Shown here one piece after another: positions 1 through 64,000 of a stretch of DNA of 64,000 bases (position 1 is its first letter; each line of letters starts with the position of its first letter). The notes under the pieces are model-generated. The model ran no database searches. It worked only from the letters and a program-made list of their open reading frames with translations, and was not told where the DNA came from. The DNA is from Orbus hercynius (GTDB taxonomy: Bacteria; Pseudomonadota; Gammaproteobacteria; Enterobacterales; Orbaceae): NCBI RefSeq assembly GCF_003634275.1, contig NZ_RBWY01000003.1, forward strand, positions 62,001 to 126,000, read 5' to 3'. The position numbers and the translations under genes are program-made.

Positions 1-249
1 AAACTGAGGTCCAACACCAAAACCAACAGAAAATAAGAACATGATAAAGAAAACAGATTTGACTTGGCTGGAAATATCAATGCCAATTTGCCCAATGATA
101 ACCCCAACTAGTAACGTTCCCGTCACTGCGCCTAAGCTAAAGCTTTTTAATTTGAGACCGCCTACCCAATATCCTAATGCTACAGTTAAAAAAATAGCGA
201 GTTCGGGATAGGTCTTTAAGGTTGTTTCAATCCAATGCCATAAAACCAT
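1..249 (-). CDS. AspT-family amino acid antiporter, N-terminal part (runs off the window)
   Basis: Only the first 83 residues are present; the reading frame continues past position 1. The segment has an N-terminal amphipathic stretch (LWHWIETTLK), a membrane helix (ELAIFLTVALGYWVGG) and then LGAVTGTLLVGVIIGQIGI and FFIMFLFSVGFGVGPQF. This pattern is typical of the N-terminal half of the aspartate:alanine exchanger family (AspT, TC 2.A.81). The start is fixed by GGAGG four bases before the ATG. It lies downstream of gadB on the same strand, and family members commonly pair with an amino acid decarboxylase to swap substrate for product. I infer glutamate:GABA exchange, but the substrate cannot be read from this fragment. 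A terminator hairpin separates it from gadB, so it probably has its own promoter. Confidence 0.8.
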   Translation of the reverse strand, partial: MVLWHWIETTLKTYPELAIFLTVALGYWVGGLKLKSFSLGAVTGTLLVGVIIGQIGIDISSQVKSVFFIMFLFSVGFGVGPQF

Positions 250-280
250 AAATCCTCCAAGGTTTTTGCATAAACAAACA

Positions 281-299
281 TATAATGATAATTGTCAAC
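281..299 (-). promoter_or_regulatory. Candidate -35 box overlapping a Fur-like site upstream of the antiporter
   Basis: On the minus strand TTGACA (293-298) lies 44 bases before the antiporter ATG. The plus-strand sequence here matches 14 of 19 positions of the classical Fur box. No good -10 box sits at 17 bases, so the promoter call is weak. Fur boxes are AT-rich and chance matches are common in a genome like this. Confidence 0.25.
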
Positions 300-401
300 T
301 TAATATAATTTGTAAGTTACCTTGCGCAACAAACCGTTGCCAAATATATTCATTTTAAAGTCTGATCTACCAGAATATGGATTTTTGTTGTGTAAACATT
401 T

Positions 402-431
402 AAAAAAAGGGTCATACCGCTATATGACCCT
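402..431 (-). terminator. Rho-independent terminator after gadB
   Basis: Reading the minus strand, a perfect 9-bp stem (AGGGTCATA with TATGACCCT, loop of 6) is followed by seven T residues. It begins 19 bases past the gadB stop codon and precedes the antiporter gene, so it either ends or attenuates the gadB transcript. Confidence 0.85.
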
Positions 432-450
432 CTGTATTGATACTTACAAA

Positions 451-1851
451 TTAGTTATGATTAAATGATGTTGCATCTGATTTATCTAATGGTTTGGCAA
501 CAGGATATTTATCAAAATATTCTAAACAACGTTTAATATCTTCGATTAATAAAGAGGCTAAGTCCATACTCACACCATGGCGTACCAAAATTCGTTGTAC
601 GACTAAATCTTCGCGGTTTGCAGGCATTGAGTAAGCAGGTACCTGCCAGCCGCGATTACGTAAACGATCTGAGAAATCATACAAAGTGAAATTATGTTTT
701 TGATTACGTTTTAGTGCCCAACTAATTGCTGGAATCCCTTTTTGTGGGTTACCATCAAAAATAATTTCAAATGGACCTAATTCTGCGATACTTTTTGCTA
801 AGTATTGCGCTGTTTCATAACACGCTGTATGGATTTTACGATAACCTTCATGACCTAAACGAAGTAAGTTATAGTATTGCGCTACAATTTGTCCGCCAGG
901 GCGAGAAAAGTTAAGTGCAAACGTTTCCATGTTGCCACCTAAGTAGTTAACATTAAAAATTAACTCTTCTGGTAAGTCACATGCTTCACGCCATACAACC
1001 CAGCCCACACCTAAAGGGGATAGACCAAATTTGTGTCCAGAAGTATTGATTGATTTTACACGCGGTAAACGGAAGTCCCATTCAATTTCAGGAGCACAGA
1101 ATGGTGCCAAGAATCCGCCACTTGCGCCATCAACGTGCATTGGAATATCAAGACCTGTTTCTTTTTGTAGACGATCTAGTGCATCACTGATTTCTTTAAC
1201 GGGTTCATAGTTACAAGTAAATGTTACGCCAAATGTTGGTACAACACCGATAGTGTTTTCATCAACATGTTTCAATACTTGCTCTGCCGTTAATGTTAAA
1301 CGGTCACCTTCTAATGGAATTTCACGTAATTCAACGTCAAAATAGCGTGCAAATTTTTCCCAACAAACTTGTACAGAACCGACAACTAAATTTGGTTTAT
1401 CTGTTGATTTACCTGCTGCTTGACGACGTTTACGCCAGCTCCATTTTAATGCTAAACCACCTAACATTGCAGCTTCAGACGAGCCTGTTGTTGAACAACC
1501 ACGTGTATTTTCTGCATCAGGAGAATTCCATAATTGAGCAATCATATGCACACAGCGATTCTCAATTTCAGCTGTTTGTGGATATTCATCTTTATCGATC
1601 ATATTTTTATTAATGCTTTCCATCATTAATATACGTACTTCGGGATCTTCCCATGTTTGGCAGAATGTTGCTAAATTTTGACGTGCATTACCATCTAACA
1701 TCAGTTCATCATGTACAGCTTGAAAAACAAATTTAGGGTTATTTTGATTTTGAGGTATTTTTGATTTAGGTAAAATTTGCCCAAGTTCATATGAACCATA
1801 AACATCGTCTAATGAGCTCATTCTTGATTGGTTTTCTGTGTTTGATTTCAT
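451..1851 (-). CDS. gadB: Glutamate decarboxylase GadB (PLP-dependent)
   Basis: It converts glutamate to GABA and CO2 and consumes a cytoplasmic proton, the core of glutamate-dependent acid resistance. The protein is 466 residues, exactly the length of E. coli GadB, and is colinear with it. Landmarks are [16 protein letters not shown] near residues 52-67, the substrate/PLP segment CSTTGSSEA (119-127), HVDGASGGF (239-247) and the PLP lysine K274 in [11 protein letters not shown]. The C-terminus keeps a histidine at 465, the residue that in E. coli forms the aldamine that shuts the enzyme off at neutral pH, so pH switching is probably retained. An AAGGA sequence precedes the ATG. The neighbouring AspT-family exchanger would supply glutamate and remove GABA. 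No GadX/GadE-type regulator is in the window. Confidence 0.97.
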
Positions 1852-2520
1852 AATGATATATCCTTTTAATACATAATTTATAAGTTCGTACGTAATTTCT
1901 TTTCAAAATATTCGACTCAATTGCACGAATATTTTACTTGTTCAGTCATACGGTTTTCCTATTTTTTCGATTACATTCCCGATTAGTTGAATATTCTCGA
2001 ATGAAGCTATTATTGGATATAAATAGAATTGATTTGGTACTTTATGTGCTCAAATTTTTGTTAATATGTGCTTTCAGTGTGCTTTTAATGTGTTTTTTTG
2101 TCTAAAAACATCCATAAAAACAATAAGTTATATTGAAAGAGTGTTTTTTCGATGAAATAGAGTGAAAAAATAGTAATAAAATCTGTGTAATCGATATAAA
2201 AAAATAGTTGATAATATTACAAAGGCTTATGCTAACAGCAATCAGGAATATTCATTTATAGTGTGCGCCAATAAACTCTATATTTGGAAGTGTTTTCATA
2301 CTATTTGTCGGATTTAATCATAATACTAAAAGTGTCTGAGTTTGTGCTATCAGCGAGTTGTATTGAGTAATCAAGCTAGGATTGGTTTGAGGGTATATGA
2401 CTTTTTTTGATGAGTGAGAACGTTGATACCATATGTAATATAAAAAATAATTTTACTCATTTAATAAAATGTGTGATGAATATCAAAGTTGGGATATTAA
2501 AAACGGGTATAAAAAAAACA
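1852..2520. other. Long AT-rich intergenic region between gadB and the tRNA operon
   Basis: This 669-bp stretch holds no credible protein gene on either strand. It contains the gadB leader and its likely promoter, and it receives the 3' end of the tRNA transcript. Homopolymeric A and T runs are frequent. I see no RNA gene, no long repeat and no clear terminator for the tRNA operon. A regulatory region of this length is usual for acid-inducible gad genes, but no specific activator site can be named. Confidence 0.6.
1877..1906 (-). promoter_or_regulatory. Candidate gadB promoter
   Basis: Minus strand: TTGAAA (1901-1906), an 18-base spacer and TATAAA (1877-1882), about 25 bases before the gadB start codon. 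The surrounding DNA is very AT-rich, so this is a plausible but unproven sigma-70 promoter. Confidence 0.4.
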
Positions 2521-2595
2521 TGGCTGGGGTACAAGGATTCGAACCTTGGAATGGCGGAATCAGAATCCGCTGCCTTACCGCTTGGCTATACCCCA
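2521..2595 (-). tRNA. tRNA-Gln (CTG anticodon)
   Basis: A 75-base sequence including encoded CCA forms a full cloverleaf on the minus strand. The acceptor strand is TGGGGTA, the T arm has GGTTCGAATCC, and the anticodon loop is TTCTGAT, giving CTG. It reads CAG codons. It is the last member of the tRNA operon and resembles E. coli glnV/glnX. Confidence 0.96.
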
Positions 2596-2603
2596 ACTGT
2601 CGC

Positions 2604-2690
2604 TGGTGCGGGTAGTGGTATTTGAACTCGCACGACTATAAGGAACTAGATTGTGAATCTAGTGTATCTGCCAATTCCGCTATTACCTAT
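2604..2690 (-). pseudogene. Degenerate tRNA-Leu-like gene with a CAC (Val) anticodon
   Basis: This sits exactly where another tRNA would be expected in the operon. The 3' acceptor strand TACCCGC plus ACCA, the D-arm (GCGGAATTGGCAGA) and the long variable region show it derives from a class II tRNA-Leu like the intact one at 2842-2926. The anticodon stem CTAGA/TCTAG is perfect and its loop TTCACAA would present CAC (plus-strand 2653-2655), a valine anticodon. The acceptor stem is badly mismatched (5' side ATAGGTA) and the T stem pairs at only about two of five positions. I read it as a decaying tRNA copy that is still co-transcribed; a functional odd tRNA is unlikely. Confidence 0.7.
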
Positions 2691-2746
2691 TTATGGGTAA
2701 TATGACACCAATTTTGGGTATTATCAATGAGCAGAACTGTAAAATA

Positions 2747-2821
2747 TGGCTGGGGTACCAGGATTCGAACCTGGGGATGGCAGGATCAAAACCTGCTGCC
2801 TTACCGCTTGGCTATACCCCA
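2747..2821 (-). tRNA. tRNA-Gln (TTG anticodon)
   Basis: A 75-base cloverleaf with encoded CCA on the minus strand. Acceptor TGGGGTA, anticodon stem GCAGG/CCTGC, loop TTTTGAT giving anticodon TTG, T arm AGGTTCGAATCCT. It reads CAA and CAG. It is nearly identical to the tRNA-Gln(CTG) downstream, as expected for tandem duplicates. Confidence 0.96.
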
Positions 2822-2841
2822 AAAGGGAAATTGAAAATAAA

Positions 2842-2926
2842 TGGTGCGGGTGAAGGGACTTGAACCCCCACGCCTCGCGGCGCCAGAACCTAAATCTGGT
2901 GCGTCTACCAATTTCGCCACACCCGC
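2842..2926 (-). tRNA. tRNA-Leu (TAG anticodon)
   Basis: An 85-base class II tRNA with a long variable arm and encoded CCA. Acceptor GCGGGTG, D arm GCGAAATTGGTAGA, anticodon stem CCAGA/TCTGG with loop TTTAGGT giving TAG, T arm GGGGTTCAAGTCCC. It reads CUN leucine codons. It is the second gene of the operon, matching leuW in the E. coli metT-leuW-gln cluster. Confidence 0.96.
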
Positions 2927-2957
2927 ATTTATTTCAATAAAAATTACTTCTTTTTAA

Positions 2958-3034
2958 TGGTGGCTACGACGGGATTCGAACCTGTGACCCCATCATTATG
3001 AGTGATGTGCTCTAACCAGCTGAGCTACGTAGCC
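2958..3034 (-). tRNA. tRNA-Met (CAT anticodon, elongator)
   Basis: A 77-base cloverleaf with encoded CCA, starting GGCTACG and with loop CTCATAA giving CAT. The 1-72 pair is G-C, which marks an elongator rather than an initiator tRNA. Its body is close to E. coli metT. It is the first gene of the tRNA operon, about 38 bases below a strong promoter. Confidence 0.96.
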
Positions 3035-3071
3035 ATTCATTCGCAACGTCATAACCAACACTGCGAGGCGC

Positions 3072-3100
3072 ATTATGCTTGTCTTGAATCAAATCGTCAA
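3072..3100 (-). promoter_or_regulatory. Strong promoter of the tRNA operon with a stringent-type discriminator
   Basis: Minus strand: TTGACG (3095-3100), a 17-base spacer and CATAAT (3072-3077), followed at once by the GC-rich discriminator GCGCCTCGC. A GC-rich discriminator on a stable-RNA promoter is the classic mark of ppGpp/DksA control. It lies immediately upstream of tRNA-Met and just past the cca stop codon. Confidence 0.8.
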
Positions 3101-3150
3101 CTATTTTTTTATCAAATTTTTAAATTTATGTTTGATTGTTTGAGATATAA

Positions 3151-4365
3151 TCAAAAATTAGTGCTTTTCCAATCAATCAGGGCTTTTTCTCGTAGATTTT
3201 CAAGTTTTAGTCGTATAGCTTGCCCTTTAAATCCCGCATTGATAATATCTTGTACAGCGACTGATTTTGCTACAAAATAAGCCTGTTTTAAATATTCAGC
3301 TTGTGGATAAGGCTTATTTTCAAAGCCTTTTCTGGCCTTAAAGTCAGCTAGACTACTCAATATCAAGTGATCCAGATAAATAGGATTACGCCAGACGTCT
3401 ATCCCATCAAATAATGCAATTAATTTTTGAGCTGGTATGTCGGTAACATAATGTACATCATTGTAATAGCGGCAGACTAAACAGGCGAGTTTTTTATATT
3501 GATTTGGAATTTTTAATCTTGTGCAAAGTGTATTGATTAAGCTAATGCTTTTTTCTGCGAAATCATCAATGTGTAGCCAATCTTTAGACTGTGCAACTGT
3601 GTTACCAAAATCATGACATAAAACGGCGAAGCGCACCGTTAGGTTATCAGTAAGTTTGGCGGATTGTTTTAGTGCCCGTAAGGTATGGGTTCCCAAGCAT
3701 CTATTGGTCGGTTGAGCAATACAAAATAAGTCATTTAGTTCCGGCACGAGTATCGCTAGAGCACCACACTCTTTTAGCACTTCAAAATAAACCTGTGGAT
3801 TTTGAGTGGCTAGGGCTTTTTCTGTTTCTTGCCAAACTCTTTCGGCGGTTAAATAGTTAATTTCACCGATACTAACAATATGTTTCATTAGTGCCATCGT
3901 ATCTAAGGCAATAGTAAAGCCTAAATGATGAAATCGCGCGGCAAAACGTGCGACGCGTAAAACACGAAGAGGATCTTCCTGAAAAGCAGGTGAGACGTGC
4001 CTTAATAATCGATTATTAAGATCATCAATACCACCATAGGGATCGATTAAATTGCCGCACGGATCCATTGCGATCGCATTAACGGTTAAATCTCGCCGCA
4101 GTAGATCTTGTTCTAACGTAATTTGATCATTAAAGTCACAAATAAAGCCGCTATAACCTTGTCCCGACTTACGCTCTGTTCTAGCTAAAGCGTATTCATC
4201 TTTAGTGTCAGGATGGAGAAAAACGGGAAAATCTTTCCCAACTTGTGAAAAACCGAGTTTTAATAGCGTTTGCGGAGTTTCACCGACGACAACCCAATCT
4301 TTTTCGGTGATGGGCAGTTCGAGTAATTGATCTCGCACCGCTCCACCAACAAGAAACACCTTCAT
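3151..4365 (-). CDS. cca: Multifunctional CCA-adding tRNA nucleotidyltransferase
   Basis: It builds or repairs the 3' CCA end of tRNAs. The N-terminal nucleotidyltransferase domain has KVFLVGGAVRD, the acidic pair DWV and the segment RRDLTVNAIA; HVSPAFQEDPLRVLRVARFAAR forms the core of the family. A C-terminal HD domain is present (THTL, then LCHDFG), as in the bifunctional gammaproteobacterial enzymes, although the usual Lys after HDxG is Asn here and the following His-Gly-rich loop is altered. I chose the ATG giving MKVFLVGG because E. coli Cca begins there; an in-frame ATG five codons earlier overlaps ygiM and is not supported by homology. It follows ygiM with almost no gap, as in E. coli. 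Confidence 0.95.
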   Translation of the reverse strand: MKVFLVGGAVRDQLLELPITEKDWVVVGETPQTLLKLGFSQVGKDFPVFLHPDTKDEYALARTERKSGQGYSGFICDFNDQITLEQDLLRRDLTVNAIAMDPCGNLIDPYGGIDDLNNRLLRHVSPAFQEDPLRVLRVARFAARFHHLGFTIALDTMALMKHIVSIGEINYLTAERVWQETEKALATQNPQVYFEVLKECGALAILVPELNDLFCIAQPTNRCLGTHTLRALKQSAKLTDNLTVRFAVLCHDFGNTVAQSKDWLHIDDFAEKSISLINTLCTRLKIPNQYKKLACLVCRYYNDVHYVTDIPAQKLIALFDGIDVWRNPIYLDHLILSSLADFKARKGFENKPYPQAEYLKQAYFVAKSVAVQDIINAGFKGQAIRLKLENLREKALIDWKSTNF

Positions 4366-4367
4366 GG

Positions 4368-4997
4368 TTATTTCATCCAACGATCTTTATTACGTCTTTT
4401 GGGCATGATAATAGGTAAAATAAGTCCAAGAATTAAGCCAATACCGGCAACAAGCCCCCCTCGAGTAAACCAAGTCAACATTAAATCTTGCCTTTTTTCA
4501 TCAACAGTTTCGCTTAACGAGGTAATTTTTGCTTGTTGCTCATCAAATGTTGTTTGTAATTGGCGATTACTTTGTTCGAGTTTTTCAATTTGTTGTTTAG
4601 CGGTATCGAGCTGATTAGAATATTCGTTTAATAAAGTATTTTTTTCTTGCTCAAGTTTAGTCGCTTGTTCTTGCGCGCTCGATAACTTTTGTGCCAATAT
4701 ATCGACTTGCTCTTTCACGCTTGGAGTGTCTGTTAAATTGGTCGATTTTACCCAAGCGATCTTACCTGCATCATTTTGAATCCGTGTATATTGCCCATCG
4801 CTGCTGGTTTCTAGAACTGTGATCTTCTCACCCGCATTCAATGTACCTACAATGGCATATTGTGGGCCAGGTCCACGCGTTAAATAAACGGTTAAATTTT
4901 CGGTTACATACTTATCTAATGCAGTCGCATTGAATGTGATTAGTGGCAACGCAGTAAAAAAAGCGGCAAGCGTATAACGTGATTTTTTCATCTTCAT
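4368..4997 (-). CDS. ygiM: YgiM-type exported SH3-domain protein
   Basis: A 209-residue envelope protein of the TIGR04211 family. It has a signal peptide ending near NATA, a bacterial SH3 (SH3b) domain at about residues 28-92 (YVTENLTVYLTRGPG...IAWVKSTNL), a long coiled coil at about 95-165 rich in E, Q, K and L, and one C-terminal membrane helix (GGLVAGIGLILGLILPII) followed by a basic tail. The layout and its position directly before cca match E. coli ygiM-cca. Its molecular function is not established; the SH3b domain suggests binding to peptidoglycan or another envelope partner. Confidence 0.92.
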   Translation of the reverse strand: MKMKKSRYTLAAFFTALPLITFNATALDKYVTENLTVYLTRGPGPQYAIVGTLNAGEKITVLETSSDGQYTRIQNDAGKIAWVKSTNLTDTPSVKEQVDILAQKLSSAQEQATKLEQEKNTLLNEYSNQLDTAKQQIEKLEQSNRQLQTTFDEQQAKITSLSETVDEKRQDLMLTWFTRGGLVAGIGLILGLILPIIMPKRRNKDRWMK

Positions 4998-5159
4998 GGT
5001 GTCATTTCTTTAAATAATATCGTTAATTACTACCGCAGAGTATACCATAAAAACGGCTACGACGAAGTAGCATTATTAAATGGTCTATGCTGGCTATTCT
5101 CAATAATGATGAAATCTGATATCTTAATGAGCATTAGATTTTACTGATGATAATTAACA

Positions 5160-5669
5160 ATGACACCATTCGATGAAGCTAAAAATAGCCAACACTTTAC
5201 TCATATTAATGCGCATGGCGAAGCGCACATGGTCGATGTAACGAATAAACAACCGACTATGCGAGAAGCGATTGCTGAAGCATTTGTGATAATGAATCCC
5301 GAAACATTAGCGATGATTATTGAAAATAAACATCATAAAGGTGACGTTTTTGCGACAGCAAGAATTGCTGGAATTCAGGCCGCTAAGCGTACGTGGGAAT
5401 TAATTCCGTTATGCCATCCGCTTTTATTAAGTAAGATCGAAGTGATGATTGAAGCTGATGTTGAACATTCACAAGTCAGAATTCAAGCCTTATGTCGCTT
5501 AACGGGACAAACCGGTGTTGAAATGGAAGCATTGGTTGCGGCATCGACCGCGGCGTTAACCATTTATGATATGTGTAAAGCAGTACAGAAAGATATGGTG
5601 ATCTCTCAAGTGAGATTATTATCCAAGTTAGGCGGCAAATCTGGGAATTTTCAAGCGCAATATGATTAG
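5160..5669 (+). CDS. moaC: Cyclic pyranopterin monophosphate synthase MoaC
   Basis: The second enzyme of molybdenum cofactor synthesis, converting 3',8-cyclo-7,8-dihydro-GTP to cPMP. The 169-residue protein carries the family signatures [61 protein letters not shown] and KSGGKSG-like [10 protein letters not shown]. It is about eight residues longer at the N-terminus than E. coli MoaC; a later start is possible but no other ATG fits well. It leads a moaC-moaD-moaE operon and overlaps moaD by 8 bases. moaA and moaB, which precede it in E. coli, are not here, so the first step must be encoded elsewhere. Confidence 0.96.
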
Positions 5670-5907
5670 AATACTATTTTTTGCACAAACTCGAGAGTTA
5701 ATTGGTGTATCGTCTTTAGAACTAGATATGGCACCAATTGCTGTTAGCGACTTAATTGAGCACCTAAGTTTAAACGGTGATAATTGGTTATATGCTTTAA
5801 AAGAAAAACACACATTATGTGCGGTAAATAAGCAATTAGTTGATCACAATTATGTGATCAACGCTAATGATGAGGTTGCCTTTTTTCCGCCGGTTACTGG
5901 CGGCTAA
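5662..5907 (+). CDS. moaD: Molybdopterin synthase small (sulfur carrier) subunit MoaD
   Basis: An 81-residue ubiquitin-like sulfur carrier that donates sulfur as a C-terminal thiocarboxylate to the dithiolene of molybdopterin. It begins with [14 protein letters not shown] and ends FFPPVTGG; the terminal Gly-Gly is the site of adenylation and thiolation. The length is exactly that of E. coli MoaD. It overlaps the end of moaC by 8 bases and precedes moaE by 5, so translation is probably coupled. MoaD and MoaE form the synthase heterotetramer. Confidence 0.95.
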
Positions 5908-5912
5908 GCATC

Positions 5913-6365
5913 ATGAATGAACAAAATATTGTTATTGTTAGTAATGAGTTTGTTGATATCAGCCAACACTATCAATGGTTATCTCAGTCAACACAAGATG
6001 GCGCAATTGTGACTTTTACGGGTAAGGTGCGCTCACTCCAAAACGATGTATCATCGTTATATCTTGAGCATTATCAAGGGATGACTGAAAACGTTTTACT
6101 TAACATTATTGAGCAAGCAAGAGAACGTTGGCAGCTTAATCGGATTATCATTGTGCATCGAGTTGGCGAAATACTCGCAAATGAAAATATTGTCTATGTT
6201 GGTGTCAGTAGTGCACATCGTAAAGATTCATTTGCTGCTGCTGATTTTATTATGGATGTGTTAAAAAACGAGGCGCCTTTTTGGAAAAAGGAAAAAACTT
6301 CAACTCATGATAACTGGGTTGAAGCGAAAAAAACTGATAAAGACGCATTGAAAAAATGGTATTAA
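5913..6365 (+). CDS. moaE: Molybdopterin synthase catalytic subunit MoaE
   Basis: The large subunit that holds cPMP while MoaD delivers sulfur. The 150-residue protein has the family core GAIVTFTGKVR, YLEHYQGMTE, HRVGEILANENIVYVGVSSAHRKDSFAAADFIMD and the catalytic Lys-containing FWKKEKT. The size matches E. coli MoaE. It ends 62 bases before ybhL, reproducing the E. coli order moaE-ybhL. With modE also in the window, the organism evidently makes and regulates molybdenum cofactor. Confidence 0.96.
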   Translation: MNEQNIVIVSNEFVDISQHYQWLSQSTQDGAIVTFTGKVRSLQNDVSSLYLEHYQGMTENVLLNIIEQARERWQLNRIIIVHRVGEILANENIVYVGVSSAHRKDSFAAADFIMDVLKNEAPFWKKEKTSTHDNWVEAKKTDKDALKKWY

Positions 6366-6427
6366 ACTACAATTTCGATATAATGTGTCGATGTTGTACT
6401 TTTTTTTCTATAACAAGAGGATATTAA

Positions 6428-7162
6428 ATGAATAATTATTCCCCTAACGGTTCGATTATTGAGCAGGCTGGTAGCCGAGTTCAGACTTATATGAGCCATG
6501 TCTACGGGTGGATGACCGTGGGTCTTTTATTAACTGGCTTTGTTGCCTGGTATGCCTCAACTAGCGTACCAATTATGAGACTGTTATTTTCTGTTAACGA
6601 ATATGGCTATATCACCTCTTTAAGTGTGTTGTCATGGGTATTAATTGCAGCACAATTAGGATTGGTTTTTGTATTATCAGGCATGATTAATCGATTATCT
6701 GGCAGCGCAGCAACCAGCATATTCATGTTGTATTCGGCATTAAGTGGTTTAACGCTAACGTCGATTTTTATTATGTATACCGCATCATCGATTATGAGTG
6801 TATTTTTCATCAGCGCAGGTATGTTTGCTGCTTTAGCATTTTACGGTTATACCACTAAACGTGACTTGTCAGGTTTAGGCCGCTTTTTATTTATGGGCTT
6901 AATCGGTATAGTTATCGCGTCGTTGGTTAACATTTTTATGCAAAGCACACCATTAATGTGGGCGATTACTTATATCGGTGTTTTTGTTTTTGCGGGTTTA
7001 ACGGCTTATGACACACAAAAATTAAAAGCATTCGGTGAGCAATTACCAACAGACGATCAAAATGCATTTAGACGTTATGCTATTTTTGGTGCTTTAACAT
7101 TGTATCTTGATTTTATTAACTTATTCTTAATGTTATTGAGAATCTTTGGTGAAAGACGCTAA
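6428..7162 (+). CDS. ybhL: Bax inhibitor-1 family inner-membrane protein YbhL
   Basis: A 244-residue multi-spanning membrane protein of the Bax inhibitor-1 (TMBIM) family, with about seven hydrophobic helices starting at YGWMTVGLLLTGFVAW. Family features are SSIFIMYTASSI, YGYTTKRDLSG and the C-terminal LTAYDTQKLKAFGEQ and LTLYLDFINLFLMLLRIFG, which contains the conserved aspartates of the calcium-leak channel homologues. It is close to E. coli YbhL and follows moaE as in E. coli. An AAGAGGA ribosome site precedes the ATG. The E. coli protein has no firmly assigned role; channel activity is inferred from the family. Confidence 0.93.
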   Translation: MNNYSPNGSIIEQAGSRVQTYMSHVYGWMTVGLLLTGFVAWYASTSVPIMRLLFSVNEYGYITSLSVLSWVLIAAQLGLVFVLSGMINRLSGSAATSIFMLYSALSGLTLTSIFIMYTASSIMSVFFISAGMFAALAFYGYTTKRDLSGLGRFLFMGLIGIVIASLVNIFMQSTPLMWAITYIGVFVFAGLTAYDTQKLKAFGEQLPTDDQNAFRRYAIFGALTLYLDFINLFLMLLRIFGERR

Positions 7163-7179
7163 CCGTTTTTCTGCATAAT

Positions 7180-7208
7180 AAAAAAGGGACCATTCGGTCC
7201 CTTTTTTT
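7180..7208 (+). terminator. Bidirectional terminator between ybhL and gloA
   Basis: A 12-bp perfect stem, AAAAAAGGGACC with GGTCCCTTTTTT, surrounds an ATTC loop. The flanking A and T runs give a U tract in both directions. It lies between two convergent genes and should stop transcripts from each side. Confidence 0.92.
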
Positions 7209-7226
7209 ATTGCATTCATGTCAGCA

Positions 7227-7634
7227 TTAATTACCTAATGCTTTGTCTGCTTGTTTGTTCTCAATTAATTCAATTTTATAACCATCGGGATCTTCGACAA
7301 AAGCAATAATCGTGGTGCCGCCTTTTACTGGGCCCGCTTCTCGAATCACTTTACCACCAGCTTGCTTAATACGTTCACACGTTTTTGCAATATCATCCGC
7401 GCCGATAGCGATGTGGCCAAAAGCATTACCCATATCGTAATTTTCAGTTCCCCAGTTATAAGTCAGCTCAATTACCGATGCTTTGCTTTCATCATCATAA
7501 CCAACAAAGGCCAGTGAATATTTATATTCCGGATTTTCACTGGTTCTAAGGAGTTTCATACCCATTGTTTTAGTATAAAAATCAATAGATCGTTGTAAAT
7601 GACCAACCCGAATCATCGTATGTAATATTCGCAT
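7227..7634 (-). CDS. gloA: Lactoylglutathione lyase (glyoxalase I)
   Basis: It isomerises the methylglyoxal-glutathione hemithioacetal to S-lactoylglutathione, detoxifying methylglyoxal. The 135-residue protein is one vicinal-oxygen-chelate module. All four metal ligands of E. coli GloA are at identical positions: H5, E56, H74 and E122. As in the E. coli enzyme, Ni rather than Zn activation is likely from the short bacterial form. It starts 22 bases after slyB on the same strand, so slyB-gloA probably form one transcript ending at the shared terminator. Confidence 0.97.
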
Positions 7635-7656
7635 TTTTAATTATCCTTATCGCGTA

Positions 7657-8133
7657 TTAACGAGGTGAGGCGTTAACTTGTTTACCGTTAGTTACCAAAC
7701 GCACTTCTTGACCTACTTGGAATTGGTTTGGCGTTGCTTTTTGGACTAATACAATTGTTGACCCATTTTCTTGTCGTACCTCTAGCTCAACAGCATTCGT
7801 CTCGCTTACCGCATTTTGAACTTCACTACCAACTAGTGCCCCCCCAATTGCGCCCCCAGCAATTGCTAAACTTTTACCGGTACCATTACCAATGGTATTA
7901 CCTAGAAAGCCACCAAGGACAGCGCCACTTAAAGAGCCAATTACAGTATTGGTTGAGCCGTTTGAAGCATTAGTTTGAATTTTAACTGGGCGTACTGATA
8001 ATACGGTACCATAAGTCACTTGTTGGACTTGCTTGGCTTGATCCGCTGAGTAAACATCCCCTGAATAGATATCACTATTTTGACATCCGGCGAGCAAGAT
8101 CGCTAAACATGCTAATACAGCAACTTTTTTCAT
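7657..8133 (-). CDS. slyB: Outer-membrane lipoprotein SlyB
   Basis: A lipoprotein of the SlyB/PcpY family with a glycine-zipper 2TM domain (GSLSGAVLGGFLGNTIGNGTG, then AIAGGAIGGALVGSEV). The signal peptide ends in the lipobox LLAG-C. The flanking segments YSADQAKQVQQVTYGTVLSVRPV and the C-terminal GQEVRLVTNGKQVNASPR align closely with E. coli SlyB. I chose the second ATG (MKKVAVLAC) because AAGGA lies eight bases before it, while the first ATG six codons upstream has no ribosome site. SlyB is PhoPQ-regulated and stabilises outer-membrane proteins in E. coli; no PhoP box was identified here. Confidence 0.94.
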   Translation of the reverse strand: MKKVAVLACLAILLAGCQNSDIYSGDVYSADQAKQVQQVTYGTVLSVRPVKIQTNASNGSTNTVIGSLSGAVLGGFLGNTIGNGTGKSLAIAGGAIGGALVGSEVQNAVSETNAVELEVRQENGSTIVLVQKATPNQFQVGQEVRLVTNGKQVNASPR

Positions 8134-8405
8134 ATATATTATCCTTTTCATTGATTCAATCGTTTTTAACGCTAATACAAATTAGACGGTTTTATTCCAT
8201 TTTATCAAATCTTGGCGATAAGTATCGTTATTTTATTGTAAATAATTAATTTACTCGCCTTTATAGATAAATTTATCTAGCAATATGCAGAGTATGATGT
8301 GTGATAACTTATTAGTGGCTATCTGATAACAATCAGTTTTTTATTATTTTAATAATTGATGATACAATTTACCGATGACAAAATTATTCGTTTAAAAGGT
8401 TTATT

Positions 8406-8618
8406 GTGAGTGGTTGGTTAAAGCATATAATTTTAGGTATCTGCGTTTTATTCCTGCTTAGTGGTTGTCATCGCTCAACACCTTTGAATAATCAGCAACA
8501 AGCTAAATCACATCATAATATCGCTCAATCACAAGGTTGTGATGATAGTGAGTATGATAATATTCATTCGCCTATTCCTTTAGAGAATATCCCCGTACAG
8601 GGATGCACGATAGAGTGA
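8406..8618 (+). CDS. Small predicted lipoprotein of unknown function
   Basis: A 70-residue protein with a GTG start. A basic/hydrophobic signal (WLKHIILGICVLFLLSG-C) ends in a good lipobox, so cleavage before the Cys at about 21 would leave a lipoprotein of about 50 residues. The mature part is polar, rich in Q, N and H, with two further cysteines (QGCDD and QGCTIE) that could pair. I do not recognise a family. It lies 49 bases upstream of seqA in the same direction and may share its transcript. The absence of Asp at +2 suggests outer-membrane sorting by the Lol system. Confidence 0.6.
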   Translation: MSGWLKHIILGICVLFLLSGCHRSTPLNNQQQAKSHHNIAQSQGCDDSEYDNIHSPIPLENIPVQGCTIE

Positions 8619-8667
8619 ATACTCTGATGAATTTTATGTATGTTACCAAATCAAAGAGGAATCTAGT

Positions 8668-9168
8668 GTGAAAACAATTGAAATTGATGATGATTTATAT
8701 CAATATATTGCGAGACAAACTTGCCATATAGGTGAGGATGCATCGAGTATATTAAGGCGTTTACTTGCTATTGAATCTTATCAAGTCACTGCGGCGACGC
8801 CAACTCAATTTGGTGATTTTTCGGCTCTTGTTGCATTAGTTAAGAGTGATGAGTTTGTCAATCAGAAAAAATTAGTAAATCGTTTTTTATCCATTCTTGC
8901 TGTACTTTATACCTGTAATCATAGTTTATTCTCGGTTGCGGCTGCATCCTTGCATGGCAGTAAGCGTCGATATTTAGCAGATGATGAACAAACTCTTTTG
9001 CGTTCAGGCAACAACACTAAGCCTAAACTCATTCCAAACACGCCTTATTGGGTTGTGACCAATAGCAATACAGCTAGAAAAATATTCATTATTGAATCAC
9101 TCATGAATACAATGGAAGTACCTGATTACATAATTGGGCTGGTAAAAACGCAATTTGTTGCGAAGTAA
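8668..9168 (+). CDS. seqA: Replication initiation negative modulator SeqA
   Basis: SeqA binds hemimethylated GATC sites and sequesters oriC after initiation. The N-terminal oligomerisation domain starts [17 protein letters not shown], and the C-terminal DNA-binding domain has [42 protein letters not shown]. The protein is 166 residues, shorter than E. coli SeqA (181), because the linker between the domains is reduced. The start is GTG with AGAGGA eight bases before it. It precedes pgm by 23 bases as in E. coli. Its presence implies Dam methylation in this organism. Confidence 0.96.
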
Positions 9169-9191
9169 TTTTATTAAGAAAAGGGTCAAGA

Positions 9192-10823
9192 ATGAGTAAT
9201 TCTAGAGCAGGACAATTAGCGCAGGCAACTGATCTAATTAATATCGATGCATTATTAAATCATTATTATCGCGTAGAGCCAAATTATGATGATCCAAGTC
9301 AACTTGTTATTTTCGGTACTTCAGGTCATCGTGGTAGTGCAAATAAAGGCACGTTTAATGAACATCATATTATTGCTATCGCACAGGCTATCGCTGATTA
9401 TCGTCATGCTCAAAATATTACCGGACCTTGCTTTATTGGTAAAGATACTCATGCGTTATCTGATCCTGCGTTAAAAACAGTGCTTGAAGTGTTAGCGGCA
9501 AATCGTATTGATTGTATTATCGCACAAAACTGGGGATATACGCCAACGCCTGTTATTTCTCATGCCATTATTACTTATAATCAACAGCATGCCCAAGCTG
9601 CGGACGGTATTGTGATCACCCCTTCACACAATCCGCCAGAAGATGGTGGAATCAAATATAATGCAACTAATGGTGGCCCAGCCGATACGGTTGTGACCTC
9701 AATGATTGAAAAACGCGCGAATGAGTTACTAAAAAGCCACTTATCTGGCGTACAGCGCTTAACGCTCTCGCAAGCAATGAACTCAAATTATGTTCATGTG
9801 AAAGAGTTTGAAACTGAATATATTGATGATTTAGTCAATATTATTGATTTTGATATTATTGCTAGGAAAGGATTAAATATTGGTGTTGATCCGCTAGGTG
9901 GTGCGGGCATTACTTATTGGCCGCGCATTGCTGAAAAATACGGACTTAATTTGAATATTGTGAATGATAAAGTTGATCCCACGTTTCGCTTTATGCACCT
10001 TGATCATGACAGTGTTATTCGAATGGATTGTTCAAGCGCTGATGCAATGGCTGGATTATTGCAGCTGAAAGATAAATTTGATCTGGCTTTTGGTAATGAT
10101 ACTGATTTTGATCGACATGGCATTGTAACACCTGCCGGTTTGATGAAACCCAATGCTTACCTTGCGGTATGTATTGATTATTTATTTAAACATCGCCCTG
10201 ATTGGCATGCTGGCGTTGCAATTGGTAAAACGTTAGTGACAAGCTCAATGGTTGATCGGGTTGCTTGTGATCTCAATAAATCATTATTAGAGTTCCCAGT
10301 TGGATTCAAATGGTATGCTAATGGGCTATTTGATGGCTCAATTGGTTTTGCCGGTGAAGAGAGTGCTGGAGCCTCTTTTTTAAGGCATAATGGTCAAGTG
10401 TGGTCGACAGATAAAGATGGTATTATTTTATGCTTGTTGGCGGCAGAAATGACCGCAAGGGTTGGTCATAATCCACAAGTTCAATATGACGCTTTGGAAC
10501 AAAAACATGGTCAATCTTTTTATGGTCGAATTCAAGCATCAGCCAGTTATATTGAGAAACAAAAATTGTCTAAACTCGATGCTAAGCAGTTAACAACTGA
10601 TTTATTAGCGGGTGAAAAGATCGAGCAGAGTTTAATAAAAGCGCCTGCTAATGGTGCGGCGATTGGTGGGTTGAAAGTCGTCACAAAAAATGGTTGGTTT
10701 GCCGCTCGTCCATCAGGAACTGAAGATGCTTATAAAATTTATAGCGAAAGTTTTATTGGTGAAAGTCATCTAATGCAAATTCAGCAAGAAGCCGAGTTAC
10801 TCGTTTCTAAAGCAATAAAATAG
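9192..10823 (+). CDS. pgm: Phosphoglucomutase (alpha-D-glucose specific)
   Basis: It interconverts glucose-1-phosphate and glucose-6-phosphate through a phosphoserine, feeding UDP-glucose synthesis together with galU in this window. The 543-residue protein is full length (E. coli 546). Landmarks are FGTSGHRG at 41-48, the phosphoserine loop [11 protein letters not shown] with S145, the metal loop [10 protein letters not shown] and the C-terminal phosphate-binding [12 protein letters not shown]. It lies directly after seqA. Confidence 0.97.
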
Positions 10824-11056
10824 CTTTTATTGTTATAGCCTGTACATATTATAAGCCCTATAGAGTGTTGTTAATACAGGATTATAATGATTTTACATTG
10901 ACCAATATATCCTACTAAAATGTAAGGAATTTGATGAATTGCTGTTAAATTTCGAGTAAGATTATAAAGTGTATTAAGTAATATAAATCAGTTATCGAAA
11001 TTTTCTATCAATTATTCAAATTATTAGCATTTTTAAGAGAAAAGGTCATGTAGAAA

Positions 11057-11884
11057 ATGAAAAAAGGAATTCTTTATAGTTGCTTCATTATTGCCAGCTT
11101 TGTGTTTCTTAATGATGTTAGTTTCGCTAAATTAACATATCAGCAGATCAATTTATTGCTAGAAAATGACGATATTCAGATGTTCACAATATCGTCTGTT
11201 CTTGTTAAGAAGTCGAGTATGTCAATTGAACATAGCTCTGATAGCAGTCAGAGTAAAACAATCGTAGAATATGATGAAAAAGGATTATTGATTAACTACT
11301 ATTCAGCCGCGGCGATAGGCTCGACGGCAGAAGCCCAAAGAACGATGATTACCACACTAATGCGTAATGGCGATAATAAATGGCAGCGTAAACAAACCGT
11401 GGGAAGTTATGAAATCGATAATAGCTTGTATGTTTTAAAAAATAATGCCATTGAAATTACCCTGTTACCTTCATATGATTTCAATGAAGAACGTGTCATA
11501 TTACAACACAATAATCTGCTAGATAGTGGAGAGTTTGGTGTAATATTTGAGTATAAAAAACCAGTTGAGAATGAAAAATTCAGTATTGAGTACCTCTTTG
11601 ATCCAAAAGGCTCATTAAATCTTTATCGTTTTACCAATATTGATAGTAATGAATATGGTTATGAATCTATGGTGAGCACTCAATTTGAGTATGATGATAG
11701 ACAGCGTCTTGTTAAAGCAAATGAGTATTCACATTATCAGTTTATGACTGAGCTTGCTGATAGTATTACAACACAAATTATTTATAGTAATTTTGACGAG
11801 TACGGCAATTGGCTGACAAAAGTTGAACAAGCAGAAGGTAAACAAACGGTTTATAAACGCACCATTGAGTACTGGAACAGTTGA
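11057..11884 (+). CDS. Secreted YD-like protein of unknown function
   Basis: A 275-residue protein with a clear signal peptide (MKKGILYSCFIIASFVFLND...SFA). The mature part has several motifs of the form Y/F-D-x-x-G/R (EYDEKGLLINYY, YLFDPKGSLNLYRF, FEYDDRQRLVKANEY, FDEYGNWLTKVEQ), which resemble degenerate YD repeats of beta-rich Rhs-type or MORN-like sheets. There are no cysteines after the signal. I cannot assign a function; a periplasmic or surface beta-sheet protein is the most I can say. Immediately upstream the sequence ATGTAG places a start-stop codon pair behind the best ribosome site. It stands 12 bases before modE, so the two may be co-transcribed. Confidence 0.7.
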   Translation: MKKGILYSCFIIASFVFLNDVSFAKLTYQQINLLLENDDIQMFTISSVLVKKSSMSIEHSSDSSQSKTIVEYDEKGLLINYYSAAAIGSTAEAQRTMITTLMRNGDNKWQRKQTVGSYEIDNSLYVLKNNAIEITLLPSYDFNEERVILQHNNLLDSGEFGVIFEYKKPVENEKFSIEYLFDPKGSLNLYRFTNIDSNEYGYESMVSTQFEYDDRQRLVKANEYSHYQFMTELADSITTQIIYSNFDEYGNWLTKVEQAEGKQTVYKRTIEYWNS

Positions 11885-11896
11885 TGGGTTTTTATC

Positions 11897-12679
11897 ATGT
11901 TTTTTCCTGATATTTTTCTGACATTAAAATTTGGCGATAAACTATTTACAGACGCAAAGCGCATTGCATTATTAAAAGCTATTGCGCAAACTGGTAGCTT
12001 AAGTCAAGCTGCAAGATTGATTCACATCAGTTATAAAACGGCTTGGGATGCGATCGACGATATGAATAAATTAGCTGAACAGCCTTTCGTGATAACTTCT
12101 ACCGGTGGCAAGGGTGGGGGTGGAGCTCAGCTTAGCCAATATGCGCTGAGGTTCATTCAATTATATGATCTATTAACTCATATGCAGAGTCATGCTTTTA
12201 GCATATTGAAAGATGAAACAATACCATTAAATAATGTGCTAAATGTTGCCGCCAAAGTGTCTTTACAATCAAGTGCGCGTAATCAGTTTTATGGTACTAT
12301 AATTGATATTAATAATCATGACATGGCCGGTTTAGTGACGGTACTATTACAAGATAAAATTACAAAATTATCCATTTGTGTAACTCAATCAAGTATTCAT
12401 CGTTTGGACTTAATCCCTGGTAAAGAAGTCATTTTATTGATTAAAGCCCCGCAAGTTGAAGTAATAAATCGTGCTAATACCAATCACTATTTAGCCTCTG
12501 TTTCTCACATTATGCTCAGTCAATATTGGTGTGAAATGATGTTATCCTTATCATCAGGGCTTGAGATTTATGCATCGAGACCGATTGATGAGTATCAGCA
12601 ATTACAGATTAAGCAAGGTCAGATGATTAATATCTATATTCATCCGGAAAATATTATTGTTGCGACGTTAGCCCGTTAA
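11897..12679 (+). CDS. modE: Molybdate-responsive regulator ModE
   Basis: A transcriptional regulator that binds molybdate and represses modABC while activating some moa and molybdoenzyme operons. The N-terminal winged helix includes FTDAKRIALLKAIAQTGSLSQAARLIHISYKTAWDAIDDMN, then the wing TGGKGGGGAQLS. Two C-terminal Mop domains follow, with the oxyanion-binding SARNQF and LLIKAPQVEV segments conserved. The length (260) matches E. coli ModE. No modABC is next to it here, unlike E. coli, so it acts at a distance; moaCDE 6 kb away is a possible target. Confidence 0.95.
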   Translation: MFFPDIFLTLKFGDKLFTDAKRIALLKAIAQTGSLSQAARLIHISYKTAWDAIDDMNKLAEQPFVITSTGGKGGGGAQLSQYALRFIQLYDLLTHMQSHAFSILKDETIPLNNVLNVAAKVSLQSSARNQFYGTIIDINNHDMAGLVTVLLQDKITKLSICVTQSSIHRLDLIPGKEVILLIKAPQVEVINRANTNHYLASVSHIMLSQYWCEMMLSLSSGLEIYASRPIDEYQQLQIKQGQMINIYIHPENIIVATLAR

Positions 12680-12702
12680 TTTGTTAGGTTTATGATTTTA
12701 TT

Positions 12703-12745
12703 TATCCTTTATGATGTGTTGTCAAGTACGCCAACATAAAGGATA
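12703..12745. repeat. Inverted repeat between convergent genes
   Basis: TATCCTTTATG and CATAAAGGATA pair perfectly over 11 bp with a 21-base loop that can pair further (GTTG with CAAC). Neither side has a U tract, so it is not a standard intrinsic terminator, but it separates modE from a converging gene and may form a 3'-end RNA structure. Confidence 0.5.
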
Positions 12746-12773
12746 GTGCATCAATTATCGTTAGTGATTAAGA

Positions 12774-14246
12774 TTATCCACGGCACTCAACAAGATTATA
12801 GACTGAGGTTGGTGACATATTTGCAACATTACCTGAAGTGCCGACTTCAAATTGACGATTACTTGAATATGCTTCCGATGTCCAAAAGAAAATGAGTTGA
12901 TCATAAGAGGCATAATCATATTTGTAAGTTAATCCCCATTCACCCATAAATGTGCCATCGGCATCACGTATAAACTGAGCATTGGTTGTTGTCGGCGCGC
13001 TATTTTCTGGATAAGTAGTCGGATCAGAACCGATACTGTTGGTCAGTTCATTACGACGAAATAAGTATTTTTGTCGATTAATATAAACGGGATGATTAAT
13101 ACTATCAACATTTTCACCACTACATTTACTTAACGCAGGAAAAGAAGTTGCATCAGCAAGGATATCATTATTTGCATACGCCATTGCCCCACCTCTGATT
13201 GCCCAATGTGTAGGTTCGGGAATAGTATAACTATCAACTTGTTGCCAAGTACCATCGCTGTTCTTATGTTCCATTTGAATCGTTATGGGGGTGGTAAAAC
13301 GTGTTTCGCTTTCATAGCGAAGAGTACAATTTTGCCCTTGATATCGCCCACTTGTACCTGACAAACTTACGGCATCTGTATCATTTACTAAAGCGCAGCG
13401 GTAGTTAGTTTGATCTTCATCAGATCCCAATAATGTAAACTTTGCCCCCCTAAAACCAGTAGATGGAAAAGTTTGATTTTTCTTTTCGAGGGCTGTAATG
13501 TTAAATCCGAGCGTTGTATCAAACACTTGCGGGTTAAAACCACTCGAGCTTGAAGTGCTTGTCGTTAATACGGTCATATTAAGTGGTCTAACAAAGCAGA
13601 TTTGATGCTGCTCAACTTTAAAAATATATCGTGCGTTATTCGAACCGAATAGATTCAAACTAGGATTGCCATAGGCTGTATTTGCTGAAACGTTGGAAGT
13701 ATTAATCAATAACGTATAAGGGGATTCACATGGACTTAGTAGTTGATCTAAATCGGTAATCATGACACCTCTTTTATCATACCATGCTGCTTGCATTGTG
13801 CCTTGATAAGAAATGATATCCGATGATGAAGCATCGCCATCGTCATCCCCAACGGTAAGTTGTAATGTGGAGAGTTCATAAGGGGTGTTATCAAGTGGTA
13901 TAAGTGTTTTGATATCATTGAACTTCATGCCTGTTGGTGCAATGATTGTTCTACTTTGCGTTGGTGTCGTTGCCATGGTTGTATCAAAGCGAGATATATC
14001 TATTTGACCAGTTTCACTATTAGTATAGGTCATTGTAAAGCCCAATAGTTCACTTGGTGTTGTTAATTTTGTGATACCATCCGATAAGATAAAATAAGGC
14101 ATGCTACCTTGTATATTAATATTGGTAGTTGCACTAAGAGTGCCATGAACTGAATTGATACCACCGGTTAAAATTAAAGTAGTAAATCCGGCTAACATTG
14201 TTGATTTTGGATAATAATTCGGAACAAGACTCATTTTTTTATACAT
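12774..14246 (-). CDS. Large exported protein of unknown family (possible adhesin)
   Basis: About 490 residues. The chosen start gives MYKKMSLVP followed by a hydrophobic signal-like helix (MLAGFTTLILTGGINSVHG); GGAA lies before this ATG, while an ATG 21 codons earlier has only a weak site. The mature protein is rich in Ser, Thr and Asn, has about six cysteines, and looks all-beta with alternating polar strands. The C-terminus (FMGEWGLTYKYDYASYDQLI, then FFWTSEAYSSNRQFEV and a final VECRG) recalls the lectin-like ends of some Ig-repeat adhesins and ZirS/DUF823-type proteins, but this is an impression, not an assignment. It is a lone gene flanked by housekeeping genes, with no secretion partner nearby. 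Confidence 0.65.
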   Translation of the reverse strand: MYKKMSLVPNYYPKSTMLAGFTTLILTGGINSVHGTLSATTNINIQGSMPYFILSDGITKLTTPSELLGFTMTYTNSETGQIDISRFDTTMATTPTQSRTIIAPTGMKFNDIKTLIPLDNTPYELSTLQLTVGDDDGDASSSDIISYQGTMQAAWYDKRGVMITDLDQLLSPCESPYTLLINTSNVSANTAYGNPSLNLFGSNNARYIFKVEQHQICFVRPLNMTVLTTSTSSSSGFNPQVFDTTLGFNITALEKKNQTFPSTGFRGAKFTLLGSDEDQTNYRCALVNDTDAVSLSGTSGRYQGQNCTLRYESETRFTTPITIQMEHKNSDGTWQQVDSYTIPEPTHWAIRGGAMAYANNDILADATSFPALSKCSGENVDSINHPVYINRQKYLFRRNELTNSIGSDPTTYPENSAPTTTNAQFIRDADGTFMGEWGLTYKYDYASYDQLIFFWTSEAYSSNRQFEVGTSGNVANMSPTSVYNLVECRG

Positions 14247-14565
14247 TTTAAATTCCAATAGCGTGTTAAAAAATTGGATATTCAGTAGCCTAAACCCTAG
14301 TGAATTCATTAATCTTTATCGATTATCTATTTAAATTACTTTTTTGTCATATTGTTTGTGTTGATTAATTAATCGGCATTAATAATTGCGCTCTATCAAA
14401 AAATAATATTTTTGTAAAAATAAATCAAAAGGTTGTTTTGAATTATTCATTGAAATGTAAGTGTTTTATCATTATTTGGAATAGGAAGATTCCTTCTCTA
14501 ACCACGTAACGAGAAGGATTGGGCTAAAAATGATGACTGATTATAATGATACAAAATATCGCATG
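14247..14565. other. Intergenic region between pdxT and the exported protein gene
   Basis: A 319-bp AT-rich stretch. It holds the leader of the exported-protein gene and the 3' end of pdxT. One hairpin is evident, TCCTTCTC (14491-14498) with GAGAAGGA (14511-14518) and a 12-base loop, placed about 50 bases after the pdxT stop; it lacks a clear U tract and would be a weak terminator. No further gene is seen. Confidence 0.5.
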
Positions 14566-15150
14566 CTAACAACAATGCTTAATAAAATAGTGGATAATTC
14601 TTAAATCATCAGTTAATTCAGGATGAAATGAACAAATCAGTATATTTTTACTTTGCGCCATTACACAATATTGATCAATATAGGCTAAAGGGGTAACACT
14701 TTGGGAGAATGATTGAATATAAGGTGCTCGGATAAAAATAGCAGGAATATTGTCACCAATATTGTTGACAGTTAACCGGGTTTCGAAACTATCGATTTGC
14801 CGACCAAATCCATTACGTTCTACCACTAAATCAATCAGCCCCAGAGGCGTGACTGATTTGTCGGTATTATCAATTTTGGTTGTCGTTTTGGCACAAAGCA
14901 CTAACCCAGCGCAAGTCCCAAAAATTCCTTTACCTGAGCGGGAAAATTGTTTGATCGGTTCAAATAAACCATTTTGGTTAATCAAACGGCTAATTGCCGT
15001 TGATTCTCCACCGGGTATAATAAGACCATCGAGTCCTTGAAGATCTTGTGGTTTTTTGACAAGGCTGTATTTAACGGTATCTAACTTTTTCAGCATTGTG
15101 ATATGTTCACTGACTGCTCCTTGCAAATTTAATACGCCAATTGTTTTCAT
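14566..15150 (-). CDS. pdxT: Pyridoxal 5'-phosphate synthase glutaminase subunit PdxT
   Basis: The class I glutaminase that releases ammonia from glutamine and passes it to PdxS. The 194-residue protein has IGVLNLQGAVSEH at the start, the PGGES oxyanion segment, the nucleophile in GTCAGLVL, and the His-Glu pair in CSFHPELTDD, completing the Cys-His-Glu triad. Its ATG overlaps the pdxS stop codon by one base, so the two subunits are translationally coupled. Twelve PdxT decorate a PdxS dodecamer in known complexes. Confidence 0.97.
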   Translation of the reverse strand: MKTIGVLNLQGAVSEHITMLKKLDTVKYSLVKKPQDLQGLDGLIIPGGESTAISRLINQNGLFEPIKQFSRSGKGIFGTCAGLVLCAKTTTKIDNTDKSVTPLGLIDLVVERNGFGRQIDSFETRLTVNNIGDNIPAIFIRAPYIQSFSQSVTPLAYIDQYCVMAQSKNILICSFHPELTDDLRIIHYFIKHCC

Positions 15151-16040
15151 TACCAGCCTCGTTCTTGCATGCGTTCAGATTCACTTAATTTACTCATTTC
15201 AATACCTTTCATTGCATTACCTAGGTTTTTAGATAATTCTGCAAGGCGTGGATAATCATTAAAATAAGTTGTCGCTTGCACGATTGCTTTAGCAAATTTT
15301 TCAGGATTATCTGATTTAAAAATTCCAGAGCCTACAAATACACCATCCGCGCCAAGTTGCATCATGAGTGCTGCATCAGCGGGTGTTGCAATGCCGCCGG
15401 CAGCAAAATTGACAACTGGTAGTTTACCTAATGATTTGATCTGTAGTAGTAGCTCATAAGGTGCACCAATTTCTTTAGCATAGGTCATTAATTCGTCGGT
15501 GGTTTTACTGGTAACCAAACGAATTTGTTCCTTGACTCGGCGCATATGACGCACAGCTTCAACAATATTACCCGTACCAGGTTCCCCTTTTGTACGCAGC
15601 ATGGATGCGCCTTCACCTATACGGCGTAAACCTTCCCCTAAGTCACGACAACCACAGACAAAAGGAACGACAAAATCGCTTTTTAACAGGTGATATTGTT
15701 CATCTGCTGGTGTGAGCACTTCACTTTCATCAATATAGTCAACGCCCATCGCTTCAAGTATGCGCGCTTCAACAATATGGCCAATTCGCGCTTTAGCCAT
15801 CACCGGAATTGAGACGGCTTGCATAACCTCTTCAACGATAGTTGGATCTGCCATGCGCGCGACCCCACCTGCCGCTCGAATATCTGAGGGCACGCGTTCA
15901 AGCGCCATAACAGCAACCGCGCCAGCGTGTTCTGCAATTTTTGCTTGTTCGGCATTAATCACGTCCATAATAACGCCGCCTTTTTGCATGTGTGCCATGC
16001 CACGTTTTACTGCTGTTGAACCAACATGTTTACTGTGCAT
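15150..16040 (-). CDS. pdxS: Pyridoxal 5'-phosphate synthase subunit PdxS
   Basis: It makes PLP from ribose 5-phosphate, glyceraldehyde 3-phosphate and ammonia (the DXP-independent B6 route). The 296-residue TIM barrel shows [16 protein letters not shown] near the start, [34 protein letters not shown] with the substrate lysine, and [34 protein letters not shown], all highly conserved. This route replaces PdxA/PdxJ in Pasteurellaceae-like bacteria. Transcription diverges from pdxR across about 180 bp. Confidence 0.98.
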
Positions 16041-16153
16041 CGGAACTTCTCCATTTTATATCGTGATAGTGAGTAATTTGATTGACTTAAAAATAGATCA
16101 AATTGTTTGGTTACTCAGTATTATTAAAAATTCGCCAATGAAAAAAAACAGCC

Positions 16154-16181
16154 AATTGGACTATTTTTATACCATCCAATT
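16154..16181. promoter_or_regulatory. Candidate PdxR operator in the pdxS-pdxR divergent region
   Basis: A perfect dyad, AATTGGA-N14-TCCAATT, sits between the divergent genes, just upstream of a possible pdxR -10 box (TATGAT at 16185-16190). A third CCAAT element lies at 16135-16139. TGGAC-type half sites have been reported for PdxR/MocR regulators of pdxST in other bacteria; here the left arm reads TTGGACTA. Position and symmetry support an operator for both genes, but binding is inferred. Confidence 0.5.
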
Positions 16182-16220
16182 CGCTATGATAAAAAAAAGC
16201 ACAATAGGAGAAAATTATCC

Positions 16221-17630
16221 ATGTGGCAAAAAGAGCAGCTTAAGCGCTTCAATGGTACTTTATATAAAAAATTGATAGGATTAGTTGAATATTATATTGA
16301 ACAAGGTGTGCTGGTATTTGGGGAGCGGCTGCCATCAGAGCGGCAGCTGGCTGAACAACTTGATATTAATCGATCGACCGTCGTTCGGGCTTTAGATGAA
16401 CTGACTGAGCGCAAAGTCTTGATTCGAAAAATGGGTAGTGGCACATTTGTTAATCCGCAAAAATGGGGATTACAGGCATATCCTTCAATAAATTGGCATT
16501 TGCCCGCTCACTTTCAGCGTCGGATCTCACTTTATCAGCAAAAAGTACAGCAACTCAGGCAACAATCGCTACTTAAAAGTGACAATATCTGCGACTTGGC
16601 TAACGGTGATTTACCCGCTGCTTTAATCCCTAAATTATCGTTGCCGGCGATGTCTAATCAAGAACTCATTTATCAAGAAAAGCACAGTGAAGAGTTACAA
16701 CTTGGTTTACCATCGTTAAAAAAATATATTGCGCAATATATGCAGCAGCAGTTTGATATGACCGTTGCGATTGATGAAATTTTAATTACCTCTGGTATTC
16801 AGCAAGCGTTATTTTTAATCACACAAGGACTGCTCAAACCGGGTGATGCAATTGGCATTGAGTCTCCATCCTATTTTTATTCACTGCCGCTTTTTCAGGC
16901 TGCTGGCGTAAGAATTTATGGCATAAAGATGGATCAAGAGGGGATTATTGTTGATGAGCTAAAGGTATTACAACAAACCCATCCACTAAAATTGATTTTC
17001 CTCAATCCGGTATTTCAAAATCCGACTGGTATTGTGATGAGCTCAGCACGTAAAGCTGCCGTATTCGCTTTTTGTCAACAAGCGGGCATTGGCATTGTCG
17101 AAGATGATGCTTATAGTGCGCTATCTTTTAATCGTGGTGTCGATTGTTCACCGATTAAAAAAATCGATGACAGTAACCAAGTCTTGTATCTGGGATCATT
17201 ATCAAAGTATTTAGGACGTAGTATTCGTGTCGGCTGGATGATTGCGCCACAAAATATCATTCATCGTCTAGCTGAAATACGCCAATATATTGATTCCGGC
17301 CTGAGTATTGTGCCACAGCTATTGGCAGAAGATTATTTGAAAAATCATTATCAATATCATCAACGCTATTTGCGAGAGCAATTGCAAGATAAACGTGATA
17401 GTGTTATCCACTGGCTCAAACAGCACAACCCTCATTTTGATTACTATATAAAGGCGCAAGGTGGCATGCACCTATACTTACAGACAAAGGTTAAAAATAT
17501 TAAACAAGAAGATGAATTATTAAATCGCTGGTTATCGAAAGGGGTAACTGTTTCAAAAGGTGATGTTTTTGGTGATAGCTTGGGTTTTATTAGATTAAGT
17601 TATGGACATTTCATACAAAATTTGGTTTGA
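16221..17630 (+). CDS. pdxR: MocR-family regulator of vitamin B6 synthesis PdxR
   Basis: A 469-residue fusion of a GntR-type winged helix and a fold-type I aminotransferase-like domain. Residues about 10-78 form the DNA-binding domain (RLPSERQLAEQLDINRSTVVRALDEL, wing MGSGTFV). The aminotransferase part includes LNPVFQNPTG (261-270), EDDAYS and the PLP lysine K329 in GSLSKY. Such regulators sense PLP and control pdxST. It diverges from pdxS-pdxT, which strongly supports the assignment as PdxR rather than another MocR. The C-terminus (LSYGHFIQNLV) is slightly short for the family but not obviously truncated. Confidence 0.92.
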   Translation: MWQKEQLKRFNGTLYKKLIGLVEYYIEQGVLVFGERLPSERQLAEQLDINRSTVVRALDELTERKVLIRKMGSGTFVNPQKWGLQAYPSINWHLPAHFQRRISLYQQKVQQLRQQSLLKSDNICDLANGDLPAALIPKLSLPAMSNQELIYQEKHSEELQLGLPSLKKYIAQYMQQQFDMTVAIDEILITSGIQQALFLITQGLLKPGDAIGIESPSYFYSLPLFQAAGVRIYGIKMDQEGIIVDELKVLQQTHPLKLIFLNPVFQNPTGIVMSSARKAAVFAFCQQAGIGIVEDDAYSALSFNRGVDCSPIKKIDDSNQVLYLGSLSKYLGRSIRVGWMIAPQNIIHRLAEIRQYIDSGLSIVPQLLAEDYLKNHYQYHQRYLREQLQDKRDSVIHWLKQHNPHFDYYIKAQGGMHLYLQTKVKNIKQEDELLNRWLSKGVTVSKGDVFGDSLGFIRLSYGHFIQNLV

Positions 17631-17665
17631 TATAAAAACGGACTGTTTTATATATCTTACATAAT

Positions 17666-18889
17666 ATGAATTATTCAACGAGTCATGCAATATCAAATAA
17701 TAAATTATTATTGCTTGCAGGAACCGGCTGGCTGTTTGATGCGATGGACATTGGTTTATTGGACTTTATTCTTACTGCGTTAAAAGTAGACTGGAACTTA
17801 ACGGCATCACAACTAGGTTGGATCGCTAGTGTGAATTCAATTGGCATGGCGATTGGTGCGTTTGTTTTTGGTATTTATGCTGATAAAAAAGGGCGCAAAT
17901 CTGCCTTTTTATTGACATTATTAATGTTTAGTATTGCCAGTGGTTTAAGTGCATTTGCCTGGGGGTTTGTTAGCCTAATTATTTTACGTTTTTTTATTGG
18001 CTTAGGACTTGGCGGCGAGTTACCTGTTGCGTCAACGTTAGTGAGTGAAAGTGTGCCACCCTCAGTACGTGGCAGAATCGTCGTGTTATTAGAAAGTTTT
18101 TGGGCGGCGGGCTGGATTATTGCTGCGTTGATTGCTTATTTTTTAATTCCTTTGCCTGCTATTGGTTGGCGAGGAGCGATGATTTTGTGCGCACTACCGG
18201 CTTTTTATGCACTGTATTTACGAACAGGTTTACCTGATTCTCCGCTTTATAATGGGCTCAGTGTATCGGCAAAACAGCAATCCATTTGGTCAAAATTGAC
18301 CACTTTATGGGCCAAACCATATCATAAAAGCACATTAATGCTTTGGATTGTTTGGTTTTGTGTGGTGTTTTCGTATTATGGCATGTTTTTATGGCTGCCT
18401 AATGTGATGATGATGAAAGGCTTTTCTTTAGTCCAAAGCTTTGGTTATGTTTTGCTAATGACATTAGCACAATTATCAGGGTATTTTACAGTCGCTTGGC
18501 TAATCGAACGTATTGGTCGTAAATGGGTGCTCACTATTTATTTAACTGGGACACTGATAAGTGCCTATTTATTTGGTATGGCGCAAAGTGCAAATGGATT
18601 GTTATTGTGTGGTGCCTTATTGTCTTTTTTTAATTTAGGTGCTTGGGGAGCCTTGTATGCTTATACACCAGAGCAATATGCCACTAACATTCGCGCAACT
18701 GGTACGGGTATGGCAGCATCGATTGGGCGAATTGGTGGCATTTTTGGCCCTCTCATGGTCGGTAGCTTAGTGACAATTGATGTGGCAATTTCTACCATAT
18801 TTATGATCTTTGCGATGGCAATACTGTTTGCTATTATTGCGATAGTTTTACTTGGTAAAGAGACAAAGCAGCAGCAATTTACCGATTAA
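17666..18889 (+). CDS. niaP: NiaP-like MFS vitamin transporter
   Basis: A 407-residue major facilitator with 12 predicted helices. It strongly resembles the niacin permease NiaP of Bacillus: LAGTGWLFDAMDIG in helix 1, ADKKGRKSA, GLGLGGELPVASTLVSE, VRGRIVVLLESFWAAGW, IVWFCVVFSYYGMFLWLPNVM and LYAYTPEQYATNIRATGTG. NiaP transports nicotinic acid and related compounds. It follows pdxR by only 35 bases on the same strand, so a B6-vitamer substrate under PdxR control must also be considered. An NadR-type enzyme elsewhere in the window fits niacin or NMN salvage. Confidence 0.8.
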   Translation: MNYSTSHAISNNKLLLLAGTGWLFDAMDIGLLDFILTALKVDWNLTASQLGWIASVNSIGMAIGAFVFGIYADKKGRKSAFLLTLLMFSIASGLSAFAWGFVSLIILRFFIGLGLGGELPVASTLVSESVPPSVRGRIVVLLESFWAAGWIIAALIAYFLIPLPAIGWRGAMILCALPAFYALYLRTGLPDSPLYNGLSVSAKQQSIWSKLTTLWAKPYHKSTLMLWIVWFCVVFSYYGMFLWLPNVMMMKGFSLVQSFGYVLLMTLAQLSGYFTVAWLIERIGRKWVLTIYLTGTLISAYLFGMAQSANGLLLCGALLSFFNLGAWGALYAYTPEQYATNIRATGTGMAASIGRIGGIFGPLMVGSLVTIDVAISTIFMIFAMAILFAIIAIVLLGKETKQQQFTD

Positions 18890-18948
18890 GGCAACGTCTT
18901 TAATTAAGCGTTGATAGTGCATTTAAGCAAGCTATCAATTGTGGGGGA

Positions 18949-18982
18949 AAAGGGCGACGAGACTTGGTCGCTCGCCGCCTTT
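18949..18982 (-). terminator. Imperfect terminator between the transporter and aminotransferase genes
   Basis: A GC-rich hairpin with arms AAAGGGCGACGA and TCG-C-TCGC-CG-CCTTT lies between two convergent genes. On the minus strand it is followed by TTTT, so it should serve the aminotransferase gene best. Two small bulges lower confidence. Confidence 0.5.
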
Positions 18983-18995
18983 GACTGAGTTAAGC

Positions 18996-20174
18996 TTACT
19001 TGATTAAATCAGCTAAAATTTGAATACCTTTCTCAATACGTTCTTCTGGCACGGTGACAAACGCTAAGCGTAAGCAGTTTCTTTTTGGATTGGTAGCAAA
19101 AAAAGTCTCACCAGGCACAAAGGCAACATTATGTTTTATTGCTTCAGCGAGTAAAACGGTGGTGTCAATATGTTCAGGCAGTTCAACCCAAATAAACATG
19201 CCACCTTCAGGTTTTGTCCAACGTACGGTTTTTGGCATGTATTTTTCAAGTTGTGTGAGCATAAATTCACAGCGTGTTTTGTATAACTCACGAATGGTTG
19301 GGATATGGCTCGCTAAATAACCCTCTTTAACTACTTGGTAAGCGATATGCTGAGTATAACTTGGTGTGTGAAGATCAGCGGCTTGTTTGAGTTGTACCAG
19401 TTTACGAATAAAACTCTCAGGCCCAACAACGTAGCCTAAGCGCATACCGGGCGCTAAGATTTTAGAAAATGAGCCCAAATACACAGTGTTTTCTGGTGCA
19501 AAGCTGATTAAACTTGGTAAACGATGACCTTGATAATCAAGTTCGCCATATGGATCATCTTCAATCATTAATAAATTGTTCTTAATCGCTTTTTGCGCTA
19601 ATTTTTTACGGCGTTCAGCGGATAATCGTCGACCCGTCGGGTTTTGGAAATTAGGAATGGTATATAAAAAATTGGCTGCTTTGGCATCATCATCGCTTAA
19701 TTTATCAGGATCTAGGCCCTGTTCATCGCTAGCGATTGAGACGTAGTGTGGCGCGTATTGGGTAAATGTTTGCAAGCCCCCAAGGTAGGTAGGCGTTTCA
19801 ACTAAGACTTTAGTGCCGTTATCAATTAACGCTTTACCAATTAAATCTAGTGCTTGCTGTGAACCGGTGACAATTAACACATTATCAGTTGTGTAATGTG
19901 TATTTTCACGTTGATTGATCTGATTTTTTACCCACTCACGTAAAGGCGTGTAACCTTCTGTTGGACCGTATTGCAATGCACTGAATGCTTCATCACTATC
20001 CATAATGATATCGACAGCATGTTTAATTTTTTCAATGGGGAATGTATTGGGTGATGGAAGACCACCAGCAAATGAGATAACATTGGGTAATTCAGTGACT
20101 TTTAGAATTTCTCGGATAGCTGAACTTTGCAGGGCCGCAGCGCGCTGTGAGAATTGCCATATATCGGATGACAT
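18996..20174 (-). CDS. PLP-dependent class I aminotransferase (2-aminoadipate/LysN type)
   Basis: A 392-residue fold-type I aminotransferase of the MocR/LysN-like group but without a DNA-binding domain. Features include VISFAGGLPSPNTFP, YGPTEGYTPLREW, GSQQALDLIGKAL, the PLP-contacting IPNFQNPTGRRLS and IEDDPYGEL, and the Schiff-base lysine in GSFSKILAPGMRLGY. Enzymes of this type transaminate 2-aminoadipate, aromatic or branched-chain amino acids; the substrate cannot be fixed from sequence. It may complement TyrB and IlvBN in amino acid metabolism. Confidence 0.85.
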   Translation of the reverse strand: MSSDIWQFSQRAAALQSSAIREILKVTELPNVISFAGGLPSPNTFPIEKIKHAVDIIMDSDEAFSALQYGPTEGYTPLREWVKNQINQRENTHYTTDNVLIVTGSQQALDLIGKALIDNGTKVLVETPTYLGGLQTFTQYAPHYVSIASDEQGLDPDKLSDDDAKAANFLYTIPNFQNPTGRRLSAERRKKLAQKAIKNNLLMIEDDPYGELDYQGHRLPSLISFAPENTVYLGSFSKILAPGMRLGYVVGPESFIRKLVQLKQAADLHTPSYTQHIAYQVVKEGYLASHIPTIRELYKTRCEFMLTQLEKYMPKTVRWTKPEGGMFIWVELPEHIDTTVLLAEAIKHNVAFVPGETFFATNPKRNCLRLAFVTVPEERIEKGIQILADLIK

Positions 20175-20427
20175 AATTAATACCTTATCATTTTTATGAA
20201 AGATACAAATATAATACTTGCGAATTTATTTGTCATTATGAAAAACAAAAATTAGAATAGATAATAGAATTTTTTTTATAGCAATATTCAGTTGTAACCG
20301 CATATACAATAATAAAAAATAGCGATTAGGCCATGGTGTTCATCAAGGCTATGACTTCGGGAAGTGCTACGGCAAGTAGCGCAAAAAATGAAATTAAGCG
20401 TCATCAGTTAAAGAAAAAGAGAAAAGT

Positions 20428-21543
20428 ATGTCAATTGCGACAATCGAAGTGAGTATCAGTGCCTTATTACATAATGTCGCTGCCTTTAAAACGTTGAGTC
20501 CAAACAGCCAAATCATGGCGATAGTGAAAGCGAATGCTTACTCTCATGGAAAAAATATGATCGCAACTTGTCTTGATGATGTAGTTGATTATTTTGGCGT
20601 TGCACGTTTAGAAGAAGGTATCGAGCTGAGAAAAATTGGAATCAAATCACCGATTGTGCTACTAGAAGGCTTTTTCTTACATGATGAGGTTACGCAGTTA
20701 CTTAAATATAATTTGCAAACTGTGATTCATTGCCAAGAGCAAATCGATAAGCTTAAATACCTTGATTTGCCAGCGGGTTCACTGGATGTCTGGTTTAAAC
20801 TTGACTCAGGGATGCATCGGCTTGGTTTTCGGCCCGAGCAAGCCGGTCAGGCTTTTCAATCGTTATGTGACTGCCAGGTTATTAAGCAGTCAATTAATGT
20901 GATGAGCCATTTTTGCTGCGCTGATGATGTGCGTTCATCGATCACAACTGAGCAGATGACAATCTTTGATCAGTTTATCGCGACAGCCTGCGATCCATCA
21001 CGTATTGGTAAACAATCTATTGCAGCATCAGGAGGTATATTAGCTTGGCCTGTCTCCCATCGTGATGTTATTCGGCCCGGTATTGCGCTTTATGGGGTAT
21101 CACCATTTAGTTATGATGAGCCGAATAGGGCAACTGGAGCTGGCTTAGGATTAAAACCAGTGATGGTATTCAAATCGGAAATTATTACCGTACGAGAACA
21201 TAAAGAAGGCGAATCGTTAGGGTATGGCTTAATTTGGCAAGCACAATACAGTACTCGTTTAGCGGTCGTTGCAATGGGATATGGTGATGGCTATCCGCGT
21301 GATATTTTAGCCAATACACCGGTATGGATTAATCAGCGTATGGTGCCAATTGTTGGGCGAGTCGCGATGGATATGATTTTAGTCGATTTGGGTCCAAATG
21401 CCACCGATAAAGCGGGTGATGAAGTGATTTTATGGGGTAATGATGCATTACCCGTGGAAAAAATTGCGGCTCACTCGGGGATGAGTGCTTATGAATTACT
21501 GACTCGATTAACGGAAAGAGCGAAATTACGCTACGTAGATTAA
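20428..21543 (+). CDS. alr: Alanine racemase
   Basis: It interconverts L- and D-alanine for peptidoglycan synthesis. The 371-residue protein has the PLP lysine K34 in AIVKANAYSHG, the substrate-contacting segment DSGMHRLGF, the PLP arginine region ASGGILAW, and the catalytic tyrosine loop GESLGYGLIW followed by GYGDGYPRD. GAAAAG lies eight bases before the ATG. Its stop codon shares a base with the mltG start, giving a coupled alr-mltG cell-wall pair, an arrangement unlike E. coli. Confidence 0.96.
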   Translation: MSIATIEVSISALLHNVAAFKTLSPNSQIMAIVKANAYSHGKNMIATCLDDVVDYFGVARLEEGIELRKIGIKSPIVLLEGFFLHDEVTQLLKYNLQTVIHCQEQIDKLKYLDLPAGSLDVWFKLDSGMHRLGFRPEQAGQAFQSLCDCQVIKQSINVMSHFCCADDVRSSITTEQMTIFDQFIATACDPSRIGKQSIAASGGILAWPVSHRDVIRPGIALYGVSPFSYDEPNRATGAGLGLKPVMVFKSEIITVREHKEGESLGYGLIWQAQYSTRLAVVAMGYGDGYPRDILANTPVWINQRMVPIVGRVAMDMILVDLGPNATDKAGDEVILWGNDALPVEKIAAHSGMSAYELLTRLTERAKLRYVD

Positions 21544-22577
21544 TGATTATGATGAAAAAAAAATACCTTATCACTTTTATTGTTATCTGCATTTTGGCAA
21601 TAGGAACGGCTGCGATATCGGCGTATTGGTATTTGCAAAATTTTGCTCAGCGCACGATTGAATTGAATGAGCCCGAACAACTGTTTGTCTTAAAGCGTGG
21701 TACGTCGATTGCCAATTTGGTCAAACAAGTTGAGCAAGAGTCGTTAATGACCGATGCATATTTGATTCCTTATTTAATGAAAATTCACCCGGAACTGCAA
21801 GGCATTAAATCGGGAACTTATCAATTATCAGCCACCATGACCGTTGAACAATTTTTGCAATTGCTCGTCAGTGGTAAGGAAGTGCAGTTTGCCATAAAAT
21901 TTGTTGAGGGTAAGCAAGCGAAAGAGTGGCTGGCAACATTAAAAAATATGCCGGATATTGAATTAACACTAACGGATAAGTCATTAGGTGAGGTGGCAAA
22001 GCAATTAAGTATTGAGGGCGCTATTGAAGGCTGGCTATATCCTGACACCTATCATTATACGCCAGGTACAACTGATGTTGCTATTTTAAATCGCGCCTAT
22101 CAAAAGATGAAAATAGCTTTGCAAACTATCTGGGATGAGCGCGACGAAGGGCTACCTTATCAAACACCTTATCAACTGTTGATTATGGCCTCGATCATTG
22201 AAAAAGAGACTGGCGTGGACGATGAACGATCTAAGGTATCGTCAGTTTTTGTTAATCGCTTAAAATATAAAATGAAGTTACAGACCGATCCGACTGTGAT
22301 TTATGGGATGGGTGAGCAGTACAAAGGCCGACTTACCCGTAAGGATTTGCAAGATAAAGAGAATCCTTATAATACTTATGTCATCTATGGGCTTCCCCCC
22401 ACCCCCATTGCTATGCCAAGTTTAGCCTCTTTGCAGGCAGCTGCGCATCCGGCAACCACAAACTACTTATATTTTGTGGCCGATGGTCAGGGAGGGCATA
22501 CGTTTACGACTAATTATGCTGATCATGATAAAGCCGTTAAGGCATATTGGCGATTGATGAGTAGCCAAAATAATTAA
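21543..22577 (+). CDS. mltG: Endolytic murein transglycosylase MltG
   Basis: An inner-membrane lytic transglycosylase that cuts nascent glycan strands and is thought to set their length. After a short basic N-terminus there is one membrane helix (LITFIVICILAIGTAAISAYWYL), a LysM-like region (LFVLKRGTSIANLVKQV) and the YceG catalytic domain with the conserved glutamate in MASIIEKETG, then VFVNRL, QTDPTVIYG and NPYNTY...GLPPTPI. The length (344) matches E. coli. In-frame ATGs two and three codons later are equally possible starts. Coupled to alr. Confidence 0.95.
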   Translation: MIMMKKKYLITFIVICILAIGTAAISAYWYLQNFAQRTIELNEPEQLFVLKRGTSIANLVKQVEQESLMTDAYLIPYLMKIHPELQGIKSGTYQLSATMTVEQFLQLLVSGKEVQFAIKFVEGKQAKEWLATLKNMPDIELTLTDKSLGEVAKQLSIEGAIEGWLYPDTYHYTPGTTDVAILNRAYQKMKIALQTIWDERDEGLPYQTPYQLLIMASIIEKETGVDDERSKVSSVFVNRLKYKMKLQTDPTVIYGMGEQYKGRLTRKDLQDKENPYNTYVIYGLPPTPIAMPSLASLQAAAHPATTNYLYFVADGQGGHTFTTNYADHDKAVKAYWRLMSSQNN

Positions 22578-22594
22578 TCAGCGGAAGGTGATTT

Positions 22595-23029
22595 ATGGTC
22601 ATTCGTCAGGCGTTAAAATCAGATCATCCAGATTTACTAGCATTATGGTCTCGCTCCGTAACAGTTACTCATGATTTTCTGACCGCTCAAGATATTGCTC
22701 ATTTATATCAAGGTTTGCAAGATCAGTGGCTTGATGCCGTGCAATTATGGGTATTAGAGACATCCGAGCGGATTGTTGGTTTTATCGGTTTTGATGATAA
22801 TAAAGTTGAAATGCTGTTTATTGATGACGGTTATCAAGGAAAAGGTTACGGTACACAGTTAATTGATTTTGCCAAGCAGCGAAGCGGATTGCTACGATTA
22901 GATGTCAATGAACAAAATCCGCAGGCTTTAGCGTTTTATCAACAACAGGGATTTACCATTGAAGGATATAGCGAGACTGATTTTCAAGGCAATCCTTTTC
23001 CGCTGTTACATTTGTTGTATCGACAATAG
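22595..23029 (+). CDS. yjaB: GNAT N-acetyltransferase, YjaB type
   Basis: A 144-residue single-domain GNAT enzyme. Motif A is GYQGKGYGTQLI, the acetyl-CoA binding loop, and motif B is DVNEQNPQALAFYQQQGF. The pattern WSRSVTVTHDFLTAQD at the start, VNEQNPQA and the end PFPLLHLLY match E. coli YjaB, whose substrate is unknown. It follows mltG by 17 bases and a GGAAGG ribosome site is present, so it may belong to the alr-mltG transcript. Confidence 0.82.
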   Translation: MVIRQALKSDHPDLLALWSRSVTVTHDFLTAQDIAHLYQGLQDQWLDAVQLWVLETSERIVGFIGFDDNKVEMLFIDDGYQGKGYGTQLIDFAKQRSGLLRLDVNEQNPQALAFYQQQGFTIEGYSETDFQGNPFPLLHLLYRQ

Positions 23030-23186
23030 GTGTGTTATCAATTTAGTATCATGTTAATACATTGAGCGTAAACATCCCTGATTAACGTTTGATATAGTGA
23101 TTTTAAAGTTAGCTAGTGATATGCTAAAATTATGCTAGAAAATATTCATTATCAGTCTTATTTATCAATAATCAATCAGGTGTATT

Positions 23187-26123
23187 TTGAAAAAATCAGT
23201 GTCAGATCCAAAAGTCCATAAGCAACCGACAAAGGTTAAATTAACCAGTGCACAACTCCTTGTTGAAACCGCACTATTTTTAGTGATGATAATGTGTGCT
23301 TATTTAATGCTCTCCCTTATCTCTTTTGATCCGGCCGATCCTAGTTGGTCACAAACCGCATGGCATGACCCGATCCACAATTGGGGCGGTGCGGTGGGGG
23401 CATATTTATCTGATATTTTTTTGCAGTTTTTTGGTTTTGTTTCTTACTTTTTACCCATTTTAATTATTATTTTTTGTGCTCAGGCCATGGTCTATTTGTA
23501 TCGTCACCGTGATAAGCCGATTAACTATTTTAGTCTGTCGCTGCGAGTAATCGGTTTTCTCGCATTTACGTTTAGTGCAACGGGTTTTTTCGCTTTAAAT
23601 ATTCAAGATCTTGAGCAGTTCCAAGCGGGAGGGATTTTAGGTGCTATTGTGGTTGGCGAGACATTGCCGTTTTTAGGGCATATTGGTACCTCGGTGGTAA
23701 CGTTTTTGATAGCGATCGCTAGTGTCACATTATTGACAGGTTTATCCTGGTTTTTTATTGCCGAACTGGTGGGGCTGTGTGTGGTGAGCGTGGCAACGCC
23801 AATATTGGCGTTTATTGCGAGTCGATTGAAACGCACAGAACAATCAGAGATAGAGCTTGAGCATGATGAACCACAGTTAAATATTGAGTTATCCAATACA
23901 GATACTAATCAGCTTGCGCCAGTTTTAGTTGCAGATAGTCATCCATCACTAGATGTTGAGCCGTCTAGTCATTTTACCTCGGCGCAAACAGAACAAATTG
24001 ACATTGATAATGCTATTGCCGTGGCACAACACGATGAACTAGCGCAAGATGAACCTTGTCAACTTGCGCCGCAGACGTATCAGGAAACGTATTTAGAGCC
24101 TGAGAGCATCCCTGAGATCATGATTGATGAAAATAGCTTACCGCCAAAAATAATACATCAACAAGAAGATGATGTATCACGTGAATTTACGATTAATGCG
24201 GATTATTATTCACCGATTGCGCAGCAAACAGTACCGCAAGCAGAACCCGTTCATATTACTGATACGCCAAATGAACAAGATGAACCAATAGCGCTAGTTG
24301 AGATTGATGAAGATGATCTTATTGCCCCTATTGGCAGTTATGCCATACCCGCTGTTGAGCCTGAGGTAGTGGTAGAGCCCGCTATATTTACACCACCCCC
24401 TCATTTTGAGATAGAACCTGTATCAGTACCAGAAAGCATCGCTACACTAGACGATGAACTGGCACCACAGATAACCATGGATGCTGAGGCTCAACAACCA
24501 GAGCAAGTGCAACAGTTCGCAGCGCAATCCGAGCAGGAATTAGAGCCGGTCGCGAGGTTAACTAAAGATAATGTTCATGATAGTTTGATTCATCCATTAT
24601 TACAAAAAGAGAGTTTTCCACTCAAAAAACCAACGACGCCATTGCCTTCACTTGATCTCTTAACTGCGCCACCCGTTAAGCAAGTTGAGATTGATCATAA
24701 TGCGTTGAAGGCAACCGCAGCCTTGATTGAAAAAAGTTTGTCTGATTTTAGGGTCAAAGCCAGAGTGGTGGATTATTTGCCAGGCCCTGTTATAACTCGC
24801 TTTGAAATTGAGTTAGCACCGGGCGTTAAAGCATCACGAATCTCAACATTAGATCGTGATTTAGCTCGCTCTTTATCTATGCCGTCAGTGCGGGTGGTGG
24901 AAGTGATTCCCGGTAAACCTTATGTGGGAATTGAGTTACCTAATAAACACCGTCAAACAGTCTATTTTAGAGAGGTGCTTGATAGCCCCCAATTTACTGC
25001 GGCGATGTCGCCTTTAACTATCGTACTTGGTAAAGATATTGCCGGCCAATCAGTGGTGGCAGATTTGGCTAAGATGCCACATTTATTGGTTGCAGGTACG
25101 ACCGGATCGGGGAAATCGGTTGGTGTGAATGCAATGATTTTAAGCATTTTATATAAGTCTCAGCCAGAAGATGTCCGCTTTATTATGATTGACCCGAAAA
25201 TGCTTGAATTATCTGTCTATGAAGGCATTCCTCATTTGCTGACCGATGTTGTGACCGATATGAAAGATGCGTGTAATGCGCTGAACTGGTGCGTCAATGA
25301 GATGGAAAAACGTTATCGTTTGATGTCGAGTCTTGGTGTACGAAATCTTGCCGGTTATAACGATAAAATTAAGCTTGCTCAGGAGATGGGACGGCCGATT
25401 CCTGATCCATTGTGGCGACCAGGCGATAGCATGGACATTGATATTCCGATGCTGGAAAAACTGCCTTATATTGTGGTGCTAGTTGATGAGTTTGCCGATT
25501 TAATTATGGCGGTGGGTAAAAAGGTCGAAGAATTAATCGCACGCTTGGCACAAAAAGCGCGAGCTGCTGGTATTCATTTAGTATTAGCAACGCAAAGGCC
25601 ATCGGTGGATGTCATTACCGGACTCATTAAAGCCAATATCCCAACGCGAATTGCCTTTACTGTCTCAAGTAAAATTGACTCGCGCACTATTTTAGACCAG
25701 ATGGGCGCTGAATCGCTATTAGGGATGGGGGATATGCTATATTTGGCACCAAATAGTTCGATACCGATTCGTGTACACGGTGCCTTTGTTCGTGATGAGG
25801 AAGTGCATGCAGTTGTGCAAGATTGGAAAGCAAGAGGTATCCCAACACAATATATTGAAAATATAACAGTAAGTGGTGATGATGCAGATGCCGACGGCTT
25901 TGATAATCGTGAAGAAGATCTTGATCCTTTATTTGATCAAGTAGTTGCTTTTGTTGTGGATAAACGACGCGCATCAATCTCGAGCGTGCAAAGACAATTC
26001 CGTATAGGTTATAACCGCGCAGCACGAATTGTTGAGCAAATGGAAATGCAAGGTATTGTGAGTGCACCCAGTCACAACGGTAATCGAGAGGTATTAGCGC
26101 CACCATCGGGTCAGGATTATTGA
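23187..26123 (+). CDS. ftsK: DNA translocase FtsK
   Basis: A septal DNA pump that clears chromosome dimers and activates XerCD at dif. The 978-residue protein has an N-terminal membrane domain with four to five helices (residues about 25-215), a long acidic Pro/Gln/Glu-rich linker (about 220-500), and the motor. Walker A GTTGSGKS lies near residue 637 and Walker [11 protein letters not shown] near 765. The C-terminal winged-helix gamma domain ([27 protein letters not shown]) reads KOPS. The linker is much shorter than in E. coli FtsK (1329 residues). The start is TTG with AGG upstream, uncommon but the only reasonable choice. Followed by lolA and rarA as in E. coli. Confidence 0.96.
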
Positions 26124-26252
26124 TAAAAAAAAGATTTAAATTGCTTCTTTTTCTGTTTATTTATACAGTTGTTAAGCACATAATATACCGCTTAACGATT
26201 TATTTTGTTTTATGATAACGCATTAGTGCTAAACGACGGGTAGGTAAGATTA

Positions 26253-26846
26253 GTGAAAAAGTTCATATTAGTGTTAGGGCTATTGGTATCTTGTTCTGTT
26301 TTTGCTGATGCAAAAGATGTGCTAAAGCAGCGTTTAGATAAAGTACAAGGCTTTTACGCGCAGTTTTCTCAACAAGTTAAAACGGCAGACAAACAGGTGA
26401 TTCAAGAAGGTAAAGGCCAACTGTGGGTTAATCGACCTAATTATTTTAATTGGACAATCACTGAGCCTGATGAGACGATGATTATATCTGATAATAAAGA
26501 TATTTGGATCTATACGCCAGCTGTTGAACAAGTGACGGTGATGTCGCTAAATCAAGCGGTTGATAATCAACTGCTGTTATTAATTACCGATAGCCATAAT
26601 AAGGTGTGGAATGATTATCGCGTTGACAAAAATGATAATACCTTTACGTTAAAACCGACAAATAATACTAATGGCTATTTTATTATTAGTGTCTTACCGA
26701 CAGGAATGATTGCTGATTTCACGATTGTCGAAACCGATGGGCAACGTAGCTATTATGAGCTTTCTCATCAGTCATTAGGGATTATTGATATGAAGCATTT
26801 TAAATTTACCATTCCGCAGGGCGTGACGGTTGATGATCAACGATAA
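26253..26846 (+). CDS. lolA: Outer-membrane lipoprotein carrier protein LolA
   Basis: A periplasmic chaperone that accepts lipoproteins from LolCDE and passes them to LolB. The 197-residue protein starts with GTG, has a signal peptide ending VFA-DA, and shows the family features [27 protein letters not shown] and [18 protein letters not shown]. The mature size is typical. It ends 14 bases before rarA. It would serve SlyB, the entericidin and the small lipoprotein in this window. Confidence 0.95.
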
Positions 26847-26860
26847 ATGACGGGTTTAAG

Positions 26861-28195
26861 ATGACGACATTCTCTTTTGATTTTTCTAATGAGCAATTTA
26901 GACCGCTAGCGGCAAGAATGCGTCCTCGTACCTTGTCTGAATATATTGGGCAGTCGCACTTACTTGGCATGGGAAAACCACTGCCTAAAGCGATAGAGGC
27001 TGGTCATCTACATTCAATGATATTATGGGGACCGCCGGGAACGGGTAAAACCACACTGGCTGAAATTATTGCTCATCATGGTAATGCTAAAGTTGAACGT
27101 TTGTCTGCGGTAACATCGGGCATTAAAGATATTCGTGAAGCGGTTGAACGCGCAAAACACAATCAGCAAATGGGATTTAGAACAATTCTATTTGTTGATG
27201 AGGTACATCGGTTTAATAAAAGCCAGCAAGATGCTTTTTTGCCTTTTGTTGAGGATGGCACGGTAACATTTATTGGTGCAACTACTGAAAATCCGTCTTT
27301 TGAACTCAATTCTGCTTTGCTTTCGCGAGCCAGAGTTTATTTGCTCAAATCCTTGACCGAGAGTGATATTGAACAAATATTGCAACAAGCAATGAATGAT
27401 CCTGAGCGTGGCTATGGCAATTTGGATGTAATATTACCCGCTGAAACCCAATTACAGATTGCGCAATTTGTTGGTGGTGATGCACGGCGGGCACTGAACA
27501 CGCTAGAGTTATTAGTTGATATGGCCGGCGAGAGCAAATTATTATCAACTGAATTGTTAAAAGAAGTTGTTGGTGAACGCAGTGCGCGCTTTGATAATCA
27601 AGGCGATCGCTATTATGACTTGATTTCAGCTGTGCATAAATCTATTCGCGGTTCAGCCCCTGATGCTGCGCTTTATTGGTATGCCCGCATTATTAGCGCC
27701 GGAGGCGATGCACTATATGTGGCGCGCCGTTTGCTCGCTATTGCATCTGAAGATGTTGGTAATGCTGATCCTAGGGCCATGCAAGTGGCGTTAGCAGCGT
27801 GGGACTGTTTTACGCGCGTCGGTCCTGCTGAAGGCGAGCGTGCGATTGCACAAGCGATTGTTTATTTGGCTTGTGCACCAAAAAGTAATGCTGTTTATGT
27901 GGCATTTAATCAAGCGATGAAAGATGCACAAAGTTTACCGGATTATGACGTACCTGAACATTTGCGTAATGCACCGACTAGCTTAATGAAAAAGTTGGGT
28001 TATGGGCAAGAGTATCGTTATGCTCATGATGAACAAAATGCTTATGCTGCTGGTGAAAATTACTTCCCTCCAGAGCTAAGAGATACCCTTTATTATCAGC
28101 CAACAGAGCGGGGGGCTGAGCGACAATATAAAGAAAAACTTGCCTGGCTTGCTGGTTTAGATGCTAAAAGCACCACGAAGCGTTATAAAAACTAG
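26861..28195 (+). CDS. rarA: Replication-associated recombination protein RarA (MgsA)
   Basis: An AAA+ ATPase acting at stalled replication forks and related to clamp loaders. In its 444 residues are [12 protein letters not shown]-like [12 protein letters not shown], Walker [14 protein letters not shown], Walker [19 protein letters not shown], sensor 1 [11 protein letters not shown] and SRARVY, then [11 protein letters not shown]. The C-terminal tetramerisation region includes [18 protein letters not shown] and the family end [14 protein letters not shown]. serS, which follows in E. coli, is absent here. Confidence 0.96.
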
Positions 28196-28285
28196 CTTAT
28201 CGTGTGAATATTTGTCATTGTGGCGTATTCACAAACCGTTTTACCTTTTATCTCTCAGCCGACCTCTTTTATTAGTAAATAATGA

Positions 28286-28316
28286 TTGACCTTATAGTGA
28301 CTTTAAGGTTTAAAGT
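28286..28316 (+). promoter_or_regulatory. MerR-family-type promoter of the metal ATPase gene
   Basis: TTGACC (-35, 28286-28291) and TAAAGT (-10, 28311-28316) are separated by 19 bases, the stretched spacing typical of MerR-activated promoters. The spacer contains the dyad ACCTTA-N9-TAAGGT (28289-28309). The internal CTATAGTG-like core (TTATAGTGACT) resembles the CadR and PbrR operators more than ZntR. It lies 75 bases before the ATPase start codon. The regulator gene is not in the window. Confidence 0.8.
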
Positions 28317-28390
28317 AGTCACTATTGATTAACATTATTTGCGTTAACTCGCCGATAACAATAAGGTTTATTAAACGAATAGGGAATATT

Positions 28391-30649
28391 ATGGGCGAAC
28401 ACAAAGCGCATTCATCATGCTGTAGCCAGCAACCTCATACTGCTCATCATCACGATGAAATGTCACATGAACACCAACATACACCGGCTAAACATAGCTG
28501 CTGCCATGGTAGTGCACCGATTGCAATGACCGATAGTCCGATTCCCGTCAGCAATGGAACGCAGGCGGTTTATCGCATTAATAATATGGATTGCCCAACT
28601 GAAGAAGCGTTGATCCGTAAAAAATTGGCGAATATCAAAGGTATTGTTGAGTTAGAGTTTAATTTGATGCAGCGAATTTTAACTGTGCATCATCAACAAG
28701 CACCATTAGCCGATATTGAAGCAGCATTAATGGCTATTGATATGGCCCCAGAGGCGATATTACCAAACGAAAGTGATAATGTGGCTGATTTTAGACCGGT
28801 GATTAAATGGAAACAACTTGCTATTGCCGGAATAATGGCTTTAGGTGCTGAAATTGTTCACTTTATGAGTGGCCCTGCCGGGTTAGTTTTACTGCTCGCG
28901 ATTGTGGCGATTTTACTTGGTGGATTAGGTACTTATAAAAAAGGTTGGATCGCGCTTAAAAACTTCAATCTTAACATGAATGCATTAATGTCATTTGCGG
29001 TGACTGGCGCAATATTAATTGGCCAGTGGCCGGAAGCTGCAATGGTGATGGTGTTATTTACTTTAGCTGAGGCCATTGAAGCGAAATCAATGGATAGGGC
29101 TCGCAATGCGATTAAAAACTTACTCAGTTTAACGCCTGAAACCGCAACGGTACTACAGTCTGATGGTTCTTGGGTTGAAATGGACATTAAAGAAGTGCTA
29201 ATTGGCAGTACTATTCGCGTCAAGCCGGGTGAGCGTATTGCGTTAGATGGTAAAATCATTGCTGGGCAATCAACCATTAACCAAGCACCCATCACCGGGG
29301 AAAGCTTACCGATAGAGAAAATGACTGGTGATACAGTCTTTGCGGGAACGATTAATGAATCAGGTTCATTTGAATATAAAGTCACGGCACTTGCCGCACA
29401 ATCAACGCTGGCACGTATTATTAAAGCGGTTGAATCTGCTCAGGGCAGTAAAGCACAGACCCAGCGTTTTGTTGATCGCTTTGCCAAAGTGTATACGCCC
29501 ATCGTTTTCATTATTGCGCTCGGTATTGGTATCGTGCCACCGTTATTGTTTGGCGGCATGTGGTTTGATTGGATTTATAAAGGCCTTGTGTTATTAGTTA
29601 TCGCCTGCCCATGTGCTCTCGTAATTTCAACGCCAGTAACTATCGTCAGTGGCCTTGCTGCTGCAACGCGTTATGGTATTTTAATTAAAGGTGGCATGTA
29701 TTTAGAGCAAGGTCGTAAATTATCCGTGCTAGCCTTGGATAAAACGGGAACCATTACTTATGGTAAGCCTCAACAGACGCTCTTTTTGGCATTAGGCACA
29801 TTAGATGAGCTTGAAATCAAAGCGATAGCGAGTAGTTTGGCGGCGCGCTCTGATCATCCTGTGTCGAAGGCGATTGCATTAGCCGCTAAAGAACAGAATA
29901 TCGCGCCATTAAACGTGAGTAATTTTACAGCGGTATTGGGCCAAGGAACTCGAGGTGAGATCAATGGTGCATTATGGTTTTTAGGTAATCATCGCATGGC
30001 GGAAGAGCTTGGCGCGTGCAGCAACGAACTAGAAAAGACTATCGAGGGGCTAGAACGGCAAGGTAACACTGTTGTGATGTTAATTGGTAATCAGGCCGTA
30101 CAGGGCCTGTTTGCTGTTGCCGATACGGTCAAAGAAACGAGTATTGAAGCGATTGCCCAGTTAAAATCATTAGGTATAAAAACAATCATGTTAACAGGAG
30201 ATAATGCACATACGGCAAGCGTTATTGCGGCTCAAGTGGGAATTGATCAAGTAAAAGGGAATTTATTGCCCGAGGATAAGCTCGCTGTCGTGAGTGAGCT
30301 GACTACATCTGACGTAGTTGGTATGGTGGGTGATGGAATAAATGATGCGCCTGCTTTGGCTAAAGCGGATATTGGTTTTGCGATGGGGGCGATGGGGACT
30401 GATACAGCCATTGAGACCGCTGATGTTGCATTAATGGATGATGATTTATGTAAGATCCCACAGTTTATTCGCTTATCGCAATCGACGTTTTCGATTTTGG
30501 TGCAAAATATCGCCTTTGCATTAGTGATAAAAACCATTTTCTTTGTATTAACGTTTTTAGGTGATACCACCATGTGGATGGCCGTCTTTGCTGATATTGG
30601 TACCAGCTTACTTGTGGTAGCCAATGGCCTACGCTTACTAAAAAAATAA
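28391..30649 (+). CDS. zntA: Zn/Cd/Pb-exporting P1B-type ATPase
   Basis: A 752-residue ATP-driven exporter for divalent soft metals. The His/Cys-rich N-terminus (repeated HH, SCC and HEH motifs, about residues 2-52) is followed by one HMA domain with MDCPTEEALI near residue 66, the ZntA/CadA signature. The membrane metal site CPCAL is near 404, the phosphorylated aspartate DKTGT near 449, and GDGINDAPAL follows. CPC with no copper-type features indicates P1B-2. I chose the ATG giving MGEHKAH because AGGGAA precedes it; an earlier in-frame start lacks a ribosome site and would extend into the promoter leader. A small HMA protein gene follows. Confidence 0.93.
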   Translation: MGEHKAHSSCCSQQPHTAHHHDEMSHEHQHTPAKHSCCHGSAPIAMTDSPIPVSNGTQAVYRINNMDCPTEEALIRKKLANIKGIVELEFNLMQRILTVHHQQAPLADIEAALMAIDMAPEAILPNESDNVADFRPVIKWKQLAIAGIMALGAEIVHFMSGPAGLVLLLAIVAILLGGLGTYKKGWIALKNFNLNMNALMSFAVTGAILIGQWPEAAMVMVLFTLAEAIEAKSMDRARNAIKNLLSLTPETATVLQSDGSWVEMDIKEVLIGSTIRVKPGERIALDGKIIAGQSTINQAPITGESLPIEKMTGDTVFAGTINESGSFEYKVTALAAQSTLARIIKAVESAQGSKAQTQRFVDRFAKVYTPIVFIIALGIGIVPPLLFGGMWFDWIYKGLVLLVIACPCALVISTPVTIVSGLAAATRYGILIKGGMYLEQGRKLSVLALDKTGTITYGKPQQTLFLALGTLDELEIKAIASSLAARSDHPVSKAIALAAKEQNIAPLNVSNFTAVLGQGTRGEINGALWFLGNHRMAEELGACSNELEKTIEGLERQGNTVVMLIGNQAVQGLFAVADTVKETSIEAIAQLKSLGIKTIMLTGDNAHTASVIAAQVGIDQVKGNLLPEDKLAVVSELTTSDVVGMVGDGINDAPALAKADIGFAMGAMGTDTAIETADVALMDDDLCKIPQFIRLSQSTFSILVQNIAFALVIKTIFFVLTFLGDTTMWMAVFADIGTSLLVVANGLRLLKK

Positions 30650-30731
30650 ATTAATGGCATCATACCTTGGATTAAAGAATTAAAAACCGTGGTAGTATAA
30701 TGGTAAAATACTAGCAATTTAGGAGTAAAAA

Positions 30732-30935
30732 ATGAAATTAATTATTGATAATATGAGCTGTAATCATTGTGTTAAAGTGATAACGAAAGCGATCAATGAT
30801 ATTGATTCACAGGCAAAGGTCACCGTTGATCTGGCGAAAAAAGAGGTCGCTATCGATGGCGGTACTCTCTCTCAAGAGGTCGCAATTAACGCTATTGATG
30901 CCGCTGGTTATCAATTTGTCGGTATCGGTTCTTAA
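30732..30935 (+). CDS. Small HMA-domain metallochaperone (CopZ-like)
   Basis: A 67-residue single HMA domain with the metal loop MSCNHCVKVI, matching CopZ/Atx1-type CxxC chaperones. It starts after AGGAG-like TTAGGAG and lies 82 bases after the ATPase, possibly with its own promoter (TATAAT at 30696-30701). CopZ proteins usually partner copper ATPases, while the neighbour looks like a Zn/Cd/Pb pump whose own domain has DCPTEE, so the metal handled is uncertain. Confidence 0.88.
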   Translation: MKLIIDNMSCNHCVKVITKAINDIDSQAKVTVDLAKKEVAIDGGTLSQEVAINAIDAAGYQFVGIGS

Positions 30936-31303
30936 TATCGACTAAAATCCACACCGATAATATTATTGTTATCGGTGTATACCTTATTTTTCTTAAATCA
31001 TCTGCTTGCCAAAACCCACTTGTTCTTATTTTTTTCTATTTTTTATCTAGTGCTGATTTATTTCACATAACTCATTGAATGATTAATTACGATCGCATCT
31101 TATCCCTTTTCATTGTAAGGCTTATATCATATCGATTATCTTTTTTTACTTCCTATATTTTTTTATTTTAATTGATAATTTTGTTTTTTAATGATATTTG
31201 ATATTAAATTTTTTATAAAAATGTATTTGCTAATTTAAAAAATAGATTATATTATTTAGCCGATTAATTTGATGTAAATAAACATAAATAAAAGGAAAAA
31301 AAT
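30936..31303. other. Intergenic region upstream of the fimbrial operon
   Basis: A 368-bp gap. The first 45 bases hold a terminator; the rest is very AT-rich and must contain the fimbrial promoter. An AAGGA ribosome site lies just before the first fimbrial gene. I found no flanking inverted repeats of a fim-type invertible switch, no recombinase gene and no paired GATC/Lrp arrangement that would suggest pap-type phase variation. AT-richness suggests H-NS silencing, which is inference. Confidence 0.5.
30951..30978 (+). terminator. Terminator after the metallochaperone gene
   Basis: A perfect 10-bp stem, ACACCGATAA with TTATCGGTGT and an 8-base loop, begins 15 bases after the stop codon and is followed by a T-rich segment (ATACCTTATTTTTC). 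Confidence 0.75.
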
Positions 31304-31828
31304 ATGAAGCTTTCTAACGCTATTATTGGCACATTAATTTCAGCAAGTATGGTCACATCTGCGATGGCAGCAACGGCTGATTCTGGTAGTGGATCGGTTA
31401 AATTTACCGGTTCTATCATTTCAGGTGCGTGTTCAATTGCTCCTGGATCTGTTGAGCAAACCGTTGAACTTGGCAGCATCAATAAAGCGGTACTTGAAAA
31501 CAAAGGCAGTAGTAATCCGAGAGCCTTCACTATTGAGTTGGAAGACTGTGATACGACTGTTGCCAATAGTGTCTCAATTACATTTAGTGGTAATGCAAAT
31601 ACGATCGATACAACATTATTAGGTATCAGCTCAAGCGCTGGTGCAGCCATTCAAATTACTGATAGTAATGGTACACCGATTAAATTAGGTGAGAAAACGG
31701 GTGAAACTCATAAACTTCAAGATGGCAGTAACACATTATTATTCAGCGCTTATGTTAAAGGTGTCGGTGATGACATTAATGAAGGTGCTTTTGAATCGAT
31801 CTCTAATTTTGTTTTATCTTACGAGTAA
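31304..31828 (+). CDS. Fimbrial major subunit (type 1 pilin family)
   Basis: A 174-residue pilin with a signal peptide ending SAMA-A. The mature protein has the family disulfide pair (GACSIAPGS and LEDCDT), Gly-rich strand segments, an N-terminal donor-like stretch (GSGSVKFTGSI) and the penultimate tyrosine (LSYE) typical of chaperone-usher subunits. First in the operon, short and with the longest leader, it is the likely rod subunit. DsbA encoded at 44.0 kb could form its disulfide. Confidence 0.9.
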   Translation: MKLSNAIIGTLISASMVTSAMAATADSGSGSVKFTGSIISGACSIAPGSVEQTVELGSINKAVLENKGSSNPRAFTIELEDCDTTVANSVSITFSGNANTIDTTLLGISSSAGAAIQITDSNGTPIKLGEKTGETHKLQDGSNTLLFSAYVKGVGDDINEGAFESISNFVLSYE

Positions 31829-31898
31829 CATTAATATCAAATGAAAGGTAATTTATTGCCTTTTCATTTTTTCTTGCAAATCTGAGCTGGGGTTTCAT

Positions 31899-32441
31899 GT
31901 GAAATTTATGATTAAGCATTTGTTTTTTTTGATGCCATTGCTCATGTTCACCATGTTCGCTAACTCAGAACTTGCATCCGTATATGGAAAAGTTGGCATG
32001 AAAGGCCAAATTTATTATTCAGCTTGTACCATTGATACTCAATCATTAGATCAAACTATCAACATGGGCAATACGCCAATTCATGAGTTATTGGAGCAAG
32101 GGGCTGGGCCTAGTATATTTTTTAGTATCAGGTTAATAGATTGTGATTTTGGTCAAAATCCCAATGGTATTAAAGGTGATTTAGGAATTACTTTTGATGG
32201 TCTTAGTGAAGGGAATTTTTTTATGGTATCGGGTGATGCTAGTGGTATTGGTCTTGCTATCTACAATGATGCACAAGTCATGATAATGCCAGGTGTAGCA
32301 ACTTCTTTATCTAATCATAATATTCATCTTAATGACAACATCGCTTCGTTAATCTATCGAATTCAGTTGGTAAAAATCGGTTCTACGATGTCTTCTGGCA
32401 ATTATAACGCTACGTTGAATTTTAAAATTGATTATAACTAA
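31899..32441 (+). CDS. Fimbrial minor subunit
   Basis: A 180-residue exported pilin-like protein. GTG start with GGGG six bases before it; an ATG three codons later is an alternative. The signal peptide (HLFFLMPLLMFTMFANSE) is followed by SACTIDT and LIDCDFG, the disulfide cysteines of the fimbrial family, and a C-terminal beta-strand ending FKIDYN. It diverges from the first pilin and may be a second rod or terminator subunit. Confidence 0.85.
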   Translation: MKFMIKHLFFLMPLLMFTMFANSELASVYGKVGMKGQIYYSACTIDTQSLDQTINMGNTPIHELLEQGAGPSIFFSIRLIDCDFGQNPNGIKGDLGITFDGLSEGNFFMVSGDASGIGLAIYNDAQVMIMPGVATSLSNHNIHLNDNIASLIYRIQLVKIGSTMSSGNYNATLNFKIDYN

Positions 32442-32476
32442 TTGTTATCTTTAATATTATACTAGGTATACTTTTT

Positions 32477-34981
32477 ATGTCATCTAAGCTTAAAAAAGCA
32501 CATCTTGTTTCATTTATAGCTTTAGCATTGAACATAGTGCTGGTTAAGGCGTCATATGCGACTGATTTTGTGCAATTTAACATTGATGTATTAGATCTAG
32601 ATGATAGAGATAATATCGATCTTAATCAGTTTTCGATGCCTGGTTATATCATGCCTGGTACTTATACTTTTAAAGTGCGTCTGAATAATGAATCAATTGG
32701 TAACTATCCGATTACTTATTATCAATCTTCTGACGTTCATAATCAAAGTGAGCCTTGTATTTTACCTGATTTAGTTAATAAATGGGGATTAAAACCAGCT
32801 GTGTTTAACGCATTGACATGGCAAAAGAATCATCAATGTTTAGTGTTAAATAGCTTGCCAGGTGTTGAGGCTAAAGGGGATCTTGCTTCTGAGTCACTTA
32901 ATGTGACTATTCCCCAAGCTTACTTAGAGTATCGTAGCGAAACATGGGAACCGGCATCAATGTGGGATGATGGAATCTCCGGAGTAATATTCGATTATAA
33001 TATTACCGGTCAAATGAATAGCAGCTATAAACATGATCACAAGTATTACAATATTAATGGTAATGGTGTCGTTGGGGCAAATCTTGGCCGTTGGCGTTTA
33101 CGCGCTGATTGGCAGGGACGTTCTAATCATTCTTGGGGAAACACCTCATCAAGTACGAGTGTTAATGCGTTTGATCTTAGTCGTATTTATGCCTACACTG
33201 CTTTATCTGCTATCAATGCAAAGTTAGCTGTTGGTGAGAATTACTTGAATTCATCACTGTTTGATACGTTTCGTTATACTGGGATTAGTTTAAATACTGA
33301 TTTAAATATGTTGCCCCCCAATTTACGTGGATATGCACCTGAAGTCACTGGCGTTGCAGCCACTAATGCAACAGTGATTATTAGTCAGTCAGGGCGTGTT
33401 ATTTATCAAACACAGGTGCCAGCTGGACCCTTTGCTATTCAGGATTTACCTAGTGGTATAAGTGGTCAACTTGATGTTGAAGTTCAAGAACAAAATGGGT
33501 CAGTACAAAATTATCAAGTTAATACGGCCAATATTCCTTACTTAACTAGACCAGGACAAGTTCGCTATAGCGCTGCAATAGGGCGTCCATCAGATATCCG
33601 CCATCGCACAAATGGTGAGTTATTTTTAACGGGGGAGTTTTCTTGGGGCGTATCGAGTGGATGGTCAGTATTTGGCGGCAGTATCAATAGTGAAAATTAT
33701 GATGCGCTTGCACTTGGTGTAGGACGAGATTTAGACCGCTTTGGTGCAGTTTCCGTTGATTTCACTCAATCTTTTGCATGTTTGCCGATGGAGTCAATGC
33801 GAACAGGTGGATCATTACGTTTGAATTATTCCAAGCGGTTTGATGAGTACAATAGCCAAATTCAATTTGCTGGTTATCGTTTCACTCAACGTAATTTTAT
33901 AAGCATGGCTGATTATCTCGCTGCATCGAGTAATCATGAAGATATTAATAGTAGCAAGGAGCTGTATACTGTTTCTTTAAATAAAACATTTGGCGATGGG
34001 CAAATGTCGGTTTATTTTAACTATGATCATCAGACTTATTGGAATGCTTCAAATTCTGACCGATATAGCATTATGGCCTCAAAGTATTTTGATTTTGGTG
34101 CGATAAAACAGGTCAGCACATCGCTGTCGGCTTATCGTCAAGTTTATAATAAGCATAATAATGATGGATTATTTTTATCATTTAGCATTCCGCTTAGCAG
34201 TTCGAGTTATTTAGGTTATTCATTATCGGCAACCCGTGATGAAACGATAAATCAAGCTAATTATTACAATACTATTGATAATAAAACATCGTATCAGTTA
34301 AGCGCTGGTCATTCAAATCAAGGTGCAACTGCAAGTGGCTACATTACTCATCAAGCTGATAGCGCTCAAATAATTGCTAATGCAAGTTATATCAATAATG
34401 AATATGTGTCATTTGGCATTGGATTAAAAGGCGGTTTGACTGTTACGGCTGATGGTGCAGATTTGCATCGAGTATCACGAATGGGCGGCACTCGATTATT
34501 GGTTGACACTGACAAAGTGGCTGGGATTCCAGTTAAAGGTAACGGCCCTGAAGTGAGATCTAATAGGTGGGGTAAGGCAGTTTTAGCCGATATTAATAGT
34601 TATTACAAAAATAAAATAAAAATCGATCTTAATCGATTACCTGATGATGCAGAAGTTACTGATTCTGTTCAACAACTTACGTTAACTGATGGTGCAATTG
34701 GATATCGTAAATTTATTGTCTTATCTGGGCAAAAACGGATGATAAATCTCCAGTCTAGTGATGGTGGTTTATTGCCGTTTGGCGCGCAAATTGTCAATCG
34801 AAACGGCCAAGAAACCGGCATTATTGATGATAATAGTTTAGCTTATATTAGTGGCATTAAACCTAACGAACAGATGTTTATCAAATGGAGCGGTAAAGCA
34901 CAATGCAGCATTGAGTTTCCTGCTGAATTAAGTGATGATTCCGAACAATTAACATTAACATGTGAGGCCATTGCTGAGTAA
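32477..34981 (+). CDS. Fimbrial outer-membrane usher
   Basis: An 834-residue usher that forms the secretion pore and assembles subunits. After the signal peptide (ending YA-TD), the N-terminal chaperone-binding domain has FNIDVLDLDDRDNIDLNQF and GYIMPGTY. The 24-strand barrel contains the plug region (GVAATNATVIISQSGRVIYQT, then YLTRPGQVRYS). The C-terminal domains show LPFGAQIVNRNGQETGIIDD and a final cysteine pair (AQCSIEF and LTCEAI). It is full length and uninterrupted, so the operon looks functional. Confidence 0.94.
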   Translation: MSSKLKKAHLVSFIALALNIVLVKASYATDFVQFNIDVLDLDDRDNIDLNQFSMPGYIMPGTYTFKVRLNNESIGNYPITYYQSSDVHNQSEPCILPDLVNKWGLKPAVFNALTWQKNHQCLVLNSLPGVEAKGDLASESLNVTIPQAYLEYRSETWEPASMWDDGISGVIFDYNITGQMNSSYKHDHKYYNINGNGVVGANLGRWRLRADWQGRSNHSWGNTSSSTSVNAFDLSRIYAYTALSAINAKLAVGENYLNSSLFDTFRYTGISLNTDLNMLPPNLRGYAPEVTGVAATNATVIISQSGRVIYQTQVPAGPFAIQDLPSGISGQLDVEVQEQNGSVQNYQVNTANIPYLTRPGQVRYSAAIGRPSDIRHRTNGELFLTGEFSWGVSSGWSVFGGSINSENYDALALGVGRDLDRFGAVSVDFTQSFACLPMESMRTGGSLRLNYSKRFDEYNSQIQFAGYRFTQRNFISMADYLAASSNHEDINSSKELYTVSLNKTFGDGQMSVYFNYDHQTYWNASNSDRYSIMASKYFDFGAIKQVSTSLSAYRQVYNKHNNDGLFLSFSIPLSSSSYLGYSLSATRDETINQANYYNTIDNKTSYQLSAGHSNQGATASGYITHQADSAQIIANASYINNEYVSFGIGLKGGLTVTADGADLHRVSRMGGTRLLVDTDKVAGIPVKGNGPEVRSNRWGKAVLADINSYYKNKIKIDLNRLPDDAEVTDSVQQLTLTDGAIGYRKFIVLSGQKRMINLQSSDGGLLPFGAQIVNRNGQETGIIDDNSLAYISGIKPNEQMFIKWSGKAQCSIEFPAELSDDSEQLTLTCEAIAE

Positions 34982-35045
34982 TCAGCATGCAATACTGAGT
35001 ATTGCTAGTTGCCTAAATTCTGTGTGCAGAAAAAGGATATAAATT

Positions 35046-35795
35046 ATGAAAATTAGCCAAATACGTCATTTTCTTTTAGCCAGTACGTTAATTGCCGGTA
35101 GTGTGATTTCATTGAGTGCATTGTCTGCTATTTCGCTTGATCGTACACGAGTGGTATTTGATGGTAGTCAAAAATCCGTATCAATTAATATTGCCAATAA
35201 AAATAAGCAATTGCCTTATTTAGCTCAGGGATGGATTGAAAATAGCGAGGGTAAAAAAATCACCTCGCCTTTTGTTGTCTTACCGCCAATTCAGCGTATT
35301 GAACCTGACAAAGCAAGTCAAGTTAGAATTGAAGCATTACCAGAAGTCAAAAACTTACCGCAGGATCGTGAAAGTATCTTTTATTTTAACTTAAGAGAAA
35401 TTCCACCAAAAAGTGATAAACCGAATGTTTTACAGTTGGCTTTGCAATCAAAAATTAAAATGTTCTATCGACCTGCTGCGATTGTAGAGCAAGGTAATGA
35501 CACCATTCCGGCACAAAAATTGGTGATGATCAAACAAGGCGATAGCGTCATGCTAAAAAATCCAACGCCATTTTATATTACTATCACAAATGGCGCTTCA
35601 TCAAAATCAGCACTGAATAAAGTGAACATGAATGCGGCGATGATTGCCCCTTTTGCCGAAACAAAGCTTGATATAAAAGCATCTGCACTAGGTAGTAAAC
35701 CTGTACTAACGTATATTAATGATTATGGTGGGCGACCTGATTTGACATTCCAATGTCAAGGCAACACTTGCTCTGTTGTGCCCGAGTTAAAATAG
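35046..35795 (+). CDS. Periplasmic fimbrial chaperone
   Basis: A 249-residue PapD-like chaperone with two Ig domains. After a signal peptide (ending ALSA-IS) comes the G1/A1 strand LDRTRVVFDGSQKSVSINIANKN. Conserved elements are QGWIEN, FVVLPPIQRIEP, the charged REIPP motif in FYFNLREIPPKS, and KMFYRPAAI before the second domain. The short F1-G1 loop places it in the FGS class, which builds rigid rods. An AAAGGA site precedes the ATG. Confidence 0.93.
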   Translation: MKISQIRHFLLASTLIAGSVISLSALSAISLDRTRVVFDGSQKSVSINIANKNKQLPYLAQGWIENSEGKKITSPFVVLPPIQRIEPDKASQVRIEALPEVKNLPQDRESIFYFNLREIPPKSDKPNVLQLALQSKIKMFYRPAAIVEQGNDTIPAQKLVMIKQGDSVMLKNPTPFYITITNGASSKSALNKVNMNAAMIAPFAETKLDIKASALGSKPVLTYINDYGGRPDLTFQCQGNTCSVVPELK

Positions 35796-35808
35796 TGGAA
35801 TTTAGATT

Positions 35809-36441
35809 ATGCAAGTAAAAAAGCGATTAAGTGAACGCGTTTTTTTTGGAATACTCACACTCGCAGCCTGTAGTGCGTTTTATGTTTCTGCGGATTCTTT
35901 TAGCGATTCGAGTTGGCGGCAACCAGTCAATGATTTGGGGTTAGATGGTAAATTAGGTACGCTATATGTTCATGGCACTTTAACTGAAAGTGCTTGTCGA
36001 TTGTCGATGGACTCCGCGTATCAAGTAATCGATTTGGGAAATGCCTCAACGGCGCAATTACAGTATGTCGGTGATAAAGGTCATGCGGTGCCTTTTGATA
36101 TCAATTTGCTTGATTGTGTTCGTAGTGATATAAAGATGGAAAATTTTCATAACGGCACTACCACTTGGAGCGTCATTCAGCCGGCAGTAAAAGTACGTTT
36201 TTTAGCACCCACAATCACCAATAATTCTACGGTAGTGCAAGTGTTAGGTGCTAAGGGCTTAGGATTACAAATTACAACCCCTAATGGCGAAGCTGTGCCG
36301 ATTGGTATTGCAACACCGCCACACCTGTTATCGTTAAATAATAATCGCTTAATGTATTACGTTACGCCCATTAGAGTAGCAACTTCACTTGAAGCGGGGC
36401 AGTATTCTGCTGTGATTAATTTTGAGTTAATTTATGATTAA
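35809..36441 (+). CDS. Fimbrial minor subunit (adaptor-like)
   Basis: A 210-residue pilin-like protein with a signal region, then a Trp-containing N-terminal extension (SSWRQPVNDLG) before the pilin domain. Cysteines occur in ESACRLSMD and LLDCVRSD. The end FELIYD carries the penultimate tyrosine. It starts 13 bases after the chaperone. Long N-terminal extensions like this are common in adaptor subunits that link rod and tip. Confidence 0.85.
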   Translation: MQVKKRLSERVFFGILTLAACSAFYVSADSFSDSSWRQPVNDLGLDGKLGTLYVHGTLTESACRLSMDSAYQVIDLGNASTAQLQYVGDKGHAVPFDINLLDCVRSDIKMENFHNGTTTWSVIQPAVKVRFLAPTITNNSTVVQVLGAKGLGLQITTPNGEAVPIGIATPPHLLSLNNNRLMYYVTPIRVATSLEAGQYSAVINFELIYD

Positions 36442-36471
36442 GCAAAAAATTGTTGTCGAGGAGAAATAGCG

Positions 36472-36999
36472 GTGTTTATACAAAGTCAGCGCTACATAAC
36501 AGGCCTATTGCTATTATTAGGTATTATTGCTAACAGTAATGCGACAGATATGTTTATTACGGGGGTATTGATTGATGAGCCTTGCTCGATCAGTCCAAAT
36601 AATGGCAATATTAATGTTGAGTTTGGGGAGTTGACTGATCAAGACCTTTATAATATTCGCCGTATCGAACAACCCTTTTATATTGAATTAACGGAGTGTA
36701 ATTCAAGTGCGATAAAAACTTTAACGGTTAAATTTATCGGTGAAGAAAGTCGTCAGCAAGCCGGTTTACTCGCATTAGACTCGACCAGTCAGGCATCAGG
36801 AATTGCGATTGGAATTGAAAGTAATGGTGTGATGTTACCGATGAATAGTCAGCAAGGTGCAACCTTTCCTTTTAAAAATGGTAATAACACGTTAGCGCTT
36901 AATGCGTATGTTAAAGCGGATCCTGATGCTATCGCACAAAAAAATATTGGATTGGGTCATTTTACTGCAACGGCTACATTTGTATTTGAATATAACTAA
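36472..36999 (+). CDS. Fimbrial minor subunit
   Basis: A 175-residue pilin with a GTG start and a strong GAGGAG ribosome site. Signal peptide ITGLLLLLGIIANSNA, mature start TDMFITGVLIDEPCSI, second cysteine in LTECNSS, and C-terminal FVFEYN. It resembles tip-fibrillum subunits such as PapF or FimG. It is 12 bases before the adhesin gene, which suggests adjacent positions in the fibre. Confidence 0.87.
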   Translation: MFIQSQRYITGLLLLLGIIANSNATDMFITGVLIDEPCSISPNNGNINVEFGELTDQDLYNIRRIEQPFYIELTECNSSAIKTLTVKFIGEESRQQAGLLALDSTSQASGIAIGIESNGVMLPMNSQQGATFPFKNGNNTLALNAYVKADPDAIAQKNIGLGHFTATATFVFEYN

Positions 37000-37011
37000 T
37001 TGGATTAGAAT

Positions 37012-37977
37012 ATGAAAAAACTATTCTTTATTGTCGTGATGCTATTTTATGCCCCACATGCATTCTCTTTTGTTTGTTATGATCTTTCAACAGGCAAAGA
37101 AATTAAATCAAATGGTACTGTAAGTGTGCCAATTTATATTAATTCCAATATTGTGCGTGGTGAAAATATTTTTGGTAATGTTGGTGATTACCTTGCTTGC
37201 CAAAATCAACAACCGTATTTTTATGTTGATCATATGGAGCTAAAGGCCAATGGGATTACCCCTGGAGCTGCAATTAGTCATCTTGATAATGGTGTATATA
37301 TCAATGGTGCTCGAATTTTATCGACTAATACGCCAAAAACCAATATTTTTTCGATAGCTGATAATAATATTTATCCGCTTGATATCAATATGTTTTTTGT
37401 AGTCCCCAACACGATCGGATCTAGCTTAGTGATATCACCTGGTGAAACATTAATGACACTTCGATTATACAAATACAGTACATCAAATTCTAGCCATGGT
37501 TATGAAGGTGTGCAAGAAAATTTTACGTGGGTTTTTGTTGCAGCAAATCGCGCTGCTTTACAAGCTGGAAACTGTGATATTAATAATAATGAACCGATAA
37601 ATATCGATTTTGGTTTAGTCCCTAAATCAATGATAAAAAATAGTAGTGCAGAGAGTATTAGTAAAGCGGTTGATTTGAATATTAACTGTCATGACAACAG
37701 CCTTTATAATCAGCAGATTAAAATTACGTTGAGTGCTCAGCCGGTAACATTTTCAGATAATGCGATAGTGGTGAGTGATAATGCAAATTTAGGGATTGAA
37801 ATTTCACATAATAATACTTTAGTGAAACCAAATGGATCTTTTATGTCGATAATTGACGGTGGTATGAGTAATGAATCACTGAATATTTCGGTCATTAAAA
37901 ATCCTAATGTGAGTAGCGAAAATTTAAGTAGTGGTCGTTTTAATGCTAGTGCTTCACTCATCACCTCTTTACCTTAG
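37012..37977 (+). CDS. Fimbrial tip adhesin (two-domain, FimH/MrpH-like)
   Basis: A 321-residue exported protein, twice the length of the pilins and last in the operon, as tip adhesins usually are. Signal peptide ending AFS-F. The first 180 residues (two cysteines, FVCYDL and YLACQNQ, then many strand motifs) form a receptor-binding domain with no close match I can name. The rest is a pilin domain, with cysteines in AGNCDIN and NINCHDN and the end ASASLITSLP. The ligand cannot be predicted; gut epithelium or mucin is a guess. Confidence 0.85.
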   Translation: MKKLFFIVVMLFYAPHAFSFVCYDLSTGKEIKSNGTVSVPIYINSNIVRGENIFGNVGDYLACQNQQPYFYVDHMELKANGITPGAAISHLDNGVYINGARILSTNTPKTNIFSIADNNIYPLDINMFFVVPNTIGSSLVISPGETLMTLRLYKYSTSNSSHGYEGVQENFTWVFVAANRAALQAGNCDINNNEPINIDFGLVPKSMIKNSSAESISKAVDLNINCHDNSLYNQQIKITLSAQPVTFSDNAIVVSDNANLGIEISHNNTLVKPNGSFMSIIDGGMSNESLNISVIKNPNVSSENLSSGRFNASASLITSLP

Positions 37978-37986
37978 TCATTATTC

Positions 37987-38013
37987 GGCTTTCTCTACCA
38001 AGCAGAGAAAGCC
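37987..38013. terminator. Hairpin between the fimbrial operon and ilvN
   Basis: A perfect 10-bp stem (GGCTTTCTCT with AGAGAAAGCC, 7-base loop) lies between convergent genes. Neither side has a strong U tract, so it may act as a weak or Rho-assisted bidirectional terminator. Confidence 0.5.
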
Positions 38014-38021
38014 ATAAAAGA

Positions 38022-38303
38022 TTAACTATTTTGTAACATCTTTAGTTGCTCAAAGAGTTGACAGTGATCATTGATAGTGATTTCATGCACATCCTCTAAT
38101 TTTTCGATTTGTCTAACCATTTGCTCTAATCGTTCATCATCTTTGACTAACAGCCAAATACGGCTATATTGGGAAGCATTGATTGGTAAGCATAAGATCC
38201 CATCAACGTTAAAAGCTCGCCGAGCAAAAAGCCCACAAATGTGCGTCATCACGCCGGGATGATTTAACACGGTAAGTGTCAACATGATATTTGTATTAGT
38301 CAT
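38022..38303 (-). CDS. ilvN: Acetolactate synthase I regulatory subunit IlvN
   Basis: The small ACT-domain subunit that confers valine feedback inhibition on acetolactate synthase I. The 93-residue protein has [34 protein letters not shown] and [15 protein letters not shown], nearly identical to E. coli IlvN. It follows ilvB by two bases. Confidence 0.97.
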
Positions 38304-38305
38304 TA

Positions 38306-39994
38306 TTATCCTCCGATCATTTCAATATTCGCTGCACCCGGTGGCACCATTGGATAAACTTTAGCATCAATATCAATGCGTACATGAATAAGACAAGGGC
38401 CCGGTGTATTAAGTGCGATACATAGCGCTTGTTGCGGATCGCTATGCTCATTTAAGTCACATGTTGATAAACCAAACCCTTGGGCAATTTTGATAAAATC
38501 AATGTGACTGGTAAAGGTTGATGAAAATATATGTTGCTCATAAAACAGCGTTTGTTGTTGATGAACTAGCCCAAGTGCTTGGTTATTAAGCAAGATGATT
38601 TTGATATTTAAATTATGCTCAGCAATGGTTGCCAGCTCTTGAATATTCATCATAATGCTGCCATCACCGGTAAAGCAGATGACGGGTAATCCTGGTTGGA
38701 TCAATGCCGCGCCAATTGCGGTTGGCACGCCAAATCCCATGGTGCCTAATCCGCCAGAGGTAAGTAGTTTACGCGGTTGAGTAAAGGGATAAGCTTGAGC
38801 CACCCACATTTGGTGTTGGCCAACATCGGTGGTGATAATGGTTTGAGGATCAACAATATTGGCAACAGCTTGAATTAATCCATAGTGAGTCAATGGATCA
38901 TGATTGTGATAATTACAAGGATATTGTTGTTGAAGATTTGTGATCTCAGCGAGCCAATCGGTACGGCGGTTTACTTGTAATAATGGTAAAAGTAAATGCA
39001 ATACGCATTGAACATCGCCATTAATGGCGATATCTGGTTGCTTGATCTTGCCGAGTTCCGCTCGATCAATATCGACATGGATAATTTTTGCATCTGGGCA
39101 AAATTCGGTGGTTTTACCGATGGCACGATCATCAAATCTGGCCCCAAGTACGATGAGCAAATCAGCTTCTTGCAAAATATAGTTGGTACTCCGTTTAGCA
39201 TGCATACCAAGCATGCCAAGTGATAATGGGTGTGAGCTAGGAATTGTGCCAAGCGCCATTAAGGTGGTGGTCGTTGGAATATTAGCTTTTTCTGCTAAGG
39301 CGACGGCTGATTGTTCACTGTTTGAAAACACAATTCCTCCACCTAAATAAAGCACCGGTTTTTTCGCTTGATTGATAAGCGCTGCAGCTTGCTTAATCAG
39401 TGGATAATCTAAATGGGGCTGCGAATTTGGCGCGATAAGCACAGGTATGGCATCAATTTCAATGGTAGCGGTTTGAACATCTTTTGGGATATCAATCCAC
39501 ACTGGGCCTGGCCGACCTGACTGGGCAATGCGAAACGCATTTTGCATGATGTCCGGTAATTCCTCAATGGTGCGGACTAAATAGTTATGCTTGGTCACGG
39601 GAATTGATATGCTGTAAGTATCAACCTCTTGAAAGGCATCGGTGCCAATTGTTGCAGTCGATACCTGACCGGTAATACAAATAATAGGGATAGAATCTAA
39701 TTTGGCATCGGCAATTGCGGTTAATAAATTGGTTACGCCCGGCCCACTCGACGCCATGCAAACAGCTGGTTTCCCTGTTATACGGGTAATACCTTGAGCG
39801 ATAAATCCTGCCGCTTGCTCATGCCTAGTCAGAATATGTTTGATTTTTTTGCTTTTTCCTAAGGCGTCATAAAGCGGCAGTATTGCGCCACCGGGGATAC
39901 CTGCTACGGTGGTAATGCCAAAATTTTCTAAAATTTTTACAATCAACTCAGATCCCGTTAACTGTAAGGTGGAATGATTGTTGGAATGTTGCAT
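38306..39994 (-). CDS. ilvB: Acetolactate synthase I catalytic subunit IlvB
   Basis: A ThDP-dependent enzyme that condenses pyruvate to acetolactate (valine/leucine route) or with 2-ketobutyrate (isoleucine). The 562 residues equal E. coli IlvB in length. Landmarks are the catalytic glutamate region [27 protein letters not shown], the FAD segment [31 protein letters not shown], and the ThDP-binding [29 protein letters not shown]. It begins after a leader peptide and attenuator, so expression depends on charged valine and leucine tRNA. Confidence 0.98.
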
Positions 39995-40044
39995 CGCTCT
40001 GTTATCCTTATTAATAGTGCCGGGACATTTGGAGCGAGATGGAT

Positions 40045-40082
40045 AAAAAAGAAACCCCGCTCGGTTTGCACCGGCGGGGTTT
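40045..40082 (-). terminator. ilvBN attenuator terminator
   Basis: Minus strand: a 9-bp GC-rich stem AAACCCCGC with GCGGGGTTT, an inner CGGT/ACCG pairing, and a run of T residues. It lies between the ivbL stop codon and ilvB. In E. coli this terminator forms when the leader peptide is translated freely and is prevented when the ribosome stalls at Val or Leu codons. Confidence 0.88.
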
Positions 40083-40097
40083 GGTCAACGTGTTGAT

Positions 40098-40184
40098 TTA
40101 ATCCCGTCGCGGCGCATTGCCGACCACTACACGCACGGCGAGGACCACTGAATTAATCAGTGTAGCGAAAAGCTGAGTCGACAT
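40098..40184 (-). CDS. ivbL: ilvBN operon leader peptide IvbL
   Basis: A 28-residue leader upstream of the ilvB attenuator. It contains seven-plus Val and Leu codons, concentrated as SVVLAVRVVVGNAP. The VRVVVGNAP block is essentially that of E. coli IvbL (VRVVVVVGNAP), and the reading frame, position and following terminator match. It ends with three extra residues (RRD) beyond the E. coli end. It is too short for ordinary gene calling. Stalling at these codons during Val/Leu starvation would favour ilvBN transcription. Confidence 0.9.
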   Translation of the reverse strand: MSTQLFATLINSVVLAVRVVVGNAPRRD

Positions 40185-40339
40185 GAATGTAAGCATAGGG
40201 ATAAACTCTTTTGAATAAACTGGTTACTATGAAATCATATTTTTGTTTTGCGAGCAATTCTTTTATCTAAAAAAATTCGATTAAATAAAAAAATGTGAAT
40301 GTTATCATATTGTGATTGCTTCGCTCCCAGATAGAAAGG

Positions 40340-40996
40340 TTAGCGGCCATGCCATTCTTGTTCAAAGCGCTGGACAAAATCGACTAAAAATTGATGCCTT
40401 TCTTGTGCTAGCTTGGTGCCTGCTTTGGTATTCATTTGATCTTTAAGTAAAAACAGTTTTTCATAAAAATGATTAATGACCGTAGAAGGTTGACGGTAGT
40501 CTGTTTGTGACATCTCGCTACGAGGCTGGATATTTGGATCATGCATGATATGTTTTTTATTGCCGCCATAGAAAAAGGTTCTGCCAATACCAATTGCCCC
40601 AATCGCATCTAGTCGATCGGCATCTTGGACAATTTGCCCTTCAAGACTAAGCGGTTGTTTTTCAGCTAGATTTTTTTTAAATGACATATTATCAATAATT
40701 GACAGTATTGCTTGTTGCTCATCACACGATAGCATTTTTTGCTGCATAAAATCGATCAGCTCTTGCCTTGCAAGCGGTATGTTTTCGATCACTTTATCAT
40801 CAATAACATCATGTAAATAGGCTGCCATTACGACGATAAACTCATTGGCTTGTGATTCAGTTTGGTAAATTTGTTTGGCTAAATTCGTTACACGGATGAT
40901 ATGTGCAAAATCGTGACCTGAGTAATCATATGCCAGTTTATTTTTGACGTAATCTTCGGTATGGCAAATAATGTTTTGTTGTAAAGGCGTTAACAT
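40340..40996 (-). CDS. yedJ: HD-domain phosphohydrolase, YedJ type
   Basis: A 218-residue soluble metal-dependent phosphohydrolase. The HD residues are in GHDFAHIIRVTNLA and AAYLHDVIDDK, followed by VQDADRLDAIGAIGIGRTFFYGGNKKHIMHDP, a signature of the YedJ family. The E. coli protein has no defined substrate, though nucleotides are likely. It is monocistronic by context, convergent with nothing nearby and divergent from yhfA. Confidence 0.88.
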   Translation of the reverse strand: MLTPLQQNIICHTEDYVKNKLAYDYSGHDFAHIIRVTNLAKQIYQTESQANEFIVVMAAYLHDVIDDKVIENIPLARQELIDFMQQKMLSCDEQQAILSIIDNMSFKKNLAEKQPLSLEGQIVQDADRLDAIGAIGIGRTFFYGGNKKHIMHDPNIQPRSEMSQTDYRQPSTVINHFYEKLFLLKDQMNTKAGTKLAQERHQFLVDFVQRFEQEWHGR

Positions 40997-41222
40997 GATC
41001 GTTTTATGGTAAAAAGTAAGTTCAACATATGATTTATTATATACAACAATCGGCGGTAAGGAAAAATGATAATATCAATGATTGATGGTTCAGTGTTGAT
41101 ATCGATTTGGCCAATATCACGATTATGGTCTTTTGCTATGATTAAAACCGTGATTTTGCTAGATAAACTGCATAAAATAAAGTAAATTAAGATCAATTTG
41201 ATATGTGATTAGGAGTGATAAA

Positions 41223-41642
41223 ATGAAAGATCGTTTGAAGTGGGTTGATGAGTTTTGTTTTATGGGTGAAACAGCTAGTGGCCATACTGTCGTTATGGAT
41301 GGTGGCATTGAGCATGGTGGTCGCAATCGTGGTGCTCGTCCGATGGAGCTATTACTTCATGGTGCGGCAGGATGCATGGCATATGATATTACTGCGATTT
41401 TGAAAACTGCAAAACAAGATGTGCGTGACATGTGGGTAGACATTGAAAAAACACAAGCAGAATCATCCCCCAAAGTGTATACTTCAATTAATTTTCATAT
41501 CGTTATAACTGGATGTTCAGTATCAAATGATGCCGTAGAACGTGCGATACAACTGGCGTCTGAAAAATATTGTAGTGCGTCTATCATGTTAGGTAAAACG
41601 GCAAAAATGAGCTATACCTACGAAATTAGAGAACAAGATTAA
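41223..41642 (+). CDS. yhfA: OsmC-family protein YhfA
   Basis: A 139-residue OsmC/Ohr-fold protein matching E. coli YhfA: RLKWVDEFCFMGETASGHTVVMDGG, RPMELLLHGAAGCMAYDI and SEKYCSASIMLGKTA. The two conserved cysteines (GCMAYD and KYCSAS) suggest a thiol peroxidase activity as in the family. The start is the ATG after AGGAG with seven-base spacing; an upstream GTG has no ribosome site. A terminator follows. Confidence 0.92.
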   Translation: MKDRLKWVDEFCFMGETASGHTVVMDGGIEHGGRNRGARPMELLLHGAAGCMAYDITAILKTAKQDVRDMWVDIEKTQAESSPKVYTSINFHIVITGCSVSNDAVERAIQLASEKYCSASIMLGKTAKMSYTYEIREQD

Positions 41643-41661
41643 TCGTTATTATTGTATCAAT

Positions 41662-41685
41662 TAGCGCCATTGTGGCGCTATTTTT
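41662..41685 (+). terminator. Terminator after yhfA
   Basis: An 8-bp perfect stem TAGCGCCA with TGGCGCTA and a tight 3-base loop, followed by five T residues, 20 bases past the stop codon. Confidence 0.88.
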
Positions 41686-41823
41686 CTGCCCACCATCTAG
41701 TGCTTGATTCGCTTAATTCAAAAATATAACTGATAGGAATAAGCTAATTGCTATTTGTTATATTACCCAAAAAACTAATTGCGTTAATATGTCATACAGT
41801 AATTCATATTATTGAGATAAATT

Positions 41824-43167
41824 ATGCAACAATTAAATAAAAGCATGCGTTTTCGCGATCTAATGATTCTTGGGCTCCTTTTTATTGGTCCTGCTGCACC
41901 GGTTGGGTTATTTGGTGTGCTCGATGCCATTAGTGATGGGGCAATTGGTTTAGTCTATATTGTCGCAACATTTGTGATGGCTTTTACGGCCTTTTCTTAT
42001 GCCAGAATGGCTAGGGAATTGCCTCATGCTGGTTCGGTATACGCGTACTGTTCAGCTGGGATCCATCCTAATGCTGGCTTCTTAGTCGGCTGGTTGTTAT
42101 TACTCGACTACCTGTTTATCCCTGCTGTTGCTTATTTATTTAGTGGCATCTCGTTAAATGCCATTATTCCTGAAGTCTCGGTCTGGTTATGGACATGCTT
42201 AGCGGTGGTTGTCACCACGTCACTGAATCTGATCGGTATTAAAAAATCGGCTAAAGTGACATTGGTAATTTTAATTTTAGAAATCATTGTGTTAGCTGTG
42301 GTACTGCTAGTTGGTATTTGGGTATTAATTACTAGCGGTATTAAACGAGATTGGTTAGAGCCGTTTGTTGGTGGAGAGTTATTCACTTGGGGGCATTTAT
42401 TTACCGCAGTTTCGATTGCGGTACTGTCTTATTTAGGTTTTGATGCGATAGCAACCTTTGCCGAAGAAAATGGTGGTGAACGAAGCTTGGTGAGTAAAGC
42501 GATTATTGGCTGCTTAATTTTAGCGGGTACATTGTTTGTTGTGCAAACGTATATTGGTGCGTTATTAAGTCCTTATTCACCGGAATATTTACGTGCTAAT
42601 CCTAGTTTTCAAGGTAAAGCATATTACGAAATTGTTAATCAAGAATTATCGATTTGGCTGGGCTGGTCTTTAGGGTTGATGAAAGCGATTGGTGCGGCAT
42701 TTGCGGCCATGGTTGGTCAAGCTGCAGCGAGCCGTCTGCTCTTTAGTATGGGGCGTGATAGGCGTTTACCATCAGTATTAGCTCAAGTGGGTAAACATAA
42801 TGGTGTACCAACTGTTGCGATACTGTTTGCGGCTGGTTTTAATTTGTGCCTTGCAGCAATTGCGGCAAATAGTGTCAGAGGGCTGCCGACGTTAGTTTCA
42901 TTTGTTGACGTTGGTGCGTTAACGGCCTTTATTATGTTACACGTTGCAGTTATTGGTTATTTTAAATTCAAAAAACGCAATAGTGGTATGCAGTCCTTTA
43001 TTTGGGACGTCATCATTCCTGTCATGGGTATATTAGTGTTGTTACCGGTATTATGGCATATTGATAATGATGCAAAAATTGTTGGGATTGTCTGGCTAAT
43101 TTTGGGCATCTTAATCTTATTTTTTAACCGTGGTAAAGCCAATTTGAACGGATTAAATGACGCGTAA
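41824..43167 (+). CDS. APC-family amino acid/polyamine permease
   Basis: A 447-residue secondary transporter with about 12 helices. FRDLMILGLLFIGPAAPVGLFGVLDAISDGAIG, SYARMARELPHAGSVYAY, VSYLGFDAIATFAEENGGE-like SYLGFDAIATFAEEN and ASRLLFSMGRDRRLP are typical of the putrescine importer (PuuP)-like branch. The substrate could be an amine or amino acid. It precedes ridA, whose substrates arise from amino acid breakdown. Confidence 0.85.
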   Translation: MQQLNKSMRFRDLMILGLLFIGPAAPVGLFGVLDAISDGAIGLVYIVATFVMAFTAFSYARMARELPHAGSVYAYCSAGIHPNAGFLVGWLLLLDYLFIPAVAYLFSGISLNAIIPEVSVWLWTCLAVVVTTSLNLIGIKKSAKVTLVILILEIIVLAVVLLVGIWVLITSGIKRDWLEPFVGGELFTWGHLFTAVSIAVLSYLGFDAIATFAEENGGERSLVSKAIIGCLILAGTLFVVQTYIGALLSPYSPEYLRANPSFQGKAYYEIVNQELSIWLGWSLGLMKAIGAAFAAMVGQAAASRLLFSMGRDRRLPSVLAQVGKHNGVPTVAILFAAGFNLCLAAIAANSVRGLPTLVSFVDVGALTAFIMLHVAVIGYFKFKKRNSGMQSFIWDVIIPVMGILVLLPVLWHIDNDAKIVGIVWLILGILILFFNRGKANLNGLNDA

Positions 43168-43277
43168 TCATGTGGCTTTCAGGCCATTAAGATTGAATGC
43201 TCGCGTAGCAAGCACCACTGTCACTTAGGTTTTGGTGCTATTATGACCTTTTATAATTGAACTTTTTCCTCTGTCGG

Positions 43278-43291
43278 CTTAGTATACTAAG
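43278..43291. promoter_or_regulatory. Perfect palindrome upstream of ridA
   Basis: CTTAGTATACTAAG is a perfect 14-bp palindrome centred about 52 bases before the ridA start codon. It contains a possible -10 box (TATACT). It may be a dimeric-repressor operator; the regulator is unknown and short palindromes can arise by chance. Confidence 0.35.
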
Positions 43292-43336
43292 TACTGAGAA
43301 ATTTGAAATCAAGATAAACCAAATGAGGTAAAGATA

Positions 43337-43720
43337 ATGGTAAAAATCATTAATTCAGATAAAGCACCTGCTGCAATTGGTCCTTACGTTCAGGCTGTTG
43401 ATTTAGGTAATTTAGTCTTTGTATCTGGCCAGCTCCCGCTTGACCCTGCAACGGGAACGATGTCTGATGATGTTAGTACTCAAGCAAAACAGAGTTTAGC
43501 GAACATTAAAGCAATTTTAGCTGCTGCGAATTGTCAAGTCGGTAACATTGTTAAAACAACCATCTTTTTAGCTGATATGAATGATTTTGCTGCCGTTAAT
43601 GCAGCTTATGACCAATTTTTTAAAGATCATAATGCATCATTCCCTGCGCGCTCTTGTGTACAAGTTGCACGTATTCCAAAAGATGCAAAAGTTGAAATTG
43701 AAGTCATTGCCAATAGATAA
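43337..43720 (+). CDS. ridA: Enamine/imine deaminase RidA
   Basis: It hydrolyses reactive enamines/imines released by PLP enzymes such as threonine dehydratase, protecting IlvE and other PLP enzymes. The 127-residue protein has IGPYVQAVDLGNLVFVSGQLPLDP, the key arginine in FPARSCVQVARIPKDAKVEIEVIA and the typical trimer-forming fold. GAGG precedes the ATG. The window also contains ilvBN, which would benefit from this protection. Confidence 0.97.
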   Translation: MVKIINSDKAPAAIGPYVQAVDLGNLVFVSGQLPLDPATGTMSDDVSTQAKQSLANIKAILAAANCQVGNIVKTTIFLADMNDFAAVNAAYDQFFKDHNASFPARSCVQVARIPKDAKVEIEVIANR

Positions 43721-43727
43721 AGGATTG

Positions 43728-43766
43728 GCTTGCTATTTGAGGCTGGCTGTCTAATAAATAGCAAGC
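43728..43766 (+). terminator. Long stem-loop after ridA
   Basis: GCTTGCTATTT and AAATAGCAAGC pair perfectly over 11 bp around a 17-base loop, starting 7 bases after the ridA stop. A run ATTTTTC follows. A second, overlapping hairpin (AGCTG/CAGCT) uses the 3' arm, so the two structures exclude each other. Probably the ridA terminator, possibly with alternative folds. Confidence 0.55.
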
Positions 43767-43967
43767 TGTAAATTTTTCAGCTACTTATTTAGCGATTTGT
43801 AGTTGCTCCGTTCATCCCTAACAAATATACGTATATTTAACAAGTGAAAGCTGGACATTGTCTTTAGAAATAACCTTATTTCATATCGAAAAATTGATCG
43901 TTGGTGGTAAATAGCTGTAAGTATGTCTACCGGCTAATATTAAAAGTGATTATGAAGGTGATAAACT

Positions 43968-44000
43968 ATGGCGTTATTCGATTTGGAAGGAGTAAAATAA
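43968..44000 (+). CDS. Possible ten-codon upstream peptide before dsbA
   Basis: ATG GCG ... AAA TAA encodes MALFDLEGVK. It has its own AAGGTG ribosome-like site, contains the GGAAGGAG that serves dsbA, and its stop codon abuts the dsbA ATG directly. Such an arrangement can couple translation. It could equally be chance or the fossil end of an older gene. Confidence 0.3.
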   Translation: MALFDLEGVK

Positions 44001-44633
44001 ATGCATAATATATTGAAAAGTTTAGTAATAGCACTATTATTCAGTCTAAGTTATGTGGCAGATGCTGAGCTTATCGAAAATCAAGATTATATTGTTTTAA
44101 ATTCACAAATCGCAAAAGATCCGTCACCGCAAGATAAGATAGAGGTAATCGAATTTTTTTCTTATGGATGCCCTTATTGCGATAAGTTAGAGCCACAAAT
44201 TGCTCAATGGTTAGCGCAAAAACCGGCGAATGTCACCTTTACCCGTATCGCCATTCCCCGAAAAGGTAAATGGAATGAATATGCGCGTCTGTTTTATGCT
44301 TTGGGAATGATATCGCCCGCTGAGCAAGATCGTATTACGCCACTTATGTATGCTGCTATTCACAAACAAAAATTAAGTTTTGAGAATGATGATGCTATTT
44401 TTTCTTGGGCACAGCGCCAAGGTATTAATAGAAAATTACTCGAAAAATATTATAACTCCGAAGTGGTGAGTGATAAACTCAAACTGGCTATGGAACTTGC
44501 CCGATCATTTGGACTTAAATACGTTCCTTCAATTTATGTTAACCATCAATATCAGCTTATTTTAGATAGTTCAAATCAGTACCAAGGTGCGCAAGATAAA
44601 CTAAATGAGTTGATTACTATATCGAGTAAATAG
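44001..44633 (+). CDS. dsbA: Periplasmic thiol:disulfide oxidoreductase DsbA
   Basis: It introduces disulfides into exported proteins such as the fimbrial subunits. The 210-residue protein has a signal peptide ending ADA-EL, the thioredoxin-fold active site GCPYC (C57 and C60) after EFFSYG, and the cis-proline in KYVPSIYVN. The CxxC dipeptide is Pro-Tyr, where E. coli DsbA has Pro-His; Pro-Tyr is the glutaredoxin pair and may change redox strength. A strong GGAAGGAG precedes the ATG. It runs straight into the next gene with three bases between. Confidence 0.93.
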   Translation: MHNILKSLVIALLFSLSYVADAELIENQDYIVLNSQIAKDPSPQDKIEVIEFFSYGCPYCDKLEPQIAQWLAQKPANVTFTRIAIPRKGKWNEYARLFYALGMISPAEQDRITPLMYAAIHKQKLSFENDDAIFSWAQRQGINRKLLEKYYNSEVVSDKLKLAMELARSFGLKYVPSIYVNHQYQLILDSSNQYQGAQDKLNELITISSK

Positions 44634-44636
44634 ATT

Positions 44637-45212
44637 ATGAATACAGCATTTATCGGCATTGATTATATTATTGATATTACCCATCCTGATGGTAAAATTC
44701 CACATTCATCACCTAATGTGATACAAGGCCATGTGATTGAGCATGCCAATCGTATTTTGACACTGGCGGGCGAAAAAAATTGGTTAAAGCTACTTGTGAA
44801 AGTTGGTTTTTCAACGCATTACACCGAGCAACCAAAATCATCGCCGTTGTTTGGTCAACTTAATCAGATTGGCGGCCTTTCTTTAGATACAAAAGGTACT
44901 GATTTCCATCCTGATTTACACGCTCACTTAGCGGATATGGTTATTATTAAACCGCGCGTGAGTGCATTTTATTGTACCGAACTTGAGGCCGCGTTACGTG
45001 CTAATAAAATTGAACGATTAATTATCGCTGGTGTGAGCACTTCCATGACGGTGCAAAGTACCGCGCGCGAAGCACATGATCGCGATTATCAAGTAGTTAT
45101 AGTTGAAGATGCCTGCGCTGCGCCAACGCAAGCTGAGCATAATAGCTCGATTGAATTTCTCAAAGGAATTGCAACTGTTGTTGATGCTGAGCAATTAGCA
45201 AAAATGGTTTAA
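44637..45212 (+). CDS. Isochorismatase-like hydrolase with Cys-to-Thr change
   Basis: A 191-residue isochorismatase-fold protein. D9 (FIGIDY) and K105 (MVIIKPRVSAFY) of the usual Asp-Lys-Cys triad are present and the family motif GVSTSMTVQSTAREAHDRDY aligns without gaps, but the catalytic cysteine position is T138. True isochorismatases such as EntB also lack the Cys, whereas nicotinamidases and ureidohydrolases need it. The activity is therefore uncertain: hydrolysis of a vinyl ether like isochorismate, or none. It forms a tight pair with dsbA. Confidence 0.85.
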   Translation: MNTAFIGIDYIIDITHPDGKIPHSSPNVIQGHVIEHANRILTLAGEKNWLKLLVKVGFSTHYTEQPKSSPLFGQLNQIGGLSLDTKGTDFHPDLHAHLADMVIIKPRVSAFYCTELEAALRANKIERLIIAGVSTSMTVQSTAREAHDRDYQVVIVEDACAAPTQAEHNSSIEFLKGIATVVDAEQLAKMV

Positions 45213-45243
45213 TAAGAGAATATTACCTGCATTACGTAAAAAT

Positions 45244-45276
45244 AACTGTTTAAGCATATTGATTGCTTAAATAGTT
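45244..45276. repeat. Inverted repeat upstream of tyrB
   Basis: AACTGTTTAAGCA and TGCTTAAATAGTT pair over 13 bp with one G-T pair and a 7-base loop, 60 bases before the tyrB start codon. No U tract follows. It may be a 3' RNA stem for the hydrolase gene or an operator for tyrB; it does not match the TyrR box. Confidence 0.45.
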
Positions 45277-45335
45277 GGTGTAATAATCGAAACAATTTTA
45301 TTAGTTCTCTCATCCTTATCATAAAAGGCAGTATT

Positions 45336-46526
45336 ATGTTTGAAAAAGTCGAGCCGTATGCAGGCGATCCCATTTTATCATTAGTCTATGATTTTAATAA
45401 TGATTCTAGAAATAATAAAGTTAATTTAAGTATTGGTTATTACTATGATCAACAAGGCATTGTGCCTCGATTGAATTGCGTCAAACAAGCTGCTGATTAT
45501 CTCTATCAAAACCAAACCAGCGCGTCACTTTACTTACCAATGAGTGGATTACCGGCTTATTGTTCAGCGGTGCAATCATTATTATTTGGTGAAAATAATG
45601 CGGTAGTTAAATCGGGACGAATTGCGACTATTCAAACATTAGGCGGTTCGGGTGCGTTGAAAATTGGTGCTGACTTTCTGTTTCGTTATTTTCCGATGTC
45701 ACAAGTTTGGGTCAGTGATCCGACATGGGAAAACCATGTGGCTATCTTTAATGGTGCTGGTTTTACTGTTAATCGTTATCCTTACTTTGAAGCTAAGACT
45801 GGTGGGGTGAATTTTGATGGTATGATGCAAACCATCAGTGAATTGCCGCCGAAAAGTATCGTGTTATTGCATCCTTGTTGTCATAATCCAACGGGTGCTG
45901 ATTTAACGCATGAACAATGGGATAACCTGATTGAATTATTAAAACAAAAAGATCTCATTCCATTTATGGACATCGCTTATCAAGGATTTGGTAAAAGTAT
46001 TGATGATGATGCTTATGCGATTCGAGCACTTGCTGCATCAGGTATGTGTGGTCTTGTTGGGAATTCATTTTCTAAAACATTTTCACTTTATGGTGAGCGT
46101 GTTGGTGGATTATCTGTGCTTTGTGAAGATAAAGACGCCGCAGTGCGAGTATCAGGTCAGCTGCAAGCAACTGTTCGACGAAATTATTCAAGTCCTGTTA
46201 ATATTGGCGCTCAGCTTGTCTCTCATGTGCTTAATCAACCTGAATTAAAGGCACTGTGGATGAGTGAGGTGAATGAGATGAATACTCGCATTATGCAGAT
46301 GAGAACGGAATTAGTAAATACCTTAAAAGAGCTTGCCCCTACGCGTGATTTTAGTTTCTTACTCAAACAACGTGGTATGTTTAGCTATACCGGATTTAGT
46401 AAAGAGCAAGTTGGCAAATTGAAAAATGAGTTTGGAATATATTTAGTGGGTAGCGGTAGAATGTGCGTTGCAGGATTAAACGACAACAATGTTTATGCTG
46501 TGGCGAAAGCATTTGCTGCATTGTAA
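45336..46526 (+). CDS. tyrB: Aromatic amino acid aminotransferase TyrB
   Basis: It catalyses the last step of Tyr, Phe (and Leu) synthesis. The 396-residue protein aligns along its length with E. coli Tyr[26 protein letters not shown], the cofactor region [24 protein letters not shown], the PLP lysine in [16 protein letters not shown] and VRRNYSSP. The end [13 protein letters not shown] is that of the family. An entericidin gene follows after 26 bases. Confidence 0.96.
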
Positions 46527-46552
46527 TTTTATTCGTAATTGAGGGGAAATGT

Positions 46553-46684
46553 ATGTATAAAAAAGTATTGGCAATTTTATGTGCTCTTATGGTTGTTGCT
46601 GTTGTTACTGGCTGCAATACAGTACATGGTGTTGGTGAAGATATTCAATCAGGTGGTAAAGCAGTATCTAACGCGGCAAGCTAA
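46553..46684 (+). CDS. Entericidin A/B-type small lipoprotein
   Basis: A 43-residue protein starting MYKKVLAILCALMVVAVVTG-C, with a lipobox VVTGC, then NTVHGVGEDIQSGGKAVSNAAS. This matches the entericidin family, whose mature form is CNTxxGVGEDI..GG..I. The start follows GAGGGGAA. Entericidins are small membrane-active lipoproteins proposed to be a toxin/antidote pair (EcnA/EcnB) in E. coli; only one copy is seen here, closer to EcnB. A terminator follows. Confidence 0.88.
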   Translation: MYKKVLAILCALMVVAVVTGCNTVHGVGEDIQSGGKAVSNAAS

Positions 46685-46719
46685 GCAGTTTTCAAATGTA
46701 AAATGTTATTGATATAATA

Positions 46720-46757
46720 TTAACGAGGTATTGATTTTTAGATCCTCGTTAATTTTA
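46720..46757 (+). terminator. Terminator after the entericidin gene
   Basis: A 9-bp stem TTAACGAGG with CCTCGTTAA, a 15-base loop and a following TTTT. It begins 36 bases after the stop codon. Confidence 0.6.
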
Positions 46758-46949
46758 TGATGTTACTGTCAAGGGTGTTTTTATTTTACAATACTGATTT
46801 TTATTGTGTCGTTATTTCATCATTTCATCGAATAATATTCGTAATCAGATATAGTTTACAGATTGATAATATCGTGACTTGCTATGCAAAATTATCAAGA
46901 AATCAAGTATAGTAGACTAAGTTTTATTAATAAGTAAAAAGGATAATAA

Positions 46950-47870
46950 ATGTTCTCAAATTTTCCTTCCTCTGTCAGAGGAAAAGTCACTAAAGCTGTT
47001 GTGCCTGTCGCAGGGCTGGGAACGCGAATGTTGCCTGCTACTAAGGCTATTCCAAAAGAGATGTTACCTGTAGTTGATAAACCCTTGATTCAATATGTAG
47101 TGAAAGAGTGCATTGCGGCCGGCATTACCGAGATCATTTTTGTAACGCATTCATCTAAAAATTCGATTGAAAACCATTTTGATACCAGTTTCGAATTAGA
47201 AGCAATGCTTGAAGCTCGAGTTAAGCGGCAATTATTATCGGAAGTCCAATCCATTTTACCTAAAAATGTTACCATTAGTAGTGTCAGGCAAGGGCTTGCT
47301 AAAGGACTTGGTCATGCGGTGTTATGTGCCTATCCGTTAGTCGGTGATGAACCTTTTGCGGTTGTGTTACCTGACGTTATTATCGATGAATATGAAAGCA
47401 ACTTAGCACAAGATAATTTAGCCGCCATGATTAACAATTATCATCAAACTAAGCGTAGCCAAATTATGGTTGAACCAGTTCCTGAGCAACTGGTTTCTTC
47501 TTATGGTATTGTTGATTGTCACGGTGAGCCGCTAAAAACTGGTGAAACTGCGCAAATGTATAGTGTCGTTGAAAAGCCTTCTCAGCAAGAAGCGCCATCC
47601 AATCAATCAATAGTTGGGCGTTATGTATTATCTGAGAAAATCTGGCCATTACTTGCTAAAACCCCTGCCGGTGCGGGTGATGAGATTCAGTTAACAGATG
47701 CGATTGCGATGTTACTTGAAAGTGAACCTGTTGATGCTTACTGTATCAAAGGTCGTAGCCATGATTGTGGTAATAAACTCGGCTATGTGCAAACATTCGT
47801 GACTTATGCCATGAGGCATCAATCCTTAGGGAAGGACGTGACTTGCTGGCTAAAAAACATAAAATTTTAA
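46950..47870 (+). CDS. galU: UTP-glucose-1-phosphate uridylyltransferase GalU
   Basis: It makes UDP-glucose for LPS, capsule and trehalose. The 306-residue protein has the nucleotide loop [57 protein letters not shown] and [12 protein letters not shown]. It complements pgm at 9.2 kb. miaE follows within 13 bases. Confidence 0.97.
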
Positions 47871-47883
47871 TGGGTTTTAAATT

Positions 47884-48657
47884 GTGACTTTATCTGCATA
47901 TCAGTCATTGCTAGTGCCCATTAATGACTTTCTTCAGTGCGAAACGCCTGATAGTTGGATTAATGAGGCGAGTAAAGCTGAAAACTTATCAATGCTACTT
48001 ATTGATCATATGATTTGTGAACTCAAAGCTGCGCAAACAGCGGCTTGGTTAATTCGTAAATATGCGGTTGATAAGCCAAGTGGTGATGTGTTATTAAACT
48101 GGCTCGCACCTTATGAAAATCTAATTTATCGTCAAGAGGGAAGTCTTACTGAGCTGCTTGCCAGTCATCATGATATTTCAAAAAAGCTCACGTTACGTGC
48201 TAATTGTGCTTATAGTCATGAATTAGTTGATAAAATGGTAATGCTAATTAAGGAAGAGTTACATCATTTTTGCCAAGTGTTGAGCATTATGGAACAAAGG
48301 CAAATTGCGTATCAAAATATTAGCGCTGGGCGTTATGCTAAAAAATTAATGCAACAAGTCAGAACGCATGAACCGGCAACATTGGTAGATAAGTTAATCT
48401 GTGGTGCTTACATTGAGGCTAGATCATGCGAAAGATTTGCTAAATTGTCGGCGTATGTTGATGATGAACTAGCGTGTTTTTATATTTCGCTACTACGTTC
48501 AGAATCAAGGCATTACCAAGATTATCTTAAACTTGCACAACATATTAGTGATACCGATATTAGCGAGCGGGTGAGTACAATTGGCCTAGTTGAAGCTGAA
48601 TTAATTGATTCGACTGATAACGAATTTCGTTTTCATAGCGGCGTACCGCTGAAATAA
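47884..48657 (+). CDS. miaE: tRNA 2-methylthio-N6-isopentenyladenosine hydroxylase MiaE
   Basis: A diiron monooxygenase that hydroxylates ms2i6A at position 37 of certain tRNAs. The 257-residue protein has the iron ligands in ENLSMLLIDHMICELKAAQTA, LIKEELHHFCQV, CGAYIEARSCERF and SLLRSESRHYQDY, and ends FRFHSGVP as in Salmonella. GTG start with a weak ribosome site, close behind galU. It requires oxygen, so this organism meets oxygen at least part of the time. MiaE is patchily present among gammaproteobacteria and absent from E. coli K-12. Confidence 0.95.
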   Translation: MTLSAYQSLLVPINDFLQCETPDSWINEASKAENLSMLLIDHMICELKAAQTAAWLIRKYAVDKPSGDVLLNWLAPYENLIYRQEGSLTELLASHHDISKKLTLRANCAYSHELVDKMVMLIKEELHHFCQVLSIMEQRQIAYQNISAGRYAKKLMQQVRTHEPATLVDKLICGAYIEARSCERFAKLSAYVDDELACFYISLLRSESRHYQDYLKLAQHISDTDISERVSTIGLVEAELIDSTDNEFRFHSGVPLK

Positions 48658-48659
48658 AT

Positions 48660-48678
48660 AACCCGCATAATGCGGGTT
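48660..48678. terminator. Terminator between miaE and suhB
   Basis: An 8-bp stem AACCCGCA with TGCGGGTT around TAA lies between convergent genes. The minus-strand side has a U-rich tail (ATTTATTT), the plus side only TTT, so it probably serves suhB most. Confidence 0.65.
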
Positions 48679-48691
48679 TGCTAAGATGTTG

Positions 48692-49495
48692 TTAGGCTTT
48701 TAAGCGATCTGGCCATTCACTTTGAGTTAAAGTAATAAACTCTTTCACGACTTTAGGGTTACCCGCAACGATATTGCCTGAGACCATATAGTTATTTCCG
48801 CCAACAAAGTCAGTCATAATGCCGCCCGCTTCACGCAAAATTAACTCGCCCGCAGCAATATCCCAAGGCTTTAAACCGATTTCAAAAAAACCATCGAATC
48901 GACCCGCAGCAACATAGGATAAATCTAATGCAGCTGAACCCGTGCGGCGGAAATCGGCACATTTTGTAAATAGTTTTTGTAATACATTAAAATAACTATC
49001 GCTGTATTGTTTCGCTTTATAAGGGAAAGCAATAGCGAGTACTGAACCTTCTAAATCTTTCGTATTATTCGCGCGGATTCTATAACCATTAAGCTGGGCA
49101 CCTTGACCTCTACTTGCTGTAAAGAGTTCATTTGCCATCGGATCATAAACAACAGCTGCTTCGGTTTTGCCTTTAATGCGCACTGCGATTGAAACGCTAC
49201 AGTGAGGAATACCTTTAATGAAATTGGTAGTACCATCAATTGGGTCGATAATCCACTGCGTATCGTTATCGCTGCCTTTAGTTAAGCCACTCTCTTCAGC
49301 AATGATCGTATGGTCCGGATACGCTTTTTTTATTGTTTCGATAATAAGCGATTCAGCCGCTCTATCGACGTTGGTTGCGAAATCATTTTCGCCTTTGGTA
49401 TTGACTTTAACTGAAGCCGGATTTTCATAAGATTTAATGATGACATTGCCTGCTTTACGGGCAGCACGAATAGCAATATTGAGCATCGGATGCAT
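48692..49495 (-). CDS. suhB: Inositol-1-monophosphatase SuhB
   Basis: A Mg-dependent phosphatase that also joins the rRNA antitermination complex with Nus factors. The 267 residues equal E. coli. Motifs: WIDPIDGTTNFIKG for metal binding, AAVVYDPMANELFTA, DFRRTGSAALDLSYVAAGR and WDIAAGELI. I used the ATG giving MHPMLNIAIRAARKAGN, preceded by GGAAG; an upstream TTG in frame would add five residues without support. Divergent from trmJ, as in E. coli. NusB, a partner in antitermination, is encoded 1.5 kb away. Confidence 0.96.
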   Translation of the reverse strand: MHPMLNIAIRAARKAGNVIIKSYENPASVKVNTKGENDFATNVDRAAESLIIETIKKAYPDHTIIAEESGLTKGSDNDTQWIIDPIDGTTNFIKGIPHCSVSIAVRIKGKTEAAVVYDPMANELFTASRGQGAQLNGYRIRANNTKDLEGSVLAIAFPYKAKQYSDSYFNVLQKLFTKCADFRRTGSAALDLSYVAAGRFDGFFEIGLKPWDIAAGELILREAGGIMTDFVGGNNYMVSGNIVAGNPKVVKEFITLTQSEWPDRLKA

Positions 49496-49646
49496 AGTGT
49501 TTTCTTCCAATTGATGTTAAAGAACAGAAAATGAATTCCCTCATTATCAAGCACAAGAGAATATTTTGGTCGATAGTATAGCAGTATTTTCGGCTTTTTC
49601 TAGTTTATGTTAGACTAGCAGTAAAATTTTATTGGATATAACACAA

Positions 49647-50372
49647 ATGTCATTACTTGAGAATATTAAAATTGTCTTAGTTGAAACTTCACATACGGGT
49701 AATATAGGATCGGCGGCGCGCGCGATGAAAACCATGGGGCTGAGTAAACTGTGCTTGGTTAATCCGATTGTTAAACCCGATTCGCAATCGATTTCACTTG
49801 CCGCCGGCGCGAGTGATATTATTAAACAGGCGCAGATTGTTAGTTCAATGGAAGAGGCTATCGCTGGTTGTCAATTGGTGATTGGTACGAGCGCGAGATC
49901 GCGTCATTTACAGTGGCCACATCTAGAGTCTTTTGAAAGTGGTGAAAAAATTATTGAGGAGGTGCAGCTAGGATACCAAGTGGCGTTGGTGTTTGGCCGT
50001 GAACGGGTCGGTCTTACTAACGAGGAATTGCAAAAATGCCATTACCACGTTTCGATTCCGGCCAATCCAGAGTATAGTTCGCTCAATTTAGCAATGTCGG
50101 TACAAGTTCTGTGTTACGAAATCAGGATGGCAATGCTGAAATTAACTGCTCAGCAACTGCCACAAAGTGAGATGATAAGTTATCCTAAGAATGATGATAT
50201 CGAGCGTTTTTATCAGCATTTGGAGCAGACATTATTACAAACAGGATTTATTAATGTAAGTCATCCTGGGCAGATTATGGGACGATTACGTCGATTATTT
50301 ACGCGAGCACGTCTTGAACAACAAGAATTGAATATTTTACGCGGTATATTAACGTCGATATCTAAGCAATGA
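49647..50372 (+). CDS. trmJ: tRNA Cm32/Um32 methyltransferase TrmJ
   Basis: It 2'-O-methylates residue 32 of tRNAs. SPOUT fold: N-terminal [24 protein letters not shown], motif 2 [15 protein letters not shown] and motif 3 [18 protein letters not shown], the three knotted SAM-binding elements; C-terminal helical extension ending [22 protein letters not shown] chose the ATG giving [13 protein letters not shown], matching E. coli; an upstream TTG adds five residues. It diverges from suhB. Confidence 0.95.
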
Positions 50373-50512
50373 AATGAAATAAAAGTTCCTATTTTTGTGT
50401 TGTGTTAATGATGTTTTACCTAAAATCGACATAGCGAAAATTTGAATCTATGCTAAAATTATCGGCTTATTACAGGGCTACGTAAAATCTAGTCAGATAC
50501 AGAGGAATCTTT

Positions 50513-50983
50513 ATGCAAACTATTGAAGGCCAAGTTGCCGCACCTAAAGCAAAAATTGCCATTATCACGGCGCGTTTTAACCATTTTATTAATGATAGTT
50601 TGGTTGAGGGCGCGGTTGATGCGCTAAAACGTATTGGTCAAGTTGATGAACACAATATCACTATCATTAAAGTACCGGGTGCTTATGAGATTCCTTTAAC
50701 CGCAAAAGTCGCGGCACAAAGTAAGAAATTTGATGCGATTGTTGCATTAGGTACCGTTATTCGTGGGAGTACAGCGCATTTTGATTATGTTGCTGGCGAG
50801 TCAAGTTCTGGCTTATTATCTGTCTCATTAGAGCATTCGATTCCAGTCGGTTTTGGTATTTTGACTACTGAAAATATTGAACAAGCTATTGAGCGTGCAG
50901 GGACTAAAGCGGGTAATAAAGGCGCTGAAGCAGCATTAACGGTGCTTGAAATGTTAAATACCTTAAATATAATCAAGGGGTAA
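50513..50983 (+). CDS. ribH: 6,7-dimethyl-8-ribityllumazine synthase RibH (RibE)
   Basis: The penultimate step of riboflavin synthesis. The 156-residue protein has [15 protein letters not shown], the substrate loop [26 protein letters not shown] with the catalytic histidine region and [17 protein letters not shown]. An AGAGGAA site precedes the ATG. ribH-nusB order is as in E. coli; ribD, ribA and ribB are elsewhere. Confidence 0.97.
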
Positions 50984-50986
50984 GGC

Positions 50987-51409
50987 GTGAGTGCTACAAT
51001 AAATCCAAGACGCCGAGCTCGTGAATGTGCGGTGCAGGCAATTTATTCTTGGCAAGTATCGAAAAATGATTTGTCTGATGTTGAGGTCAGTTTTATGGCT
51101 GAGCAGGACATGAAAGGTGTCGACAAAAAATATTTTCGTGAGCTACTCAATGGTGTTGGACATAATGCGACTGAAATTGACGCTAAAATGTCCCCATATT
51201 TGAATGAACGTTCGCTAGATGAGCTTGGTTTAGTCGAGCGGGCTATTTTACGTATTGCGTTATATGAATTACTCAAGCGTGAAGATGTGCCTTATAAAGT
51301 CGTGATTAATGAAGCGATTGATTTAACGAAAACCTTTGGTGCTGAAGATAGCCATAAATTTATTAATGGTGTGCTTGATAAAGTTGCGCCAACTATACGA
51401 ACACGATAA
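50987..51409 (+). CDS. nusB: Transcription antitermination factor NusB
   Basis: It binds boxA with NusE (S10) and keeps RNA polymerase going through rRNA operons. All-helical 140-residue protein with [81 protein letters not shown] start, three bases after ribH. Confidence 0.97.
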
Positions 51410-51423
51410 ACAGTGAGATTCCT

Positions 51424-52533
51424 ATGAGTGACAATGAGTCATCAAATAATTCTTCATCCAAAGATAAAGTAAAACCAGCGATTTTTTACGCACAAAAATC
51501 GAAAGAAGACAAACCTAAACGTCAAAATGATAAACGTGATTTTGATAAGCCACGCAGTAATAGTCGTGGTGGTTATGGGAAAAATCCAGATAAATCTCGT
51601 GCAGAAAAAGGGTATAGTGGCAATCGTCAGGCTAGTGATAGTCGTATTGAAACGTTTAAACCTCGTGCCAAAAAGCCGATGATGCAAGAGGGTGATTCGC
51701 CTTGGAAAGCGCGCGTTAACCGTACCGAACATTTACCAACTTACGATACAACAGTAAAGCCAGAGATTGAACATAACAGTAAACGCCAGCGTAAAGAAGA
51801 GACACTCGTTTATAGTGAAAATAGTTGTAAAGCGGTATTTGCAAAACGGCCAGAGGCAATCATTAAAGCATTTTTTTTGCAAGAAAAAACGTTTGAATTT
51901 AAAGCGCTAATTGCCCATTTAGTCGAACATCGATTAGGATATGACGTCATTAGTGATGAAGAGATGACGAAAATAGCCCAAACACCTCATCACGGCGGCA
52001 TTTGTTTAATCGTTAAAAAACGTCAGTCACAATTAGTGGCAGAGTATTTATCTGCCAATGGACAATTAAAACAAGATTGTGTTTTAGCCATTGATGATAT
52101 TAATAATCCTCATAATCTTGGTGGTATAGCAAGAACTACGGCTTTTTTTGATGTTAATGCTTTGTTGTTAAGAAAACCTGAGTTACTGGATAATGGTGCT
52201 GCAATGAGGGTTGCAGAAGGTGGGTGTGAAGCGATTAATTTAATTAAAGCTGATGATTTCGTTGCATCTATTGATCAGTTTAAGCAACAGGGATATCAGA
52301 TTATTGCACTATTACCGTGCAAAGTGAGTTCTCTGAAAGCTGAAACATTCGAAAAAGTGACAATAAAGACGAAGATTGTGTTTGTGGTGTTTCAACAAAT
52401 CAATACCAAATTGGCAGCCTTGGCTGATGATATTGTGTATTTACCTGGTAGTGAAGCGATGGCGGCATTAAATATTTCAGTATTAACTGGTATTATGTTA
52501 GCAAAATGGAAAGCGTTTTCCCACCGAGACTAG
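51424..52533 (+). CDS. yfiF: SPOUT methyltransferase-like protein YfiF
   Basis: A 369-residue protein with a long basic, disordered N-terminus (about residues 1-130, rich in K, R, S, D) and a C-terminal TrmH-like domain. After a SpoU substrate-binding region (VYSENSCKAVFAKRPEAIIKAFF...HHGGICLIVKK) comes motif 1 DDINNPHNLGGIARTTAFFDV and motif 3 ALNISVLTGIMLAKW. Motif 2, normally a Gly-x-Glu loop (GQEYEGL in E. coli), reads FVVFQQINTKL here, so SAM binding may be impaired. E. coli YfiF has no proven substrate. It is 14 bases after nusB, a likely operon. Confidence 0.85.
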   Translation: MSDNESSNNSSSKDKVKPAIFYAQKSKEDKPKRQNDKRDFDKPRSNSRGGYGKNPDKSRAEKGYSGNRQASDSRIETFKPRAKKPMMQEGDSPWKARVNRTEHLPTYDTTVKPEIEHNSKRQRKEETLVYSENSCKAVFAKRPEAIIKAFFLQEKTFEFKALIAHLVEHRLGYDVISDEEMTKIAQTPHHGGICLIVKKRQSQLVAEYLSANGQLKQDCVLAIDDINNPHNLGGIARTTAFFDVNALLLRKPELLDNGAAMRVAEGGCEAINLIKADDFVASIDQFKQQGYQIIALLPCKVSSLKAETFEKVTIKTKIVFVVFQQINTKLAALADDIVYLPGSEAMAALNISVLTGIMLAKWKAFSHRD

Positions 52534-52546
52534 TATTAATAATATC

Positions 52547-52572
52547 CCCAGCATAAGACTGTATATGCTGGG
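52547..52572. terminator. Hairpin after yfiF
   Basis: CCCAGCATA and TATGCTGGG form a 9-bp stem with an 8-base loop, 13 bases past the stop codon. A-rich rather than T-rich sequence follows, so it is a weak terminator at best. Confidence 0.45.
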
Positions 52573-52670
52573 TAAATAAAAAGATTAAATCTCATTTGCA
52601 CCAAAAAATAGCATCTTTTGAATAGACATAAATTGTATTTTGGATAGAGTGTATACCATTATTATCAACG

Positions 52671-53627
52671 ATGACAGGTATCATGAATATTTCCTCAGTA
52701 GCAACACACCAAATTGGCTTAGTTTTTGGTAAGTTTTACCCACTCCATTGCGGTCATATTTATTTGATTGAAAAAGCAGCGAGTCAAGTTGATGAGCTGC
52801 ATATTCTTTTAGGTTGTGAACAAAATCGTGATCTCAAATTATTTCAAGATAGTCATATGCCAAGGCAACCAGGAGTCGAAGATCGATTTTTGTGGTTACA
52901 AAAAACCTTTAAAAATCGTCATAATGTTCATACCCATGTTTTAGATGAAGCCGGCATTGCAAGTTATCCTAATGGTTGGCAAGATTGGAGTGATAGAGTT
53001 AAGTCTATTTTAGATAAACATCACGTTGTTCCTTCGGTTATTTTCACCAGTGAACCACAAGATGTGGAGCACTATAAGCATTACTTCCAAACCGCTGTAA
53101 AACTAATTGATGCCGATCGTGACTTTGTGAATATTAGTGCAACTAAAATCCGACAGCAGCCATATGATAATTGGCATTTTATTGCGCAAAAAGCAAGGCC
53201 CTTTTTTATCAAGCGCATTGCGATTATTGGACGGAGTGAATTTAGTAAAGTTCCTAAGCAATTAGCTAATATTTATAATACTGAATACGTTGGTAACGGT
53301 TATGTTAATTACATCAACTGTAGCTATCAAGACAATGCCAATTTAGTCTTTAACAAATCTGACTACATTAGTATGGCAAAGCTACATGCTGAGCGATTGC
53401 ATGCTGCCTCATTATCTGCCAATCGAGTATTATTTACTTCACTGGATTTTCGAACGTTACATCACTACTATCAAACAGCATTCCAATCTTCCAACACGAT
53501 TTTACAAGAACTCGAAGAAAATTATCCTTTTGATCTCATTATTAATGAAACTGACTTTGATGATTGTGACTCGGCCCTGAGTGTTGTAGAGGAGATACTG
53601 AAAATGGTCGAAAAACAACTACATTAA
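52671..53627 (+). CDS. nadR: NadR-type NMN adenylyltransferase with a degenerate kinase domain
   Basis: The N-terminal NMN adenylyltransferase domain looks intact: FGKFYPLHCGH (residues 19-29) for nucleotide binding, DELHILLG, and ISATKIR (155-161). It would make NAD from NMN. The C-terminal part aligns with the ribosylnicotinamide kinase of NadR but its P-loop, GGESSGKS in E. coli, is GRSEFSKV (187-194), and the usual EYGREFV is GNGYVNY. The kinase is therefore probably dead. The N-terminal helix-turn-helix repressor domain of enteric NadR is missing (318 versus about 410 residues). A start at 52683 (MNISS) has a better ribosome site. Monocistronic by context. Confidence 0.88.
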   Translation: MTGIMNISSVATHQIGLVFGKFYPLHCGHIYLIEKAASQVDELHILLGCEQNRDLKLFQDSHMPRQPGVEDRFLWLQKTFKNRHNVHTHVLDEAGIASYPNGWQDWSDRVKSILDKHHVVPSVIFTSEPQDVEHYKHYFQTAVKLIDADRDFVNISATKIRQQPYDNWHFIAQKARPFFIKRIAIIGRSEFSKVPKQLANIYNTEYVGNGYVNYINCSYQDNANLVFNKSDYISMAKLHAERLHAASLSANRVLFTSLDFRTLHHYYQTAFQSSNTILQELEENYPFDLIINETDFDDCDSALSVVEEILKMVEKQLH

Positions 53628-53698
53628 TTTTCGCTAAAAATAGTACAGTTGTTGAGTCTGTGCTAAACTAGGCTAAATTTTTTTACGGTTATATTATT

Positions 53699-54478
53699 AT
53701 GTCGAAAATTTCAGATGAGCAAAATAACAATAATAGTCAAGAAACTATTGACTTTGGTTATAAGCAGATTCCTAAGCAAGAGAAGGAAAAGCGCGTTGCG
53801 GATGTATTCCATTCGGTAGCCGATAAGTATGATATGATGAACGATCTCATGTCGTTTGGTATTCATCGTATTTGGAAAAAGATTACGATGGAATATTGCG
53901 GCGTTGTAAGAGGTCAAACCGTACTAGATTTAGCTGGCGGAACGGGGGATCTGACCGCAAAATTTTCCCAACTCGTGGGGGATGATGGCTTAGTCGTGCT
54001 TGCTGATATCAATGAGTCAATGCTAAGAGTCGGGCGTGATAAATTACGTGACAAAGGCTTATTTAAAAATATCGAATATGTGCAAGCCAATGCCGAAGAG
54101 TTACCTTTCGCTGATAATATATTTGATTGCATTACCATTGCATTTGGTTTACGCAATGTGACTAATAAAGATAAAGCACTACGTTCAATGTGGCGAGTGC
54201 TTAAACCTGGCGGTCGTTTACTCATCCTTGAGTTTTCTAAACCGGAATATAAATTGCTGAGTAAAGCTTATGATTTATATTCATTTACCATGCTGCCGTT
54301 GATGGGCAAACTTGTTGCCAATGATTCCGATAGCTATCGTTATTTAGCCGAGTCAATTCGTATGCATCCGGATCAGTTAAAACTGAAACAGATGATGGAA
54401 GAGGCTGGATTTAGAGATGCACAATTTCATAATATGACCGGCGGTATCGTGGCACTGCACATTGGTTTTAAATACTAA
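53699..54478 (+). CDS. ubiE: Ubiquinone/menaquinone C-methyltransferase UbiE
   Basis: A SAM-dependent methylase in ubiquinone and menaquinone synthesis. The 259-residue protein has [46 protein letters not shown] motif [27 protein letters not shown] and [12 protein letters not shown]. Close to E. coli UbiE. The next gene is ubiB, with only eight bases between; in E. coli ubiJ lies between these two. Confidence 0.97.
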
Positions 54479-54486
54479 GTGATACA

Positions 54487-56040
54487 ATGAAGTATTTAAG
54501 ACTCTATAAAATTCTTGCTACCTTTAAAGCTTATCAATTAGGTGAATTTTTACCTAAGTATCGTCTATCTGCCAAATTTAAGTTCGTATTAGCATTACTC
54601 TTTTGGGTAAGAAAACGAGCTAAAGCTAAAGAGGGCGGTGAACGTTTAGTGTTAGCATTACAAGAGCTTGGACCAATTTGGGTTAAGCTGGGGCAAATGT
54701 TATCAACTCGCCGAGATTTATTACCAGATCCGATTGCCGAGCAACTAGTTAAGCTACAAGATCAGGTTGCCCCATTTGATGGTCAAATAGCACAGCAAAT
54801 GATTGAGCAAGCATTAGGTCATTCAATCGACCATTATTTTACTGATTTTGACATTACACCTCTTGCTTCCGCTTCCATTGCGCAAGTTCATTGTGCAACA
54901 TTAAAACAGAGCGGCGCAAAAATTATTATCAAAGTCTTGCGACCAGAGATTAAGCCGGTTATCGATGCAGATATTGAGGTGATGTACTGGTTATCTGCTC
55001 AGCTCGAAAAATATTTACCAGACGCAAATCGATTACGCTCGGCAGAAATTGTGCGTGATTACCATGCGACGCTATTGAACGAAATGAATTTACTGCGAGA
55101 GGCTGACAATACAAGCCGTCTACGTCAAAATTTTATCAATAGCGATATGCTTTATATACCTTATGTCTATCGCGAATTATGTCGCTCAAATGTAATGGTC
55201 GAAGAGCGCATTAGTGGCGTTCCAATATCCGATATTGCGCAGCTTAAGGCACGTAATGTAAACCTCAAACTGCTTGCTGAGCGTGGCGTCAACGTCTTTT
55301 TTACGCAAGTGTTTCGTGATAATTTTTTCCATGCTGATATGCACCCAGGCAATATTTTTATTGATGTTAAAGAGCCAATTAACCCACGTTATATTGGAAT
55401 TGATTGCGCTATTGTGGGGGAACTCAGTCGTGATGATCAGCGATTTTTAGCGCAAAATTTTATTGCTTTTTTTAATCGCGATTATCAAAAAATTGCCTCG
55501 CTATATGTACAGTCTGCTTGGGTACCTGAGGATACTGATATCGTTGCATTAGAATCGGCTATGCGAGCAGTTTGCGAGCCGATTTTTGCCAAGCCACTTG
55601 GCGAGATATCCTTTGCACAAATTTTGTTCCACCTGTTTCAAGTTGCCAGGCAGTTTAATATGGTTATTCAACCTCAGCTCGTCTTACTTGAAAAAACATT
55701 ATTCTATATTGAAGGACTTGGCCGCCAGCTTTACCCTCAGCTTGATCTGTGGGCAACGGCAAAACCTTTTTTAGAATCCTGGTATCATGAGCAAACTAGT
55801 ATTAAACATATTACCAAACAATTTATAGATACCTTGCCGCAATGGCATGAAGTCTTACCCGAGCTACCAGCAAGAATTAAACAATATGAAAGAGAACAAA
55901 AAAAACTAGTCTTGCATATAGAGCGACTAACTAAGCAGTTAGAGCTGGCAAAAACAAAGCAATGTTGTGCTTGGAAAGTGGCCATCATAGTATCTATTAT
56001 TGTGACAAGTGTAATGATGTTGTTGATTAAATTAGTTTAA
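54487..56040 (+). CDS. ubiB: Ubiquinone biosynthesis atypical kinase UbiB
   Basis: A membrane-associated ABC1/ADCK family protein needed for ubiquinone synthesis. The 517-residue protein has the family KxGQ motif in WVKLGQMLSTRRDLLP, the Ala-rich loop ASASIAQVHCA, KVLRP, the catalytic FHADMHPGNIF and the metal-binding DCAIVGEL. A single C-terminal helix (WKVAIIVSIIVTSVMMLLIKL) anchors it, where E. coli UbiB (546 residues) has two. It begins eight bases after ubiE. Confidence 0.96.
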   Translation: MKYLRLYKILATFKAYQLGEFLPKYRLSAKFKFVLALLFWVRKRAKAKEGGERLVLALQELGPIWVKLGQMLSTRRDLLPDPIAEQLVKLQDQVAPFDGQIAQQMIEQALGHSIDHYFTDFDITPLASASIAQVHCATLKQSGAKIIIKVLRPEIKPVIDADIEVMYWLSAQLEKYLPDANRLRSAEIVRDYHATLLNEMNLLREADNTSRLRQNFINSDMLYIPYVYRELCRSNVMVEERISGVPISDIAQLKARNVNLKLLAERGVNVFFTQVFRDNFFHADMHPGNIFIDVKEPINPRYIGIDCAIVGELSRDDQRFLAQNFIAFFNRDYQKIASLYVQSAWVPEDTDIVALESAMRAVCEPIFAKPLGEISFAQILFHLFQVARQFNMVIQPQLVLLEKTLFYIEGLGRQLYPQLDLWATAKPFLESWYHEQTSIKHITKQFIDTLPQWHEVLPELPARIKQYEREQKKLVLHIERLTKQLELAKTKQCCAWKVAIIVSIIVTSVMMLLIKLV

Positions 56041-56134
56041 AATCGATGTGTTATAAAGTGAGTATGTTAGTTTAATTTTAAAGCTAATAAGATGTATGAT
56101 CAAATACTTGACATGCATTTTATTTAAAATTAAG

Positions 56135-56142
56135 TGTATAAT
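56135..56142 (+). promoter_or_regulatory. Candidate extended -10 promoter for tatABC
   Basis: TGTATAAT lies about 34 bases before the tatA start. A TTGACA is present at 56108-56113 but 23 bases away, too far for a standard pair. The TG before TATAAT fits an extended -10 element, which can work without a good -35. Confidence 0.35.
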
Positions 56143-56175
56143 AAAATAATTTTCTAAATGAATGAGGTACTAGTT

Positions 56176-56403
56176 ATGATGCCAAGTTGGACGAAGCTTC
56201 TGATCCTACTCGCTGTGATTGTGTTAATTTTCGGCACAAAAAAATTGCGTACATTGGGCTCTGATTTAGGTTCGGCAATTAAAGGCTTTAAAAAAGCCAT
56301 GGGTGATGATGATAAAAAAGAGAGCGATAACGACGCTGATTTTTCATCTGCTCAAAAATCGGATGGTCTAGAAAACAACCAAAATAATGACAAAAAAGAG
56401 TAA
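56176..56403 (+). CDS. tatA: Twin-arginine translocase subunit TatA
   Basis: The pore-forming subunit of the Tat system for folded proteins. 75 residues: one N-terminal helix ([19 protein letters not shown]), then the amphipathic [15 protein letters not shown] and a short acidic tail. [27 protein letters not shown] matches E. coli TatA closely. I used the ATG giving MMPSW with AGG eight bases before it; the earlier in-frame ATG would add six unsupported residues. Confidence 0.93.
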
Positions 56404-56406
56404 ACC

Positions 56407-56826
56407 GTGTTTGATATTAGCTTCGGTGAGCTATTACTTGTCCTCATTATTGCTTTACTGGTTTTAGGGCCAGCACGTTTGCCTGAGGCTATCAAAACGG
56501 TAGCAGGATGGATTAAAGCCCTACGTCGTCTTTCTGCGACGGTTCAATTAGAACTGAATAAAGAATTGAGATTACAAGAGCTACAAGACAGTTTAAAACA
56601 GGCTGAAAAAAGTGGTTTAGACAATATTACACCTGAAATAAAAGCCTCTATCGATGATCTTAAGCGTGTTGCTGAGTCGATTCAAAAAGATTTTTATGAT
56701 ACTTCTGACGAGATCGCATCGACAACCCAGCAAGCGATCAATGGTCAGGCAGCTAAGGATCCAGTTACAAAAAATGTCGGTACCTCTTCGGTTAGTGATA
56801 TAGGGAAAGATCAGCATGTCGGATGA
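56407..56826 (+). CDS. tatB: Twin-arginine translocase subunit TatB
   Basis: With TatC it forms the Tat substrate receptor. 139 residues: [41 protein letters not shown] in the first 41 residues, then a charged helical tail. GTG start, three bases after tatA, and it overlaps tatC by 11 bases. Confidence 0.95.
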
Positions 56827-57574
56827 TAAAGCACAGCCGCTTATTAGTCACCTTATTGAACTGCGAACACGCATACTTCGGTGTGTGATTTGTGTGATTG
56901 TGGTATTCGTTGCATTACTCTATTTTTCAAATGATATTTACTCGATTGTTGCCCATCCGTTAGTAAGGCAACTACCAGAAGGGAGTGTCATGATTGCAAC
57001 GGATATCGCAGCACCCTTTTTTACACCAATTAAATTAACAGCTATCGTATCGCTTTTTGCTGCTATTCCGTATATTCTTTTTCAAGTTTGGGGATTTATT
57101 GCGCCGGCACTGTATCAAAAAGAACGCCGTTTAATTTTACCGCTCGTCATTTCAAGTACAACTTTATTTTATTTAGGATTGGCTTTTGCGTATTTTATTG
57201 TCTTTCCATTAGCCTTTTACTTTTTCATTAATACCGCACCGGCTGATGTGGCTATCAATACTGACATTACTAAATATCTTGATTTTGTCATGACATTATT
57301 TGTGGTATTTGGTTTTGCTTTTGAAGTGCCTGTTGCGATCATCTTATTATGTTGGACTGGCGTAACGTCACCGGAAGGGCTGAAAAAGAAACGCCCATAT
57401 ATTATTGTTGGGGTATTTACCGTTGCGATGTTTTTAACGCCGCCGGATGTATTTTCGCAAACTTTATTGGCGATTCCAATGTGTTTATTATTTGAAATTG
57501 GGTTATTTTTTGCTAAGTTTTATAAACCACGTTCAAGACAGGACGAGGATGAACAAGAGCAAGAACTTAATTAA
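56816..57574 (+). CDS. tatC: Twin-arginine translocase subunit TatC
   Basis: A six-helix inner-membrane protein that recognises twin-arginine signal peptides. 252 residues: [16 protein letters not shown] at the N-terminus with the conserved HLxELRx[39 protein letters not shown], the Glu in [11 protein letters not shown] and FGFAFEVPV region, and a charged tail. Molybdoenzymes made with moaCDE typically need Tat export. Confidence 0.97.
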
Positions 57575-57613
57575 GCAAGATAAGCTAATTTCGTATCATG
57601 ATTAGGATGCAAA

Positions 57614-59041
57614 ATGAAAAATTGTTTACCCGATTTTAGTACTGCCAATATACTTGTCGTTGGCGATATTATGCTTGATCGCTACTGGCACGGGGCAACG
57701 AACCGTATTTCACCTGAAGCACCGGTGCCTGTGGTGAAGATCAATTCGTTAGAAGAGCGCCCTGGTGGTGCTGCCAATGTTGCTATGAATATCACCTCAT
57801 TAGGCGGACAAGCTCGTCTAATTGGCCTAACGGGCATTGATGAAGCCGCAAAAATTCTTGATGAGCAGCTCGCAAAGCACCGTGTTACCTGTGATTTTGT
57901 CACATTATCATCACACCCAACTATTACTAAATTGCGCGTGTTATCACGTAATCAACAATTGATTCGTCTTGATTTTGAAGAGGGTTTTGATAACGTTGAG
58001 CCGAGTGCTTTACTGGCTCGAATTAAGCAAGCACTGCCACAATCAAAGGTAATGGTTTTATCTGATTATGCTAAAGGCGTATTGTCTTCAGTGCAGTCGA
58101 TGATTAAGCTTGCTAATGCAGCAAACATTCCGGTGTTAATTGATCCTAAAGGCAGCGATTTTGAACGTTATCGTGGTGCAACAATTTTAACGCCAAATAT
58201 GTCAGAATTTGAAGCGGTGGTTGGTACTTGCGCAGATGAAGATGAGATTGTTGCAAAAGGTTATCAACTGATTAAAGATTATGATCTCAAAGCATTATTA
58301 GTCACGCGTAGCGAAAAAGGCATGACACTGCTGCAGATCGGTAAACCCATTTATCATTTACCAACTCAAGCTAAAGAAGTGTTTGACGTAACGGGGGCGG
58401 GTGATACTGTTATTGCCTCTTTAGCGGCAGCATTATCTGCGGGCTGTACGCTCGAAGAGAGCTGCTTTTTAGCTAATGCAGCGGCGGGTGTGGTGGTGGG
58501 TAAACTTGGGACCTCAACTGTGTCACAAGTTGAACTTGAAGATGCGATTAGAGCGCGAGCTGACAATGGCTTTGGCGTCATGACTGAGAATGAACTACAA
58601 GATGCGATTAGTAAAGCCCGTCAACGCGGTGAAAAAATTGTGATGACCAATGGCTGCTTTGATATTTTGCATGCTGGGCACGTGTCTTACTTGGCTAACG
58701 CGCGTAAATTGGGCGATCGCTTAATTGTTGCAGTAAATAGCGATAGCTCTGTTAAACAATTGAAAGGTGAAACACGTCCTATTAATCCGTTAATGCAGCG
58801 AATGATAGTGCTTGGGGCTCTTGATTCTGTTGATTGGGTCGTGCCATTTGAAGAACAAACACCACAGCGTTTAATTGCGAAAATGTTACCTGATATATTA
58901 GTAAAAGGTGGCGATTACAAACCTGAAGAGATTGCGGGTGGTAAAGAAGTCATTGCTGCGGGTGGTGACGTTAAAGTGCTTAACTTTGAAGATGGCTGCT
59001 CAACAACAAATATTATTAATGCAATAAAAAATCAGCGTTAA
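57614..59041 (+). CDS. hldE: Bifunctional heptose 7-phosphate kinase/heptose 1-phosphate adenylyltransferase HldE
   Basis: It makes ADP-D-glycero-beta-D-manno-heptose for the LPS inner core. The N-terminal half (about 1-320) is a PfkB-type kinase: [36 protein letters not shown] and [15 protein letters not shown]. The C-terminal half (about 340-475) is a cytidylyltransferase-fold domain: [25 protein letters not shown] with HxGH. The length (475) equals E. coli HldE. A terminator follows. Confidence 0.97.
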
Positions 59042-59061
59042 TTCTAGTTTAGCTAATCATT

Positions 59062-59103
59062 AAATCGCCTTTTTTGCCCTATTGTGCAAGAGGCGATTTT
59101 TTT
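59062..59103 (+). terminator. Terminator after hldE
   Basis: A 9-bp stem AAATCGCCT with AGGCGATTT, a 20-base loop and a U tract of seven T residues. Confidence 0.85.
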
Positions 59104-59134
59104 ATATTAAAATTGATATATAGATAAAAATACC

Positions 59135-60385
59135 ATGAGTGAACTGAAAAAAGAGCTAAATTTTTGGCAAGGGATTGGGCTATTATCGACCTCTTTATTA
59201 GGCACTGGGATTTTTGCGGTGCCAGCGATAGTTGCGCAAATCGCTGGTCAAGATGGTTTATGGGCATGGCCACTATTATTAGTGTTAGTTTTTCCTATTG
59301 CCATTATCTTCGCTGAATTAGGTAAACATTATCCGAGTGCTGGTGGCGTGGCTTATTTTATTGCCAAAGCCTTTAATCCGGTGTTAGGACGTGTAACGGC
59401 TTGGTCATTCTTATCGGTCATTCCTTTTGGCTTGCCCGCGGGACTTTACATTGCCTCTGGATTTTGGGCATCAGTTTTTCATGTTACAGCAGAAGTTGAA
59501 CTGATGATACAGGTGGTCACATTGTTACTGATCTGGGCGATTGGTTTGTTTGGTGCGGCAGCGAGTGGTTGGGTACAATCTATTATAGCGATTTTGATTA
59601 TTAGCTTAGTGATGGCAATGTGTTTTTTTTCGTCGCCCTCGGTATTAACAGTAACATGGCCTAATATCTGCGATGTGCAATTTATGCCGGTCATCAATGC
59701 CTTAGCTGTGATGTTTTGGTGCTTTGTTGGACTTGAAGCTTTTGTGCATTTATCGACTGAATTTAAACATCCACAAAAAGATTTTCCCCGAGCATTATTA
59801 ATGGGCCTCATACTAGCAGGCTTTATTTATTGGGTATGTACCGCAGCCGTTATCTTTTTTGTCCCCAATTTAAGCAGCGCAACAGCGGCACTGCCAACAA
59901 TTATTGAACAGTTATTTGGTGCAAAAGCATTATGGCTATTTTGCCTTATCGGTTATTTAGCCTGTTTTGCGTCGATTAATATTTACTGCCAAAGTTTTGC
60001 GCGCTTGGTGTGGGTTCAGGCGAATGAAAATCATCCTCAAGGTAGGTTAGCACGGTTATCCAAGCGGCAAACACCAGTCAATGCTTTAACGTTAGTTATT
60101 TTATTAAGTATGTTCTTTTTATTGTTGATTCACTTATTTACCTTTTCACTACACAGTTTACTGGAATATGCCAATGGTGTATTTGTGTTTATTTATTTTT
60201 TAGCCATGCTGTCGGCAATTAAGTTGCTCAGCGGTAAATTGAGAATATTGGCTAGCGTATGTACGATGATTTGTCTGGGATTATTGTGTGTGATTGGTTA
60301 TAAGAGTTTATACGCGCTTGGTATTTTTATAATATTATGGTTTATCGCCAAGAAAGTCACCGTGATAAAAACTAGTAATCCATAG
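59135..60385 (+). CDS. yjeH: APC-family exporter YjeH (methionine/branched-chain amino acids)
   Basis: A 416-residue transporter with about 12 helices: QGIGLLSTSLLGTGIFAVPAI, AELGKHYPSAGGVAYF, AWSFLSVIPFGLPAGLYIASGF, FWCFVGLEAFVHLSTEFKHPQKDFPRAL and YLACFASINIYCQSFARLVW. These match E. coli YjeH, an exporter of L-methionine and branched-chain amino acids. It could relieve excess amino acids made through ilvBN and lysC-fed pathways. Confidence 0.93.
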   Translation: MSELKKELNFWQGIGLLSTSLLGTGIFAVPAIVAQIAGQDGLWAWPLLLVLVFPIAIIFAELGKHYPSAGGVAYFIAKAFNPVLGRVTAWSFLSVIPFGLPAGLYIASGFWASVFHVTAEVELMIQVVTLLLIWAIGLFGAAASGWVQSIIAILIISLVMAMCFFSSPSVLTVTWPNICDVQFMPVINALAVMFWCFVGLEAFVHLSTEFKHPQKDFPRALLMGLILAGFIYWVCTAAVIFFVPNLSSATAALPTIIEQLFGAKALWLFCLIGYLACFASINIYCQSFARLVWVQANENHPQGRLARLSKRQTPVNALTLVILLSMFFLLLIHLFTFSLHSLLEYANGVFVFIYFLAMLSAIKLLSGKLRILASVCTMICLGLLCVIGYKSLYALGIFIILWFIAKKVTVIKTSNP

Positions 60386-60404
60386 CTTTTTGGTTGATAT
60401 AAAC

Positions 60405-60426
60405 TAAAAAAGCCTCACTAGAGGCT
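60405..60426 (-). terminator. Terminator after cysS (shared with yjeH)
   Basis: AGCCTC and GAGGCT form a 6-bp stem with a 4-base loop; the minus strand then has six T residues. It lies just after the cysS stop and just after yjeH on the other strand, so it mainly serves cysS. Confidence 0.75.
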
Positions 60427-60433
60427 CATCATT

Positions 60434-61828
60434 TTAAACGTTTTTTTTACGCCAGGTGGTGCCATTCGGCCCATCTTCTAATACGATATTCATCGCATTT
60501 AATTGATCTCTCGCATTATCGGCTAGTGACCAATTTTTACTTGCTCTTGCTTCGTTACGTTGTTTAATTAATGCTTCGACTTGTGCACTATCAACATTAT
60601 CATTACTATCGTTTTGTAAGAATTGTGTCGGTTGCTGTTCTAATAGCCCTAGTACTTTGGCTAGATAACGTAGCTCTGCGGCTAATTCATTCGCTTGCGG
60701 CATATTATTTTCAGCTTTGGCTTTATTAATTTCACGTGCAAGTTCAAATAATACTGAATAGGCTTCTGGTGTGTTAAAGTCATCATTCATTGCTGCACAA
60801 AACTGGCGATAATAATCGCTATCAGGTGTGGTATGTGGGGTTGTGAGGTCTGTATCACGCAGCGCCGTATATAAGCGTTCTAATGCAATTCGAGCTTGTT
60901 TTAAGTTATCTTCACTATAATTTAATTGGCTACGATAATGTCCTGATAATAAAAAATAGCGTACTGTTTCCGCATCATAATATTTTAACACATCGCGGAT
61001 GGTAAAAAAGTTACCTAAGGATTTAGACATTTTCTCTTGATCAACCATCACCATACCAGAATGCATCCAATAGTTAACATATTGACCACTATGGGCACAG
61101 CTTGATTGTGCAATTTCATTTTCATGATGGGGGAACATTAAATCTGAGCCTCCGCCATGAATATCAAAATGCTTACCTAAGTGGTGGCAGTTCATCGCAG
61201 AGCATTCTATATGCCAACCTGGTCGGCCTTTGCCCCAAGGCGAATCCCAACTTGGTTCATTCGGTTTAGACATTTTCCAGAGTACAAAATCCATCGGATT
61301 ACGTTTCACATCGACCACATCGACACGAGCACCAGCTTGCAGCTGCTCAAGATTTTGTCTTGATAGTATGCCATAGCTATCATCGCTATCAACGGCAAAC
61401 ATCACATCGCCATTTTGAGCGACATAAGCATGCTCTTTTGCCAATAAAGTTTCAACTAGCTCAATAATTTGTGGAATATGACGCGTTGCTCTTGGTTCAC
61501 TATCAGGCCGGGCGATATTAAGTGCATCAAAATCGGCATACATCTCTTTTAACATGCGAGCGGTTAACTCATCACAAGTTTCGCCATTTTCGATTGAACG
61601 CTTAATGATCTTATCGTCCACATCAGTAATATTACGAACATAGGTCAGGTCATAGCCCAAAAAACGTAAATAACGAGTAATAACATCAAAGGCAACAAAC
61701 GTTCTACCATGGCCAATATGACATAAATCATAAATGGTAATGCCACAGACATACATGCCGATTTTGTTACCATCAATAGGCTCAAAAAGTTCTTTTTCTC
61801 GGGTTAAAGTATTGAAGATTTTTAGCAT
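60434..61828 (-). CDS. cysS: Cysteinyl-tRNA synthetase
   Basis: A class I aminoacyl-tRNA synthetase, 464 residues (E. coli 461). HIGH-type CHIGHGRTF, zinc ligands around [10 protein letters not shown] and [15 protein letters not shown] with HHENE, and the KMSKS loop in [12 protein letters not shown]. The C-terminal anticodon domain is complete ([12 protein letters not shown]...[10 protein letters not shown]). Confidence 0.97.
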
Positions 61829-61919
61829 TATTATCTACTTGTTATATTTTGTTTTAAATTGCTTGTTAATATAACAAAAAATTTGTATCAGGTGAAATGA
61901 CTTCAAGCATGTTAAAGGG

Positions 61920-61947
61920 AAAAATTACCTGGCAAATTGCCAGGTAA
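61920..61947 (-). terminator. Terminator after the GlsB-type gene
   Basis: TTACCTGGCAA and TTGCCAGGTAA form a near-perfect stem, with five T residues next on the minus strand. It starts a few bases after the stop codon. Confidence 0.82.
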
Positions 61948-61951
61948 AGTA

Positions 61952-62194
61952 TTATCGCTGAATTAAGCGATAAATAAAGATAACTAAAATAGCACCGAGT
62001 ACGGCAATAATCACGCTCACTAGGTTAAATCCGGTTACGCTTCCAAAACCCAACATGGTACTGAGATATCCCCCAACCACAGCACCGACAACGCCGAGCA
62101 CCATTGTTTTAATGATTCCACCAGTCACCGGCATTAATACTCTCGCTATCCAGCCAGCAATTAACCCTAGTACAATCCAACTCAAAATTCCCAT
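61952..62194 (-). CDS. GlsB/YeaQ/YmgE-family stress membrane protein
   Basis: An 80-residue hydrophobic protein with three Gly-rich helices (SWIVLGLIAGWIARVLMP, TMVLGVVGAVVGGYLSTM, VSVIIAVLGAILVIFIYRL). This is the transglycosylase-associated/GlsB family, induced by general stress in enterics and enterococci. Its molecular role is unknown. GAAGGAAA precedes the ATG. Confidence 0.9.
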   Translation of the reverse strand: MGILSWIVLGLIAGWIARVLMPVTGGIIKTMVLGVVGAVVGGYLSTMLGFGSVTGFNLVSVIIAVLGAILVIFIYRLIQR

Positions 62195-62325
62195 TTTTAT
62201 TTCCTTCTTTAATCAATATTAGTAATTTATTTTTGCTGATATAAATATCTAGCGGATGTATATATTGGGATTAGATTAGTATTTTTCAACCAATAGGAGA
62301 CCCATTGATTGAAATTAAATTAAAT

Positions 62326-63696
62326 TTATTCAAAGATTGCTTTATGCAGAATTTTAACAATGCTATCGGCATCGCTGCTTTTAACCAGAAAACAGATATT
62401 ATGAGTACTTGCCCCAAAGCAGGATAAACGCACACTGAAATCTTCTAATTGACCAAAAATTTGTTTGGTCATTCCTTTAACTGAGGTTAAATGATTACCG
62501 ATAATTGCAATTAAAGCCAAATCTTCTTGTACTTCAACACAACACACGGTTGATAACTCATCAAGCAGTGCTTTGGTCAGTAGGCTACTGCCATCGGTAT
62601 TGGTTCCTGCTGTGTCAATGGTTAATGCAACGCTCACTTCGGAAGTCGTCACCAGATCGACCGAAATATTGTGTTTAGCCAAAATGGTAAAGACATTGGC
62701 TAAGAAGCCTTGTGCGTGTAGCATATTGAGGCTATTTAACGTGAGTAAAGTCTGTTTGCGACGTAACGATACTGATCTAAATAAAGGCAGTTCGGATGTA
62801 ATACTATGAGCATTATAAACAATCGTTCCACCGGCTTGTGGGTTTTTACTTGAGCCAACAAATACCGGAATATTGCTGCGCACGGCAGGAACAAGTGTTG
62901 CTGGATGAAGTACTTTGGCACCAAAAGTAGCCATTTCAGCTGCTTCAGCAAAGGTAATATCATCAATACGTTTGGCATTGGGCACAATGCGCGGATCGGT
63001 GGTGTAAATACCGGCAACATCAGTCCAAATATCAATTTGTGAGGCATGTAGCGCTTCACCAAGTAGTGCTGCGGTGTAATCACTACCACCACGGCCTAAG
63101 GTTGTGGTTTTACCCGAATTTTCGCTACCAATAAATCCTTGTGTTACTACAATATGTTTTTCTGCTAACGATTTTAAATGCGCACAACAAAGTTGTTTGA
63201 TTTCGTCAATTTGTGGTATTGCCTTGCCAAATTTATTATCGGTACGTATCACTCTACGGACATCAAACCAGATGGCATCTTGTTGTTGTTCTTTTAAAAT
63301 TTCGACAAATAGACGTGATGACATTAGTTCACCATGGCTCACCAGTTCATCGGTTAATGCTGCTGATGTAGCTAGGCTAGCTGCTTCTGATAACGAGGCA
63401 ATATTATTGAGTACTTGATCGATTTCATCGCGTAGTGCAGGATTGGCGGGTAGCGCACTTAGAATGTTATATTGAATCTCGTGCAGTTTAGCAAGGTGCT
63501 GTTGACGGATTTCAGTATCACGACCTTCAGCTAGGGCTACTAATAAATTGGTTACGCCAGCTGATGCCGAAAGTACCACCACTTTAACATCAGGATTGGT
63601 GAGCACGATATTGGCGCTATTTTTCATCGCCTCATAATCCGCAACACTAGTGCCGCCAAATTTTGCGATAACACATGATTGATTAGAACTGTTCAT
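62326..63696 (-). CDS. lysC: Lysine-sensitive aspartokinase III
   Basis: It phosphorylates aspartate at the head of the lysine/threonine/methionine/DAP pathway. 456 residues: VIAKFGGTSVADYEAM at the start, the aspartate/ATP site TLGRGGSDYTAALLGEAL and WTDVAGIYTTDPRIVPNAKRI, then two C-terminal ACT domains (LLTLNSLNMLHAQGFLANVF and LALIAIIGNHLTSVKGMT) for lysine feedback. The single-function length indicates LysC rather than ThrA or MetL. I found no lysine riboswitch in the 290-bp leader. Confidence 0.94.
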   Translation of the reverse strand: MNSSNQSCVIAKFGGTSVADYEAMKNSANIVLTNPDVKVVVLSASAGVTNLLVALAEGRDTEIRQQHLAKLHEIQYNILSALPANPALRDEIDQVLNNIASLSEAASLATSAALTDELVSHGELMSSRLFVEILKEQQQDAIWFDVRRVIRTDNKFGKAIPQIDEIKQLCCAHLKSLAEKHIVVTQGFIGSENSGKTTTLGRGGSDYTAALLGEALHASQIDIWTDVAGIYTTDPRIVPNAKRIDDITFAEAAEMATFGAKVLHPATLVPAVRSNIPVFVGSSKNPQAGGTIVYNAHSITSELPLFRSVSLRRKQTLLTLNSLNMLHAQGFLANVFTILAKHNISVDLVTTSEVSVALTIDTAGTNTDGSSLLTKALLDELSTVCCVEVQEDLALIAIIGNHLTSVKGMTKQIFGQLEDFSVRLSCFGASTHNICFLVKSSDADSIVKILHKAIFE

Positions 63697-63863
63697 CTTT
63701 TCCTCATTATTATAATCAGCAAATGCCGTGATAAAATTGATAATTTTTACATTGTATCGGATTTATTTGATTAAAATAATCGCAATTAAAAAATATTATG
63801 TTGTCACGATTATTAAAAAAGAACATGATATCTAACCTCGCTCTTGATTCGTCCCATTAACCA

Positions 63864-63891
63864 TTGCACTTTCTTCAAAAAAGAGTATAAT
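63864..63891 (+). promoter_or_regulatory. Promoter for the gene at the right edge (probably rpsP)
   Basis: TTGCAC (63864-63869), a 16-base spacer and TATAAT (63886-63891), about 97 bases before the start codon. The -10 box is perfect and a TCTCGGGC discriminator follows, compatible with growth-rate control. Confidence 0.7.
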
Positions 63892-63987
63892 TCTCGGGCT
63901 TTTATTTCTGTTTTGTCTACGCTTTTTTGGTGAAGCCAATGGCAGTTATAAATCAAGCAAAACACAATTTAATTTTAAGAGGAAGTT

Positions 63988-64000
63988 ATGGTAACTATTC
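63988..64000 (+). CDS. rpsP: Start of a gene, probably ribosomal protein S16 (cut by the window)
   Basis: Only MVTI and one more base are visible. AAGAGGAAG gives a strong ribosome site. Bacterial S16 proteins begin MVTIRL, and the strong upstream promoter with a discriminator fits the rpsP-rimM-trmD-rplS operon. Four residues cannot prove this. Confidence 0.5.

Follow-up and report, generated by a model that had tools for sequence, protein, structure and literature searches.

A second NadR-type protein in Orbaceae with intact NMN adenylyltransferase motifs and a degenerate kinase domain

A NadR-type gene without P-loop or repressor domain

The window, a 64,000-nucleotide stretch of the Orbus hercynius genome, contains an open reading frame at 52671-53627 of the forward strand that encodes a NadR-type protein. 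An in-frame ATG at 52683 is preceded by AGG and lies where the orthologs of three members of the same genus (L002, L003, and L004) begin. Because these orthologs start there, position 52683 is probably the start codon rather than 52671, and of the 314 to 318 aa possible for the product, 314 aa is therefore the likelier length. Residue numbers are counted from 52671. The features of the locus are as follows.

52608..52626, + strand: conserved upstream element ATAGCATCTTTTGAATAGA, 19 bp, 56 bp before the start (exact matching and matching with mismatches)
52683..53627, + strand: coding sequence of the NadR paralog, from the probable start (open reading frame and same-genus start comparison; in-frame alternative start at 52671)
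52710..53195, + strand: NMN adenylyltransferase (NMNAT) domain with intact motifs (Pfam CTP_transf_like, 18-162; alignment to 1lw7 and 8x7f; invariant residues)
52728..52757, + strand: GKFYPLHCGH, nucleotide-binding motif (every position except C, 71%, invariant in 41/41 copies)
53133..53153, + strand: ISATKIR, NMNAT active-site motif (first I, S, A, T, and R invariant in 41/41 copies; second I, 95%)
53208..53624, + strand: pseudokinase domain, formerly ribosylnicotinamide kinase (aligned to the NadR kinase by sequence and model)
53229..53252, + strand: degenerate P-loop GRSEFSKV, two residues deleted (alignment; P-loop string in 0/41 copies)
53430..53450, + strand: degenerate Walker B LFTSLDF, where the full-length NadR of the same genome has FIDTDF (alignment of copies)

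An earlier note on this locus had described intact NMNAT motifs, a change of GGESSGKS to GRSEFSKV, a kinase domain still in frame, and the loss of the repressor domain, and alignments and Pfam searches confirmed this anatomy. At E values up to 1, the window copy matched nucleotidyltransferase-type Pfam families and no helix-turn-helix (HTH), kinase, or Nudix family; two further matches, with E values of 0.1 and 0.28, were at chance level. In the alignment with NadR, no N-terminal extension was seen, GRSEFSKV occupies the place of GGESSGKST and is two residues shorter, the lid is an 11-column gap, and the C terminus is shorter. The Walker B region contains an aspartate that is invariant in 17 full-length NadR proteins, and serine stands there in 78% of 41 paralogs.

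The paralog is widespread in Orbaceae and old

NadR-type proteins were searched in 99 genomes, 44 of Orbaceae and 55 of other members of the same order. An intact P-loop-less ortholog was present in 41/44 Orbaceae genomes, spanning five genera. One further genome (G013) carries a broken copy, which brings the copies located to 42, and the paralog was not found in G042 and G043, which are 59% and 74% complete. Both NMNAT motifs used to test membership, GxFxPxHxGH and ISxTxxR, are retained in all 41 intact copies. The string GxxxxGK[ST], in contrast, occurs in 0/41 paralogs versus 20/20 other NadR proteins examined. The earlier note's designation of the product as an NMN adenylyltransferase only thus stands for the type of protein, with kinase motifs gone from 41/41 copies, while the activity itself is predicted from the conserved motifs. 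The two-residue P-loop deletion and the lid gap are also common to all 41 intact copies; the loss of the P-loop is therefore no sequencing slip that a corrected sequence might restore. The P-loop positions vary among the 41 copies, the old Walker B region is conserved in a new form (FTSxDF), and the pseudokinase of the G004 ortholog gives a weak, sub-cutoff match to AAA_28 (7e-5).

A scan of named genomes gave a similar division. Among the best 80 loci of 478 relatives, 27 were of the paralog kind (308 to 316 aa, no N-terminal extension, no P-loop), and all 27 belonged to Gilliamella, Frischella, Zophobihabitans, Schmidhempelia, or an "Orbaceae bacterium." The remaining 53 had an N-terminal extension of at least 69 residues and a P-loop; Walker A was accordingly absent from 27/27 loci of the paralog kind and present in 53/53 others. 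Within these best 80 of 478 relatives, the paralog appears confined to Orbaceae. Its named hosts include Gilliamella and Frischella, which are common bee gut symbionts.

In a tree of 50 rows, which included 16 of the 41 paralogs and 13 full-length NadR proteins of Orbaceae, the paralogs formed a single clade (100/100) on a long branch (2.67), and the full-length Orbaceae proteins formed a separate group (97/98 at the fork, 100/100 in the group table). Inside the paralog clade, genera g3, g4, and g5 were monophyletic, and g1 and the deep order lacked resolution. The duplication may be older than Orbaceae, since the tree does not fix the junction of the paralog clade with the full-length clades. 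Judged by sequence and phylogeny, the gene is an ancient NadR paralog in which the loss of the kinase motifs is old. The window and Gilliamella bombicola share one gene order around the paralog which, judging from the translations, runs ribH, nusB, a SpoU-type methyltransferase gene, the paralog, ubiE, and ubiB. Zophobihabitans keeps the left-side order with one extra gene, and the paralog is not followed by ubiE.

A complete NadR is present elsewhere in the genome

A second NadR gene lies outside the window, 82 kb away (G000:C3:31538-32773, locus L043). Its 411-aa product has HTH_3, nucleotidyltransferase, and AAA_28 (2.6e-29) domains in Pfam and an intact P-loop, GGESSGKS. PnuC is encoded in the same genome on another contig (G000:C1). 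Because a complete NadR and PnuC occur together, nicotinamide riboside salvage is still encoded, and the repressor domain is missing from the paralog copy, not from the organism. The earlier expectation that nicotinamide riboside could not be used is contradicted by these two genes, and the reading shifts from a lost salvage route to two NadR proteins with a likely division of labor. The NMNAT domains of the two proteins are 49% identical; the pseudokinase and the kinase are 26% identical.

The paralog and another NadR occur together in 42/44 genomes, G013 among them, or in 39 without the three genomes whose NadR is distant. This co-occurrence and the fold that the two proteins share in the model (see below) would suit a paralog that acts as a partner subunit in mixed oligomers with full-length NadR and modulates repression or kinase activity. 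We consider such a role quite unlikely. The kinase-to-pseudokinase identity is only 26% in the O. hercynius genome, and the paralog is kept in G004, G005, and G008, where the only other NadR found is distant and without a Pfam HTH match, and in G038, whose NadR likewise has no Pfam HTH match. The persistence of the paralog in these four genomes argues against its depending on a repressor-type NadR as partner.

Both domains are predicted to keep the NadR fold

A first AlphaFold2 model, built from 28 paralogs alone, reached a pTM of 0.52 and matched 1lw7 at an rmsd of 12.8 (VIA Z 22.0). A second model was built from 36 sequences, comprising 17 of the 27 named paralogs, the window copy, and 18 full-length NadR proteins, and had a pLDDT of 90.9 and a pTM of 0.84. 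Foldseek ranked NadR structures first for the second model. 8x7f, titled trifunctional NadR, had a TM score of 0.79 by query length, and 1lw7 had the highest TM score among the matches listed (0.88 when normalized to the query length and 0.81 to the target length; rmsd 3.8). The model thus predicts that both domains, including the kinase-derived one for which the earlier note had proposed a structure prediction, keep the NadR fold; the arrangement of the domains may lean on the 18/36 full-length rows.

The pseudokinase half is under relaxed but persistent constraint

The ratio of nonsynonymous to synonymous substitution (omega) was estimated from 77 pairs, not independent of one another, whose dS fell in the range 0.08 to 1. 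The NMNAT half had a median omega of 0.082 and the pseudokinase half one of 0.125, versus 0.035 and 0.007 for the working kinase in the two measurable full-length pairs. Judged against these two values, the pseudokinase is under clearly weaker constraint than a working kinase, yet far from neutral. The earlier note had read the retained dead domain as a sign of a structural role or of recent loss. Recent loss is rejected, the loss being shared by 41/41 intact copies in five genera with low dN/dS; the domain may well have a structural role.

These values also bear on the view that the gene is a decaying, redundant duplicate without function. The one broken copy among 42 located (G013) would agree with it, whereas the 41 intact copies, the low omega of both halves, and the conserved upstream element make general decay highly improbable. 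In G013 itself (L042), the NMNAT half has no indel and no stop relative to its relative L017, with 15/5/35 substitutions at the first, second, and third codon positions (522 sites). The pseudokinase half has seven indels, and its substitutions are spread as 42/35/37 (377 sites); in two intact control copies, this half has no indels and substitutions of 0/2/16 and 3/0/23. Since the NMNAT half is clean and the pseudokinase half decayed, it was the NMNAT that selection preserved in this lineage, though it may be weakening somewhat. Against three near relatives, the NMNAT half of G013 gives an omega of about 0.12, a little higher than the 0.05 to 0.11 among those relatives. It has also replaced one tryptophan that never varies among the 41 intact copies, so this copy may be losing strength.

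The pseudokinase might do more than serve as a scaffold if the old riboside/ATP site had been repurposed for another ligand and controlled the NMNAT domain or a partner. Rather than drifting freely, the former substrate segment, which neighbors the P-loop, has become a new block characteristic of the family, QLANIYNTxYVxNGYINYI, in which 80 to 100% of the 41 copies agree at most of the named positions, and the omega of 0.125 points the same way. In addition, a study of Lactococcus lactis NadR reports sigmoidal ATP dependence of the NMN-to-NAD step and an adenine nucleotide "sink" (PMC7221760). Against a ligand site, the kinase half diverges faster (43 to 57% identity to the window copy, versus 62 to 76% for the NMNAT half, in five comparisons), and G013 lost the pseudokinase and kept the NMNAT half. 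We therefore hold a repurposed ligand site to be a tentative and rather unlikely reading.

The paralog has its own upstream element and mostly lacks NadR boxes

The exact element ATAGCATCNNTTGNNTAGA occurs once per genome, directly upstream of the paralog, in 25/44 family genomes from three genera, and a reversed-pattern control gave 0 matches. Within two mismatches, the element precedes 37/41 paralog copies, with no match in shuffled sequences. It is perhaps part of the paralog's own promoter or operator. As judged by exact copies only, it is not a regulon motif: every exact match sits upstream of the paralog. A known riboswitch or leader RNA was also considered and set aside, as an Rfam search of 11 loci returned a single row, SNORD75 (E = 0.37), which we take to be a chance match.

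NadR boxes were sought with the consensus TGTTTA-N6-TAAACA, allowing up to two mismatches within 150 bp upstream and using mononucleotide shuffles for the expectation. The full-length set comprised 13 of the 40 closer second family copies, one of which (L057) has no HTH and an uncertain start. A box was found upstream of 11/13 full-length Orbaceae nadR genes (0.86 expected), 1/41 paralogs (1.9 expected), and 0/3 distant NadR genes. The paralog thus lies apparently outside the NadR regulon, a placement based on missing boxes, which 2/13 full-length nadR genes share.

Orbaceae lack a detectable NMN deamidase

The NAD gene inventory of the 44 Orbaceae genomes detected nadD in 43, pnuC in 43, and pncB in 42. 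nadA and the NMN deamidase gene pncC were found in 0/44 genomes each (the Escherichia coli positive control was detected for both), and nadV in 0/44; PncA gave weak matches in 34/44, none above the cutoff. The O. hercynius genome encodes LigA and NadE. NadV and PncB, which the earlier note had suggested as sources of NMN, are rejected: NadV is absent from all 44 family genomes, and the product of PncB is nicotinate mononucleotide, not NMN.

Direct adenylation appears to be the one NMN-recycling route found in Orbaceae within this inventory of nadA, nadV, pncC, nadD, pnuC, pncB, and PncA, in which nadA is the sole marker of de novo synthesis. It is the supported route because no deamidase was found for the NMN that comes from DNA ligase or the NadR kinase. 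According to PMC3680494, NMN strongly inhibits NAD-dependent DNA ligase and would be scavenged by NMN deamidase. Among the 55 other genomes of the order (all listed; nine others without a match are unlisted), pncC was missing in 6/9 genomes with a NadR-type match versus 2/46 without one; both pncC-less genomes among the 46 are 0.3 Mb in size. Thorsellia (G069), G061, and G080 have pncC and a NadR-type protein together. The absence of pncC fits a trade-off with NadR-type proteins, in a comparison that covers few families and is not corrected for descent.

A proposed role in NMN recycling

On balance, we favor the reading that the paralog works solely as an NMNAT, with its pseudokinase as a scaffold, and that it recycles NMN in a family that lacks PncC. 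It would be a NadR duplicate reduced to a single function, NMN + ATP -> NAD + PPi. If expressed, it probably acts as a housekeeping recycler of the NMN released by NAD-dependent DNA ligase, would also adenylate the NMN that the other NadR makes from nicotinamide riboside, and would stand in for the PncC deamidase route absent from Orbaceae. Being apparently outside the NadR regulon, it could stay working even when the trifunctional NadR shuts down transcription of nadR. The pseudokinase would phosphorylate nothing and would persist as a scaffold that supports the NMNAT domain structurally or allosterically. The paralog could be redundant, because the full-length NadR also carries an intact NMNAT domain.

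A switch of the NMNAT domain to another mononucleotide, so that NAD is no longer made, might be read from a few consistent differences from full-length NadR (C to G, D to E, and S to T). The motif residues are kept, however, the domain shares 49% identity with its counterpart in the full-length NadR of O. hercynius, and the best PDB sequence match of the protein is Haemophilus influenzae NadR (1lw7), at an E value of 9.9e-66; we judge such a switch very unlikely. A bolder version of the recycling proposal is speculative and, in our estimation, improbable: the NadR duplicate would have replaced the PncC route by combining a dedicated NMNAT with a dead kinase that works as a ligand-sensing regulatory domain, thereby uncoupling the clearance of NMN on behalf of DNA ligase from NAD-responsive repression.

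Under the favored reading, an insect gut family would possess a specialized second copy for vitamin B3 recycling that has lost two of three activities and probably retains the conversion of NMN to NAD. The paralog makes a long-maintained metabolic pseudokinase open to experiment, and it leads to a proposal for how bacteria without NMN deamidase might control NMN, which is reported to inhibit their DNA ligase (PMC3680494). A Gilliamella study mentions riboside scavenging and PnuC, and nadR has no occurrence in its main text (PMC11325843). The literature listings searched gave no description of an Orbaceae NadR paralog.

Comparison with known NadR and NMNAT systems

The paralog resembles trifunctional NadR (HTH, NMNAT, and ribosylnicotinamide kinase) in its intact NMNAT motifs and in having a kinase-like domain at the same place. 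It differs in lacking the HTH, the P-loop, and the lid, in its shorter C terminus, in lacking a NadR box as a rule, and in coexisting with a full NadR. H. influenzae NadR likewise has the P-loop GGESSGKS that the paralog lacks. We take PDB entries 6gye, 6gyf, and 6gzo to be those of L. lactis NadR, which is 20 to 22% identical to the paralog. Like the paralog, L. lactis NadR has no HTH and joins an NMNAT to a kinase-type domain, but both activities are present in it (PMC7221760). Bifunctional NadR of this type needs a Walker A kinase, which is absent from the paralog.

NadM-type and archaeal NMNATs (1m8g, 2qjo, and 2r5w) convert NMN directly to NAD, as is predicted for the paralog. In 1m8g and 2r5w, essentially the NMNAT half aligns (169 to 179 columns). 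Entries 2qjo and 2r5w are titled NMNAT/ADP-ribose pyrophosphatases; unlike NadM, the paralog has no Nudix domain, and its C-terminal half aligns to the NadR kinase domain. The proposed recycler role resembles that of NadM in PMC3680494, where Figure 1 draws a NadM-type NMNAT as another recycling step.

Automated annotation is likely to miss these differences. The paralog scores 264.4 bits against NCBIfam NF005988 (trifunctional NadR), above the cutoff of 201, and 237.4 bits against TIGR01526, below the cutoff of 341.15. Since the NF005988 cutoff is passed though the HTH and the kinase motifs are gone, the paralog is probably misnamed in databases, and the model is a likely annotation trap.

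Other NadR-type proteins

Several NadR-type proteins outside the paralog family were recorded during the searches. The distant NadR proteins of G004, G005, and G008 (L047, L048, and L049), the only other NadR found there, are 27 to 28% identical, carry GQESTGKS, and have no Pfam HTH match. The PnuC of these genomes scores higher (195 to 200 bits) than elsewhere (75 to 96 bits); the window genome also has this high-scoring PnuC type yet keeps an HTH-containing NadR. The closer NadR of G038 (L057, 379 aa) has a P-loop and NMNAT and no Pfam HTH match, and it may have lost the repressor domain separately. In G062 and G086 (family f20), which are also without pncC, a NadR-type NMNAT lies inside proteins of 764 to 774 aa (L175, 593-2884; L176, 2143-4464) that have no Pfam HTH or kinase and continue after the NMNAT for about 530 residues without a Pfam match. 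NadR proteins of the Enterobacterales/Gilliamella kind under Listeria booriae and uncultured Lactobacillaceae titles (L149, L115, and L118) are probably contamination. In Xenorhabdus hominickii DSM 17903, identical NadR proteins are encoded by two genes on two contigs (L121 and L123).
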